Shown: one piece after another, positions 1 through 53,291 of the stretch
Position numbering within the stretch: the first letter of the stretch is position 1
How the letters are laid out: every line of letters begins with the position of its first letter
Assembly (NCBI GenBank): GCA_027619415.1
Contig: JAQCFO010000010.1
Span: forward strand, 1 to 53,291
DNA from: Bacteroidota bacterium
GTDB lineage: Bacteria > Bacteroidota > Bacteroidia > Flavobacteriales > Flavobacteriaceae
Direction of reading: 5' to 3'
Length of the DNA: 53,291 nucleotides
Made by a program: the position numbers and the translations under genes
The notes under the pieces: generated by a model
The model's database searches: none
Told to the model about the DNA's origin: nothing
What the model saw: the letters and a program-made list of their open reading frames with translations, nothing else

Positions 1-165
1 TTAGAACTATTAAAAAAAGAATTAACCATACTTGAAAACAATATTTCTTTTTTCAATGACAATTCAAAAGAAAATAAAATGTTGGATAACTCTCGAAATG
101 AAATTAAAAAGAAAAAAATTGAAATTGAATTTATAATTCAGCAAAAATATATTTTAAAAAAGTAA
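1..165 (+). CDS. C-terminal fragment of a DUF349-like coiled-coil protein
   Basis: The window opens inside a reading frame in frame 1 that runs 54 codons to a TAA at 163-165. The visible tail is lysine- and glutamate-rich and predicted helical, with the segment LENNISFF followed by charged heptad-like sequence. This resembles the C-terminus of flavobacterial DUF349 proteins, which usually end in a LENN-x-x-FF stretch followed by a basic helix. DUF349 proteins are long, repeat-built, probably helical proteins of unclear function. The start and most of the gene lie outside the window. The family call rests on one short motif and is tentative. It is convergent with mazG, with only three bases between the two stop codons. 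Confidence 0.5.
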   Translation, partial: LELLKKELTILENNISFFNDNSKENKMLDNSRNEIKKKKIEIEFIIQQKYILKK

Positions 166-168
166 TTA

Positions 169-936
169 TTATTTAGATTTTTTCCAGTAATCACTTAATT
201 CGCTATTACTAACATCACTAAAAGTTTTTCGATCATTTCTTAATTGATTTTCTAACTTCATGAATCTTTTAATGAATTTCTTATTTGTTTTTTCTAATGC
301 ATTATCCGGATTAACTCCTAAAAATTTTCCATAATTTATAATTGAAAATATTAAATCACCTAATCCAGATTCAAGATTTTTTAAATTACCTGATTTAACT
401 TCTTCTTCAAGTTCATTAAATTCTTCGATAATTTTATTTTTAACATCGTTACGATTTACCCAATCAAATCCAACATTAGAAACTTTTTCTTGAATTCTCA
501 TTGATTTAATGAAAGATGGTAATGCTGTTGGCACACCTTCAAGAACACTTTTTTTACCTTCCTTTAGTTTTAAATTTTCCCAATTATTCTTTACCAGATT
601 TTCGTCTACGGCTTTTAAGTCTCCATAAACATGAGGGTGTCTGAATATTAATTTTTTAGTAATACTTTTTGCAACGTCAGAAATATCAAAAAGATTTGTT
701 TCGCTAGCTATTTTTGAATAAAATATAATATGTAGCAATAAGTCACCTAACTCATTTTTAATTTCATCAATTTTATTTTCTGAAATAGCATCAGCTAATT
801 CAAAAGTTTCTTCTATTGTTAATGACTTTAAACTTTCAAAAGTTTGTTTTTGATCCCAGGGACATTTCTCTCTTAACTCATCCATTAAATCAATTAACTG
901 ACTTATAGAATCTAATTGTATTTTTTTATTGTTCAT
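169..936 (-). CDS. mazG: MazG nucleoside triphosphate pyrophosphohydrolase
   Basis: 255 aa, the usual length of two-domain MazG. It hydrolyses (deoxy)nucleoside triphosphates to monophosphate and pyrophosphate, cleaning the nucleotide pool. The N-terminal domain carries the family start CPWDQKQT (residues 25-32). It also has the metal-binding pattern EExxE...ExxD (E42, E43, E46, E62, D65). A second, more degenerate MazG repeat spans roughly residues 150-240 (FDW, EEFNELEEEV, GLGDLIFS). It is the last gene of a minus-strand run ruvX-def-mazG with gaps of 1 and 3 nt, so it is almost certainly co-transcribed from the promoter upstream of ruvX. The ATG at 936 is the only sensible start. Confidence 0.95.
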   Translation of the reverse strand: MNNKKIQLDSISQLIDLMDELREKCPWDQKQTFESLKSLTIEETFELADAISENKIDEIKNELGDLLLHIIFYSKIASETNLFDISDVAKSITKKLIFRHPHVYGDLKAVDENLVKNNWENLKLKEGKKSVLEGVPTALPSFIKSMRIQEKVSNVGFDWVNRNDVKNKIIEEFNELEEEVKSGNLKNLESGLGDLIFSIINYGKFLGVNPDNALEKTNKKFIKRFMKLENQLRNDRKTFSDVSNSELSDYWKKSK

Positions 937-939
937 TAT

Positions 940-1515
940 TTATATGGGAAAATTCATTAAATAATCTGTATCAATTTTTCCCTTTGAAATATTATTTAAT
1001 TTTCCTTTTAATATTTTCTTTTTAAAAGAACTTAACTTATCAGTGAATAATACACCTTCAATGTGATCAAATTCATGTTGAACTACTCTAGCACATAAAC
1101 CGTTTAATTTTAAAATTTTGTTTTCAAATTTTTCATTTTTAAAATGAATTTCAATCTCACTTTCCCTTATAATATCTTCTCTAACATCAGGAATACTTAG
1201 ACAACCTTCATTAAAACTATTAAAGTCAGTTGAAGACCAAACTATTTTAGGGTTAATAAAAACTTTTTTAAACATTGAAACCTTTTTCCTTTCATCTAAA
1301 CTAAGCTCTTCATCTTTAGAAAAAGGAGAGGCATCAACAATAAATAGCCTTAATGATTCCCCAATTTGTGGAGCTGCCAAACCTACTCCATTAGCAGAAT
1401 ACATTGTATCCCACATGTTTTTAATTAAAGAATTAAGGTCTTCGTGATTTTCATTAATAGAAATACATTTATTTCTTAAAACTGGATCTCCGTATGCTGA
1501 AATTGGTAAAATCAT
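940..1515 (-). CDS. def: Peptide deformylase
   Basis: 191 aa metalloprotease-fold enzyme that removes the N-formyl group from nascent proteins at the ribosome. All three family motifs are visible: GVGLAAPQ (43-50), EGCLS (103-107, metal ligand C105) and the HEFDH zinc/iron motif (147-151, with E148 as catalytic base). The protein is otherwise ordinary, with a normal C-terminal helix. It lies in the middle of the ruvX-def-mazG string; its start codon is one base from the ruvX stop, so translation is probably coupled. Confidence 0.97.
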   Translation of the reverse strand: MILPISAYGDPVLRNKCISINENHEDLNSLIKNMWDTMYSANGVGLAAPQIGESLRLFIVDASPFSKDEELSLDERKKVSMFKKVFINPKIVWSSTDFNSFNEGCLSIPDVREDIIRESEIEIHFKNEKFENKILKLNGLCARVVQHEFDHIEGVLFTDKLSSFKKKILKGKLNNISKGKIDTDYLMNFPI

Positions 1516-1516
1516 A

Positions 1517-1927
1517 TTATTTATTTTCTAAAAATGATTGAAGGATTATAGTTGCACTAACTTTATCTACCAGCATTTTATTTCGTCTTTTACTTTTATT
1601 TATTCCGCTGCTTAAAATAGTTCTTTTAGCAATTAGCGAAGTAAACCTTTCGTCTTGCCTTTTAACTTTAACTAAAGGAAATTCTTTATTTATTTGTTTA
1701 ATAAAAATCAAAATATCATTTTCAATTTGTGATGGATTATTATCTTTTTGAACTGGCTTTCCGATAACAAATGTATCTATTGATTCATTTTTTAAAATAT
1801 TTTTTAAAAAAAGTATTATTTCACTATTAAGGACTGTGTCTAATGAAGATGCTATAATATTAAGTTCATCAGTGATAGCTAATCCTATTCTTTTTAATCC
1901 ATAGTCAATTGCAATTATTTTAGCCAT
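1517..1927 (-). CDS. ruvX: Putative Holliday junction resolvase RuvX/YqgF
   Basis: 136 aa RNase H-fold protein of the YqgF/RuvX family, a single domain of typical length. It begins with the strand AIDYGLKRIGLA, whose aspartate (D8) is the first acidic residue of the active site. It continues with VIGKPVQKD and the segment VKRQDERFTS, and ends with a short helix containing the last conserved aspartate (VDKVSA). Proposed roles are resolution of Holliday junctions and, by homology to E. coli YqgF, maturation of the 5-prime end of 16S rRNA. It is the first gene of the ruvX-def-mazG operon. A Bacteroidota -7 box lies only 4 nt before the ATG. Confidence 0.92.
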   Translation of the reverse strand: MAKIIAIDYGLKRIGLAITDELNIIASSLDTVLNSEIILFLKNILKNESIDTFVIGKPVQKDNNPSQIENDILIFIKQINKEFPLVKVKRQDERFTSLIAKRTILSSGINKSKRRNKMLVDKVSATIILQSFLENK

Positions 1928-1931
1928 TCAA

Positions 1932-1939
1932 CAAAGTTA
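1932..1939 (-). promoter_or_regulatory. Putative -7 box (TAACTTTG) for ruvX-def-mazG
   Basis: On the minus strand this reads TAACTTTG, an exact match to the Bacteroidota -7 consensus TAnnTTTG. Its final G is only 4 nt before the ruvX ATG, so transcription would begin at or beside the start codon and give a leaderless or nearly leaderless mRNA. No clear -33 TTTG was found at 19-21 nt upstream. Confidence 0.4.
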
Positions 1940-1991
1940 AATGATTAATAATTAAGGTTAAAGTTTCTAAAACTATTTATTAATTAGAGCG

Positions 1992-1999
1992 TATATTTG
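1992..1999 (+). promoter_or_regulatory. Putative -7 box (TATATTTG) for the dapD run
   Basis: TATATTTG matches TAnnTTTG exactly. If the last G is position -7, transcription starts near 2006, six bases before the ATG at 2012. The TTG at 1997, which could be read as an upstream dapD start, is part of this box and would not be transcribed; this decides in favour of the downstream ATG. Confidence 0.45.
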
Positions 2000-2011
2000 A
2001 AAAAAAATAGA

Positions 2012-2818
2012 ATGAGAGAAATTATTGAGGCAGCTTGGGATGATAATTCTCTTTTAAAAAAAGAGAATACGATAAGAGCTATTCATGCCGTTATTGAAGA
2101 TTTAGACAATGGTATTCTAAGGGTAGCAGAACCTACAAGTAAAGGTTGGTTAGTTAATGAATGGGTAAAAAAAGCAGTTATATTATACTTTCCAATTCAA
2201 AAAATGAAAACTATTGAAATGGGACCATTAGAGTTCCATGATAAAATTCCATTGAAAAAAAATTATGCAGAAAAAGGAATTCGAGTTGTCCCTCATGCAG
2301 TTGCTAGAAAAGGCGCTTATATTAGTAAAGGAGTTATTTTAATGCCTAGTTATGTTAATATTGGAGCTTATATTGATGAGGGTACCATGGTTGATACATG
2401 GGCAACTGTCGGAAGCTGTGCTCAAATAGGAAAAAACGTACATTTAAGTGGAGGCGTTGGAATTGGAGGCGTATTAGAACCTTTACAAGCTGTACCTGTT
2501 ATCATTGAAGATAATGTTTTTATAGGCTCAAGGTGCATTGTAGTTGAAGGAGTTAAAGTATGCAAAGAGGCTGTATTAGGAGCAAACGTTGTTTTAACTG
2601 CTTCTACAAAGATAATTGATGTAACTGGAGAAAATCCTATCGAATATAAAGGTGTAGTTCCTAGCAGGTCGGTAGTTATCCCTGGATCTTATACAAAAAG
2701 TTTTTCTGCAGGAGATTATCAAGTACCGTGTGCCCTAATAATAGGGAAAAGGAAAGAAAGTACTGATAAAAAAACTTCTCTTAACGATGCACTAAGGGAA
2801 TATAAAGTATCAGCCTGA
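2012..2818 (+). CDS. dapD: 2,3,4,5-tetrahydropyridine-2,6-dicarboxylate N-succinyltransferase
   Basis: Left-handed beta-helix acyltransferase (268 aa from the ATG used here). It succinylates tetrahydrodipicolinate with succinyl-CoA in the DAP/lysine pathway. The N-terminal helical domain contains the family segment LRVAEPTSKGW. It is followed by hexapeptide repeats, including MPSYVNIGAYIDEGTMVDTW, IGKNVHLSGGVGIGGV and VFIGSRCIVVEGVKV. The reading frame extends upstream to a TTG at 1997, but that codon lies inside a TAnnTTTG box, so the ATG at 2012 (MREIIEAAWD) is preferred. It heads a plus-strand run of five genes. lysA at 11318 supplies the last step of the same pathway. Confidence 0.96.
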   Translation: MREIIEAAWDDNSLLKKENTIRAIHAVIEDLDNGILRVAEPTSKGWLVNEWVKKAVILYFPIQKMKTIEMGPLEFHDKIPLKKNYAEKGIRVVPHAVARKGAYISKGVILMPSYVNIGAYIDEGTMVDTWATVGSCAQIGKNVHLSGGVGIGGVLEPLQAVPVIIEDNVFIGSRCIVVEGVKVCKEAVLGANVVLTASTKIIDVTGENPIEYKGVVPSRSVVIPGSYTKSFSAGDYQVPCALIIGKRKESTDKKTSLNDALREYKVSA

Positions 2819-2833
2819 AATTTTATATAATTT

Positions 2834-3376
2834 ATGATTTTAGAGATCGAAAAAGCTCTTAACTGTTTAAATGAAGGAGGAATTCTTGTTTATCCTTCAG
2901 ACACAATTTGGGCAATTGGGTGTGACGCGACTAATAAAAAAGCAATTAATAAAATCTATAAGATTAAAAAAAGAAATCATTCAGAACCATTCATTTGCTT
3001 AATGAGTGATTTTAAAATGTGTGACAGGTATGTCACAACTTCTAACAAAATAAAAAATTATCTAAAAAGTAAATCTTTTCCTGTTTCAGTAATTTATCAA
3101 GATGTAAAAAACCTAAGCACTTTCCCTAAATCGATTGCAATACGAATACCTAAAGATGAATTTTGTATTAAGCTGATAAGAAAATTAAACAAACCTATTA
3201 TTTCAACTTCAGTTAATATTTCAGGAGAACATTTTCCTTTATTATTCAATGATATTAAGAAAGAAATTTTGGATCAAGTAGATTATAAAGTAAATTTACG
3301 AATAAATCAAAAACTTGAAAAACCATCAACAATTATTAAGGTTGAGAATGATAAAATCATAACTCTAAGGTCATAA
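2834..3376 (+). CDS. tsaC: L-threonylcarbamoyladenylate synthase (YrdC/Sua5 domain)
   Basis: 180 aa single-domain YrdC-fold protein. It makes threonylcarbamoyl-AMP from threonine, bicarbonate and ATP for the t6A modification of tRNAs reading ANN codons. Visible motifs are YPSDTIWAIGCDA (20-32), the substrate-binding KKRNHSEPF (45-53) and STSVNISGE (124-132). The length matches TsaC/YrdC rather than long Sua5, which has an extra C-terminal domain. It lies 15 nt after dapD, and its stop directly abuts the ATG of cca. Two tRNA-maturation genes are therefore coupled. Confidence 0.92.
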   Translation: MILEIEKALNCLNEGGILVYPSDTIWAIGCDATNKKAINKIYKIKKRNHSEPFICLMSDFKMCDRYVTTSNKIKNYLKSKSFPVSVIYQDVKNLSTFPKSIAIRIPKDEFCIKLIRKLNKPIISTSVNISGEHFPLLFNDIKKEILDQVDYKVNLRINQKLEKPSTIIKVENDKIITLRS

Positions 3377-4807
3377 ATGATTAACAATAAAATTCTTGAA
3401 GCTATTAACAATGAGATATTTAAAACTATTAAAAAATATAGTGACGAATTAAACATTGAATGTTATGTCATAGGGGGCTATGTCAGAGACCTTCTTCTAA
3501 ATAAAAGCACTCCAAAAGATATTGATGTGTTAGTAATTGGAAGCGGAATTGAGATGGCTAAAAGAGTATCAAATAAATTAAATCCAAAAGGAAAAGTTAA
3601 GATTTTTAAAAATTTTGGAACAGCCATGTTTAAATTCAATACTATTGAATTAGAATTCGTTGGATCTAGAAAAGAAAGCTATAATAAATCCAGTAGAAAC
3701 CCTATAGTTGAATTAGGAACTTTAGAGGATGACTTAAATAGAAGAGATTTCACTATTAATGCCATAGGGATTGGATTGAATTCCAAAAACTGGGGGAAAA
3801 TAATTGATAATTTCAATGGAATTGAAGATCTTAAGAATGGATTAATAAAAACTCCATTAGATCCATTAAAAACCTTTTCTGATGATCCTTTAAGAATGCT
3901 AAGAGCCATTAGGTTTTCATGTCAACTAAATTTTAAAATTCATCAAGATTCGTTAAATGGAATTATATCTGAAAAAGATAGAATTAAAATTATTTCTGGA
4001 GAAAGGATTGCTGATGAGTTAAATAAAATCATAATGACTCAAAAGCCTTCAACAGGATTTAAAATTCTAGAAAGTACAGGAATTTTAAAATTTATTCTTC
4101 CAGAATTAACTGCATTAAAAGGAATTGATGAAATTGACGGTCAAAAACATAAAGATAACTTTTATCATACCTTAGAAGTGTTAGATAATATTTGTCCAAA
4201 TACAAACAATATTTGGTTAAGATGGGCTGCTCTTCTTCATGATGTCGGAAAAGCACCATCTAAAAGGTTTGTAAAGGAAATTGGATGGACTTTTCATGGT
4301 CATGAGCTCAAGGGCTCTAAAATGGTATATAATATCTTTAAAAGGTTAAATATGCCATTAAACAACAAAATGAAATATGTTGAAAAAATTATATTCATGA
4401 GTTCTAGACCAATAGTTCTTTCTAATAATAATATTTCAGACTCTGCTATAAGAAGGCTAATTTATGATGCTCAGCAAGATGTGGATGACCTACTAACACT
4501 TTGTGAGGCAGATATAACAACTAAAAACCCTCAAAGATTTAAGAAATACTTAAATAATTTTAAAATGGTAAGAACTAAAATTATTGAAGTCGAAAAAAGA
4601 GATCATATAAGGAATTTTCAACCTCCAATAAGTGGAGAAGAAATTATGAGTTATTTTAATATAAAACCTGGCAAGGAAATAGGTGTCATAAAAGAGTTAA
4701 TAAAGGAATCTATTTTAGATGGAGAGATAAAAAATGATTATGAATCTGCTAAATTAATTATGATTAAAAAAGGTAAAGCATTGGGTCTTATAAAGAATGA
4801 AAAATAA
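3377..4807 (+). CDS. cca: CCA tRNA nucleotidyltransferase with HD domain
   Basis: 476 aa class II nucleotidyltransferase that adds or repairs the 3-prime CCA of tRNAs. The sole tRNA gene in this window does not encode CCA, so the enzyme is expected to be essential here. Motifs seen are GGYVRDLL (33-40), the metal-binding DID (48-50), RRDFTINA (122-129) and DDPLRMLRAIRF (169-180). A C-terminal HD phosphohydrolase domain follows, with H264 and the pair H288-D289 in WAALLHDVGK. The start is immediately after the tsaC stop. The last 11 bases overlap the start of the heme A synthase gene, so translation is probably coupled. Confidence 0.96.
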   Translation: MINNKILEAINNEIFKTIKKYSDELNIECYVIGGYVRDLLLNKSTPKDIDVLVIGSGIEMAKRVSNKLNPKGKVKIFKNFGTAMFKFNTIELEFVGSRKESYNKSSRNPIVELGTLEDDLNRRDFTINAIGIGLNSKNWGKIIDNFNGIEDLKNGLIKTPLDPLKTFSDDPLRMLRAIRFSCQLNFKIHQDSLNGIISEKDRIKIISGERIADELNKIIMTQKPSTGFKILESTGILKFILPELTALKGIDEIDGQKHKDNFYHTLEVLDNICPNTNNIWLRWAALLHDVGKAPSKRFVKEIGWTFHGHELKGSKMVYNIFKRLNMPLNNKMKYVEKIIFMSSRPIVLSNNNISDSAIRRLIYDAQQDVDDLLTLCEADITTKNPQRFKKYLNNFKMVRTKIIEVEKRDHIRNFQPPISGEEIMSYFNIKPGKEIGVIKELIKESILDGEIKNDYESAKLIMIKKGKALGLIKNEK

Positions 4808-5816
4808 TTTTGTTAAAATTTCAAAAATTAGTTTAGTATTAGTTTATTTAGTTATACTAGCGGGATCATTAGTTAGAATGACTGGAAGTGGCATGGGTTG
4901 CCCAGACTGGCCAAAATGCTTTGGACTTTTAATTCCTCCTACAGAAATTGGTCAAATTGAATGGTCTCCAAATAAAAGTTTCACTAAAGGAATTGTACTA
5001 AAAAAAAATAATGAACTAATTATAGCTAAGAAAGATTTTAGTTCTAAAGAAAAATTTAATTTTTCTAATTGGAAGAAATACACAAAACATGATTATTCTG
5101 ATTTCAACCCATCTAAAACATGGATTGAGTTTTTAAACAGATTAATTGGAGCAATTGCTGGTCTTGCTACTATATTGATGTTGATTTTTTCAATTAAATT
5201 TTGGAGAGAAAATAAAATTATTGTTTTAAGCTCTTTACTAATAGTATTAGGAATGGGGTTTCAAGCATGGCTTGGTAAAATAGTAGTTGATTCAAATTTA
5301 GCTCCATTTAAAATCACTACACATATGTTAATGGCATTTATTATAATAGCGTTACTAATTTATTCCATTTATATTTCAAAAAATAAAACTAAAAATATTT
5401 TAAACGATTTGGTTGTAAAAAACTTAATCTTAGGATCTCTATTATTGAGTGTAATTCAAGTAATAATCGGAACTCAAGTTAGAGAATTTATCGATTTACA
5501 AAATGAATTATTTGGTCCAGAAAACAAAAATAAATGGCTAGCTCTTCCTGACTTTTACTTCTATTTTCACAGAACTTTTTCAATACTAATTTTAGCCATC
5601 AATACCTACTTATATTACATAACAGTTAAGAGAAAATACAATACAGGTTTAATTAAAAGAATATGTATTGTTATAATTTTAGAAATTATTGTTGGAATGG
5701 TTATGTATTATGGAAGTTTTCCATTAATGAGTCAACCTATACATTTGTTTTTAGCTACAATGTTATTTGGGTATCAATTTTATTGGTTTTTACACTTTAC
5801 TAAAATTAGAAAATAA
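4797..5816 (+). CDS. ctaA: Heme A synthase, COX15/CtaA family
   Basis: 339 aa polytopic membrane protein with about eight hydrophobic segments. It oxidises heme O to heme A for aa3-type cytochrome oxidase. The N-terminus has the family sequence GSLVRMTGSGMGCPDWPKC with a cysteine pair (C35, C41). Heme-ligand-like histidines are at H176 (ITTHM), H258 (FHRT) and H316 (PIHLF). The position of the first histidine, in the ExxH motif of B. subtilis CtaA, is filled by asparagine: E111-F-L-N114-R. From memory, flavobacterial COX15 proteins share this EYxNR form, but I could not check that. The gene overlaps cca by 11 nt and is followed without a gap by the next gene. Confidence 0.92.
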   Translation: MKNNFVKISKISLVLVYLVILAGSLVRMTGSGMGCPDWPKCFGLLIPPTEIGQIEWSPNKSFTKGIVLKKNNELIIAKKDFSSKEKFNFSNWKKYTKHDYSDFNPSKTWIEFLNRLIGAIAGLATILMLIFSIKFWRENKIIVLSSLLIVLGMGFQAWLGKIVVDSNLAPFKITTHMLMAFIIIALLIYSIYISKNKTKNILNDLVVKNLILGSLLLSVIQVIIGTQVREFIDLQNELFGPENKNKWLALPDFYFYFHRTFSILILAINTYLYYITVKRKYNTGLIKRICIVIILEIIVGMVMYYGSFPLMSQPIHLFLATMLFGYQFYWFLHFTKIRK

Positions 5817-6281
5817 ATGATTTACAGAATAAGAATAATCCTAGACACCAAAGAGGATATTATAAGAGACATAGAGATTGAAAATAATTCTACATTTAAA
5901 GATTTACATACAGAAGTATTAAAATCATTTCAATTTGATGGAAATGAAATGGCATCATTTTACTTAAGCAATGACAATTGGGATCAAGGTAAAGAAATTA
6001 GCTTGTCAAGTTTCCAAGAAGAAGATGAATTAATCATGGAAAACTGTACCCTAGATTCGATTATAAATGAAGATCAAAAGAAATTTATTTTCATATATGA
6101 TTTTTTAAATTTATGGACGTTTTTTGTTGAAATATTTGAAATTACTTCAATTATAGAAGGAACTAAATATCCTAAATTAATTTTTTCATTAGGAAAACTT
6201 CCTGAAAAAGCACCAGATAAAAATTTTGAAGAAATAAACGATAATGACTTTGAAGATAACTTTGAAGAAGATTATAATTAA
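5817..6281 (+). CDS. Plasmid pRiA4b ORF-3-like (IS1096 TnpR-like) family protein
   Basis: 154 aa soluble protein. The N-terminal half has the family pattern: MIYRIRIIL, IEIENNSTFKDLHTEVLKSF, then MASFYLSNDNWDQGKEI. The C-terminus is a strongly acidic tail rich in D, E and N. Despite the family name, derived from a transposon passenger gene, such proteins are common chromosomal genes in Bacteroidota and nothing here indicates a mobile element. The molecular function is unknown. It starts directly after the heme A synthase stop and is probably the last gene of the dapD run. It is convergent with the next gene, and the two stop codons overlap by 4 nt (6278-6281). Confidence 0.8.
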   Translation: MIYRIRIILDTKEDIIRDIEIENNSTFKDLHTEVLKSFQFDGNEMASFYLSNDNWDQGKEISLSSFQEEDELIMENCTLDSIINEDQKKFIFIYDFLNLWTFFVEIFEITSIIEGTKYPKLIFSLGKLPEKAPDKNFEEINDNDFEDNFEEDYN

Positions 6282-7339
6282 TCAACATTTAACATACCAT
6301 GATTTTCATAATTATTAAGAATATAATCAAATGTTGCTTTTAATATTTCTCCCATATTACTAGTTTTCTTAAAATTTTCATCTCTAGTAAGAGAATAAAT
6401 TTGTTTTGATAATAAATCTATGTTTTTTGAAGTAGAAATATTATCATGCATCATACACTTAATAATTTTTTTCACTCTACTTTCAGAACTTAAAATTCTT
6501 TTTGCAATTATAGATCTTTCCTCAGTTTTGTATTGATCCACAGAATGTTTATTCAATTTTTCTTTAATTAATTCCATTATTATCTTATTTTCTTTGAAAA
6601 ACTGAGGCCTATAAACCTTTAGCTTGCCTTCAAAAGATTGTTGGTCAAAATCTATTGCTCTAATTTTGTATATAACTTGATCAAAATCATGAGTAGGAAT
6701 AATCACATAATTATATGATCTCATATCTCCAAGAAGTCTAATCATACATCTTTCATTAAACTTTACAAACTCTTTTGCAATCTGAGATTTTTCTGAAGGA
6801 TTACATTTATTTAAAAAATCACTTAAAAATTCATCACCAGGAATTCCAGCAATATGTTCTTCGATTAAAGTGTTCTGATAAACTAAAAAATTTAAATTGT
6901 CAGGAGATAAAATATGCTCAAGCTCTAGTCCATAGATCCGTGAAGCATCTGCTTTTTTAACATAGAAATATGTAAAATTATCATTTAAAATATTTCTAAT
7001 TTTTATTCTAAATGGTTTAGAATTTCCAAAAGTACAGTAATCAATTGCATCAACGTTTAAAAATTCCATATTAGCTTCATTTCCATCTGAGTGCAATAAG
7101 TTATAGACTTGTTTTAAACTTTCATCGATTTCTTTTCTTTCAAAATCAGAATAAAAAGCTCTAACCCATAATGTGTCAATGTCCTTTTCGTTATATACTG
7201 AAACTGATCCGGAAAATCTTTTTAAATCCTCATAAAAAATAGGAATTATTAATTTTCTATTATAAAATGACAGATAAGAATCTAGGTTTTTAGATATAGG
7301 AAATGAAGGTTTTTTATCTGACATTAATTTCTCGTACAT
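6278..7339 (-). CDS. Unrecognised protein with kinase-like catalytic motifs
   Basis: 353 aa, with no signal peptide or membrane segment. I do not recognise the family. Three spaced elements resemble the protein-kinase-like fold of aminoglycoside phosphotransferases and HipA. The first is a lysine-bearing strand YFYVKKAD (124-131). The second is GDMRSYN (204-210), in which D205 and N210 have the D-x4-N spacing of a catalytic loop. The third is RAIDFDQ (227-233), with D230/D232 where the metal-binding DFD/DFE would be. An intervening EEHIAGIPGDEF (160-171) could be the hinge. The C-terminal 100 residues are helical and charged. The gene is monocistronic, with its own TAACTTTG box 12 nt before the ATG. 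It overlaps the convergent upstream neighbour by 4 nt and is divergent from uvrB. The kinase reading is inference. Confidence 0.75.
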   Translation of the reverse strand: MYEKLMSDKKPSFPISKNLDSYLSFYNRKLIIPIFYEDLKRFSGSVSVYNEKDIDTLWVRAFYSDFERKEIDESLKQVYNLLHSDGNEANMEFLNVDAIDYCTFGNSKPFRIKIRNILNDNFTYFYVKKADASRIYGLELEHILSPDNLNFLVYQNTLIEEHIAGIPGDEFLSDFLNKCNPSEKSQIAKEFVKFNERCMIRLLGDMRSYNYVIIPTHDFDQVIYKIRAIDFDQQSFEGKLKVYRPQFFKENKIIMELIKEKLNKHSVDQYKTEERSIIAKRILSSESRVKKIIKCMMHDNISTSKNIDLLSKQIYSLTRDENFKKTSNMGEILKATFDYILNNYENHGMLNVD

Positions 7340-7351
7340 GTAATTTTTTTA

Positions 7352-7359
7352 CAAAGTTA
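7352..7359 (-). promoter_or_regulatory. Putative -7 box (TAACTTTG) for the 353-aa unknown gene
   Basis: Minus-strand TAACTTTG is an exact TAnnTTTG match with its G at 7352, giving a predicted start of transcription near 7345 and a leader of about six bases before the ATG at 7339. It is identical to the box before ruvX and forms a divergent pair with the uvrB box. Confidence 0.4.
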
Positions 7360-7399
7360 ACTCATTTATTATTTCAAGGAAATTAGGAAGTTATTGTCG

Positions 7400-7407
7400 T
7401 AAATTTG
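7400..7407 (+). promoter_or_regulatory. Putative -7 box (TAAATTTG) for uvrB
   Basis: An exact TAnnTTTG match, 14 nt before the uvrB TTG start. The predicted transcription start is near 7414, leaving a leader under 10 nt. No -33 TTTG was found at the expected distance. SOS (LexA-like) operators were not recognised here. Confidence 0.4.
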
Positions 7408-7421
7408 GGAAAAATTTATTT

Positions 7422-9401
7422 TTGTTTAGTTTAAAATCAGATTACAGTCCTACAGGGGATCAACCAGAAGCGATAAGTCAACTGATTTCTGGAATTAATG
7501 ATAATCAAAAGTTTCAAACTCTTAAAGGAGTAACGGGTTCTGGAAAAACTTTTACTGTTGCCAATGTAATTAAAGAAGTTAATAAGCCAACGTTAGTTTT
7601 AGCTCACAACAAAACATTAGCTGCACAATTATATTCAGAATTTAAACAATTTTTTCCTAGCAATGCAGTGGAGTACTTTGTTTCATATTATGACTATTAT
7701 CAACCTGAAGCATATCTTCCAGTTTCAGGAACATACATTGAAAAAGACTTGTCAATAAATGAAGATATCGAAAAACTAAGATTGAGCACAACTTCATCTT
7801 TACTTTCAGGGAGAAGAGATATTATAGTAATAGCATCGGTTTCATGTCTGTATGGAATTGGAAACCCCGTAGAGTTTAAAAAAAATATTATAAATATTGA
7901 ACAAAAACAAATAATTTCTAGAACTAAATTTCTTCATAGTTTAGTTCAAAGTCTCTATTCTAGATCAAATATAGATACAACTAGCGGGTCTTTCAGGGTG
8001 TCTGGAGACACAGTTGACATCTTTCCAAGTTACGCTGACCACGCTTTTAAAATTCATTTTTTTGGTGATGAAATAGAATTAATAGAAACATTTGAACCAA
8101 TAAATAATAAAACTATTGAGTCTCATGAAAAACTATCAATTTATCCAGCAAACATGTTTGCAACTTCTCCGGATGTACTGCAAAATGCAATGAATAAAAT
8201 AAGGGAGGATTTATTACATCAAATAAATTATTTTAAAGAAATTGGAAAATTTCTTGAAGCTAAAAGATTAGAAGAAAGAACAAATTTTGATTTAGAAATG
8301 ATTCAAGAATTAGGCTATTGTTCTGGAATTGAAAACTATTCAAGGTATATAGATGGAAGAGAACCTGGAACAAGACCTTTCTGCCTATTAGATTACTTTC
8401 CAGATGATTATTTAATGATTGTAGACGAAAGTCATGTGACTTTATCTCAAGTTCATGCAATGTATGGGGGGGATAGAAGTAGAAAAGAAAATTTAGTAGA
8501 ATATGGATTTAGACTTCCTGCTGCAATGGATAACAGACCATTAAAATATGAAGAGTTCGAGTATGTTCAAAATCAAGTCATTTATGTTAGTGCAACTCCT
8601 TCAGATTATGAGCTTGAAAAAACAGAAGGAGTTTTTGTAGAACAAATAATTAGACCAACAGGACTTTTAGATCCGGTTATAGAGGTTAGAACTAGCAATA
8701 ATCAAATTGATGATATAATTAATGAGATTCATTTAAGAGTAAGTGATAATGAAAGAGTATTAATAACAACTCTTACTAAAAGAATGGCTGAAGAGTTAAC
8801 AAAATTTCTTACAAAAGTTGATATAAGATGTAGATATATACATAGTGATATTGACACTATGGAAAGAGTAGAAATTATGCAAGGGCTTAGAAAAGGATTA
8901 TTTGATGTTTTGGTTGGGGTGAATTTATTAAGAGAAGGTTTAGATTTACCCGAAGTGTCTCTAGTAATAATTCTCGATGCTGATAAAGAAGGGTTTTTAA
9001 GAAGCCACAGATCATTAACGCAAACAATAGGAAGAGCTGCAAGAAACGTAAATGGAAAAGCTATATTTTATGCTGATAAAATTACAAAAAGCATGAAAAA
9101 AACTATAAACGAAACAGCATACAGAAGAGAAAAGCAAAAAAAATATAATAAGAAAAACAATCTTACTCCTACTCCTTTAAATAAATCAATCAAAGATGTT
9201 TTCTTAAATCAATCAGACAGTGTAGATCTAAAAAAAATTCAAAAAGAAAAAGAAATTTTAAATAATATTAAGAATTTATCTAAAAATGAAAAAGAGAAAG
9301 AAATAAGAAAGTACAGAGCAGAAATGGAAAGTGCAGCAAAATCTCTAGACTTTATAGAAGCTGCTAGAATTAGGGACATTATTAAAACACTAAAAGAATA
9401 A
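7422..9401 (+). CDS. uvrB: UvrABC system protein B
   Basis: 659 aa DNA-damage recognition helicase of nucleotide excision repair, of full normal length. Visible are the Walker A motif GVTGSGKT (36-43), the beta-hairpin that clamps DNA (YYDYYQPEAYLP, 89-100), the Walker B-like VDESH, helicase motif VI (QTIGRAARN) and a C-terminal UVR domain that binds UvrC (about 620-658). The start is a TTG at 7422, giving MFSLKSDYSPTGDQP. This aligns with the normal UvrB N-terminus MKF-x-x-SDYxPTGDQP, and no ATG lies near. It is transcribed alone, and a bidirectional terminator separates it from convergent hsp20. Confidence 0.97.
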   Translation: MFSLKSDYSPTGDQPEAISQLISGINDNQKFQTLKGVTGSGKTFTVANVIKEVNKPTLVLAHNKTLAAQLYSEFKQFFPSNAVEYFVSYYDYYQPEAYLPVSGTYIEKDLSINEDIEKLRLSTTSSLLSGRRDIIVIASVSCLYGIGNPVEFKKNIINIEQKQIISRTKFLHSLVQSLYSRSNIDTTSGSFRVSGDTVDIFPSYADHAFKIHFFGDEIELIETFEPINNKTIESHEKLSIYPANMFATSPDVLQNAMNKIREDLLHQINYFKEIGKFLEAKRLEERTNFDLEMIQELGYCSGIENYSRYIDGREPGTRPFCLLDYFPDDYLMIVDESHVTLSQVHAMYGGDRSRKENLVEYGFRLPAAMDNRPLKYEEFEYVQNQVIYVSATPSDYELEKTEGVFVEQIIRPTGLLDPVIEVRTSNNQIDDIINEIHLRVSDNERVLITTLTKRMAEELTKFLTKVDIRCRYIHSDIDTMERVEIMQGLRKGLFDVLVGVNLLREGLDLPEVSLVIILDADKEGFLRSHRSLTQTIGRAARNVNGKAIFYADKITKSMKKTINETAYRREKQKKYNKKNNLTPTPLNKSIKDVFLNQSDSVDLKKIQKEKEILNNIKNLSKNEKEKEIRKYRAEMESAAKSLDFIEAARIRDIIKTLKE

Positions 9402-9432
9402 AAAATGAAGGAATTTTTAATTCCCTCATTTT
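9402..9432. terminator. Bidirectional terminator between uvrB and hsp20
   Basis: Directly after the uvrB stop, a 13-bp inverted repeat with one mismatch (AAAATGAAGGAAT / ATTCCCTCATTTT) encloses a loop TTTTA. It reads out into T-rich sequence on the plus strand and has A/T flanks suited to the minus strand. Its position between two convergent genes fits a shared intrinsic terminator. Confidence 0.7.
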
Positions 9433-9436
9433 AAAT

Positions 9437-9853
9437 TTATTTTTTTACTGAAATAGTTTTTTTAGAAATATTATGATACTCTTCTCTTTTTGGAAAAGTA
9501 ATTGATAAAACTCCGTTTCTGTATAATGAGTCTACCTTTTCAATATCAATTGAGTCCGGAATATCATAAGATTTATTAAAAGAAGAATATTTAAACTCCT
9601 GAATAGTGTAGTTATAATCTGATTCTTGATCGATATCTAAAATTGAAATATTTAATATCCTGTTTTCAATTTCAATTTTAAAATCATTATTAGATTTTCC
9701 AGGAATTGCTAATTCCAAAACATAATGCTTGTCATTCTGTTTTATGTTTGTTAAAGGACAAGAATTATTTGGTACATTAATGTTCCAATTATTTTTAAAA
9801 AATTCATCAAAAATAATTGGGAATAAAGATGATTGCGTTTTAATTAAGTTCAT
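9437..9853 (-). CDS. Small heat-shock protein, Hsp20/alpha-crystallin family
   Basis: 138 aa ATP-independent holdase. The alpha-crystallin domain runs from about residue 35 to 122 and ends with the family signature RNGVLSITFPK (112-122). The C-terminal anchoring motif is I-S-V (134-136) in KKTISVKK. The N-terminal arm is short and hydrophobic (LFPIIFDEFF). There is no TAnnTTTG box upstream. Instead, a promoter-like element at 9895-9930 is shared in register with htpG, and two GACA/TGTC palindromes lie farther upstream. The 116-bp gap to sucC holds all of these. The gene is expected to be strongly stress-regulated and monocistronic. Confidence 0.93.
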   Translation of the reverse strand: MNLIKTQSSLFPIIFDEFFKNNWNINVPNNSCPLTNIKQNDKHYVLELAIPGKSNNDFKIEIENRILNISILDIDQESDYNYTIQEFKYSSFNKSYDIPDSIDIEKVDSLYRNGVLSITFPKREEYHNISKKTISVKK

Positions 9854-9894
9854 AGTATATAATTTAGATTAAACAAATATTAACAATTTGAATT

Positions 9895-9930
9895 AATCAA
9901 ATTAAATACCAGACAATAAAACAAGACAAA
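9895..9930 (-). promoter_or_regulatory. Putative heat-shock promoter of hsp20, shared with htpG
   Basis: Read on the minus strand: TTTGTC (9930-9925), 13 nt, TGGTAT (9911-9906), 4 nt, TTTGATT (9901-9895). The same blocks with the same spacings occur at 33118-33153 before htpG. TTTGTC occupies the -33 position, and TTTG of the last block sits where the normal -7 TTTG would be, but the preceding TA of TAnnTTTG is absent. The predicted transcription start is near 9891, giving a leader of about 38 nt. The identity is read directly; the heat-shock role is inferred from the two genes that share it. Confidence 0.55.
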
Positions 9931-9937
9931 ATGTCTT
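9923..9937. repeat. Palindrome AAGAC-N5-GTCTT overlapping the hsp20 -33 element
   Basis: A 15-bp inverted repeat with 5-bp arms centred on AAAAT. It overlaps the TTTGTC -33 block of the hsp20 promoter, the place for a repressor or activator site. It shares the GACA/TGTC half-site with the palindrome at 9956-9968 and with three TGTC direct repeats before htpG. Confidence 0.45.
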
Positions 9938-9955
9938 TTATTGAAGATAAAATAG

Positions 9956-9968
9956 TGACATAATGTCA
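9956..9968. repeat. Palindrome TGACA-TAA-TGTCA upstream of hsp20
   Basis: A perfect 13-bp inverted repeat (5-bp arms, 3-nt centre) immediately after the sucC stop codon and about 26 bp upstream of the hsp20 -33 block. It has no T-tract, so it does not look like a sucC terminator. A regulator-binding site is more likely. It is not CIRCE, which is TTAGCACTC-N9-GAGTGCTAA. Confidence 0.4.
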
Positions 9969-9969
9969 G

Positions 9970-11163
9970 TTATGTTAACACTTCTTGTATTTTATCTGCT
10001 GCTTCTTGAAATTCAATAGCACTATGAACCTCAAATTCACAATTATCTATAATCTCTTTAGCAATTTCAGCGTTAGTCCCCTGAAGTCTAACAATTATAG
10101 GGATATTTATCGAATCGCCCATATTATTATAAGCATCTACAATTCCTTGAGCCACTTTATCACACCTTACTATACCGCCAAATATATTTACAAGAATCGC
10201 CTTTACATTAGGGTCTTTTAAAATTAGTCTAAAAGCGGCTTCAACTTTTTTAGCATCTGCAGTTCCTCCAACATCTAAAAAATTAGCAGGTTCTCCTCCT
10301 GACTGTTTAATCAAATCCATTGTAGCCATTGCTAAACCAGCTCCATTAACCATACACCCAACATTTCCGTCCAAATCAACATAATTCAACCCTAATTCTC
10401 TAGCTTCAATCTCAACAGGATTTTCTTCTTTTAAATCTCTCCAAGATTCATAATTTTTGTGACGGAACAAAGCATTATCATCTAAAGACACCTTTGCATC
10501 AACAGCCATTATTTTATCATCAGAAGTTTTTAAAACTGGATTAATTTCAAAAAGAGAGGAATCAGAAGAAACGTAAGACTTATAAAGTAAGGTTATAAAC
10601 TTAGTCATTTCTTTAAAAGCCTTTCCTGATAATCCTAAATTAAAAGCAATTTTTCTTGCCTGAAAAGGAAGAATGCCCAATAAAGGGTCTATATGTTCAT
10701 AGAAAATTAATTCTGGAGTTTTTTCAGCAACAGTTTCTATATCCATTCCACCTTCTGTAGAATACATCAGCATATTTTTTCCCGTTTTTCTATTTAACAA
10801 TATAGAAACATAAAATTCCTCTGGCTCTGATTCACCAGGATAATAAACGTCTTCAGTAATCAAAACTTTATTTACAATTTTCCCTTCTTTTGAAGTTTGA
10901 GGCGTTATTAAACTCATACCTAGAATATCAGTAACAACTTTCTTTAACTCATCTAAACTCTTAGCTAATTTAACCCCTCCTCCTTTACCTCTTCCACCAG
11001 CATGAATTTGAGCTTTAACAACAAACCACTCAGTTCCTGTCTCATCGACTAAATTTTTAGCCACATCCAAAACATCCTTTACATCAGAAAGCACAAGTCC
11101 TCTTTGAATATTGACACCGTGTTCTGCTAGTATTTTTTTTCCCTGATATTCGTGTAAATTCAT
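9970..11163 (-). CDS. sucC: Succinyl-CoA synthetase (ADP-forming), beta subunit
   Basis: 397 aa ATP-grasp subunit that, with SucD, interconverts succinyl-CoA and succinate with nucleotide phosphorylation in the TCA cycle. The ATP-grasp N-terminus shows VVKAQIHAGGRGKGGGVKL. The metal-binding segment is FEINPV, then DAKVSLDDNALFRH. The C-terminal ligase/CoA-ligase domain contains NGAGLAMATMD and NIFGGIVRCD. The alpha subunit gene sucD is not in the window, which is common in Bacteroidota, where the two are unlinked. It has its own -7 box (CAAAGATA on the plus strand). Confidence 0.97.
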   Translation of the reverse strand: MNLHEYQGKKILAEHGVNIQRGLVLSDVKDVLDVAKNLVDETGTEWFVVKAQIHAGGRGKGGGVKLAKSLDELKKVVTDILGMSLITPQTSKEGKIVNKVLITEDVYYPGESEPEEFYVSILLNRKTGKNMLMYSTEGGMDIETVAEKTPELIFYEHIDPLLGILPFQARKIAFNLGLSGKAFKEMTKFITLLYKSYVSSDSSLFEINPVLKTSDDKIMAVDAKVSLDDNALFRHKNYESWRDLKEENPVEIEARELGLNYVDLDGNVGCMVNGAGLAMATMDLIKQSGGEPANFLDVGGTADAKKVEAAFRLILKDPNVKAILVNIFGGIVRCDKVAQGIVDAYNNMGDSINIPIIVRLQGTNAEIAKEIIDNCEFEVHSAIEFQEAADKIQEVLT

Positions 11164-11182
11164 ATTTTATATATTAAAAAAA

Positions 11183-11190
11183 CAAAGATA
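11183..11190 (-). promoter_or_regulatory. Putative -7 box (TATCTTTG) for sucC
   Basis: Minus-strand TATCTTTG matches TAnnTTTG. The G is 20 nt before the sucC ATG, so the leader would be about 13 nt. No -33 TTTG is evident. The 154-bp gap to lysA is otherwise plain AT-rich sequence. Confidence 0.4.
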
Positions 11191-11304
11191 AAATAATTAC
11201 CTAAAGATATAGATAGTAATGTTTTTTATAATGTTATATATTTAACAAAATGTTTTATTTTTAAAACATATCTTCAATTATTATATTATAAAATCGTGAT
11301 AATA

Positions 11305-11312
11305 TAGTTTTG
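11305..11312 (+). promoter_or_regulatory. Putative -7 box (TAGTTTTG) for lysA
   Basis: An exact TAnnTTTG match whose G is only 6 nt before the A of the lysA ATG (five bases intervene). With G at -7, transcription would start at the ATG itself, implying a leaderless mRNA. Confidence 0.4.
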
Positions 11313-11317
11313 CATTC

Positions 11318-12523
11318 ATGAAAAATAAAGATTTAATAAGCATCGCTAAAAAATTTGGTACACCAACTTATATTTATGACGCAGAGAAAATAAAAAAGCA
11401 ATATGACAGGCTAATTAATTCATTTAAATCTGTGAAAAATTTAAAAATTAATTATGCTGTCAAAGCTCTTTCTAATATTTCAATACTAAAATACATTAAC
11501 AAACTAGGAGCCGGAATAGATACGGTTTCTATTCAAGAAGTAATGATTGGAATTAAATCAGGTATTCCAGTTGATAAAATCATATACACTCCAAATGGAG
11601 TATCCATAGAGGAAATTCAAAGAGTAGCTAAAATGGGGGTTAATATAAATATTGATAATTTAAATATATTGGAACAATTCGGAAGTTCTAATCCGGAAAT
11701 TCCTGTTTGCATAAGAATAAACCCTCATGTTATGGCTGGTGGAAATAGTAAAATATCAGTCGGCCATATTGATTCAAAATTTGGAATAAGCATTCATCAA
11801 ATCCCACTTCTTCTAAGGATTGTGAAAAACACCAATATAAAGGTTAATGGGATACACATGCATACAGGAAGTGATATATTAGATATAGAAGTGTTTATTC
11901 ACGCAGCTGAAATATTGTTTCAAACTGCTTCAAAATTTAAAGATTTAGAATTTATAGATTTTGGAAGTGGTTTTAAAGTACCCTACTACCCTGGTGATAA
12001 TGAAACAAATATTGAAGAACTAGGAGATAAATTATCTAAAAGATTTAACGAATTCTGCAAAAGCTACGGAAGAGATCTTATACTTGCTTTTGAACCTGGA
12101 AAATTTTTAGTTAGTGAAGCGGGTAATTTCTTATGCTCGGTAAACTCAATAAAACAAACCACATCTACAGTTTTTGCTCAAGTAGATACAGGTTTTAATC
12201 ATTTTGTAAGACCTATGATGTATGGCTCAAACCATCACATTGAAAATATATCTAACCCAAGTGATTCTGAGAGATTCTACTCTGTAGTAGGATATATTTG
12301 TGAAACTGACACATTTGCTACAAATAAAAGAATTTCTAAAATATATGAAGGAAATATTTTAAACTTTAAAAATGCTGGAGCTTATTGTTTTTCTATGGCA
12401 AGTAACTACAACTCAAGATTCAAACCTTCTGAAATTCTTTTTTATAATAATAAAGCAGTGGAAATAAGAAAAAGAGAAAATATTGATGACTTGTTAAAAA
12501 ATCAAATTGAATTAGAATTTTAA
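11318..12523 (+). CDS. lysA: Diaminopimelate decarboxylase
   Basis: 401 aa PLP enzyme of alanine-racemase fold. It decarboxylates meso-diaminopimelate to L-lysine. The PLP lysine is K49 in NYAVKALSN. The barrel continues with HMHTGSDI, the phosphate-binding FGSGFKVPYYPG and the substrate motif EPGKFLVSEAG. The C-terminal beta domain has the CETDTFA cysteine motif (the active-site cysteine from the partner subunit) and GAYCFSMASNYNSR. It is divergent from sucC and transcribed alone. It completes the pathway begun by dapD at 2012. Confidence 0.97.
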   Translation: MKNKDLISIAKKFGTPTYIYDAEKIKKQYDRLINSFKSVKNLKINYAVKALSNISILKYINKLGAGIDTVSIQEVMIGIKSGIPVDKIIYTPNGVSIEEIQRVAKMGVNINIDNLNILEQFGSSNPEIPVCIRINPHVMAGGNSKISVGHIDSKFGISIHQIPLLLRIVKNTNIKVNGIHMHTGSDILDIEVFIHAAEILFQTASKFKDLEFIDFGSGFKVPYYPGDNETNIEELGDKLSKRFNEFCKSYGRDLILAFEPGKFLVSEAGNFLCSVNSIKQTTSTVFAQVDTGFNHFVRPMMYGSNHHIENISNPSDSERFYSVVGYICETDTFATNKRISKIYEGNILNFKNAGAYCFSMASNYNSRFKPSEILFYNNKAVEIRKRENIDDLLKNQIELEF

Positions 12524-12528
12524 TATAT

Positions 12529-13719
12529 CTAATTAATAACACCAGACCCTATCAATTCATCATTTTTATACCACACTGCAAATTGACCCCTAGTAATTGC
12601 TAATTGTTCATTTTTAAATAATAGAAAAACTCCTTCAGACTTAAAGTATAACTCTACATCTTGAAGCGGTTGTCGGTACCTAATTCTAGCTTGGAATTTT
12701 TTCACTGTATCACTTTTAAAAGAATTACCTGATTCAACCAAGTGGATTTCATTCTTTTCAATGAATAATACTTTTCTAAGTAACCCTGGGTGATTTTTTC
12801 CCTCTCCTACATAAATAACGTTATTTATTACATCAGTTTTTATAACATACAAAGGAGCAATATTCCCTCCAATAGACAGTCCTTTTCTCTGTCCATTAGT
12901 AAAAAAATGAGCGCCATTATGCTCTCCTACAAGCTTACCGTTTTCAGGTTTATAATCATATGATTTAGATAAAGATTTTAAATTTTCATAAGAATGATCA
13001 GAGTAATTGTTGTTTTTTTTATAAACAAGACTATCAGATGGTATTTCAATCACTTTTCCTTTTTTCTTTTTCAATTGTTGTTGAAGAAAATCAGGCAACT
13101 TTACTTTCCCTATAAAACACAGACCTTGAGAATCTTTTTTCTCAGCAGTTATAAGACCTTCTTTTTTTGCAATTAATCTTACATCACTTTTATTCATTTC
13201 TCCAATAGGAAATAAAGTTTTACTTAATTGCTCTTGAGATAATTGACATAAAAAATAAGATTGATCCTTGTTTAAATCCTTTCCAGTTAATAATCGGTAT
13301 ACTCCATTCTCATTTTTTATAACTCTGCAATAATGACCAGTCGCTATGTAGTCTGCCCCTAAATTCATCGCTATTTTTAAAAAAACATCAAATTTAATTT
13401 CTCTATTACAAAGTACATCAGGGTTTGGTGTACTACCATTCTTATATTCGTTAAACATGTAATCAACTATCTTTATTTGATAGTCTTTACTTAAATCAAT
13501 AGTTTGAAATGGAATAGATAATTTTTCAGCTACAATCATGGCGTCATAACTGTCTTCAACCCAAGGGCATTCGTTGGAAATCGTAACTGACTCATCATGC
13601 CAGTTTTTCATAAAAATTCCAATTACTTCATATCCTTGCTTGACAAGTAAATGAGCTGCAACACTTGAGTCTACTCCACCCGATAATGCTACGACTACAC
13701 GTTTTTTGATGTTAGGCAT
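12529..13719 (-). CDS. mnmA: tRNA-specific 2-thiouridylase MnmA
   Basis: 396 aa adenine-nucleotide alpha-hydrolase that thiolates U34 of Lys, Glu and Gln tRNAs. It has the PP-loop SGGVDSS (13-19). The two catalytic cysteines are C104 ([12 protein letters not shown]) and C201 (DSQGLCFIG). [13 protein letters not shown] and [10 protein letters not shown] fit the family. The C-terminal domain has [19 protein letters not shown]. It is the last gene of the minus-strand run pyrG-yidC-mnmA (17 nt after yidC). Confidence 0.97.
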
Positions 13720-13736
13720 AAATAAATGTAATAAAA

Positions 13737-15569
13737 CTATTTTTTATTTTGTAGTTTTTTCTGTTGCTCTGCCTGATCCATCATTTCCTGCATTTTTCTT
13801 TGAAACCTATTTTGCTTGGTAGGTTTCTTCTTGTTTTCTTGAATTTGTAAATGAATCTTCTTTTCATCAATAATAAAATACTTAATGGAAAGCATAATTA
13901 AAATGGTAAGAACATTAGAGATAAAATAATATAAACTAAAAGCACTAGCATAATTATTAAAGAAAAATAACATCATAACTGGCATTAGATACATTATAAA
14001 TTTCATATTAGGCATTCCAGGTTGAGATTGTTGCATTTGAGCGCCAGATGACATCATTGTATAGAAAAATATAGCAATAGACGCAAGAATTGGCAATAGA
14101 CTAACGTGATCACCATACCAAGGAATACTAAATGGTAATTCAGCTATAACATCATAAGAAGAAAGATCGTCTGCCCATAAAAAAGGCTTTCCTCTTAACT
14201 GAAAAGCTATTGGGAAAAAACAAAATAAAGCATAAAAAACAGGTAATTGAAGAAGGGCCGGAATACATCCTAATAGTGGATTAGCTCCTGCCTTACTATA
14301 CAACTTCATAGTTTCTTGCTGCTTTTTTACAGCGTCATTTTTATATTTTTCATTAAGCTCAGTAATTTCTGGTTTAATAACTTTCATTCTAGCCTGAGAA
14401 ACATATGTTTTATAAGTAACAGGAGACATGGCTATTCTTGTAATTACAGTCATTAATATAACCGATAAACCAGCAGAGAAATATTTAATTAAAAAACCAA
14501 ATAAAGGAAAATATATAAACCTATTAATCCAGCCAAAAAGTCCCCAACCGAAATAAATAGATTCAGAAATATTATTTTCATAATTCTTAAGAATATCGTA
14601 GTCATTTGGACCTATATACCAATTCATAGACGAATTAAATTCAGACCTCACTAATTTTATAGGTAATATTGAACTATATTTTTTAGTATAAAGCTCATCT
14701 TTCGATTCGCTTTCAAAAATCTTTATTGATTCAAAAAAAGCACCATCGACAGGCTCATCTAATACAAGTATTGAATTAAAGAAATGCTGACCGTATGAAA
14801 CCCAAGAAACTGAATTTTCTTTTTCATCACTATCGCTATAAGAACTTAAGTAATTAGTTTCATCTCCATCATACTGGTAATACAATTGACTATATCTGTT
14901 TTCGTAATCATTGCTTTTAGCTTGTCTAATAGCTTTTAAATCCCAATTTAAATCAATATTTTCTTTAGAATCTATAACGCTTGACATTCCAAAAGATTTA
15001 ATTGAAAAATCAAGCATGAAACCTTTTTTCGGAAGTTTATATTCAAAAACAAGAGATTGATTATCTGATACATTATAATGCATTTTTAAAACATCTACTC
15101 CTCCAATATTATTTAATTCAGGACTAAAATTCAACTTAGAAGTATTAATATTTTGACCACTTATAGTATTAAAATTTATACTAAAATTTTGATTTTCATT
15201 CTTAACCATGTAAAGAGGATCTCCTTTATAATCGACGAAGTTTTTCAACAAGGCCTCAATCAATAGCCCTCCTTTAGAGCTAAACTTTAAAAGTAAATCT
15301 TCATTTTCAACGACAATAATTTTAGTGTCTACAATTAAATTTTGATTATTAATCACGGAATTACTAGAATCAATATCAATAGATAAATTATCATTTTGAG
15401 TTTTGATTTTTATTATCTCTGATGAAACACTAGCTGCTTCTTCAGTTTTATTAGATTCTAATGAATTCTTTTCAAGCTCTGGTATAGTATAATTAAACCA
15501 CCAAAAAAAAGCAGCAATTAAAAGGATAAAACCTACAATTTGATATGGATCAATCTTATTCTCTTCCAT
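13737..15569 (-). CDS. yidC: Membrane protein insertase YidC
   Basis: 610 aa, the long form typical of Gram-negative bacteria. It inserts and folds inner-membrane proteins, alone or with SecYEG. An N-terminal membrane anchor (about residues 9-27) is followed by a large periplasmic beta-sandwich domain (about 60-330). Then come five C-terminal membrane segments with the Oxa1/YidC core, for example [20 protein letters not shown] and [19 protein letters not shown]. The C-terminal tail is basic ([13 protein letters not shown]...), as expected for ribosome contact. It is 2 nt from pyrG. FtsY and SecE of the same targeting route are also encoded in this window. Confidence 0.97.
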
Positions 15570-15571
15570 TC

Positions 15572-17191
15572 TTATTTTTTTGATTTATTATAATTCAAAC
15601 ATGCCTTTACAAATGAGACAAAAAGAGGGTGTGGCAATTCAACCGTACTTTTATATTCTGGATGAAATTGCACCCCAATAAACCAATCATTTTCTGGAAG
15701 TTCTATTATCTCAACTAACCCAGTTTTAGTATTTATTCCACTTGATTTTAATCCAGAATTCTCTAGTTGATCTAAATAATCATTATTCAATTCCCATCTA
15801 TGTCTATGCCTTTCATAAACGACTTTAGTGTTATATATTTCGTAAGCTTTAGATTTTTCTTTCACACTACATTCCCATGAACCTAAACGCATTGTACCTC
15901 CTTTATCAACTATATTTTTTTGATCTTTCATTAATGAAATAACAGGATTAGATGTGTTTTTATTCATTTCTGTAGAATTAGCATCTTTTAATCCAATTAC
16001 ATTTCTAGCAAATTCAATAACTGCCATTTGCATTCCTAAACATATTCCAAAAAAAGGAATATTATTTTCCCTAGCACATTTAATTGCTTTTATCTTACCT
16101 CCTATTCCTCTTCCACCAAAACCAGGAGCAACAATAATTCCATCAAGTTTAGATATTTCATTTTTGATTTGCTCGTGATTTATAAATTCAGAATGAACAG
16201 AACAAACCTCAACTTTAGTTTCGTTTACAGAACCAGCATGAATTAATGATTCTAAAATAGATTTATACGAATCTTGTAACTCAACATATTTACCAACTAG
16301 TCCTATCTTTATAGTGCTTTTAGGGAACTTTAATTTTTTTACAAAATCTTCCCACTTATTAAGGTCAGTATCTTTAAAATTTGTTATTGCTAATTTTCTT
16401 AAAACAACCAAATCTAATTTCTCATCCTTCATTAATAAAGGAACATCGTAGATAGTTGAAGCATCTATTGACTGAATTACTGAATCAACATCTACATTAC
16501 AAAACAAAGCAAGTTTATTTTTTATTTCTTTTGAAATTTCATATTCAGTTCTACAAACTAAAATATCTGCATTGATACCACTTTCCATTAAAGTCTTAAC
16601 GGAGTGTTGAGTAGGTTTTGTTTTTAATTCTTTTGCTGCAGATAAATATGGTACTAAAGTTAAATGGATAACAAGGCTATTAGCTCTGCCTAGCTCCCAT
16701 ACTAATTGCCTTACTGATTCGATATAAGGTAGAGATTCTATATCCCCGACAGTTCCACCAATTTCAGTAATTATTATGTCATATAAATCATCTTCCCCTA
16801 AAAGCTGCATTCTTTTTTTAATCTCATTTGTAATATGAGGAATCACTTGAACAGTTTTTCCTAAAAATTTACCTTGTCTCTCTTGCTTTATAACAGTCTG
16901 ATAAATTCTGCCTGTTGTAACATTATTTGCTTGAGTAGTTTCTACATTTAAAAAACGTTCATAATGACCTAAGTCTAAATCTGTTTCAGCACCATCAACA
17001 GTCACGTAGCACTCTCCATGTTCGTATGGGTTTAAAGTTCCTGGGTCAACATTAATATAGGGATCAAACTTTTGTATAGTAACTCTAAGGCCTCTAGATT
17101 GAAGAAGCTTAGCTAGGGAGGCTGAGATAATACCCTTTCCTAAAGAAGAACTTACACCACCTGTAACAAATATATATTTTGTTTTAGACAT
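15572..17191 (-). CDS. pyrG: CTP synthase
   Basis: 539 aa glutamine-dependent amidotransferase that converts UTP to CTP. The synthetase domain starts FVTGGVSSSLGKGI (9-22) and contains the metal/ATP segment TEIGGTVGDIES. The class I glutaminase domain carries C384 (FFGICLGMQ) and the H510/E512 pair in GVQFHPE. It is the first gene of a three-gene minus-strand unit and has a TATTTTTG -7 box about 30 nt upstream. Confidence 0.98.
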   Translation of the reverse strand: MSKTKYIFVTGGVSSSLGKGIISASLAKLLQSRGLRVTIQKFDPYINVDPGTLNPYEHGECYVTVDGAETDLDLGHYERFLNVETTQANNVTTGRIYQTVIKQERQGKFLGKTVQVIPHITNEIKKRMQLLGEDDLYDIIITEIGGTVGDIESLPYIESVRQLVWELGRANSLVIHLTLVPYLSAAKELKTKPTQHSVKTLMESGINADILVCRTEYEISKEIKNKLALFCNVDVDSVIQSIDASTIYDVPLLMKDEKLDLVVLRKLAITNFKDTDLNKWEDFVKKLKFPKSTIKIGLVGKYVELQDSYKSILESLIHAGSVNETKVEVCSVHSEFINHEQIKNEISKLDGIIVAPGFGGRGIGGKIKAIKCARENNIPFFGICLGMQMAVIEFARNVIGLKDANSTEMNKNTSNPVISLMKDQKNIVDKGGTMRLGSWECSVKEKSKAYEIYNTKVVYERHRHRWELNNDYLDQLENSGLKSSGINTKTGLVEIIELPENDWFIGVQFHPEYKSTVELPHPLFVSFVKACLNYNKSKK

Positions 17192-17221
17192 TGATTAATT
17201 TCAAAATTGATTTAAAAGTGT

Positions 17222-17229
17222 CAAAAATA
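17222..17229 (-). promoter_or_regulatory. Putative -7 box (TATTTTTG) for pyrG-yidC-mnmA
   Basis: A minus-strand exact TAnnTTTG match; the predicted transcription start is near 17215, 24 nt before the pyrG ATG. It lies in the 81-bp gap between the OsmC gene stop and pyrG. Confidence 0.35.
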
Positions 17230-17272
17230 CAAAAAGAAAGCGACTCTCTTTTGTTTTCAACAAGAGTAAAAA

Positions 17273-17674
17273 TTATATCCAATTATATTTAATTTCTCTA
17301 ATTAGTTTTGGGTCTAAAGAATTATGAACAGGACAAGTACTACCTACTTTTTCAAGGATTAGTTTATCTTTTTCTGACAACTTGATCGGAAGATCAATTG
17401 CTATTGAAATCTTAGAGATTCTTCTAGGATTTGTTGACATAATTTTCTCAACATTAGCCGAAACATCTGTAAATGATATTCCTAATTGGTCAGCTTTAAT
17501 TCCCATTACAGTTATCATGCATGAAGCTAAAGCTGTAGCTACCATATCAGTAGGAGAAAATGCTTCTCCTTTTCCAGAATTATCAACTGGAGCATCAGTT
17601 ATAATTTCACTTCCTGATTTTAAATGAATGCAGTTAGTTCTTAAATTTCCTTTGTAATAAACTTTACTTGTCAT
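17273..17674 (-). CDS. OsmC family peroxiredoxin-like protein
   Basis: 133 aa from the chosen start. OsmC/Ohr-fold proteins reduce organic hydroperoxides with two cysteines, both present here: one in LASCMITVMG and one in GSTCPVHNSL. NSGKGEAFSPTDMVATALASC is the family signature region. The reading frame also allows an ATG at 17686. The internal ATG at 17674 ([13 protein letters not shown]) is preferred because, from memory, family members begin MTSKVxYxGNLRT. With that start it overlaps the preceding LysM gene by 11 nt, pointing to translational coupling. It may use bacillithiol or another thiol made with BshC (20684-22285), but that is inference. Confidence 0.88.
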   Translation of the reverse strand: MTSKVYYKGNLRTNCIHLKSGSEIITDAPVDNSGKGEAFSPTDMVATALASCMITVMGIKADQLGISFTDVSANVEKIMSTNPRRISKISIAIDLPIKLSEKDKLILEKVGSTCPVHNSLDPKLIREIKYNWI

Positions 17675-19112
17675 TATAAATTTCAAAAATATTAAATTTG
17701 TTATGTTGTATTAGAAAAATAGAATTATTTATATAACCACCATCTTTAGGAAGATAATTGAATCTATTTTGCAAGTATTCAGTCTCTCCAATATTTATAG
17801 ATTTAATTAATTTCTTTTTATAGGCAACTCTTAATACTAAATCAAGTGTAATGTCATAACCTCTTATGGCAATTTTATTAGGAATTTTTCCAAATCTAGA
17901 TAGGTATAACTCATTAAAAATATCCAGCTTTTCATCATAAACAGGCCTGTAATAAGAAGGATAAGTAAATTTTAAGTTACCTAGGTGCTCATAAGAAATA
18001 TTTTCATTTTCATAAACATCAGCTCTATATGTAGTTAATAAAGAAATGCTTCTTTCTTTAGAAATTTGAGAGTTTAATAAAGATGTCACACTTGTTATTG
18101 TATTCAAATTTTGTGATTCTAAAAACACAATATTATTTTTAGAAGATACCAGTAAAGAGTCTGTTAGTTCAGGATCAATAAGTCCATTAATCCTATCTGT
18201 ATTAATTAATTCTGCATAAGGATAAGTTTCTAAAATCTGATCTTTAACCTGGACACTTTCACTATCATAGACAATCATAACACAAGGATCAGGGTCTATT
18301 TCAACTAATTTTTTTACATACTCAAGCATAACTGCTCTTTGACTCTCTTCTGATGGCATCGACTGAAAAACATTACTGTTTATTTCAATTGCTTTAGAAC
18401 TTAGTGGAGAAATAATTGGCGTATTTGAATTAATAATAGCTTTTGATAATTGATTGATATTTCTAGGTACTAACGGTCCTAGAATAAAATCGTAATCATC
18501 AAATGAATTAGATAAAATAATTTTACTTATTGAATTAAAATCATTTTGAGTATCTATAACTTTTAAATCAACATCAATTCCAAGTTCTTGAATTTTTATT
18601 AAAGCTAACAATGAGCCACTATAAAAATCTAAAGAAATAGTAGACAAGTTCAAGTTTTTTAAATAATTTTTAGCATTTTCAATTGAGTCAATTTCAATGT
18701 TATCTAAATTAAAAGGAGACAATAAAACAAACTTTATACTTTTATGTTTAAGAGTACTTTCTAATAAATTAATTTTAAAATCTTTTAATTCTTTAAAATC
18801 ACTTTGAAGTGAATCTATAATGATTTTTGAAAATTCTTTTTTTGATATTATATCTTTTTTAATTGGAATACTAAGTTCCATTTTTCTAGATATATTAAAT
18901 CCTTTAATTTGATTATTATATTTTATTATATCATCTATTTGAACATTATATAATTTAGAAATAGTGTAAAGGGTTTGTTTTTTTTTTACTTTATGTTTAA
19001 TAATTTCAATAGTATATTCTTTGTTGATTTTTTTAGAATTTTCTTGAGAAAAACTAAAAAAAGAACATAAAAAAAATAAAATTAAACTTCTAAAAAAATT
19101 CATTATTCCCAT
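17664..19112 (-). CDS. Exported LysM protein with periplasmic substrate-binding fold
   Basis: Up to 482 aa. The N-terminus is a hydrophobic signal peptide ([17 protein letters not shown]) without a convincing lipobox, then one LysM domain (about residues 36-86: [18 protein letters not shown]... [13 protein letters not shown]). The rest resembles type-I periplasmic binding proteins of the branched-chain amino acid type ([53 protein letters not shown]). In Bacteroidota such fusions are common and probably bind peptidoglycan while sensing or scaffolding; no transporter genes are adjacent. Two starts are possible, ATG at 19112 or at 19103. The 19112 start overlaps the end of guaA by 10 nt, the 19103 start by 1 nt. 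Confidence 0.85.
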
Positions 19113-20632
19113 TCAATTGTTGCTGGAGGCTTTGAGCTTATATCATATACAACTCTATTTACACCCTTAACGTTGTTAATTATTTTATTAGATATTTCTT
19201 GAAGAAATTCATAAGGAAGGTTAACCCAGTCTGCTGTCATTCCGTCTGTTGACTCTACTGCCCTTAGAGCTACACATTCTTCATATGTTCTCTCATCACC
19301 CATAACACCCACGCTTTTAACCGAGAGAAGTATGGCTCCTGCTTGCCAAACCTTATCATATAGTCCATGATTTTTTAAACCATCAATAAAAATAGCATCT
19401 ACTTCTTGTAAAATTTTAATTTTTTCAGTAGTTACATCTCCCAATATCCTAATAGCTAAACCTGGACCTGGAAATGGATGTCTTTTTAAAAGATTATGGT
19501 CTATTTTTAAACTAGCACCAACTCTTCTGACTTCATCTTTAAACAACATTTTCAGAGGTTCTATGACTGATAATTTCATAAAGTCAGGTAAACCTCCAAC
19601 ATTATGATGTGATTTTATAGTAGCAGAGGGGCCTTTTACAGAAATTGACTCAATCACATCAGGATAAATTGTGCCCTGAGCTAACCATTTAGCTCCATTT
19701 ATCAATTTCGCTTCTTTGTCAAAAACATCAATAAAAGCCTTACCTATAACTTTTCTTTTTTCTTCAGGATCCTTAACATTTAAAAGTAAATCAATAAAAT
19801 ATTTTGATTCGTTAACACCCTTTACATTTAAACCCATTCCTTCGTATTGATTTAGAACACTTTGAAACTCATTTTTTCTTAGAAGACCATTATTTACAAA
19901 AATACAATGCAAATTACTGCCAATTGCTTTGTGCAAAAGAACAGCTGCAACAGTTGAATCAACACCTCCTGACAAGCCTAAAATAACCTTATCACTGCCA
20001 ACTGTTTTCTTTATTTGTAAAATAGTCTTAGTTGAAAATAAATCAGGTGTCCAATTTGGTTTAATATTAGAAATATTAATTAAAAAGTTTTTTAATATTT
20101 GTTTCCCATCAACAGAATGATATACTTCTGGATGAAATTGAATACCATAAACCAACTCATCAATAATTGAAAACGAAGCATTTTTTACATCATTAGTGCT
20201 AGCAATACATTTAGCATTTAAAGGAAGGTCTTCAATGGTATCACTGTGACTCATCCAAACTTGGGTTCCAGTTTTTAACCCTTTAAAAAGAGGGTCTGTG
20301 TTATCAATTTCAGAAAGATTAGCTCTCCCATATTCTCTTTTATTAGAAGCAATTACTTTTCCTCCGTTAAAGTGAGCAATATACTGAGCACCATAACAAA
20401 CTCCTAAAAGTGGTTTAACTCCTTTTATCTTAGACAAGTCAAAATGTAATGCGTCTTCAGACCTAACTGAAAAAGGAGAGCCAGAAAGAATAACAGCTTT
20501 AAATGAATTTAAATCCACTTTAAGGTTGTTATATGGATGAATTTCACAATATATAAACAATTCCCTAACTCTTCTAGCAATTAGTTGAGTGTATTGAGAA
20601 CCAAAATCAATTATTAAAACTTTTTCTTCCAT
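19103..20632 (-). CDS. guaA: GMP synthase (glutamine-hydrolysing)
   Basis: 509 aa from the ATG at 20632 ([17 protein letters not shown]). It aminates XMP to GMP. The class I glutaminase domain has C79 (GVCYGAQ) and the H167/E169 pair in FHPE. The ATP-pyrophosphatase domain has the P-loop GLSGGVDST. The C-terminal dimerisation domain ends [11 protein letters not shown], the universal GuaA tail. An in-frame TTG two codons upstream (20638) gives a slightly longer product but is not needed. It overlaps the following LysM gene and follows bshC by about 50 nt. Confidence 0.98.
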
Positions 20633-20683
20633 ATTCAAAAATACTATTAATACAAATAAAAATACTACGAGATAATAAATTGT

Positions 20684-22285
20684 TTACAATTCAATAACTA
20701 CAAAACTCGGGTCGAAAGGGTTTGTATTTTTCATAATTAAATCTATAAATTCATCTCCGTAATATTGAAAAAATTCTGAAAAGTTAATCTCTCTTTCTTG
20801 AAATGAATTATACGGAAATAGTTCTCTTTTAATAGAAATTATTTTATCTAATTTTTCTTTATTTTTTTTCTTTTCTGCTTTAAGCAACCTAATCTCTAAA
20901 TTGTCAAGTCCATTTTTCTGTTTTTTTTCCTGAGCATTAACTGATCCAGTAAATGAAAAATCTGTAAGCTTTACCACTTCATATAATTGTTTAAAATTAT
21001 CACTAAGAGTAGTTTTTAGAGTAGTGAAATCAATTTTATTTTTAGAAAATTTATTTGTGTAAAATTTTAGTAAATTTTCATTTTTTTTAAAAAAATGTTC
21101 AATATTCAAATTCATTTTTTTTAAACTATTTGAATGTTTTTTATTAATCAGAAGAACAGAGCTTCTAATTGATAATACAGGAAAAGTTGTGTTTTTTTTA
21201 TCAAAATATTCTTTTAGCTGCAACCAGTAAGCTATTTCACTTCCACCGCCGACATAAGCTAAGTTAGGAAGAATAGTTTCTTGATAAAGAGGCCTAATAA
21301 GTACATTAGGAGAAAATCTTTCAGGATAATTTCTGATTTCATTAATTATTTCATCTTGAGTAAATGAAATTTCAGACTCTAAAACGTTATAAACCAAATC
21401 ATTTTTTTCAATTCTTGAACGAAGGTTGTTTTTAATATAAAATAAATTTATTGATCTTGGGTTGACTAGTGGCTTAATTTTACCTTTAAAAAATTCTGTT
21501 AATCTCGCATTTGTTTTTGACACAACATCAAAACAAGTACTTTCTTTTATTTCATCAATAAAAACATCAATCATTAATTTTTTTAGATTCTTATTATCTG
21601 GATTTAAAATTACAAGTCCATGTTTTCCAAAAATTTTATGAACTAGATGTAAAGTGGCAGTAGATAAATTTTTATTTTTTAAATACGAAGATTCAAAAAA
21701 TGAAATCATTTTTTGAACATTTATATTTTCTTTATCAAAAAAATTAGACATTTCCTGAAAAACTTCAGATAGTTTTTCTGTATTTAAATCCCCTACTTTC
21801 CCCTTAGTTTTAACTTTCCAATTAAATTGTTTCTTAGCAGTTTTAAAAAAATTAATTTCCTCGAAATCATGATCTTCAGATGCCATCCAATAGATTGGAA
21901 TAAAATTATTTTTTGGAAATTTAGATCTTAAATCTTCACAAATTTTTATAGTATCTATAATTTTATAAAAAAAATATAATGGTCCTGTAAATAAATTAAG
22001 TTGATGGCCAGTTGTCACAGTGAATGTATTTGACTTAGACAAGTCATCAATTAAACTTAATTGAACATTATTGTCTGAAATTGACTGGTATTGTTCAATT
22101 AATACTTGTGATAATATATTTCTAGATTTATTATTGAAATTTTTATGTTTTTCCTCGATTTGATCTCTATAATTTTTTAATTCATTTGATCTATTATAGA
22201 AAGAATTAAGCTCTTTTTTATTATTAAAATAACTAAGAGTCAGTAATGGCAAATGCCCGGTTATATTTGGATCAATTAATTTCAA
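20684..22285 (-). CDS. bshC: Putative cysteine ligase BshC (bacillithiol biosynthesis)
   Basis: 533 aa. BshC is proposed to join cysteine to glucosamine-malate in the last step of bacillithiol synthesis. The nucleotide-binding-fold core shows the family motifs TTGHQLNLFTGPLYFFYKI and YWMASEDHDFEEINFF. A downstream segment RPLYQETILPNLAYVGGGSEIAYW is highly characteristic, and a C-terminal coiled-coil is rich in K and E. The start codon is TTG at 22285 (KLIDPNITGHLPLLTLSYF). No ATG lies close, and the length fits the family. The partners bshA and bshB are not in this window. The thiol system fits the OsmC gene three positions downstream. Confidence 0.93.
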   Translation of the reverse strand: MKLIDPNITGHLPLLTLSYFNNKKELNSFYNRSNELKNYRDQIEEKHKNFNNKSRNILSQVLIEQYQSISDNNVQLSLIDDLSKSNTFTVTTGHQLNLFTGPLYFFYKIIDTIKICEDLRSKFPKNNFIPIYWMASEDHDFEEINFFKTAKKQFNWKVKTKGKVGDLNTEKLSEVFQEMSNFFDKENINVQKMISFFESSYLKNKNLSTATLHLVHKIFGKHGLVILNPDNKNLKKLMIDVFIDEIKESTCFDVVSKTNARLTEFFKGKIKPLVNPRSINLFYIKNNLRSRIEKNDLVYNVLESEISFTQDEIINEIRNYPERFSPNVLIRPLYQETILPNLAYVGGGSEIAYWLQLKEYFDKKNTTFPVLSIRSSVLLINKKHSNSLKKMNLNIEHFFKKNENLLKFYTNKFSKNKIDFTTLKTTLSDNFKQLYEVVKLTDFSFTGSVNAQEKKQKNGLDNLEIRLLKAEKKKNKEKLDKIISIKRELFPYNSFQEREINFSEFFQYYGDEFIDLIMKNTNPFDPSFVVIEL

Positions 22286-22339
22286 CTAAATTATTTTTAT
22301 TAATATACACAATCATTTGATCTATTATTCCTTAAACCA

Positions 22340-23641
22340 TTAGCAAGGAATTCCATAAAGATCGAATTCGGTAGCGCTAATTATTTTAATATTTGAAAAA
22401 TCGCCTATTTTCAAATAATATTTAGATGCATCTATTAAAACTTCATTATCAACATCTGGAGAATCAAATTCACTTCTTCCAACAAAATAAGTACCTTCTT
22501 TTCTATCTATTGAACATTTAAAAGTTTTTCCAATTTTTTCTTGATTTAAATCAAAAGATATAGTTGACTGAATATCCATGATTTCAGCTAGCCTCGCATC
22601 TTTTACTTCTTTTGGAACATCATCAATTAAATTATAAGCATGTGTATTTTCCTCGTGACTATATGTGAAACAACCTAGTCTATCAAATTTAACTTCAGAA
22701 ACCCATTTTTTTAATTCATCGAAATTTTCTTCTGTCTCTCCTGGGTAACCTACAATTAAAGTAGTTCTAATTGCTATTTCAGGCACCTCAAATCTCATGT
22801 TGTTTATCAATTCATTGATTTTTAGCTTATTAGAACCTCGTCTCATAGATTTTAATAAACCGTCTGAAATATGCTGAAGAGGGATATCTATATAGTTGCA
22901 AATTTTAGGCTCATCTTTTATAACTTTAAGAACATCCATGGGGAATCCAGCAGGAAAAGCATAATGAAGCCTTATCCATTCGATTCCTTCAATCTTAACT
23001 AATGACTTTAATAATAGCCCTAGCTCTCTTTTTTTGTATAAATCAAGTCCATAATAAGTTAAATCCTGAGCAATAAGAATGACTTCCTTAACACCTTTAT
23101 TAGCCAGTTTAGTTGCTTCAACGACAATCTCTTCAATAGATTTTGATTTATGTTTTCCTCTCATTAGGGGAATTGCACAAAAAGAACAAGGTCGGTCACA
23201 CCCTTCAGAAATTTTTAAATAAGCATAATTTTTTGGAGTAGTTATTAATCTTTCCCCAACGAGTTCATGTTTATAATCTGCTTTTAAAGCTTTCAACAAT
23301 TTAGGCAAATCAGTAGTCCCAAAATATTGATCAACATTAGGAATTTCCTTTTCCAAATCCGACTTGTATCTCTCGCTTAAACATCCAGTAACAAAGAGTT
23401 TATCTATCTTTCCTTTTTCTTTTTTTTCCGAGTACTCTAAAATAGTATCTATAGATTCTTGTTTAGCATTGTCAATAAAACCACAAGTATTTATAACTAC
23501 TATATTCCCTTCTCCTTCATGAACTACCTCTTTATTATTAGCTTTTAATTGACCCATTAAAACTTCTGAGTCATAAATGTTTTTTGAACAACCAAGAGTC
23601 ACTACATTGATTTTATTTTTATTAGAATACTTTACTCTCAT
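22340..23641 (-). CDS. rimO: Ribosomal protein S12 methylthiotransferase RimO
   Basis: 433 aa radical-SAM enzyme that methylthiolates an aspartate of ribosomal protein S12. The N-terminal UPF0004 domain binds an auxiliary [4Fe-4S] cluster through C18 (LGCSKN), C53 (NTCGF) and C87 (TGCLSE). The radical-SAM cluster uses C148, C152 and C155 in GCDRPCSFCAIP. The C-terminal TRAM domain covers about residues 370-433. The sequence LGCSKNIYDSEVLMGQL separates RimO from the related tRNA enzyme MiaB. It follows ftsY by 10 nt and is read from the same promoter. Confidence 0.96.
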   Translation of the reverse strand: MRVKYSNKNKINVVTLGCSKNIYDSEVLMGQLKANNKEVVHEGEGNIVVINTCGFIDNAKQESIDTILEYSEKKEKGKIDKLFVTGCLSERYKSDLEKEIPNVDQYFGTTDLPKLLKALKADYKHELVGERLITTPKNYAYLKISEGCDRPCSFCAIPLMRGKHKSKSIEEIVVEATKLANKGVKEVILIAQDLTYYGLDLYKKRELGLLLKSLVKIEGIEWIRLHYAFPAGFPMDVLKVIKDEPKICNYIDIPLQHISDGLLKSMRRGSNKLKINELINNMRFEVPEIAIRTTLIVGYPGETEENFDELKKWVSEVKFDRLGCFTYSHEENTHAYNLIDDVPKEVKDARLAEIMDIQSTISFDLNQEKIGKTFKCSIDRKEGTYFVGRSEFDSPDVDNEVLIDASKYYLKIGDFSNIKIISATEFDLYGIPC

Positions 23642-23651
23642 TAATATTATT

Positions 23652-24812
23652 TTATGATTTTTTAAAAAAAGAATCTACAAATTCTTTTTTATCGAATATT
23701 TGTAAATCTTCAATTTTTTCTCCAACTCCAATGAATTTAATTGGAATTTTAAATTGATCTGAAATTCCTAAAACAACTCCACCTTTAGCGGTACCATCTA
23801 GTTTAGTAACTATCAAAGAAGTTATCTCTGTAACCTTAGTAAATTGTTTAGCTTGTTCAAAAGCATTTTGCCCTGTTGAGCCATCAATTACAAGTATCAC
23901 CTCGTTTGGAGCATCAAATACTTTCTTTTTTAAAACTCTTTTAATTTTACTTAATTCATTCATTAAGTTAACTTTATTATGCAGTCTTCCTGCTGTATCA
24001 ATTAAAACTACATCAGCATTTTTTTTAATTGCTGATTCTAAAGTGTCAAATGCAACAGAAGCAGGATCACTACCCATTTCTTGTTTTATCAAGTCAACTT
24101 TAACTCTATCAGCCCATACTTCAAGCTGTTCTATAGCAGCTGCTCTAAAAGTATCTGCGGCTCCAATTACAACTTTAAGACCTAAAGACTTATAATAATT
24201 AGCCATTTTACCTATGGAAGTTGTTTTACCAGCTCCATTAACACCAACAATCAAAATTACATGAGGGATATTATTTTTATTAATGATAAAATCATCAATA
24301 TTTTCTTCATCATCACTAATCATGGATATAATCTCTTCTTTTAAAATCATATCTAATTCATCAGCATTAACATATTTTTCTTTAGCAACTCTACCTTCAA
24401 TTCTATCTATGATTTTTATAGTTGTTTTCACCCCTACATCAGATGAAATTAATATTTCTTCCAACTCATCTAAAACTTCATCATCAACTTTGCTCTTACC
24501 GAGAATAGCTTTAGAAATTTTATTAAAAAAAGATTGATTACTTATCTTTAATCCTTTGTTTAAAGATTCTTTTTTTGTTTTATTAGTAAAAATATTATCG
24601 GAGTTTGAAAGAGCTTGATCTAGTTTATCATCAACTGTTTTATCTTTAACATCAAAAGATTTATCTTCAATAATTGATTCTTTAAAAATTTTTTTGGGAA
24701 TTTCCTTAGGAATTGATTTTTTTAGTGAATCATCAGTAAGTGAGTTTTGTTCAGTTAACTGTTGGTTACTGATTTTTTTCTTTTTTGAAAAAAATTTATT
24801 AAAAAAATTCAT
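23652..24812 (-). CDS. ftsY: Signal recognition particle receptor FtsY
   Basis: 386 aa SRP GTPase at the inner membrane. It receives ribosome-nascent chains for SecYEG/YidC. The N-terminal 95 residues are a charged, low-complexity region starting with an amphipathic MNFFNKFFSKKKK, a plausible membrane-binding helix. The N domain covers about 95-175. The G domain has G1 GVNGAGKT (190-197), DTAGR and TKLDGTAKGG. It has its own promoter (24828-24859), whose -33 element sits in the loop of the terminator of the ribosomal-protein transcript upstream. rimO follows. Confidence 0.97.
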   Translation of the reverse strand: MNFFNKFFSKKKKISNQQLTEQNSLTDDSLKKSIPKEIPKKIFKESIIEDKSFDVKDKTVDDKLDQALSNSDNIFTNKTKKESLNKGLKISNQSFFNKISKAILGKSKVDDEVLDELEEILISSDVGVKTTIKIIDRIEGRVAKEKYVNADELDMILKEEIISMISDDEENIDDFIINKNNIPHVILIVGVNGAGKTTSIGKMANYYKSLGLKVVIGAADTFRAAAIEQLEVWADRVKVDLIKQEMGSDPASVAFDTLESAIKKNADVVLIDTAGRLHNKVNLMNELSKIKRVLKKKVFDAPNEVILVIDGSTGQNAFEQAKQFTKVTEITSLIVTKLDGTAKGGVVLGISDQFKIPIKFIGVGEKIEDLQIFDKKEFVDSFFKKS

Positions 24813-24827
24813 ATTAAAATCTTAATT

Positions 24828-24859
24828 CAAATATATGAAAACAAAAAAAGTCACTCAAA
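24828..24859 (-). promoter_or_regulatory. Promoter of ftsY-rimO: TTTG, 20 nt, TATATTTG
   Basis: On the minus strand TTTG (24859-24856) and the consensus -7 box TATATTTG (24835-24828) are separated by 20 nt, the best full Bacteroidota promoter in the window. The predicted start is near 24821, leaving a leader of about nine bases. The -33 TTTG is the loop of the terminator hairpin at 24846-24869. Confidence 0.6.
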
Positions 24860-24869
24860 GGTGACTTTT
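24846..24869 (-). terminator. Intrinsic terminator after rpmB-rpmG-DUF4295
   Basis: Minus strand: a perfect 9-bp stem (AAAAGTCAC / GTGACTTTT) with a 6-nt loop CTTTGA, followed by further T residues (T7 in all). It lies 22 nt after the DUF4295 stop. This is the clearest terminator in the window. Confidence 0.8.
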
Positions 24870-24890
24870 AAATATATTCTAAATATTTTA

Positions 24891-25043
24891 TTATTTTTTT
24901 GACAACCAATCATTAACCAATTCTGGATCCATGATTGATTCTACATAAACATATGCACCTGACTTAGGGCTTTTAATCATTTTAATAGCTTTGGATAATC
25001 TTTTTGATGAAGTTTGAAGTGTTGCTACTGTCTTTTTTGCCAT
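24891..25043 (-). CDS. DUF4295 small protein
   Basis: 50 aa, found by reading the gap between ftsY and rpmG; it begins MAKKTVATLQTSSKRL and ends DPELVNDWLSKK. The basic N-terminus, SKAIKMIKSPKSGAY and the VNDWL end match the Bacteroidota-specific DUF4295 family, which almost always lies after L28 and L33, as here. Its length and charge suggest a ribosome-associated protein, but its function is not established. It starts 8 nt after the rpmG stop and is the last gene before a strong terminator. Confidence 0.9.
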   Translation of the reverse strand: MAKKTVATLQTSSKRLSKAIKMIKSPKSGAYVYVESIMDPELVNDWLSKK

Positions 25044-25051
25044 AACTAAAA

Positions 25052-25234
25052 TTATTTAATTTCCTTATGAATAGTGTTTTTTTTCATGATTGGATTAAAT
25101 TTTTTAATTTCTAATCTATCAGGTGTGTTTTTTTTATTTTTAGTTGTAATATATCTAGAAGTACCAGATAAACCAGAATTTTTATGTTCTGTGCACTCTA
25201 AAATAACCTGAACTCTATTTCCTTTCTTAGCCAT
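25052..25234 (-). CDS. rpmG: 50S ribosomal protein L33
   Basis: 60 aa, basic, with the L33 signatures [12 protein letters not shown] and [23 protein letters not shown]. Only one cysteine is present, so this is the zinc-free (C-minus) form that lacks the two CxxC pairs. The ATG at 25234 gives [10 protein letters not shown], the normal start. It lies between rpmB (11 nt upstream) and DUF4295. Confidence 0.96.
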
Positions 25235-25245
25235 ATTATTTAAGA

Positions 25246-25476
25246 TTAAAGTTTATTTATTTTAGATTGTTTTAAAACTGCTGAAATGCCTTTTTTATTG
25301 ATAGTTTTAAGAACTGACGTAGAAACTTTAAGTGTAATCCACTTATCTTCTTCAGGGATAAAAAATCTTTTTTTAATAAGATTTGGTTCAAATCTTCTTT
25401 TGGTTTTGTTCATAGCTTTAGAAACATTGTTTCCAACTAAAACTTTTTTTCCAGATATTTCACAAACTTTTGACAT
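25246..25476 (-). CDS. rpmB: 50S ribosomal protein L28
   Basis: 76 aa, the usual Bacteroidota length. The N-terminus has [20 protein letters not shown], followed by TKRRFEPNL and the conserved [14 protein letters not shown]. It is first in rpmB-rpmG-DUF4295 and is preceded by a TTTG-N20-TTAATTTG promoter. Confidence 0.96.
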
Positions 25477-25500
25477 AATTAAGTCTTTTTAAACAGGGTG

Positions 25501-25532
25501 CAAATTAACAACTTTTTTAGAGTATTGCCAAA
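25501..25532 (-). promoter_or_regulatory. Promoter of rpmB-rpmG-DUF4295: TTTG, 20 nt, TTAATTTG
   Basis: On the minus strand TTTG (25532-25529) is 20 nt from TTAATTTG (25508-25501), a -7 box with one change from TAnnTTTG. The predicted start is near 25494, 18 nt before the rpmB ATG. The spacing is the same as in the ftsY promoter. Confidence 0.45.
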
Positions 25533-25539
25533 TTTTTTA

Positions 25540-26787
25540 TTAGCTAGTTAATAATTTTGAAAAAAATAGTTCAAGAGCTTTATTTACAGATTTATTAATA
25601 TTTTTTTCACGATTCTTTCCAAAGTTAAATTCAAATGATTTTAAGGTTGTTGGTGTAGATATAGCAATAAAAACTTGTCCAATTGGTTGATCTGAATCTC
25701 CTTTTGAAGGACCAGCATTACCTGTTGTTGCAATAGCATAATCTGTATTGAATATTTTTTTAACTCCTAATGCCATTTCTTTAGCAACTTCAGAGCTAAC
25801 AACTGAATATTTTAAAATTGTATTCTTATTAACTTTTAAAACATTTTCTTTTACTAAAGTGTCATAAGCCACTATAGATCCTTTAAAATAATTTGATGAA
25901 CCTGGAATTGAAGTTAATCTAGATGAAATCAAGCCTCCTGTTAAACTTTCAGCAATTGAAACAGTCTTCTTAAATTGAATTAGTTTTTTTCCAATTTCTT
26001 TTTCTATAGCGTTTGAAAATTCGAAACCAATAATAGTCTTACCTAAAACTCTATACAGTTCAACTACAAGACCATCCATCGTTTTTTCTAAAGATTTTAT
26101 GTCATCTCCTTTCGACGAAAGCCTTAACCTTACACGACCTAAATTAGGTAGGTATGCTAATTTAAAATTAGAAGGCAAACTCGATTCAAATTCTATTAAT
26201 TTATTAGCAATAGTACTTTCACCCAGACCGTAAGTAAGTAAAGTTTTATTTAAAATAACTGGGCGTTTAAATTGTTTTTTGATTACAGGTATTAAATATG
26301 ATGAAATCATTGACTTCATTTCAAAAGGAACACCCGGCAAAGAAACGTATAAAGTATTTGAGTTTTGAACCATCATTCCGGCTGCAGTTCCAAAATCATT
26401 TGGAATTAGCTTAGCTCTAGATGGCAAGTAAGCTTGAGCTCTGTTTAAATCAGTGATAGGGTTGTCTTTAAAGTTCTTAAAAAGCATTTCTATATGAATT
26501 AAAACTTCTTTATTTAAAACTAATTTATCTTTGAAAAAATCGCAAAAAGAATCTTTAGTTATATCATCGTTAGTTGGCCCCAATCCTCCAGTTAAAATTA
26601 CTATATCAAACTTGTTTTGAGAATTTTTTAATGAACTAATAATATCAATTTTTGAATCTCCAATTGTTAAGATTTCCGTTACTTCAATTCCAATATTGAT
26701 AAGTTCATTTGAAATAAAAGCAGAATTTGTATCAACAATTTGACCAATCAAAATTTCATCACCAATTGTTATAATCTTAGCTTTCAT
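25540..26787 (-). CDS. cinA: CinA family protein (MocF-like plus nicotinamide-nucleotide amidase domains)
   Basis: 415 aa with the full two-domain structure. The N-terminal molybdopterin-binding-like domain has ITIGDEILIGQIVDTNSAFI and LTGGLGPTNDDITKD and is linked to ADP-ribose pyrophosphatase activity. The C-terminal CinA/PncC domain (from about residue 260) has SIAESLTGGLISSRLTSIPG and ATTGNAGPSKGD and deamidates NMN in pyridine-nucleotide recycling. The start overlaps the stop of the FAH-family gene by one base (TAATG), a typical coupled junction. Confidence 0.95.
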   Translation of the reverse strand: MKAKIITIGDEILIGQIVDTNSAFISNELINIGIEVTEILTIGDSKIDIISSLKNSQNKFDIVILTGGLGPTNDDITKDSFCDFFKDKLVLNKEVLIHIEMLFKNFKDNPITDLNRAQAYLPSRAKLIPNDFGTAAGMMVQNSNTLYVSLPGVPFEMKSMISSYLIPVIKKQFKRPVILNKTLLTYGLGESTIANKLIEFESSLPSNFKLAYLPNLGRVRLRLSSKGDDIKSLEKTMDGLVVELYRVLGKTIIGFEFSNAIEKEIGKKLIQFKKTVSIAESLTGGLISSRLTSIPGSSNYFKGSIVAYDTLVKENVLKVNKNTILKYSVVSSEVAKEMALGVKKIFNTDYAIATTGNAGPSKGDSDQPIGQVFIAISTPTTLKSFEFNFGKNREKNINKSVNKALELFFSKLLTS

Positions 26788-27398
26788 TACTTTGATTTAA
26801 TTGAAAAAAATTGTTTTTCGTTAATAAATCCTTCAAATAAATCATTTTCATTGACCTTACCCACTCCTGATGGAGTCCCAGTGAAAATCACATCACCAAT
26901 CTTTAAAGTAAAAAATTTAGAAATTTCAGAAATCAGTTCATCAATATTCCATAACATATTAAAAGTATTACCAGACTGCACGATTTTTCCATTTTTATTT
27001 AACGAAAACTTTAAATTATTCAAATCAGGAAATTCATTTTTATTAACCCATTTACCAATTAAAGCTGAACCATCAAATGCTTTTGATTTTTCCCATGGAA
27101 GACCATTTTTTTTTAATTCAGATTGCAAATCTCTAGCGGTAAAATCTATTCCTAATCCAATTTCATCATAATATGTATGAGAAAATTTAGAATCAATCGA
27201 TTTTCCAAGTTTTTTAATTTTAATTAAAACTTCCACTTCATAATGAATTTCATTTGAGTAATCTGGTATAAAAAAAGGATGTTTTTTTAAAATAACTGCG
27301 GTTTCTGGTTTTAAAAAAACAACTGGAGAGTTTGGTCTTTTATTTTTTAATTCATCAATATGATCATCATAATTTCTTCCAATACAAATTATTTTCAT
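26787..27398 (-). CDS. Fumarylacetoacetate hydrolase (FAH) family protein
   Basis: 203 aa, the short FAH domain alone. It starts MKIICIGRNYDDHIDELKN. VVFLKPETAV and EIHYEVEVLIKI carry the glutamates that bind the metal, and the protein ends with the FTGTPSGVGKV signature. Close relatives are oxaloacetate tautomerases/decarboxylases or acylpyruvases. The substrate cannot be told from sequence, and no aromatic-degradation genes are adjacent. It lies between the exonuclease (2 nt) and cinA (1-nt overlap). Confidence 0.9.
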   Translation of the reverse strand: MKIICIGRNYDDHIDELKNKRPNSPVVFLKPETAVILKKHPFFIPDYSNEIHYEVEVLIKIKKLGKSIDSKFSHTYYDEIGLGIDFTARDLQSELKKNGLPWEKSKAFDGSALIGKWVNKNEFPDLNNLKFSLNKNGKIVQSGNTFNMLWNIDELISEISKFFTLKIGDVIFTGTPSGVGKVNENDLFEGFINEKQFFSIKSK

Positions 27399-27400
27399 GT

Positions 27401-28174
27401 CTATAATTTATTATTCAGCTTACTTAATCTTAACTGAGTAAGCACTTTCTTAGTATACATTGGAAAATCAGCATTAAGTATCCATCCAAAATACCCAGGT
27501 TCATTTTCCAAAATATAATCAACGGTTTTTCCTTTATGTTTTCCAAAAGAGAAACAAGGAAGATCATCTTCGTTAAAGTTTAAAAATCCGGCTGGATCTA
27601 CATTTTTTCCTCTTTTAGAGAAATCTGACAAAAAATTTACATCATTTTGTAGTTCATCATATTTTTCAATTTGTGATTCTAAAACTTCAAAAGTTGCAAG
27701 TGTGTCAGCTTTTGAAGAGTGAGCATTTTCAAGAGATTTACCACAGTAAAACTTGTATGCAGCTCCTAAAGTTCTCTCTTCCATTTTATGAAAAATAACT
27801 TGCGCATCTATAGTTAAAATATTGTCTAAACTAAAATCCATTTCAGATCTCAAAAGTTCTTCAGCTAACAATGGAATATCGAACCTATTTGAATTGAAAC
27901 CAGCTAAATCACAATTGTGAATCATAGAAACTACATCAGGTGCAATAAATTTAAAATTAGGTTCATTTTTAATTTTATCGTTGGTAATTCCATGAATATT
28001 TGAGGCTTCAGTGGGAATTCGAATTTCGGGGTTTACAAGCCAAGTTTTTGATTCTTTATTTCCATTTGGAAAAACTTTTAAAATAGAAATTTCAACTATT
28101 CTATCTTTCGAAACATTAACTCCAGTAGTTTCTAAATCAAAAAAACATATCGGTTTAGTAATTTTAAGATTCAT
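27401..28174 (-). CDS. DEDDh 3'-5' exonuclease (DNA polymerase III epsilon-like)
   Basis: 257 aa. Exo I motif FFDLETTG (D13, E15), Exo II around CDLAGFNSNRFD, and Exo III with histidine and aspartate in ENAHSSKADTLATFEVL. A C-terminal extension of about 60 residues contains CFSFGKHKGKTVDYI and GYFGWIL, a DUF3820-like segment often attached to flavobacterial exonucleases of this kind. It could be a proofreading epsilon-like protein or a repair/RNA exonuclease; the extension favours an accessory exonuclease over the replicative subunit. It is 35 nt downstream of the E2 gene. Confidence 0.88.
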   Translation of the reverse strand: MNLKITKPICFFDLETTGVNVSKDRIVEISILKVFPNGNKESKTWLVNPEIRIPTEASNIHGITNDKIKNEPNFKFIAPDVVSMIHNCDLAGFNSNRFDIPLLAEELLRSEMDFSLDNILTIDAQVIFHKMEERTLGAAYKFYCGKSLENAHSSKADTLATFEVLESQIEKYDELQNDVNFLSDFSKRGKNVDPAGFLNFNEDDLPCFSFGKHKGKTVDYILENEPGYFGWILNADFPMYTKKVLTQLRLSKLNNKL

Positions 28175-28209
28175 TTAATCAAAGTTTAAATTAATTAGAA
28201 TTTGAAAAA

Positions 28210-29487
28210 TTAGACAGTCAAATCAGTTTCCCAATTTTCAATTAAATCTTTAATTCTTTTTATAAAAAGTCCTCCTCTAGCTCCATTGACTACTCTGTGG
28301 TCAAAACTATGCGAAAGAATAATTTTGTGTCTTATTCCTATAAAATCACCCTTGTCCGTTTCTATCACTGATGGTTTTTTTATTATGGCTCCAAAAGCTA
28401 GGATACCTACCTGAGGTTGATTAATAATTGGTGTGCCCATCAAAGTGTCAAATACCCCAATATTACTTATTGTATAAGTTCCTCCCTGTACTTCATCCGG
28501 CTCAAGTTGTCCAACTCTAGCTCTGTAAGCTAAGTCATTTACTTTTTTTGCAAGTCCTAACAAGCTAAGTTGATCAGCATTTTTTATAACCGGAACAATT
28601 AAATTTCCATCATTTAAAGCTGTAGCCATTCCGATATTAATATTTTTTTTCTTTATAATATTATATTTGTCAACGCTAACATTTAATAAAGGAAACTCTC
28701 TTAAAGCTTTTGCAACTAACATTATGAAAATTGGAGTAAACGTTATTTTTTCACCTTCTTTCTTTTGAAATTTTTCTTTATTATTTTCTCGCCATTCCCA
28801 TAAATTAGTAATATCAGCTTCAATAAAAGATTGAACATGAACTGATTTATCTTTACTACTTATCATATGATCAGAAATAAGCTTTTCCATTCGACTCATT
28901 TCCTTTATTTCATAATTATCAACTGAAAAATCAGTATTTGATGAAGTTTCTTTAAAACTGTCTGAATTGGATTTATGTTTTGAAATATATTCTAATAAAT
29001 CATTTTTAGTTAACCTACCTTCTTTTCCACTTCCTACAATTTTTCCTAATTCTAATTCACTAATTCCTTCTTTTTTTGAAATACTCTTCACTAAAGGAGA
29101 ATAGATTTTTTTGTCATTTGAATTCTTATCAAAATCAATGATATTTTTTACTTTTTCAGTTAAATCGTCCGTCTGAAAAACTTCAATAGGTTCTTGAATA
29201 ATTTTTGATTCTTTTGGCTTCTTGTCAAGTCCTAAACTATCATCTCCTTTAGTCTCAATTATAGCTATAGGCTCTCCAACCTGTATAACATCATTAATTT
29301 TACATAATTTTTCCAAAAGAATTCCAGAAACTTCACTAGGAACCTCAGAATCAACTTTATCAGTTGCGATTTCTACGATTAAATCATCTTCGTTAATTTT
29401 ATCTCCAACATTTTTTAACCAATTAATAATAGTAGCTTCATCCACACTTTCTCCCATTTTCGGCATTAGAAGTTCGAATTTAGCCAT
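28210..29487 (-). CDS. 2-oxo acid dehydrogenase E2 (dihydrolipoyl acyltransferase)
   Basis: 425 aa. One lipoyl domain (1-78) carries the lipoylated lysine K44 in EIATDKVDSEVPSE. A peripheral subunit-binding domain covers about 133-168 (SPLVKSISKKEGI... GSGKEGRLTKNDLLEYI). The catalytic domain spans about 195-425. The catalytic motif reads DHRVVNGARGG (396-406), with N401 where HRxxxDG normally has aspartate. I recall this Asn as usual in flavobacterial E2s. It is probably the branched-chain 2-oxo acid dehydrogenase E2, but pyruvate or 2-oxoglutarate E2 cannot be excluded. No E1 or E3 gene is in the window. A -7 box lies 23 nt upstream. Confidence 0.93.
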   Translation of the reverse strand: MAKFELLMPKMGESVDEATIINWLKNVGDKINEDDLIVEIATDKVDSEVPSEVSGILLEKLCKINDVIQVGEPIAIIETKGDDSLGLDKKPKESKIIQEPIEVFQTDDLTEKVKNIIDFDKNSNDKKIYSPLVKSISKKEGISELELGKIVGSGKEGRLTKNDLLEYISKHKSNSDSFKETSSNTDFSVDNYEIKEMSRMEKLISDHMISSKDKSVHVQSFIEADITNLWEWRENNKEKFQKKEGEKITFTPIFIMLVAKALREFPLLNVSVDKYNIIKKKNINIGMATALNDGNLIVPVIKNADQLSLLGLAKKVNDLAYRARVGQLEPDEVQGGTYTISNIGVFDTLMGTPIINQPQVGILAFGAIIKKPSVIETDKGDFIGIRHKIILSHSFDHRVVNGARGGLFIKRIKDLIENWETDLTV

Positions 29488-29509
29488 TGATTTAATTTTA
29501 ATTTTAATA

Positions 29510-29517
29510 CAAAAATA
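29510..29517 (-). promoter_or_regulatory. Putative -7 box (TATTTTTG) for the E2 gene and downstream string
   Basis: A minus-strand exact TAnnTTTG match in the 75-bp gap between recR and the E2 gene. The predicted transcript start is near 29503, with a 16-nt leader. It would serve E2, exonuclease, FAH protein and cinA. Confidence 0.4.
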
Positions 29518-29562
29518 TTAAAATATTATTGGTTTAATTTTAATTAACTAATAAAGAAATTC

Positions 29563-30186
29563 TCAAGTGACATTTTTCATTGAATTTTCAAAAGGAATTC
29601 TCTTAATTATGCTTCTTCCTAGAGTAACTTCATCAGTGTATTCTAATTCGTTGCCAACAGAAATGCCTCTAGCAATTGTAGTTATATTAATTTTACAATC
29701 GTCTAATAGTTTATAAATATAGAAATTGGTAGTATCACCTTCCATAGTTGCGCTTAAGGCAAAAATTAGTTCGGAAATTTCAGAATTTTTTACCTTTTCA
29801 ATTAGAGAATCAATATTTAATTGATTAGGACCAATTCCTTCAATTGGAGATATTTTACCTCCTAAAACATGATAAACCCCATTAAATTGACCTGTATTTT
29901 CAATAGCCATTACATCTCTAATATCTTCAACTACACAAATTAATGATTTTTCTCTTTTTGGATTCGAACATATTTCACAAGTTTCAAAATCTGAAATATT
30001 GTGACAATTTTTACATAAAATGACTCTTTCTACTAATTCCAATAATGAATCTGACAATTCTTTTGTTTTAGCTTTTGGTTGGTTCAATAAAAACAAAACA
30101 AGTCTCAAGGCAGTTCTTTTACCAATACCAGGTAATTGTGACATTTCGTTCACTGCATTTTCAAGTAATTTAGAGGGAAAATTCAT
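29563..30186 (-). CDS. recR: Recombination protein RecR
   Basis: 207 aa. A helix-hairpin-helix ([12 protein letters not shown]) is followed by a zinc finger (C58, C61, C70, C73), then a Toprim domain ([30 protein letters not shown]). The C-terminus has [20 protein letters not shown]. It works with RecF and RecO in loading RecA at gaps. Monocistronic and divergent from the symporter gene, with a 67-bp shared upstream region. Confidence 0.96.
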
Positions 30187-30207
30187 TTTTTAAATATACT
30201 ACTAGAT

Positions 30208-30236
30208 TTTGTAAGAACCATAAATTTGTATATTTG
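30208..30236 (+). promoter_or_regulatory. Putative promoter of the sodium:solute symporter gene
   Basis: TTTG (30208-30211), 17 nt, TATATTTG (30229-30236). A second overlapping consensus box TAAATTTG is at 30221-30228. The predicted start from the downstream box is near 30243, 11 nt before the ATG. The spacing is slightly short of the usual 19-21 nt. Confidence 0.4.
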
Positions 30237-30253
30237 AAAAAGACGAATTTATA

Positions 30254-31711
30254 ATGGAATCATCTGTCATACTTTTAATTATTGCCGCCTATTTTATTGG
30301 CTTATTTGTAATTTCGTATTTAACCAAAGGTAACGGAGATAATTCAACTTTTTTTTCTGCAAATAAAGAATCTCCATGGTATTTAGTGGCATTTGGGATG
30401 GTTGGTGCTTCGCTTTCAGGAATAACATTCATTTCAGTTCCAGGAGATATTGGAGAGATGCAATTCACTTATTTTCAAGTTGTGCTAGGCTACTTGCTGG
30501 GTTATTTTATTGTTGCTATTGTTTTATTGCCAATATATTACAAGCTCAACCTTACATCAATCTACGAGTATCTAAATGAAAGATTTGGTCAAACAAGTCA
30601 CAAAACTGGAGCCTTTTTCTTTTTTATTTCTAGAATATTAGGAGCCTCATTTAGATTATATCTAGTAGCTATAGTGTTACAGCAGTTTGTTTTTGATTCT
30701 TTAGGCATACCATTTGAAATTACTGTCATTATTTCAATACTATTAATTTGGGTATACACTTTTAGAGGAGGTATTAATACTATCGTTTGGACTGATACTC
30801 TGCAAACAGCTTTTATGCTTATTTCTGTTTTGTTATCTATTTATTTAATTAACTCAAACCTTGAATGGACTTTTATTGAATTTATAAAATCAGTGGAAAT
30901 TCAAGACTACAATAAAATAATAGTAAATGAAAGTTTTCTAGATAGAAATCATTTTATAAAATCTTTTATAGGGGGAATGTTTATAACAATCTGCATGACT
31001 GGTTTGGATCAGGACATGATGCAAAAAAACCTTACTTGTAGATCATTAAAAGACGCTCAAAAAAATATGATAGTATTTAGCTTTGTTTTAGTTGTGGTAA
31101 CATTTCTATTCATGCTTCTAGGAGCTCTTTTGTTCATTTATGCTAAAGAAAATAATATAGAAATCCCTTTACTTAATGGAGTTCCTAATAGTGATTTGCT
31201 TTTTCCTCAAATTGCTTTAAATAGTGATTTAGGAATTGGTATAGGGATTACTTTCTTATTAGGTTTAATTGCTGCGGCTTACAGTAGTGCAGACAGCGCA
31301 TTAACATCTTTAACAACATCTTTTTGTGTAGATTTTTTAAATCTAGAAAATAAAAGTAAAAAAATTCAAAATAGCATTAGAAAAAAAACACATATAGTAA
31401 TGAGTTTTGTTCTTATTATAGTTGTAATAATATTTAAAAAATATTTAAACACTAATGTAATAGATGGTTTATTAACGGTTGCAGGATATACTTACGGACC
31501 ATTATTAGGTTTATTTGCATTTGGAATATTTACTAATTATAAAGTTAAAGATCAATATGTTTGGGCAGTAGCTTTATTTTCAGTCTTAATTGTTTTGGGT
31601 ATTAAAAATATAGATTCTGATTTTTTAGGAGGTTACAAAATTGGCTACGAGCTTCTTCCGATTAACGGTTTAATTACATTTTTTGGTTTAATACTGATTC
31701 GTAGAAAGTAA
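30254..31711 (+). CDS. Sodium:solute symporter family (SSS) transporter
   Basis: 485 aa, with 12-13 hydrophobic segments through the whole length. Family features: an N-terminal FIGLFVISYL helix, GLDQDMMQKNLTCRSLKDAQKN, and the sodium-site helix AAAYSSADSALTSLTTSFCVDF. These proteins use the sodium gradient to take up a small solute. Substrates range over sugars, sialic acid, proline and others, and the sequence does not decide. It ends inside the convergent CoA-binding gene, with 24 bases of overlap at 31688-31711. Confidence 0.92.
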   Translation: MESSVILLIIAAYFIGLFVISYLTKGNGDNSTFFSANKESPWYLVAFGMVGASLSGITFISVPGDIGEMQFTYFQVVLGYLLGYFIVAIVLLPIYYKLNLTSIYEYLNERFGQTSHKTGAFFFFISRILGASFRLYLVAIVLQQFVFDSLGIPFEITVIISILLIWVYTFRGGINTIVWTDTLQTAFMLISVLLSIYLINSNLEWTFIEFIKSVEIQDYNKIIVNESFLDRNHFIKSFIGGMFITICMTGLDQDMMQKNLTCRSLKDAQKNMIVFSFVLVVVTFLFMLLGALLFIYAKENNIEIPLLNGVPNSDLLFPQIALNSDLGIGIGITFLLGLIAAAYSSADSALTSLTTSFCVDFLNLENKSKKIQNSIRKKTHIVMSFVLIIVVIIFKKYLNTNVIDGLLTVAGYTYGPLLGLFAFGIFTNYKVKDQYVWAVALFSVLIVLGIKNIDSDFLGGYKIGYELLPINGLITFFGLILIRRK

Positions 31712-32050
31712 CACTAAAGTACAGGCCTCCATATAACCTATCGATTCTTTTTCTAGTAATTTGTAAAATTCACTGTTTTCAGTTCCTGGATTAAAAATTA
31801 CTCTTTTAGGTTTTAAAGAAATTATGTAACTATAATACTCTTTCTGTCTTTTTTGATTTAAATATAAAGTAACAGTATGAACATCTTTAAATTCGATTAA
31901 CTTATTCTCAATATTTATTTCATTAATTTTACCATGCTTTAATCCAATAGCTATTACTTCAAACTCATTTGAAGCTAGTCTTCTTACGGCCATATTTGAA
32001 TAACGATCAGGGTTTGAAGAGACTCCCAATACTAAAGTTTTTTTTACCAT
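31688..32050 (-). CDS. CoA-binding domain protein (CoA_binding_2)
   Basis: 120 aa Rossmann-fold protein: MVKKTLVLGVSSNPDRYSNMAVRRL at the N-terminus, then KPKRVIFNPGTENSEFYKLLEKE. This fits the YccU/YneT-like single-domain CoA-binding family, whose cellular role is unknown. The start overlaps the fabH-like stop by 7 nt, so the two are read together. The 3-prime end overlaps the convergent symporter gene by 24 nt. Confidence 0.88.
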   Translation of the reverse strand: MVKKTLVLGVSSNPDRYSNMAVRRLASNEFEVIAIGLKHGKINEINIENKLIEFKDVHTVTLYLNQKRQKEYYSYIISLKPKRVIFNPGTENSEFYKLLEKESIGYMEACTLVLLSTNQY

Positions 32051-33051
32051 CTTATAATAACAGATCCCCAGGTAAATCCACTGCCAAAAGCTGCAAGAAC
32101 AACCAAATCATTTTCTTTTATTTTACCTTGCTCCCAAGCCTCTGTAAGGGCTATTATTACAGAAGCAGCTGTAGTATTACCATACTTCATAATATTGTTA
32201 TACACTTTGTCATCAGATAATTTAAATCTCTTTTGTATAAATTGTGCGATACGTAAATTAGCTTGATGTGGAATTAACATATCAATATCTTCCTTTTGTA
32301 AATTATTCAAATCTAAACCTTCCATTATTACTTCTGAGAAACGTGTAATTGCATTTTTAAAAACTAATTGTCCATTCATATACGGATAATATGATTGATC
32401 TTCTGAATCATTTTCTGCTAATATTTCAGGAACCCATCTTACTGTGCTAGGTCCATCCATCATCAATTCTCTAGCGTGTTTCCCTTCGGAATGAAGATGA
32501 GAAGATAAAATTCCCTTTCCTTTTACTTCACTTCTAGATAAAATAGCTGCTCCTGCGCCATCGCCAAAAATAACAGAAACTCCTCTTCCTCTTGTAGACT
32601 TATCTAAAGCTCCTGAATGGTTTTCAGCACCAATCACTAAAATATTTTTATACATTCCAGTTTTTATAAACTGATCTGCAACAGACATAGCATAAATAAA
32701 ACCAGAACACTGATTTCTAACATCTAAAGCACCAATTGTTGACATATTTAACATGTCTTGAACTTGAACTCCACCACCTGGAAAATACATGTCTGGACTT
32801 AGTGTTGCAAAAATAATAAAATCAATATCTTTTTTTTCCAAGCCAGATCTATCTATTGCTATTTTTGAAGCTTTTACAGCCATAGTCGAAGTAGTGTCAT
32901 CTGTTTTTGGATCAATCCAGCGCCTTTCTTTAATCCCTGTTCTATCCTGGATCCATTCATCTGATGTATCCATTATACTAGATAAGTCATTATTTGTTAC
33001 AATATTTTCAGGAACATAATAACCAAGACCAGTAATTTTCGAATTATACAT
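32044..33051 (-). CDS. 3-oxoacyl-ACP synthase III family protein (FabH-like)
   Basis: 335 aa thiolase-fold condensing enzyme with an intact catalytic triad: C115 (RNQCSGF), H262 (PHQANLR) and N292 (YGNTTAAS). It starts fatty-acid synthesis by condensing an acyl-CoA with malonyl-ACP, or performs a related condensation. Bacteroidota usually carry several FabH paralogues. Here no fab genes are adjacent, and the loop KTDDTTSTMAVKA differs from the canonical one, so a secondary paralogue is possible. It is followed, with overlap, by a CoA-binding protein. Confidence 0.9.
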   Translation of the reverse strand: MYNSKITGLGYYVPENIVTNNDLSSIMDTSDEWIQDRTGIKERRWIDPKTDDTTSTMAVKASKIAIDRSGLEKKDIDFIIFATLSPDMYFPGGGVQVQDMLNMSTIGALDVRNQCSGFIYAMSVADQFIKTGMYKNILVIGAENHSGALDKSTRGRGVSVIFGDGAGAAILSRSEVKGKGILSSHLHSEGKHARELMMDGPSTVRWVPEILAENDSEDQSYYPYMNGQLVFKNAITRFSEVIMEGLDLNNLQKEDIDMLIPHQANLRIAQFIQKRFKLSDDKVYNNIMKYGNTTAASVIIALTEAWEQGKIKENDLVVLAAFGSGFTWGSVIIRW

Positions 33052-33100
33052 AATTATAAGTTGAGATTCAATCTTAAATATAGAAAATAGTATTTATTAA

Positions 33101-33125
33101 TTGTCGATTAATGTCAATTTGTCAC
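33101..33125 (+). repeat. Three TGTC direct repeats upstream of htpG
   Basis: TGTC occurs at 33102, 33112 and 33120, spaced 10 and 8 bp, within TTGTCGATTAATGTCAATT and onward. The third copy forms part of the TTTGTC -33 block of the htpG promoter. The same half-site occurs in the palindromes before hsp20, suggesting one shared regulator. Confidence 0.4.
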
Positions 33126-33153
33126 TTCTAATGGTTTGGTATACAGTTTGATT
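33118..33153 (+). promoter_or_regulatory. Putative heat-shock promoter of htpG, shared with hsp20
   Basis: TTTGTC (33118-33123), 13 nt, TGGTAT (33137-33142), 4 nt, TTTGATT (33147-33153). Blocks and spacings are identical to those upstream of hsp20 at 9930-9895. There is no TAnnTTTG anywhere in this leader. With the TTTG G at -7, the transcript would start near 33157, 18 nt before the ATG. Confidence 0.55.
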
Positions 33154-33174
33154 TAATCATATAAAATTAAAATT

Positions 33175-35049
33175 ATGGCTAAAGGTAAAATTAATGTTTC
33201 AGTAGAAAATATATTTCCTCTAATTAAAAAATTTCTTTACAGTGATCATGAGATATTCTTAAGAGAACTTCTTTCTAATGCAACGGATGCAACTTTAAAA
33301 CTTAAACACTTAAGTAGTATTGGTGAAAATAAAATAAAAATTGGTGATCCAATTATTGAAATTAAGATAGATAAAAAAGGAAAGAAAATTCATTTAACTG
33401 ACCAAGGAATTGGGATGTCAATGGATGAAGTTAAAAAATATATAAACCAAGTTGCTTTTTCTGGTGCTGAAGAGTTTTTAGAAAAATACAAAGATAGCGC
33501 AAAAGATAGCGGAATAATCGGACACTTCGGACTTGGATTTTATTCAGCATTTATGGTTGCTGAAAAAGTAGAGATAATCACTAAATCATATAAAAAGGAA
33601 CCTGCAGCTCACTGGGTTTGCGATGGATCACCTGAATATTCACTTGTAAAAAGTGATAAAAAAGAAAGAGGAACAGAAATAATTTTACACATAAGTAAAG
33701 ACTCAAAAGAATTTTTAGAAGAGGCTAGAATCAACACCTTACTTAATAAATACAACAAATTCATGCCTGTTCCTATCAAGTTTGGAACTAAAGAAATAAC
33801 TAATAAAGTTGGAAAAGGAGATAAAGAAAAAGAAGTTAAAGAAACTGTAGACAACATAATTAACAACCCTAATCCAGCTTGGACAAAATCTCCCTCAGAT
33901 CTTAATGAAGAATCTTACAAAGATTTTTACAGAGAATTATATCCAATGCAATTTGAAGAACCATTATTTAATATTCATTTAAATGTAGATTACCCATTTA
34001 ATCTAACTGGAATTTTATACTTTCCAAAAATTTCAAATGACATTAACGTTCAAAAAGATAAGATACAACTTTATCAAAATCAAGTGTTTGTAACCGACAA
34101 TGTTGAAGGAATTGTACCTGAATTTTTAACATTGCTTAGAGGAGTAATAGACTCCCCAGACATTCCGCTAAACGTTTCAAGAAGTTACTTACAAGCTGAT
34201 GGTGCGGTAAAAAAAATAAGCAACTATATAACTAGAAAAGTTGCCGATAAATTGAATTCTCTTTTTACAAAAGATAGAGCAGGTTTTGAAAAAAAATGGA
34301 ATGATATTAAAGTTATCATTGAATACGGAATGCTTAGTGAAGAGAAGTTTTTTGATAAAGCTCAAAAATTCGCTTTATACCCAACCGTAAATGAAACTTA
34401 TTTTACTTTTGAAGAATTAAAAGCAAAAGTTTCTAAAAATCAGACAGATAAAGATGGGAATTTAATCATTCTCTATGCTTCTAATAAAAATGAACAGCAT
34501 TCTTATATAGAAGCAGCAAAAGAAAAAGGTTACGAAATACTTTTACTTGACTCTCCAATAATTAGTCATCTGATTCAAAAAATCGAAACTAGTAATAAAA
34601 AATTAAATTTTTCTAGAGTTGACGCTGATGTTATTGATAAGCTTATTAAAAAAGAAAATGAAGAAGTATCAAAACTTGATGAAAAAGAAAAAGAAAAATT
34701 AAAAACAATTGTCGAAAGTGTTGTGCCTAAAGAAAAGTACACTGTTCAACTAGAAGCTATGGACAGTACTGCAGCTCCATTTATAATTACACATCCTGAA
34801 TTTATGAGAAGAATGAAAGAGATGCAACAAAGCGGTGGAAATAGTATGTTCGGCAATATGCCAGAAATGTATAATTTAATTATAAATGTAAATAATACTA
34901 TTTGCACTGAAATATTAAATTCAAAAAGCAAAGACAAAAAAGAAAGACTAATTAAGCAATCTTTAGATTTAGCTAGGTTATCTCAAAATTTATTAAAAGG
35001 AGAAGAACTTACCTCATTTATAAAAAGAAGTATTGATTTAATAAAATAA
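33175..35049 (+). CDS. htpG: Chaperone protein HtpG (Hsp90)
   Basis: 624 aa, the normal length. The GHKL ATPase domain has FLRELLSNATDA (28-39, with catalytic E31 and magnesium ligand N35), DQGIGM and GHFGLGFYSAFM. The middle domain has LPLNVSRSYLQ-like sequence (DIPLNVSRSYLQ). The C-terminal dimerisation domain ends in a lysine-rich stretch. The linker between N and middle domains (about 215-235) is charged. It refolds stress-damaged and client proteins. It is probably heat-inducible through the promoter shared with hsp20, and may read on into the frameshifted gene 3 nt downstream. Confidence 0.97.
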   Translation: MAKGKINVSVENIFPLIKKFLYSDHEIFLRELLSNATDATLKLKHLSSIGENKIKIGDPIIEIKIDKKGKKIHLTDQGIGMSMDEVKKYINQVAFSGAEEFLEKYKDSAKDSGIIGHFGLGFYSAFMVAEKVEIITKSYKKEPAAHWVCDGSPEYSLVKSDKKERGTEIILHISKDSKEFLEEARINTLLNKYNKFMPVPIKFGTKEITNKVGKGDKEKEVKETVDNIINNPNPAWTKSPSDLNEESYKDFYRELYPMQFEEPLFNIHLNVDYPFNLTGILYFPKISNDINVQKDKIQLYQNQVFVTDNVEGIVPEFLTLLRGVIDSPDIPLNVSRSYLQADGAVKKISNYITRKVADKLNSLFTKDRAGFEKKWNDIKVIIEYGMLSEEKFFDKAQKFALYPTVNETYFTFEELKAKVSKNQTDKDGNLIILYASNKNEQHSYIEAAKEKGYEILLLDSPIISHLIQKIETSNKKLNFSRVDADVIDKLIKKENEEVSKLDEKEKEKLKTIVESVVPKEKYTVQLEAMDSTAAPFIITHPEFMRRMKEMQQSGGNSMFGNMPEMYNLIINVNNTICTEILNSKSKDKKERLIKQSLDLARLSQNLLKGEELTSFIKRSIDLIK

Positions 35050-35052
35050 AAA

Positions 35053-35419
35053 ATGATTCAAAAATTGAATTTATACTTATTAAGTTTTCTCTATTTATTA
35101 AGTGGGGTACTGCATTTATATAACCCTGACTCTTATTTGCCAATAATGCCAGATTTTTTTTCTTTTCATTTAGAATTAATTATAATTAGTGGTGTTTTAG
35201 AATTTATTTTTGGAATTGGGGTTCTTATTAATAGAGTTAGAGAGTATTCTTTGTGGGGAATAACTAGGACTATTAATTCTTTTTATGTCAGTTCATTTGA
35301 ACATGTTAATTCCTGAAAATAGTTTAGGGATCGCAACATATCTTTTAATAATTAGAGTCATTTTTCAATTTGGATTAATTTATTGGGCTTGGAAAAACAT
35401 AAGCCTTCTCAAAAAATAA
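35053..35419 (+). pseudogene. DoxX-like small membrane protein, interrupted by a +1 frameshift
   Basis: The first frame gives 70 good residues (LYLLSFLYLLSGVLHLYNPDS... LEFIFGIGVLINRVREYSLWGI) and then unrelated sequence to a stop at 35316. If one base is skipped near 35260-35263 (the A/T run after TGGGG), the text continues as LGLLILFMSVHLNMLIPE... FGLIYWAWKNISLLKK to a TAA at 35417-35419. This restores a 121-aa protein with four hydrophobic segments and the GVLH and WG patterns of DoxX-like proteins. The 367-nt span is one base more than whole codons. Either a real decay mutation or a sequencing/assembly error; I cannot tell which. The function of such proteins is poorly known. Confidence 0.75.
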
Positions 35420-35442
35420 ATTCACATGGCTATACTTTTAAA

Positions 35443-35458
35443 GTAAAATAAATTTTAC
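35443..35458. promoter_or_regulatory. Palindrome GTAAAAT-AA-ATTTTAC before the lipoprotein gene
   Basis: A perfect 16-bp inverted repeat (7-bp arms, 2-nt centre) ending 13 nt before the ATG at 35472. A smaller one (TACTTT-T-AAAGTA, 35433-35445) overlaps its left edge. It could be an operator. In such AT-rich DNA chance is possible, and no known regulator is matched. Confidence 0.3.
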
Positions 35459-35471
35459 CATATTTACATTT

Positions 35472-36143
35472 ATGAAATTTAAACTACTTTTTATCCTCCT
35501 CATAATATTGGGGTGTGAAAATGATAAAAATCTAATAAACGTCAATATTCAAATAGATGGTTTTAAAAAAGGTAAAGTTTATTTGCAAAAAATCAAAGAC
35601 TCTACACTTGTAAATCTAGATTCTGTTTTTGTAGATAGTAAAAATCTAATTATTCTAAAATCAAAAATAGAATCACCTGAAATCTTCTATATTGATTTAG
35701 GTATTTCAGGAAAAGATAATAAAATAGCTTTTTTTGCTGAAAAAGGAGAGATTAAAATAGTTACTAATTTAAAGAGGTTTAATACAGATTTTGAAATCTC
35801 TGGATCGTCTAATGACTCTATTTACAGAAAATATTTAAGTATAATTAAAAAATTCAATAACAATAAATTAGATTTAATAAAACTTTCATTTGACAATTCT
35901 AAAAACAAAGACAGTGTTTCTATTATTCAAGCTAAAATAGAAAGTTTAAATAAAAGGCAATACATGTATAGTTTAAATTTCGCAGTAACTAATGGAGATT
36001 ATCATGTTGCTCCCTACATCGCATTAACTGAATTCTATAATTCAGAAAAAATACTTTTAGACACTATAAAATCTTCATTAAGCAATGAGGTTTTAAATTC
36101 TAAATACGGAAAAATATTGAACGAACTTATAGAGTCTAAATAA
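35472..36143 (+). CDS. Lipoprotein with DUF4369-like domain
   Basis: 223 aa. It has a lipoprotein signal peptide with lipobox ILGC (cysteine 15). The next 90 residues resemble the DUF4369 domain found at the N-terminus of Bacteroidota thiol-disulfide reductases (VNIQIDGFKKGKVYLQKIKDSTLVNLDS; KIAFFAEKGEIKIVTNL). The C-terminal thioredoxin domain that normally follows is absent, and no CxxC is present: the only cysteine is the lipidated one. It is therefore either a stand-alone outer-membrane or periplasmic binding module or a shortened paralogue. The stop is 2 bp from the end of the convergent next gene. Confidence 0.8.
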   Translation: MKFKLLFILLIILGCENDKNLINVNIQIDGFKKGKVYLQKIKDSTLVNLDSVFVDSKNLIILKSKIESPEIFYIDLGISGKDNKIAFFAEKGEIKIVTNLKRFNTDFEISGSSNDSIYRKYLSIIKKFNNNKLDLIKLSFDNSKNKDSVSIIQAKIESLNKRQYMYSLNFAVTNGDYHVAPYIALTEFYNSEKILLDTIKSSLSNEVLNSKYGKILNELIESK

Positions 36144-36145
36144 GA

Positions 36146-36412
36146 TTATAACTTATTGAAGGCAGCAACTAACTCTGAAGTTTTTTGAGTTAAATCTAAA
36201 CTCACAGCTTTAAAGTGTTCTTTTTTATTTTTCACATCTTTTAGATGAATTTTTTTAATTATTTCATCAAAAGCAGAGAAACATTGATCAACTAATTTCT
36301 CACTTTTAGTTAAATCTTTGTCAGAATTTTCTAACTCCCATAAATTAATATTTTGGATAATCTCTCCAACAATATTATTTAAGTCTTTTTTTAGGTTTTT
36401 TACGCTTGCCAT
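36146..36412 (-). CDS. Hypothetical 88-aa helical protein
   Basis: 88 aa, soluble, predicted almost entirely helical and rich in K, D and E (DLNNIVGEIIQNINLWELENSDKD; FDEIIKKIHLKDVKNKKEHF). I do not recognise a function. Small proteins of this shape are widespread in Flavobacteriales, which I recall only generally. It starts 9 nt after the queD stop and is probably the third gene of idi-queD-unknown. The even amino-acid use and the good coding length argue that it is real. Confidence 0.7.
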   Translation of the reverse strand: MASVKNLKKDLNNIVGEIIQNINLWELENSDKDLTKSEKLVDQCFSAFDEIIKKIHLKDVKNKKEHFKAVSLDLTQKTSELVAAFNKL

Positions 36413-36421
36413 AATTATAAT

Positions 36422-36832
36422 TTAATTTCCAGAATATTTAACATAGTTTCTAGTTGTCTCATATAGTGTTATAGAAATATCTTTATCACTATCAATTTTA
36501 TTTCTCAAAATATTCCATATAAAAATACAAATATTTTCAGCAGTAGGTACTACCTCATCGAAATACTTTATTTCAATATTTAAATTTTTATGATCTAACA
36601 AATCCTCAACATCTTCTTTAATTATATTTTTAAGATATTTAAGATCAATTACCATTCCTGTTATTGGATCTACATCTCCTTTTACATTAACAATTATTTC
36701 ATAATTATGACCATGAAAATTAGGATTACTACATTTTCCGAAAACTTTAAAATTTTGCTCATCACTCCAACTTTTAACAAATAACCTATGTGCCGCATTA
36801 AAATGAGCTTTTCTACTAACTGTTACTTTCAT
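36422..36832 (-). CDS. queD: 6-carboxytetrahydropterin synthase / 6-pyruvoyltetrahydropterin synthase family
   Basis: 136 aa T-fold enzyme. The zinc ligands are H15 (NAAHRL), H40 and H42 (FHGHNY), and a catalytic cysteine C34 lies in FGKCSNPNFHGHN. Late residues DHKNLN and PTAENI also match. Bacterial members usually make 6-carboxytetrahydropterin for queuosine or 7-deazaguanine; the alternative is a biopterin-type role. No other que genes are in the window. The start overlaps the idi stop by 17 nt. Confidence 0.9.
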   Translation of the reverse strand: MKVTVSRKAHFNAAHRLFVKSWSDEQNFKVFGKCSNPNFHGHNYEIIVNVKGDVDPITGMVIDLKYLKNIIKEDVEDLLDHKNLNIEIKYFDEVVPTAENICIFIWNILRNKIDSDKDISITLYETTRNYVKYSGN

Positions 36833-37349
36833 TTAATTTAATTTTATTGTAATATGTTTTAAATATGATTTTGAACCATACTGTATAGTTTTCTGAATTA
36901 TTAATAATATCTAAAGACAAACTCTCTAAATCAACCCACTTCCAATCGCATACCTCATCAATATCTATAAAAGGTTCCTGGTTATACTTGCCAATTAGAA
37001 CATGGTCAAATTCATGTTCAGTTAAACCATTTTCAAATTTAGCTTTATATACAAAAGATAAGAATGGTTTTAATTCGGTCTTAAATCCCATTTCTTCTAT
37101 TAAACGTCTATTTCCAGCGTTTATAATGTTTTCATTATCCCTAGGATGACTACAACAAGTATTAGTCCATAATCCAGGTGAATGGTATTTACTTAAAGCT
37201 CTTTTTTGTAATAATAATTCATTGGCATCATTTAAAATAAAAATAGAAAATGCTCTATGTAATAAACCTTTTTCATGAGCTTCAATTTTTTCCATCAAAC
37301 CTATTTGCTGATCTTTTTCATTTACAAGAATAACCATTTCATTTATCAT
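36816..37349 (-). CDS. idi: Isopentenyl-diphosphate delta-isomerase, type I
   Basis: 177 aa Nudix-fold isomerase interconverting IPP and DMAPP. Metal ligands are H31 (LLHRAFS), H68 (SHPR) and the glutamates E111 and E113 (TEHEFDHV). The catalytic cysteine is in TNTCCSHP (C65/C66). The Nudix-like segment is RRLIEEMGF. Presence of type I Idi hints at the mevalonate route, but this is inference. The ATG could be at 37349 or four codons in (MVILVNEKDQQIG). The 3-prime end overlaps queD by 17 nt. It is divergent from prfC. Confidence 0.94.
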   Translation of the reverse strand: MINEMVILVNEKDQQIGLMEKIEAHEKGLLHRAFSIFILNDANELLLQKRALSKYHSPGLWTNTCCSHPRDNENIINAGNRRLIEEMGFKTELKPFLSFVYKAKFENGLTEHEFDHVLIGKYNQEPFIDIDEVCDWKWVDLESLSLDIINNSENYTVWFKIIFKTYYNKIKLNESNS

Positions 37350-37405
37350 TTTTTAAAGTTACAAAATTTGGAATATTTAAGATTAGATATTTAAAAAAAC
37401 AATAC

Positions 37406-37413
37406 TATTTTTG
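37406..37413 (+). promoter_or_regulatory. Putative -7 box (TATTTTTG) for prfC
   Basis: An exact TAnnTTTG match, 14 nt before the prfC ATG, with a predicted start near 37420 and an eight-base leader. No -33 TTTG at the proper spacing. Confidence 0.4.
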
Positions 37414-37427
37414 ATATTTATTAAACA

Positions 37428-39014
37428 ATGGGCTTTCAAGAAGAAATTAACAAAAGAAGAACTTTTGGAATTATATCACATCCAGATGCTGGAAAAACGA
37501 CTTTAACTGAAAAGTTATTGTTATTTGGAGGTGCTATTCAAGAAGCTGGAGCTGTAAAATCTCATAAAATAAAAAAAGCTGCTACAAGTGATTTTATGGA
37601 AATTGAAAGACAAAGAGGAATTTCTGTGTCCACTTCTGTTTTAGCATTCAATTACAAAGAAAAAAAAATAAACATATTAGATACACCAGGGCATAAAGAC
37701 TTTGCTGAAGACACCTTTAGAACATTAACTGCAGTAGATAGTGTGATTGTAGTTATAGATGTAGCTAAAGGAGTAGAGGAACAAACTGAAAAACTAGTCG
37801 AAGTATGTAGAATGCGAGAAATTCCAATTATAGTTTTTATAAACAAGTTAGACAGAGAAGGTAAAGATGCTTTTGACTTATTAGATGAGTTAGAGCAAAA
37901 ATTAAAATTTAAAGTATGCCCCTTAAGTTTCCCCATCGGAATGGGTTATGATTTCCAGGGTATATACAATATTTGGGAAAAGAATTTGATGTTATTTAAC
38001 GCTGATAATAAACAGAAAATTTCTAAAACAATATACATAAATGGTTTAAATGATCCTAAACTTATTGATCACATTGGAGAAACAGCTTCAGACAATCTTA
38101 AAGAGGAAATTGAAATTATTGAAGAAGTGTATCCAAATTTCAATAAAGATCAATATTTAAGCTGTAAGCAACAACCAGTGTTTTTCGGATCTGCATTAAA
38201 TAATTTTGGAGTTAAGGAATTATTAGATTGTTTTATTTCAATCGCTCCTTCACCAACAAAAAAAGAAAGTACGTTAAGAATTATCAGTCCAAATGAATCA
38301 AAATTTACAGGATTCATCTTTAAAATTCATGCAAATATGGATCCTAAGCACAGAGATCGACTTGCATTTATAAAAATAGTTTCAGGTAAATTTAAAAGGA
38401 ATATGACATATCACCATGTTAGATTGAACAAAAAATTTAAGTTCAGCAGTCCAAATGCATTTTTTGCTGAAAAAAAAGAAATTGTCAATGAATCATACCC
38501 AGGTGACATAGTAGGCGTTCATGATTCTGGTAATTTTAAAATTGGAGATGCATTTTCAGAAGGTGAAGATGTTTTTTTTAAGGGTATTCCTAACTTTTCA
38601 CCAGAACATTTTAGATATATAAATAATCTAGACCCAATGAAATCTAAACAATTAGCAAAAGGAATTGTTCAATTAATGGATGAAGGAGTCGCCCAATTAT
38701 TTATATTAGAACTTAATGGTCGTAAAGTAATCGGAACTGTTGGAGCTCTTCAATTTGAAGTCATTCAGTATAGGCTTGAGCATGAATATGGAGCAAAATG
38801 TTCTTACGAAAATCTAAACATTCACAAAGCGTGTTGGGTTGAAAATCAAGAAGGAACAAAAGCTGAATTTAATGAATTCAAAAAACTTAAAAGCAAGTTT
38901 TTAGCTAAAGATAAAGATGGGAAATTAGTTTTTTTATCTGACTCATCATTTTCTTTAGAAATGACAAAAGAGAAATTTCCATCTATAAATTTTCATTATA
39001 AATCCGAATTCTAA
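37428..39014 (+). CDS. prfC: Peptide chain release factor 3
   Basis: 528 aa translational GTPase that recycles RF1/RF2 after peptide release. The G1 motif is SHPDAGKTT (17-25), G3 LDTPGHKDF, G4 NKLDREG. Downstream are GMGYDFQGIYN and VNESYPGDIVGVHD, typical of RF3 rather than EF-G. Length is normal. The stop codon abuts, with no spacer, the stop of the convergent DUF3467 gene (39014/39015). Confidence 0.97.
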   Translation: MGFQEEINKRRTFGIISHPDAGKTTLTEKLLLFGGAIQEAGAVKSHKIKKAATSDFMEIERQRGISVSTSVLAFNYKEKKINILDTPGHKDFAEDTFRTLTAVDSVIVVIDVAKGVEEQTEKLVEVCRMREIPIIVFINKLDREGKDAFDLLDELEQKLKFKVCPLSFPIGMGYDFQGIYNIWEKNLMLFNADNKQKISKTIYINGLNDPKLIDHIGETASDNLKEEIEIIEEVYPNFNKDQYLSCKQQPVFFGSALNNFGVKELLDCFISIAPSPTKKESTLRIISPNESKFTGFIFKIHANMDPKHRDRLAFIKIVSGKFKRNMTYHHVRLNKKFKFSSPNAFFAEKKEIVNESYPGDIVGVHDSGNFKIGDAFSEGEDVFFKGIPNFSPEHFRYINNLDPMKSKQLAKGIVQLMDEGVAQLFILELNGRKVIGTVGALQFEVIQYRLEHEYGAKCSYENLNIHKACWVENQEGTKAEFNEFKKLKSKFLAKDKDGKLVFLSDSSFSLEMTKEKFPSINFHYKSEF

Positions 39015-39332
39015 TTAAGCTTCTCCTGATGGTCCGAAGTTTAAGTTTATTGTTGGATGAGTATCATATTCCTTTATTTGTCCATTTGACTTTTCAAATC
39101 TAGAAATATTTTCGTTCAATGCTTGAGAAAATCTTTTAGCATGTTGAGGAGTTAAAATGATTCTTGATTTAACTTTTGCCTTTGGAACACCGGGCATAAT
39201 ATTAACAAAATCAACAACAAATTCAGAAACAGAATGATTTATTAAGGCAAGATTGGAATAAGTACCTTGAGCTATATTTTCATCTAGCTCAAGGTTTATA
39301 TTTGCTTTTTTAGAATCAGATTTTTTTATCAT
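39015..39332 (-). CDS. DUF3467 protein
   Basis: 105 aa, no signal or membrane segment. Central sequence [45 protein letters not shown] fits DUF3467, a small family of unknown function found in Bacteroidota and elsewhere. Its start lies inside the last codons of rpoC (17-nt overlap), so it is translated with RpoC. A link to RNA polymerase is suggested by position only. The C-terminus ends [10 protein letters not shown]. Confidence 0.9.
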
Positions 39333-42300
39333 AACTAAGCTTTTTACTAGCTAACAATTCTTCATATTCATCTACATATCCCACAATTATATCATTAAAT
39401 TTTCTACTACCAGTTCCTGCTGGAATTTTATGTCCAACAATTACATTTTCTTTTAATCCTTCTAAATAGTCAATTTTTCCATTTACAGCTGCTTCATTTA
39501 ACACCTTTGTTGTTTCTTGAAAAGAAGCTGCAGAAATAAATGATTTAGTTTGTAAAGATGCCCTAGTTATTCCTTGCAGAATTGGAATCGCAGTAGAATT
39601 TACAGCATCTCTAGCTAAAACTAATTCTTTGTCCTCTCTTTTTAATAAAGAGTTTTCATCTCTAAGAACTCTTGCACTAATTACTTGACCAAGCTTAAAG
39701 TTTTCAGAAGCACCAACAGATTCAACTATTTTTTTGTTAAATAAATTATCGTTTTCAAAAATAAAGTCATTTTTATGAATTAACTGACCTTCCAAGAAAG
39801 TAGTATCTCCAGAATCCTGGATTTTAACTTTTTGCATCATCTGTCTAACTAAAACTTCAAAATGTTTGTCATTAATTTTTACACCCTGTAATCTATATAC
39901 TTCTTGAACCTCATTAACAAGGTACTGCTGAACTGCAGATGGTCCTTTTATATTAAGTATATCATTTGGAGTAATTGAACCATCTGATAAAGGCATACCT
40001 GCTTTTACATAATCATTTTCTTGAACAAGAATCTGATTAGAAAGTTTAACTAAATATTTTTTAATTTCTCCAGTTTTAGATTCAATTATTATCTCTCTAT
40101 TTCCTCTTTTAATTTTTCCAAAATTAACTACACCGTCTATTTCACTAACAACAGCTGGATTAGATGGGTTTCTAGCTTCAAAAAGCTCAGTAACTCTTGG
40201 AAGACCACCTGTAATATCACCAGATTTTGAAGATTTTCTTGGAATTTTAACTAAAATTTTTCCTGCTTTGATTTTCTCTCCATCATCTATCATTAAATGC
40301 GCACCAACTGGCAAATTATAAGTTCTTAAATTTTTTCCTTTGGCATCATTAATCAACAATGTAGGAACTACTTTTTTATTTCTGGATTCTAAAATAACTT
40401 TTTCCTTAAATCCAGTTTGCTCATCAATTTCAACTTGATAAGTTACACCTTGATCAATATTTTCATATTCAATTTTACCGCCAAATTCAGAAATTATTAC
40501 ACCATTGTAAGGATCCCATTGACAAACAAAATCCCCCTTACTAAGTTCTTGACCATCTTTAATTAAAATTGTTGACCCATAAGGTATATTATTAGCACTT
40601 AAAACAATTCCAGTCTTTTTATCTAATAATTTAATTTCACATGTCCTAGATATAACAATATCGATTTTATTTCCATCAGAATCAGTTGATGAAACAGTTT
40701 TTAAATCTTCGATTTCAGCAACTCCATCAAACCTAATCTCTAATTTATTTTCTTCTGAAATATTTCCGGCAATACCACCAACGTGAAATGTTCTTAAAGT
40801 TAATTGAGTTCCTGGCTCACCAATTGACTGAGCTGCAACTACTCCCACTGCCTCACCATTTTGAACCATTTTACCAGTCGCTAGGTTTCTTCCATAACAT
40901 TTAGAACAAATACCTTTTGGTGATTCACATGACAAAGGAGATCTTACTTCTACCTTTTCAATAGGTGAATTTTGAATTATTTTAACTATTTCTTCACTAA
41001 TTTCTTCGCCAGAATTAACAATAATTTCATTATTTAATGGATTATAAACATCGTGTAATGAAACTCTTCCTAAAATTCTTTCTCCAAGAGATTCAACGAT
41101 TTCTTGATTCTTTTTTAAAGCCTCGACTGAAATACCTCTTAATGTGTTACAGTCAACATAGTTAACTATAACATCTTGCGCTACATCTACAAGTCTTCTT
41201 GTTAAATAACCAGCATCAGCAGTTTTTAAGGCTGTATCCGCTAACCCCTTTCTAGCTCCGTGAGTTGATATAAAGTATTCTAAAATCGATAATCCTTCTT
41301 TAAAATTTGACAGAATTGGATTTTCAATAATCTCACCACCACCTGAATTAGATTTTTTAGGTTTAGCCATTAACCCTCTCATTCCTGTAAGTTGTCTAAT
41401 CTGTTCTTTTGAACCCCTTGCTCCAGAATCTAACATCATGAACACTGAATTAAAACCTTGTTTATCTTCACTAATTCTCTTCATCGACAACTCGGTTAAA
41501 GTAGCATTTGTTGAAGTCCATACATCAATTACTTGATTATATCTTTCGTTATTTGTTATTAAACCCATGTTGTAATTAGACTTAATAGCATCAACTTCTA
41601 CATTAGCTTTTGCAATCATTTCATTTTTTTCAGGCGGTATCATAATATCACCTAAACTAAAAGATAGTCCTCCTTCAAAAGCAAAAGAGAATCCCATTGA
41701 TTTAATTTTATCTAAAAATTCTGCTGTTTCTGGTACATTAGTAACCTTTAATATATTTCCAATAATATCTCTAAGAGATTTTTTGGTTAAGACTTCGTTA
41801 ATAAAACCAGCTTTCTCAGGAACAACTTTGTTAAACAAAACCCTACCTACAGTTGTTTCAATAATCTTAAATACTAATTCACCTGAATCGTTAAAGTCCT
41901 TAGCCCTAATATTAATCATTGCATTTAAATGAACTTTTCCTTCATTATATGCAATATTTACTTCTTCATCAGAATAAAATGTTAACCCTTCACCTTTGAC
42001 TTTAAGATCTTTATTAGATTTTAATAATTTTGTCATATAATACAATCCTAAAACCATGTCTTGAGAAGGTACAGTAATAGGCGCTCCATTGGCAGGATTT
42101 AAAATATTATGAGAAGCCAGCATCAGAAGTTGAGCTTCTAAAATAGCTTCTGGACCAAGCGGAAGGTGAACTGCCATTTGATCTCCGTCAAAATCAGCAT
42201 TAAATGCAGTACAAACTAAAGGATGTACTTGAATTGCTTTACCCTCAATAAGCATTGGTTGAAAAGCTTGAATACCTAATCTGTGTAAAGTTGGAGCTCT

Positions 42301-43623
42301 GTTTAGCAAAACAGGATGACCCTTTAATACATTTTCTAAAATATCCCAAACAAGAGGCTCTCTTCTGTCTATTATTTTTTTAGCGGATTTAACTGTTTTA
42401 ACAATACCTCTTTCAAGTAATTTTCTAATTATAAAAGGTTTATACAGCTCAGCTGCCATACCTTTAGGAAGACCGCACTGATGTAATTTAAGTTCAGGTC
42501 CTCCAACAATTACAGATCTTGCTGAATAATCAACTCTTTTTCCTAACAAGTTTTGACGAAATCTACCTTGTTTCCCTTTTAAAGAATCTGATAAAGATTT
42601 CAATGGTCTATTGGCATCAGTTTTAACAGCTGAAGATTTTCTTGTATTATCAAACAATGAATCTACAGATTCCTGAAGCATTCTTTTTTCATTTCTTAAT
42701 ATAACTTCAGGCGCTTTTATTTCAACAAGACGTTTAAGTCTATTATTTCTAATTATAACTCTTCTATATAAATCGTTAAGATCAGAAGTAGCAAATCTTC
42801 CTCCATCTAAAGGAACCAAGGGCCTTAATTCAGGTGGAATTACTGGGATAGCTTTTAATATCATCCACTCTGGCTTATTCTCGCGATTAAGATTTGAATC
42901 TTTAAATGACTCAACCACCTGAAGTCTTTTTAAAGATTCTGTTTTTCTCTGCTTAGACGATTCGTTATTTGCTTTATGTCTTAATTCATAAGAAAGTTCA
43001 TTGAGGTCAATTCTTGAAAGTAATTCAATTAAACATTCCGCACCCATTTTAGCAATAAATTTATTTGGGTCTTCATCATCTAAAAATTGATTTTCTTGCG
43101 GAAGACTTTCGGTAATTGTGATATATTCTTCTTCAGTTAAAAAATCCATTTTATTCACAGGCTCTCCTTCAACATTAACTGCTAAACCAGCTTGTATAAC
43201 AACATATCTTTCATAATATATTATCATATCTAATTTTTTAGAAGGAAGCCCTAATAGATAACCTATTTTGTTTGGTAAAGAACGGAAATACCAAATATGA
43301 GCAACTGGAACAACTAAATTGATGTGCCCTACTCTATCTCTTCTAACTTTTTTTTCAGTTACTTCAACTCCACATCTATCACAAATAATACCTTTATATC
43401 TAATTCTTTTGTACTTACCACAAGCGCATTCAAAATCTTTTATAGGACCGAAAATTCTTTCACAAAACAAACCATCTCTTTCTGGTTTGTGAGTTCTATA
43501 ATTAATCGTTTCAGGTTTTAAAATTTCACCTCTTGATGCTCCTAAAATTTTTTCAGGAGAGGCTAATCCTATAGATATTTTTGAAAATTTTTGAGATTTA
43601 TTAATTTCAATTTTTCTAGACAT
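39316..43623 (-). CDS. rpoC: DNA-directed RNA polymerase subunit beta-prime
   Basis: 1435 aa, the Bacteroidota length. The first zinc site uses cysteines at 66, 68, 81 and 84 ([21 protein letters not shown]). The active-centre metal motif NADFDGDQ is at 475-482. The lid/rudder region contains [21 protein letters not shown]. The trigger-loop area has [16 protein letters not shown]. The second zinc site is [13 protein letters not shown]. Starts 18 nt after rpoB. Confidence 0.99.
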
Positions 43624-43641
43624 AATGATTTATTATTTTTA

Positions 43642-46600
43642 TTATTCTTCTAGTCTGATATCTAGACCTAGACCTTTTAGTTCATGCATTAACACATTAA
43701 ATGATTCTGGAAGTCCAGGATCGGGCATAGTTTCACCTTTAACAATAGCTTCATAAGCTTTAGCTCTACCCTGAACATCATCTGATTTAATTGTTAAAAT
43801 TTCTTGTAAAGTACTTGAGGCACCGTATGCTTCAAGCGCCCAAACTTCCATTTCTCCAAATCTCTGACCACCAAATTGGGCTTTCCCACCTAAAGGTTGT
43901 TGAGTGATTAAAGAATATGGTCCAATTGATCTAGAGTGCATCTTATCATCTACCATATGACCTAATTTTAACATATAAATAACACCAACAGTTGCAGGTT
44001 GATCAAATCTTTTACCAGTGCCTCCATCATACAAATAAGTATGTCCAAATTTTGGTATACCTGCCTCATTTGTTAAATCATTAATTTGGTCTATGGTTGC
44101 ACCATCAAAGATTGGAGTTGAGAATTTTTTTCCTAATTTTTGACCAGCCCACCCTAATACAGTCTCATAAATTTGACCAATATTCATTCTAGAGGGTACT
44201 CCAAGTGGATTTAATACTATATCTACAGGAGTTCCATCTTCAAGAAATGGCATATCTTCTTGTCTGACAATTCTAGCAACAATTCCTTTGTTTCCATGTC
44301 TTCCTGCCATTTTATCTCCAACCTTAAGTTTTCTCTTTTTGGCAATATAAACTTTAGCTAATTTTAAAATTCCAGGAGGAAGTTCGTCTCCAACAGAAAT
44401 AGTAAACTTTTCTCTTCTAAGCATACCTTTAAGATCATTATCTTTTATTTTATAATTATGAAGTAAAGAAATTACTAAACCATTTACTTTTTTATCAACA
44501 GCCCACTGACCAGAAACTAAATGGGTATATTCTTCTACTTGATTAAGCATTTTTAGCGAATACTTTTTACCTTTTGGAATAATTTCCTCTTCTAAATCAT
44601 TGAAAATTCCTTGACAAGTTTTACCACCCAAAATGTTATATAGTTTTTCAACTAATTGATCTTTTAAAGATTTATATTTGAGTTCATAACTAGCTTCAAG
44701 TTCAATTAAAAGATCTTTATCTTCAGATCTTTTTCTTTTATCTTTAACAGGTCTTGTAAATAATTTTTTATTAATTACAACACCATTTAAAGAAGGAGGT
44801 GCTTTTAGAGAAGCATCCTTCACATCTCCAGCCTTATCACCAAATATTGCTCTTAGTAATTTTTCTTCAGGTGTAGGATCAGATTCACCTTTAGGAGTGA
44901 TTTTACCAATTAAAATATCACCTGGATGAACCTCTGCACCAATTCGAATCATTCCATTTTCATCTAAATTAGCAGTTGCTTCTTCGCTTACGTTTGGAAT
45001 ATCATTTGTAAGTTCTTCCATTCCCAATTTAGTATCCCTAACATCAATTGAGTACTCATCAATATGAAGAGAGGTAAATACGTCATCTCTAACAACTTTC
45101 TCAGAAATAACAATCGCATCTTCAAAATTATAACCTTTCCAAGGCATGAAAGCTACTTTAAGGTTTCTTCCTAATGCAAGTTCACCTTTTTGAGTAGCAT
45201 ACCCTTCACATAATACCTGACCCTTTTTAACTAAATCACCTTTTGCAACAATCGGTTTCAAATTAATACAAGTACCCTGATTAGTTTTTCTAAATTTAAT
45301 AAGAGGATAAGTTTTTTCATCAATATCAAAACTTGTTATTTTTTGTTCTTCAGTAAGACTATATTTAATTGTAATTTTCTGAGAGTCTACATAAGTAACC
45401 TTACCGTCATAATCAGCATTAATTAAAACTTTGGAATCAGAAGCAACTTGTCTTTCTAAACCAGTCCCTACTATAGGAGATTCAGGTTTTAATAAAGGAA
45501 CTGATTGTCTCATCATATTTGATCCCATTAGAGCCCTATTAGCATCATCATGCTCTAAAAATGGAATAAGAGATGCAGAAATAGAAGCAATTTGGTTAGG
45601 AGCAATATCAGCATATTCAACATCTTTAGGATCGATTACTGGATAATCTGCTCCTTGTCTAGCGATAACTTTATCGGAAAGAATTTTTCCATCCTTGTCT
45701 TTGGGAAGGTTTGCTTGAGAAATCAGTTTTCCTTCTTCCTCTTCAGCACTTAAAAATTTATAATTTTTCAAGTCTACTACACCATTCTCAACTTTTCTAT
45801 ATGGTGTTTCAATAAAACCTAAATTATTAACTTTTGCAAAAACTCCTAAAGAAGAAATTAATCCAATATTTGGTCCTTCTGGAGTTTCAATTGGGCATAA
45901 TCTTCCGTAATGTGTATAATGAACATCTCTCACTTCAAAACCGGCTCTTTCTCTAGAAAGTCCACCAGGTCCTAATGCAGATAATCTTCTCTTATGAGTA
46001 ATTTCAGCTAATGGGTTAGTTTGATCCATAAATTGAGACAACTGATTTGTTCCAAAAAATGAATTAATAACTGAAGATAATGTTTTAGCATTAATTAAAT
46101 CAATTGGAGTAAACACTTCATTATCTCTAACATTCATTCTTTCACGAATAGTACGTGCCATTCTTGATAAACCAACTCCAAATTGTGAAGACAGTTGTTC
46201 GCCTACCGTCCTTACTCTTCTGTTAGATAAATGATCAATATCGTCAATTTCAGCTTTTGAATTAATTAATTCAATTAAGTATTTTATAATAGTTATAATA
46301 TCTTCTTTAGTTAAAACTAACTTATCCATTTCAATGTCAAGCCCTAACTTCTTGTTCATTCTATACCTACCCACTTCACCAAGGCTATACCTTTGTTCAG
46401 AGAAAAATAATTTATCTATTATTCCTCTTGCGGTTTCTTCATCTGGCGGTTCAGCATTTCTTAATTGTCTGTAAATATGTTCAACCGCTTCCTTTTCAGA
46501 ATTAGTTGGATCTTTTTGTAAAGTATTATGAATTATAGCATAATCAGAATATTGACCATCAACCTTATGCAATAAAATAGTTTTAGAGCTTGTTTCTAAA

Positions 46601-47448
46601 ATTTCTTCAATATTTTCTTTATCTATTACAATATCTCTATCTAAAATAATCTCGTTTCTTTCAATAGACACAACTTCGCCAGTATCTTCATCAACGAAGT
46701 CTTCAAACCAAGAGTTTAATACTCTTGCAGCCAACTTTCTGCCAATACATTTTTTAAGTCCAGATTTAGAAACTTTAACTTCTTCAGCTAAATCAAATAT
46801 TTCTAAAATATCTTTATCTCTTTCAAAACCAATAGCTCTAAGTAAAGTTGTAACTGGTAATTTCTTTTTTCTATCAATGTAAGCATACATAACGCTATTA
46901 ATATCTGTAGCAAACTCAATCCATGAACCTTTAAAAGGGATTACCCTAGCAGAATACAATTTAGCACCATTAGCATGAAAAGATTGACCAAAAAATACTC
47001 CAGGAGATCTATGTAACTGAGAAACAACAACACGTTCGGCGCCATTTATTATAAATGTTCCACTTGGTGTCATGTAAGGAATTACTCCTAAGTAAACATC
47101 CTGAACTATTGTTTCAAAATCTTCATGTTCTTCATCAGAACAAGACAGCTTTAATCTAGCTTTAAGCGGAACACTATAAGTTAAACCTCTCTCAATACAT
47201 TCTTGAATAGAATAACGGGGAGGATCCACAAAGTAATCTAAGAATTCTAATATAAACTGATTTCTAGAATCTGAAATAGGAAAATTATCTAAAAAAGTAT
47301 TAAAAAGACCTTCATCAGTTCTTTCATCAGATTTTGTTTCAAGTTGGAAAAAATCACTAAAAGATTTTAACTGTATATCAAGAAAATCTGGATAATCAGG
47401 AATGTCAGTAGCTGTAGCAAAGTTTAATCTATTTATAATGTTATGCAT
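43642..47448 (-). CDS. rpoB: DNA-directed RNA polymerase subunit beta
   Basis: 1268 aa catalytic subunit. The rifampicin region contains [34 protein letters not shown], with the expected drug-binding residues (Q, D, H, R, S) and no sign of a resistance substitution. Later come [12 protein letters not shown] and [13 protein letters not shown], and the C-terminus has [24 protein letters not shown]. The gap to rplL holds a hairpin (47482-47512). rpoC follows at 18 nt. Confidence 0.99.
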
Positions 47449-47481
47449 TTAAATCAATTTAAATTAAAAGAACGTAAAAAA

Positions 47482-47512
47482 TTAAGTACAAGGGTTTAGC
47501 CCTAAAACTTAA
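47482..47512 (-). terminator. Hairpin with U-tract (attenuator) between rplL and rpoB
   Basis: Minus strand: TTAAGT, ttt, AGGG, loop CTAAA, CCCT, tgt, ACTTAA, then six T. The two stems are stacked around a symmetric 3/3 internal loop, and the T-run begins directly at the stem base. It lies in the only sizeable gap (96 nt) of the operon and would lower RNA polymerase subunit output relative to ribosomal protein, as the rplL-rpoB attenuator does in E. coli. It may equally be a processing site. Confidence 0.6.
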
Positions 47513-47544
47513 GAAATTTTAAATAAAACTAAGGATTAAGCTAA

Positions 47545-47922
47545 TTATTTTAACTCAACCTCAGCTCCAGCTTCTTCAAGAGATTTCTTGAATCCTTCAG
47601 CTTCAGCTTTAGAAACTGCTTCTTTAATATTACTTGGCGCATTATCAACAAGTTCTTTAGCTTCTTTCAAGCCTAAACCTGTTAATTCTTTAACAAGCTT
47701 AACAACTGCTAATTTTGAACCTCCAGCTGCAGTTAACACAACATCAAATTCTGATTTTTCTTCAGCTACTTCAGCATCACCACCTGCCGCAGGTCCAGCT
47801 GAAACTACTGCTGCTGCTGCTGGTTCGATACCATATTCGCTTTTAAGAATCTCTGCTAACTCGTTAACTTCTTTAACTGTTAGATTAACTAATTTTTCTG
47901 CAAAATCTTTTAAATCTGCCAT
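47545..47922 (-). CDS. rplL: 50S ribosomal protein L7/L12
   Basis: 125 aa stalk protein, acidic, with an alanine-rich hinge ([14 protein letters not shown]) between the N-terminal dimerisation domain and the C-terminal factor-binding domain ([20 protein letters not shown]... [15 protein letters not shown]). It binds L10 and recruits EF-Tu and EF-G. The start is preceded by a (TAA)6 tract at 47935-47952 and no Shine-Dalgarno. An antisense frame on the plus strand at 47588-47953 is a shadow. Confidence 0.98.
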
Positions 47923-47934
47923 TTTTATAAATAT

Positions 47935-47952
47935 TTATTATTATTATTATTA
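47935..47952 (-). repeat. (TAA)6 trinucleotide repeat before rplL
   Basis: Six perfect TTA units on the plus strand (TAA on the transcribed strand), 12 nt upstream of the rplL ATG, in the 39-nt gap between rplJ and rplL. Unstructured A/U-rich leaders help initiation in Bacteroidota, which use few Shine-Dalgarno sites. Slippage-prone. Confidence 0.6.
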
Positions 47953-47961
47953 AATTTTTAA

Positions 47962-48483
47962 CTACTCTTTTTTGTTAGAAAGTGTTTTTAACACTCCTGA
48001 AATTGTTGCTCCACCAGATTTTAAAGCGGAAATAAGGTTTTTAGCTGGGGACTGTAAAATTGTAATTACTTCTCCAATTAACTCCTCCCTTGACTTGATG
48101 TTTGATAAAGTCTCAAGTTGATCATCCCCTAAAAAAATGGCATCTTCAATAGAAGCACCTTTTAAGATAGGTTTATCAGCTTTCTTTCTAAATAGCTTGA
48201 TTAATTTAGCTGGCGAATTACCAATCTCTGAATACATCAAAGCTGTATTGCCTACTAACACTTGATTTAGGTCTCCAAAGTCTCTATCAGAAGTTTCCAT
48301 TGCTTTACTTAACAATGTATTTTTTACTACTGAAAGTTTAACATTTGCTTTAAAACAAGCTCTTCTTAAGTTACTTGTTTGAACAGCATTAAGACCTGAA
48401 ACATCCGTCATGTAAATATTAGTGTTATCAGCTAATTCAGCAGTTAACCTTTCTATTACCTTAGATTTTTCTTCTCTTGTCAT
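47962..48483 (-). CDS. rplJ: 50S ribosomal protein L10
   Basis: 173 aa stalk base protein. N-terminus MTREEKSKVIERLTAELADNT, central VSGLNAVQTSNLRR and VVKNTLLSKAM, and a C-terminal helix that binds L7/L12 dimers (EVITILQSPAKNLISALKSGG). In many bacteria L10 represses its own operon via a leader upstream of rplJ. Here the gap to rplA is just 14 nt, leaving no room for that leader, so the E. coli type of control is unlikely here. Confidence 0.98.
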   Translation of the reverse strand: MTREEKSKVIERLTAELADNTNIYMTDVSGLNAVQTSNLRRACFKANVKLSVVKNTLLSKAMETSDRDFGDLNQVLVGNTALMYSEIGNSPAKLIKLFRKKADKPILKGASIEDAIFLGDDQLETLSNIKSREELIGEVITILQSPAKNLISALKSGGATISGVLKTLSNKKE

Positions 48484-48497
48484 TTTATTATTTTTAA

Positions 48498-49184
48498 CTA
48501 AATATTAGTGTCAATATTAATACCTGGACTCATCGTACTAGACATAGAAATACTTTTCAAATACGTGCCCTTGGATGAATTTGGTTTAAGCTTAATTATA
48601 TTCTGAATTAACTCAAGAGAATTCTCATAAATTTTATCAGCATCAAAAGAAACTTTACCTATTGAAGCATGAATAATACCAGTTTTTTCTACTTTAAAAT
48701 CAATCTTACCTGCTTTAACTTCAGAAACCGCCTTAGCAACATCCATAGTTACTGTACCAGTTTTTGGATTTGGCATCAAACCTCTAGGACCTAATATTTT
48801 TCCTAATGGACCTAACTTACCCATAACACTTGGCATAGTTATAATCACATCAACATTAGTCCAGCCATCTTTGATTTTTTGTAAATATTCATCAAGTCCA
48901 ACATAATCAGCACCAGCATCTTGAGCCTCTTTTTCTTTGTCAGGTGTTACAAGGGCAAGAACTTTAACATCTTTACCTGTACCGTTAGGAAGAGTAACAA
49001 TTCCTCTGACATTTTGATCAGCTTTTTTAGGATCTACTCCAAGACGAACAGCCAAATCAACAGAAGCATCGAAATTAAGTTTAGAAATTTCTTTAACAAC
49101 TCCACAAGCTTCTTTTAAGGAATAAATTTTTGAGTTATCTATTTTAGATAAAGCATCTTTACGTTTTTTTGTAATTTTTGTCAT
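48498..49184 (-). CDS. rplA: 50S ribosomal protein L1
   Basis: 228 aa. L1 signatures: [44 protein letters not shown] and [20 protein letters not shown]1 forms the mobile L1 stalk that releases deacylated tRNA. It lies between rplK (17 nt) and rplJ (14 nt) and is co-transcribed with both. Confidence 0.98.
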
Positions 49185-49201
49185 AATCTTAAATTAAAAA
49201 A

Positions 49202-49639
49202 TTAAAAAGGAGCTTGGCCTTTAACCTTAATTCCCATCGATCTAGCAGTTCCAGCAATCATCTTCATTGCTGATTCAACAGTGAAAGCGTTTAAATCAAC
49301 CATCTTATCTTCTGAAATCAATTTAATTTGATCCCAAGAAACGGTTGCTACTTTACTACGATTCGGTACTCCAGATCCCTTTTTAACCTTAGCTGCTTCC
49401 AATAATTGTACGGCTGCAGGTGGAGTTTTAACCACAAATTCAAAAGACTTGTCTTTGTAAACTGTAATAGCAACAGGTAAAATTTTACCAGGATTTTCTT
49501 GAGTTCTTGTGTTAAACTGCTTACAAAATTCCATTATATTAACACCAGCCGCACCTAATGCAGGTCCAACAGGTGGTGATGGGTTGGCAGCACCGCCTCT
49601 AATTTGTAATTTCAGTACTTTTTCTATTTCTTTAGCCAT
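49202..49639 (-). CDS. rplK: 50S ribosomal protein L11
   Basis: 145 aa. Signatures: [32 protein letters not shown] (the proline-rich thiostrepton-binding N-terminal region) and the RNA-binding C-terminal domain ending [14 protein letters not shown]11 sits at the GTPase-associated centre and is used by release factors, including RF3 partner factors. The leader (AATAATAAATATTAATAATG) has no Shine-Dalgarno. Confidence 0.98.
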
Positions 49640-49702
49640 TATTAATATTTATTATTTCTTAAATAATTGGAAGCTATTTAAAAAATGTTTTATATGTAAC
49701 AT

Positions 49703-50257
49703 TTATATTTTCTCTACTTGCATATAAGAAAGCTCTAAAGGAGTTTTTCTTCCAAATATCTTAACCATTACTTCTAATTTCCTCTTGTCTTCATTTACAT
49801 TTTCAACAGTACCATTAAATCCATTAAAAGGTCCATCAATAACTTTAATATTTTCACCCATTGCAAAGGGAATTGAAATATTTTCTGATTCAGTTGAAAG
49901 ATCATCAACTGTACCAAGCATTCTGTTAACTTCAGCAGTTCTCAATGGAATAGGATCTCCTCCTTTAGTTTCGCCAAGAAAACCTATTACGTTAGGCAAA
50001 GCTTTAATAATATGCGGAATTTCTCCTGATAAATTAGCTTTAATCATAATATAACCAGGAAAATAAACCTTTTGCTTACTTACTTTTTTACCTTTTCTTA
50101 TTTGAACAACTTTTTGAGTAGGAACCAACATTTCTTCAACAAACTCAGAAAAACCAAGTCTATTAATTTCAGATTCCATATAGTTTCTGATTTTATTTTC
50201 TTGACCACTTACGGCTCTCACAACATACCATTTTTTTATATCTGTATCCGCCATCAT
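49703..50257 (-). CDS. nusG: Transcription termination/antitermination protein NusG
   Basis: 184 aa. NGN domain: KKWYVVRAVSGQENKIRNYME and VYFPGYIMIKANLSGE. The KOW domain is near the C-terminus: GENIKVIDGPFNGFNGTVENVNEDKRKLEV. NusG binds RpoC and links transcription to translation. Two adjacent ATG codons begin the gene; the second (MADTDIKKW) is equally possible. It starts directly after secE. Confidence 0.97.
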   Translation of the reverse strand: MMADTDIKKWYVVRAVSGQENKIRNYMESEINRLGFSEFVEEMLVPTQKVVQIRKGKKVSKQKVYFPGYIMIKANLSGEIPHIIKALPNVIGFLGETKGGDPIPLRTAEVNRMLGTVDDLSTESENISIPFAMGENIKVIDGPFNGFNGTVENVNEDKRKLEVMVKIFGRKTPLELSYMQVEKI

Positions 50258-50449
50258 TTAATTGATAAGTTCAAAATAAAATTTAAATACTCTAGATAAA
50301 ATACTGTCTGCAAACCAAATAATCAGTGAAAAAATTATAGAAAACAATAAAACTATTACTGTAAGATTAGAGAGTTCAGCAAAAGGAGTCCACGAAACGT
50401 GTTCTTTTAATTCTGAAAATGACTCTTTAACGTAAGAAACTATATTCAT
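50258..50449 (-). CDS. secE: Preprotein translocase subunit SecE
   Basis: 63 aa, single-TM form. N-terminal amphipathic helix MNIVSYVKESFSELKEHVSWTP, then one hydrophobic segment (LTVIVLLFSIIFSLIIWFA). The frame stays open upstream to an ATG at 50494, but that stretch is the antisense-free part of tRNA-Trp, so the ATG at 50449 is the real start. SecE holds SecY at the membrane. It abuts nusG with no gap and starts 15 nt after the tRNA. Confidence 0.95.
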   Translation of the reverse strand: MNIVSYVKESFSELKEHVSWTPFAELSNLTVIVLLFSIIFSLIIWFADSILSRVFKFYFELIN

Positions 50450-50464
50450 TATTCTATATTTTTG

Positions 50465-50537
50465 CACGGGTTGAGAGACTCGAACTCCCGACACCTGGTT
50501 TTGGAGACCAGTGCTCTACCAACTGAGCTAAACCCGT
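50465..50537 (-). tRNA. trnW: tRNA-Trp (anticodon CCA)
   Basis: Complete 73-nt cloverleaf on the minus strand. Acceptor ACGGGTT pairs with AACCCGT. The D-arm is around TTAGCTCAGTTGGTAGAGCA. The anticodon stem CTGGT/ACCAG encloses the loop CTCCAAA, with anticodon CCA. The T-arm contains GTTCGAGTC. The discriminator is G (as in bacterial tRNA-Trp), and the 3-prime CCA is not encoded, so Cca must add it. It is inserted between tuf and secE. Confidence 0.97.
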
Positions 50538-50580
50538 ATCTCTAAAATTGGTGAAATTAAACACCTTAATTTATAGCCAC

Positions 50581-50610
50581 AAAAGGCATCTGTGTAAACA
50601 GATACCTTTT
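50581..50610 (-). terminator. Hairpin after tuf
   Basis: 13-bp arms with one mismatch (AAAAGGTATCTGT / ACAGATGCCTTTT on the minus strand), loop TTAC, ending in TTTT within the stem. Located 21-50 nt after the tuf stop, before tRNA-Trp. It is a strong stem, but the U-tract is only four, so partial read-through into trnW-secE-nusG is plausible. No separate TAnnTTTG box was found between it and the tRNA. Confidence 0.65.
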
Positions 50611-50630
50611 GTAGATTTTGTATTATATTA

Positions 50631-51815
50631 TTATAAAATCTTAGTAACCTGACCAGCACCAACTGTTCTACCACCTTCTCTAATCGCAAATCTTAATCCA
50701 ACGCTACAAGCAATTGGAGAGATAAGGTCAACGGTAATAGTTAAATTATCACCAGGCATTACCATCTCTACTCCTTTAGGAAGTATGATATTACCAGTAA
50801 CATCAGTTGTTCTTACATAAAATTGTGGTCTATAGTTGTTATGAAATGGAGTGTGTCTACCACCTTCTTCTTTCTTTAATATATACACCTCAGCTTCAAA
50901 TTTATCATGTGGCTTAACAGACCCTGGTTTACAAATTACCATTCCTCTTGTAATTTGACTTTTCTCAATACCTCTTAATAAGATACCAACGTTATCACCA
51001 GCTTCACCTCTATCTAAAATTTTTCTAAACATTTCAACACCAGTAACAGTAGAAGATAACTTCTCTGCACCCATACCGATAATATCAACTGAATCACCTG
51101 TATTAGCTACACCTGTTTCAATTCTACCAGTTGCTACAGTCCCTCTACCTGTAATAGAAAACACATCTTCAACAGGCATTAAAAAATCTTTATCAACCTC
51201 TCTTTTTGGAAGTTCAATCCAAGAATCTACAGATTCCATAAGTTTAACTACCGAATCAACCCATTTTTGCTCTCCATTTAAAGCTCCTAAAGCAGAACCT
51301 AAAATCACAGGACCATTTTCACCATCATACTCATAAAAACTTAATAATTCTCTTACTTCCATTTCAACAAGCTCTAATAACTCTTCATCATCAACTTGAT
51401 CAGCTTTGTTAAGAAAAACAACCATACGAGGAATACCAACCTGTCTTCCAAGTAAGATATGTTCTCTAGTTTGAGGCATTGGCCCATCAGAAGCAGCAAC
51501 CACAAGGATTGCGCCATCCATTTGAGCAGCACCTGTAACCATATTTTTTACGTAATCCGCGTGACCAGGACAGTCAACGTGAGCGTAATGACGGTTAGCA
51601 GTTTGATACTCAACGTGAGAAGTGTTAATTGTTATACCTCTTTCTTTTTCTTCAGGAGCATTGTCAATTTGGTCAAAGCTTCTTGCTTCAGAAAAACCTA
51701 AATCAGCTAATACTTTAGTAATAGCAGCAGTTAGGGTAGTTTTACCATGATCAACGTGTCCAATTGTACCAATATTTAAATGTGGTTTTGAACGATCGAA
51801 AGTTTCTTTAGCCAT
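50631..51815 (-). CDS. tuf: Elongation factor Tu
   Basis: 394 aa. G1 GHVDHGKT (19-26), switch [15 protein letters not shown]4 NKAD, and the domain 3 end [13 protein letters not shown]. Delivers aminoacyl-tRNA. The ATG at 51815 ([22 protein letters not shown]) is the standard start. It has its own -7 box 34-41 nt upstream and heads the tuf-trnW-secE-nusG-rplKAJL-rpoBC cluster. Codon use is biased, as expected for a highly expressed gene. Confidence 0.99.
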
Positions 51816-51848
51816 AATATGTGTGTTTTGTTACTTTTAAAATGAGCG

Positions 51849-51856
51849 CAAATATA
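51849..51856 (-). promoter_or_regulatory. Putative -7 box (TATATTTG) for tuf
   Basis: A minus-strand exact TAnnTTTG match, with a predicted start near 51842 and a leader of about 27 nt. It is the longest leader among the canonical boxes in this window. No -33 TTTG at 19-21 nt; the upstream region is AT-rich. Confidence 0.45.
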
Positions 51857-51956
51857 TAAATTTTATATCAAAAAAATTAATAATTATGTATTTTTTTAAC
51901 CCATATAAACTAATGTTTTAAAATTTAAAATCATAATACCATTAATATTTCAATAA

Positions 51957-53258
51957 TTAAAGTTGTTTTTTTACTATAAATAACCCTGAATTTATATCAC
52001 TTATAATAATGTTTCCACTTTTAAAGTAAGGATAAACACTCCAGGCCCCATTAAACGCATCAGTATTTCCTTTTTTTCCATCATGATCATCTCCTGGATC
52101 CTGATTTTTAAATGTGCCTTGATAGTTTAAACCATCTTTATTATGATCGTTATAAGTATTAAAAAAACCTGTTTCTATAATATACTTTTGGTCAATATTG
52201 GAAATATCTATAATTCTTAATCCTGCAGTATAGCTTGCAAGAAAAAACTCATTTCCTTTTACATAACCATTATGATCTATTGCTTTATTCTCTGAATAAT
52301 AATCAAAATGATGAACTGGATTATCTAAATCACTTAAGTCAATTATTACAGTTCTTGTTTTAGCATCAACTTTTAAATCATATGAAGAATCCAACTCATC
52401 CAATTCATCACCTAAAAGGGCATATTTATGATCTTCTGTGAGCCAAGATTGATGAGTGTATTGATGATCATAAAAAAAAGAACTAATTAATTTTGGTTCA
52501 CTTTTATTCGTTACATCAACTACCACAACTTTATTTTGATTACTTCCAAAATAAATTTCTTTACCAAAATAGTCTTGATCAGGACCCTTGTATGTTACGA
52601 TTTGTGCATCATGACTATATCCGAATTCAGGTGCTTCTAATTCAAGTTGAGGATCTAACGGGCTGGACAAGTTTAATGCATGAATTCCTTTTGTTCTGGC
52701 TCCTGCTGTGTACGCATAACCCGAATCTTCATTTATAGCAATATTATGGGCCTGACCATATTGATTATAAATAAAGTCTGCAGAAAAAACTTTTACCGTT
52801 TCCACATTTCGAAGCTTGGCTAAGTTAAATACTTGAAGCCCATGATCTGATGCTTCACTAACTATATATACATAATCATTATACACCTTCATATCTCTCC
52901 ATGAACTATCAACAGTTGCTGTTGGAAGCTTGCCTAAATATAAAGGATTAGTTGAATCCGTTATATCAATGAAAGCTGTTCCATTATTTACACCCATGAT
53001 TGCATATTCCCTTCCAGTTGATAAATCTGTCCAACCCCAACAATCATTACCAGCTTGTGCATCCATTTCTTCAAGCGAAACATAACCCATTAAATTATAA
53101 TTCAAACATGAATATTCGTAATCTGTTCCATCTACTTTAGCTATACCATCAGTACAAATTGCTAATGGAGGATCTATATTTTCACTATCATCATAATCTT
53201 CATTTTGACAAGAAGCCAACAGTATAAAACATAAAAATTTAATATATTTTTTTTTCAT
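51957..53258 (-). CDS. LVIVD-repeat lipoprotein (choice-of-anchor B family)
   Basis: 433 aa exported lipoprotein. The signal peptide ends in the lipobox LASC (cysteine 17). The mature protein has five or more LVIVD-type beta-propeller-like repeats: AFIDITDSTNPLYLGKLP, HALNLSSPLDPQLELEAPE, VVVVDVTNKSEPKLISSF, VIIDLSDLDNPVHHF and LRIIDISNIDQKYIIE. An N-terminal segment has paired cysteines (C33ICTDG-type and NDCWGW). The family is common in marine Bacteroidota; the ligand is unknown. The C-terminus ends in a strand (SGLFIVKKQL), not a sorting domain, so anchoring is by lipid. It is upstream of tuf, and no promoter box is visible in the 33 nt before the window edge. Confidence 0.85.
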   Translation of the reverse strand: MKKKYIKFLCFILLASCQNEDYDDSENIDPPLAICTDGIAKVDGTDYEYSCLNYNLMGYVSLEEMDAQAGNDCWGWTDLSTGREYAIMGVNNGTAFIDITDSTNPLYLGKLPTATVDSSWRDMKVYNDYVYIVSEASDHGLQVFNLAKLRNVETVKVFSADFIYNQYGQAHNIAINEDSGYAYTAGARTKGIHALNLSSPLDPQLELEAPEFGYSHDAQIVTYKGPDQDYFGKEIYFGSNQNKVVVVDVTNKSEPKLISSFFYDHQYTHQSWLTEDHKYALLGDELDELDSSYDLKVDAKTRTVIIDLSDLDNPVHHFDYYSENKAIDHNGYVKGNEFFLASYTAGLRIIDISNIDQKYIIETGFFNTYNDHNKDGLNYQGTFKNQDPGDDHDGKKGNTDAFNGAWSVYPYFKSGNIIISDINSGLFIVKKQL

Positions 53259-53291
53259 TTAATAAATTTAAAAAATTTAATTATATAACGG

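Follow-up and report, generated by a model that had tools for sequence, protein, structure and literature searches.

Two shared blocks upstream of hsp20 and htpG

The window, meaning the whole stretch of DNA analysed (53,291 nt), comes from a 1.66-Mb genome in 61 contigs that is 86% complete, and carries hsp20 and htpG, whose originally predicted identities are upheld by profile matches (Table 1). Upstream of both genes lies the 36-bp arrangement TTTGTC-N13-TGGTAT-N4-TTTGATT, at 9895-9930 on the minus strand 5' of hsp20 and at 33118-33153 on the plus strand 5' of htpG. Searches of the window and the genome with controls confirmed this register match, coordinates included: at up to three mismatches the window holds these two matches only, against a mean of 0.08 in shuffles, and 0 of 100 shuffles contained two. 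At zero mismatches, the two copies before hsp20 and htpG are the only ones in the 1.66 Mb, and the reversed control yielded none.

TAnnTTTG, the -7 box of the Bacteroidota housekeeping promoter, occurs within 150 bp upstream of 16 of the 45 non-overlapping ORFs of at least 90 aa in the window and was found in neither the hsp20 nor the htpG leader, bearing out the claim that both leaders lack a box that other genes possess; the hsp20 leader contains one TA-N3-TTTG. The half-sites likewise occur as first described, as two palindromes before hsp20 and as three TGTC direct repeats (33101-33124) before htpG.

Table 1. Genes and promoter features of the hsp20 and htpG loci, in window coordinates.
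Feature	Position	Strand	Basis
hsp20, small heat-shock protein	9437..9853	-	PF00011
TTTGATT, -12 region of the predicted hsp20 sigma-54 promoter; -12 base A at 9897, predicted start 9885	9895..9901	-	GG-N10-G spacing, orthologous leaders
TGGTAT, hsp20 -24 element (predicted); TGGCAT/TGGYAY in orthologues	9906..9911	-	leader comparison
AGACATTTTGTCT, hsp20 proximal activator site (predicted), 12 nt from TGG	9924..9936	-	leader comparison
TGACATTATGTCA, hsp20 distal activator site (predicted), 32 bp farther	9956..9968	-	leader comparison
TTGTC, degenerate third half-site 5' of htpG	33101..33105	+	sequence
TGTCAATTTGTCA, htpG activator site (predicted), 12 nt from TGG	33112..33124	+	leader comparison
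TGGTAT, htpG -24 element (predicted)	33137..33142	+	genome search, leader comparison
TTTGATT, htpG -12 region (predicted); -12 base A at 33151, predicted start 33163	33147..33153	+	genome search, leader comparison
htpG, HSP90 chaperone	33175..35049	+	NF003555, PF00183

Sigma-54 identity of the promoters

Judged by their sequence, the hsp20 and htpG blocks are sigma-54 promoters of the form TGGYAY-N4-TTTG, with the GG-N10-G that marks the spacing of -24 and -12 elements; this spacing is present in both leaders and was overlooked in the original prediction. There, TTTGATT had been taken for a variant -7 box of the housekeeping promoter, which is wrong: TGGTAT corresponds to the sigma-54 -24 element and TTTGA to the -12 element, so that transcription would be expected to start 12 nt past the -12 A. 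The -12 base is not classical, with GA instead of GC in both leaders. Among 68 chaperone sites, 40 read GA, 19 GC and 9 GT, the C being found chiefly at grpE, and because GA prevails and GC is present in only 19, this base is regarded as relaxed.

The genome itself encodes rpoN, with all three Pfam domains, together with a gene for an enhancer-binding activator. In relatives, rpoN was found in 59 of 60 genomes, including one of only 345 kb (G051), and was missing from one that is 62% complete (G018). The -24/-12 pattern alone was rejected as a definition of the regulon, giving 15 matches against 6 for the reversed control, with 12 of the 15 inside ORFs; since the pattern is unspecific on its own, an activator site is required for specificity.

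A probable activator site at a fixed upstream position

The hsp20 palindromes and the htpG direct repeats can be read as one motif, TGWCA-N3-TGWCA, held at a fixed offset from the -24/-12 elements. Ending 12 nt upstream of TGG and centred at about -45, this motif is a probable activator site. Sites as near as -45 are unusual among sigma-54 enhancer-binding proteins.

Comparison of orthologous leaders, proposed alongside the original prediction, found the blocks conserved in relatives. The 73 leaders (22 htpG, 18 hsp20 and 33 groES) were retrieved by protein homology and not by motif, and the short loci L045, L057 and L058 were left out of scoring. TGGYAY-N5-TTG was matched at 7 or more of 9 positions in 69 of the 73, and no GG site reached 7 of 9 in the other four (L042, L162, L190, L202). 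Exact TGWCA words cluster at spacing 12 in 18 htpG, 8 hsp20 and 16 groES leaders, and also at spacing 20, with additional clusters in hsp20 leaders at spacings 44 (14 leaders) and 52 (10 leaders). Within the genus, spacing 44 is occupied in 14/14 scored hsp20 leaders and spacings 20 and 12 in 12/12 scored htpG leaders, while spacing 12 is occupied in 6/10 htpG leaders outside it. Applied strictly and jointly, the promoter and TGWCA criteria retained 42 of the 73 leaders (shuffled mean 0.005, maximum 1) and missed 31; the shuffles used for these leaders, for the half-sites and for the miaB leaders below preserve base composition and not dinucleotides. The top-scoring GG site of another 8, all groES leaders, is separated from a TGWCA by 3-4 nt and is probably a hairpin 5' of groES.

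Gene set and taxonomic spread

Searched with the half-site core at up to one mismatch, the genome yielded 9 matches against 2 in the control. Exactly five of the nine are intergenic, and they precede htpG, hsp20, dnaK, grpE-dnaJ and groES-groEL (names checked with Pfam); the genome-wide search suggested in the original prediction came out positive. clpB and lon are absent among these matches. The other four (C2:3403, C2:27832, C40:3413, C49:51644) were rejected as chance, all lying inside ORFs. The same core gave 4 matches against 1 in relative G010 and 7 against 3 in G015, where two of the seven, and also C3:617120, were discarded as chance matches inside ORFs.

Of 60 relatives, 58 contain the whole 39-bp element at up to two mismatches, the exceptions being G027 and G051. 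Over the 60 genomes, its matches sum to 179 against 12 for the reversed pattern, and the contexts retrieved comprise dnaK, grpE-dnaJ, groES-groEL, htpG and hsp20. Sixty loci were picked automatically and 58 scored (L080 and L094 left out), with 19 sites in hand-chosen loci excluded. Among the 58, 52 sites lie before chaperone genes: 24 htpG, the window's own included, 12 grpE, 12 dnaK, 3 hsp20 and 1 groES. The remaining six consist of one site inside an ORF and five without an assigned gene, of which that in L083 resembles dnaK at a contig end; the L109 site also has no gene assignment.

Across the phylum (395 genomes, up to one mismatch, tallied by hand), the element occurs in 40 of 41 genomes of the family and in all 8 from elsewhere in the order, then in 23 of the 49 from other parts of the class and 14 of 297 in other classes, against 5 control matches overall. 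Outside the order, its spread is patchy.

A candidate activator beside groESL

The genome contains six PF00158 matches, two of which are full sigma-54 interaction domains. One belongs to a protein whose AAA+ domain, with a GAFTGA loop, starts at residue 14 and is followed by a C-terminal Fis-type HTH (PF02954); no other N-terminal domain was found with Pfam, that is, the protein is sensor-less. A few orthologues read GSFTGA, GAFTDA or GAFTSA in the loop, and the HTH recognition stretch ISERTLYRK is almost invariant among Bacteroidota orthologues. On these features and its genomic setting, the miaB-linked AAA+/Fis-HTH protein is the best candidate for the regulator that would act at TGWCA-N3-TGWCA.

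Orthologues were found in 58 of 60 relatives, the exceptions being 79% (G006) and 51% (G013) complete. Three genomes (G025, G056, G058) have a match broken within the linker, and the matches listed include no C-terminal part for G056. In three genomes that are 99-100% complete (G028, G029, G051), the miaB-linked protein is the sole activator detected; for G051, Pfam confirmed its domains, including the DNA-binding domain.

The gene order is miaB-activator-lptE-(TPR-like ORF)-secG-groES-groEL. Among 18 fetched loci, miaB is found at most 1 kb upstream, in the same orientation, in 17 (exception L165) and groEL lies downstream in 13, one of which (L164) has no called groES; groES-groEL are not at the activator locus in L152, L156, L157, L160 and L165. 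Among the 80 named loci listed, groES is downstream in 21, including Tenacibaculum, Lacinutrix, Flavobacterium, Gillisia and Dyadobacter, and the others listed include many short contigs and distant activators. In a Bacteroides record, activator-lptE-secG is retained, with miaB and groES absent from the stretch examined. The closest named record among the matches listed is Flavobacteriaceae bacterium UWMA-0351 (L180), in which the miaB, activator, lptE, secG, groES and groEL proteins share 86-94% identity with reference proteins from the window's genus.

The other protein with a full PF00158 domain (L004) carries a receiver domain and was ruled out as the TGWCA binder, as no DNA-binding domain was found. 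Its loop reads GAFTSA, which was not counted against it because the same loop occurs in one orthologue of the miaB-linked activator. About 3 kb past the grpE-dnaJ promoter of the same genome (C11; L100 4552-5718) lies the gene for a second AAA+ protein, which has a receiver domain but lacks a DNA-binding domain; such a gene occurs at similar distances from that promoter in G010, G015 and G016. The genome also holds a classical-looking sigma-54 site without a TGWCA site, TTGGTAT-N5-TTGCT (C18:90285-90302; L102 / L011), preceding a 52-aa ORF and a putative peptidase gene named by eye; this site might be served by the activator that lacks a DNA-binding domain.

A palindrome before the miaB operon

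What ties the protein to the motif most strongly is the regulator's own operon, which bears the motif of its supposed targets, placed so as to block the sigma-A polymerase. At up to one mismatch, TGWCA-N3-TGWCA is present in 41 of 49 miaB leaders (shuffled mean 1.74, maximum 6), including those in records of Hymenobacter, Dyadobacter and Saprospiraceae; in the source genome, it lies at L149 1121-1133 (C49), before the miaB-activator operon. In 31 of the 41, the palindrome sits 16-20 nt before TAnnTTTG and hence overlies the sigma-A -33 region; in 8, the distance is 8-11 nt, and 2 have no TAnnTTTG. This placement suggests that the activator represses its own operon. The palindrome was not found in 8 of the 49 leaders, among them that of the 345-kb genome.

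That genome (G051), a single contig from the same order, keeps rpoN and one activator and retains the order miaB-activator-secG-groES-groEL (190000-209000; L150). A perfect palindrome stands in its groES leader 23 nt (12+11) before TGGCAT, within A and T runs, and could be a terminator instead; for this reason, and because its distance from TGG is 23 and not 12 nt, it is given little weight. The retention of rpoN with a single activator is firmer evidence than this palindrome.

Relation to known systems

Sigma-54 control of chaperone genes in Bacteroidota is already known from two studies. The main text of PMC9723704 describes mapped starts in F. psychrophilum with a sigma-54 motif (SM4) before groES-groEL, dnaK, grpE-dnaJ, htpG, lon, clpB and skp, and the retrieved text of PMC12316311 predicts such control for GroEL, GroES, IbpA, GrpE, DnaJ and DnaK, enriched in Flavobacteriia. 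The original remark of knowing no described Bacteroidota heat-shock element of this form therefore does not stand as far as the sigma-54 promoters are concerned. According to the text of PMC9723704, sigma-54 promoters in F. psychrophilum also serve gliding and other genes and are induced on blood agar, under osmotic stress and in plasma, heat not being shown in the passages concerned. The -24/-12 motif and the chaperone genes are the same as here, but that text counts three PF00158 proteins and assigns none to chaperones, and neither TGTCA nor TGGCA occurs in its main text. The gene set in PMC12316311 is likewise the same; its retrieved text contains 'UAS' 0 times and names no upstream activator site or chaperone-specific activator. 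Its reference 80, given as the source for sigma-54 dependence of grpE and groES in both B. thetaiotaomicron and F. psychrophilum, has a title concerning the symbiont Blattabacterium, and this experimental support may be mis-cited. The fixed proximal TGWCA-N3-TGWCA, its activator and the miaB operator were unreported in the literature searched, which comprised few subscription papers and no preprints or supplements.

The candidate resembles PspF in combining an AAA+ domain with a Fis-type HTH and no N-terminal regulatory domain. It differs in its targets and site, in a long variable linker before the HTH and in a gene position beside miaB, lptE and groESL, and its match to the PspF family TIGR02974 (NCBIfam) falls below the cut-off. 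Sensor-less enhancer-binding proteins such as PspF do exist.

The targets groESL, dnaK, grpE, dnaJ, hsp20 and htpG are also those of HrcA/CIRCE and sigma-32 control. The control proposed here is positive and acts via sigma-54. HrcA scored above cut-off in 0 of 60 relatives, with one weak match below it (G047), against 7 of 14 control genomes in the same search, and CIRCE, at up to three mismatches, gave 0 matches in the window, upholding its predicted absence.

Alternative explanations

The sigma-54 promoters may be real while another stress regulator binds TGWCA-N3-TGWCA, the miaB-linked activator being one of its targets and acting without this site. An ordinary transcription factor would fit both the fixed 12 nt and a position overlapping the sigma-A -33 region at miaB, and the assignment of the activator to the site is itself drawn from sequence. 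Sigma-54, however, requires an AAA+ activator, G028, G029 and G051 show only one, equipped with a DNA-binding domain, and TGWCA is the recurring upstream element, so that we regard this alternative as unlikely.

The reading first offered, in which TTTGATT is the -7 box of a housekeeping variant or an ECF promoter and a TGTC-binding factor acts alongside, could draw on the TTTG shared with TAnnTTTG and on the AT-rich genome; it is very improbable, given that GG-N10-G is kept across families, that the TA of the -7 box is absent and that in F. psychrophilum the starts mapped for these genes bear a sigma-54 motif (PMC9723704). What endures of the heat-shock regulon then envisaged is a shared promoter class with a predicted TGTC-binding factor and without CIRCE in the window, to which the lack of HrcA above its cut-off in the 60 genomes can be added; the variant housekeeping promoter does not endure. 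TTTG-like words are also frequent in an AT-rich genome, yet the excess over reversed and shuffled controls and the conservation across families leave chance likeness or an old duplication with a negligible probability.

Proposed mechanism and significance

To our knowledge, the control of core heat-shock genes in Bacteroidota is poorly defined. We consider it highly probable that a sigma-54 chaperone regulon, comprising htpG, hsp20, dnaK, grpE-dnaJ and groES-groEL, is run by the miaB-linked activator at TGWCA-N3-TGWCA. Sigma-54 RNA polymerase would bind TGGYAY-N4-TTTG[A/C/T] at -24/-12 and wait as a closed complex; the dedicated activator, encoded between miaB and lptE, would bind its site at about -45 and, adjoining the polymerase at a fixed distance, would use ATP to open the complex. 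This activator probably also acts as a repressor of its own miaB operon, where it would cover the sigma-A -33 region. PspA is known to hold PspF inactive, and by analogy we would guess that free chaperone holds the activator inactive. Binding of the activator to the site, autorepression and heat as the signal are what we infer here.

More broadly, it is possible, though somewhat more doubtful than probable, that Bacteroidia have swapped the textbook heat-shock regulators for one sensor-less, groESL-linked sigma-54 activator that works from a fixed site near -45 without looping, represses itself and is governed by chaperone titration. A fixed, promoter-proximal activator site would be a departure from the looping by which sigma-54 activation is usually pictured, and such a system, if true, would explain why rpoN and a single activator are retained even by the 345-kb relative. 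The analysis yields a candidate regulator, a site, a gene set and a putative autoregulatory loop, conserved across the order and partly across the class.
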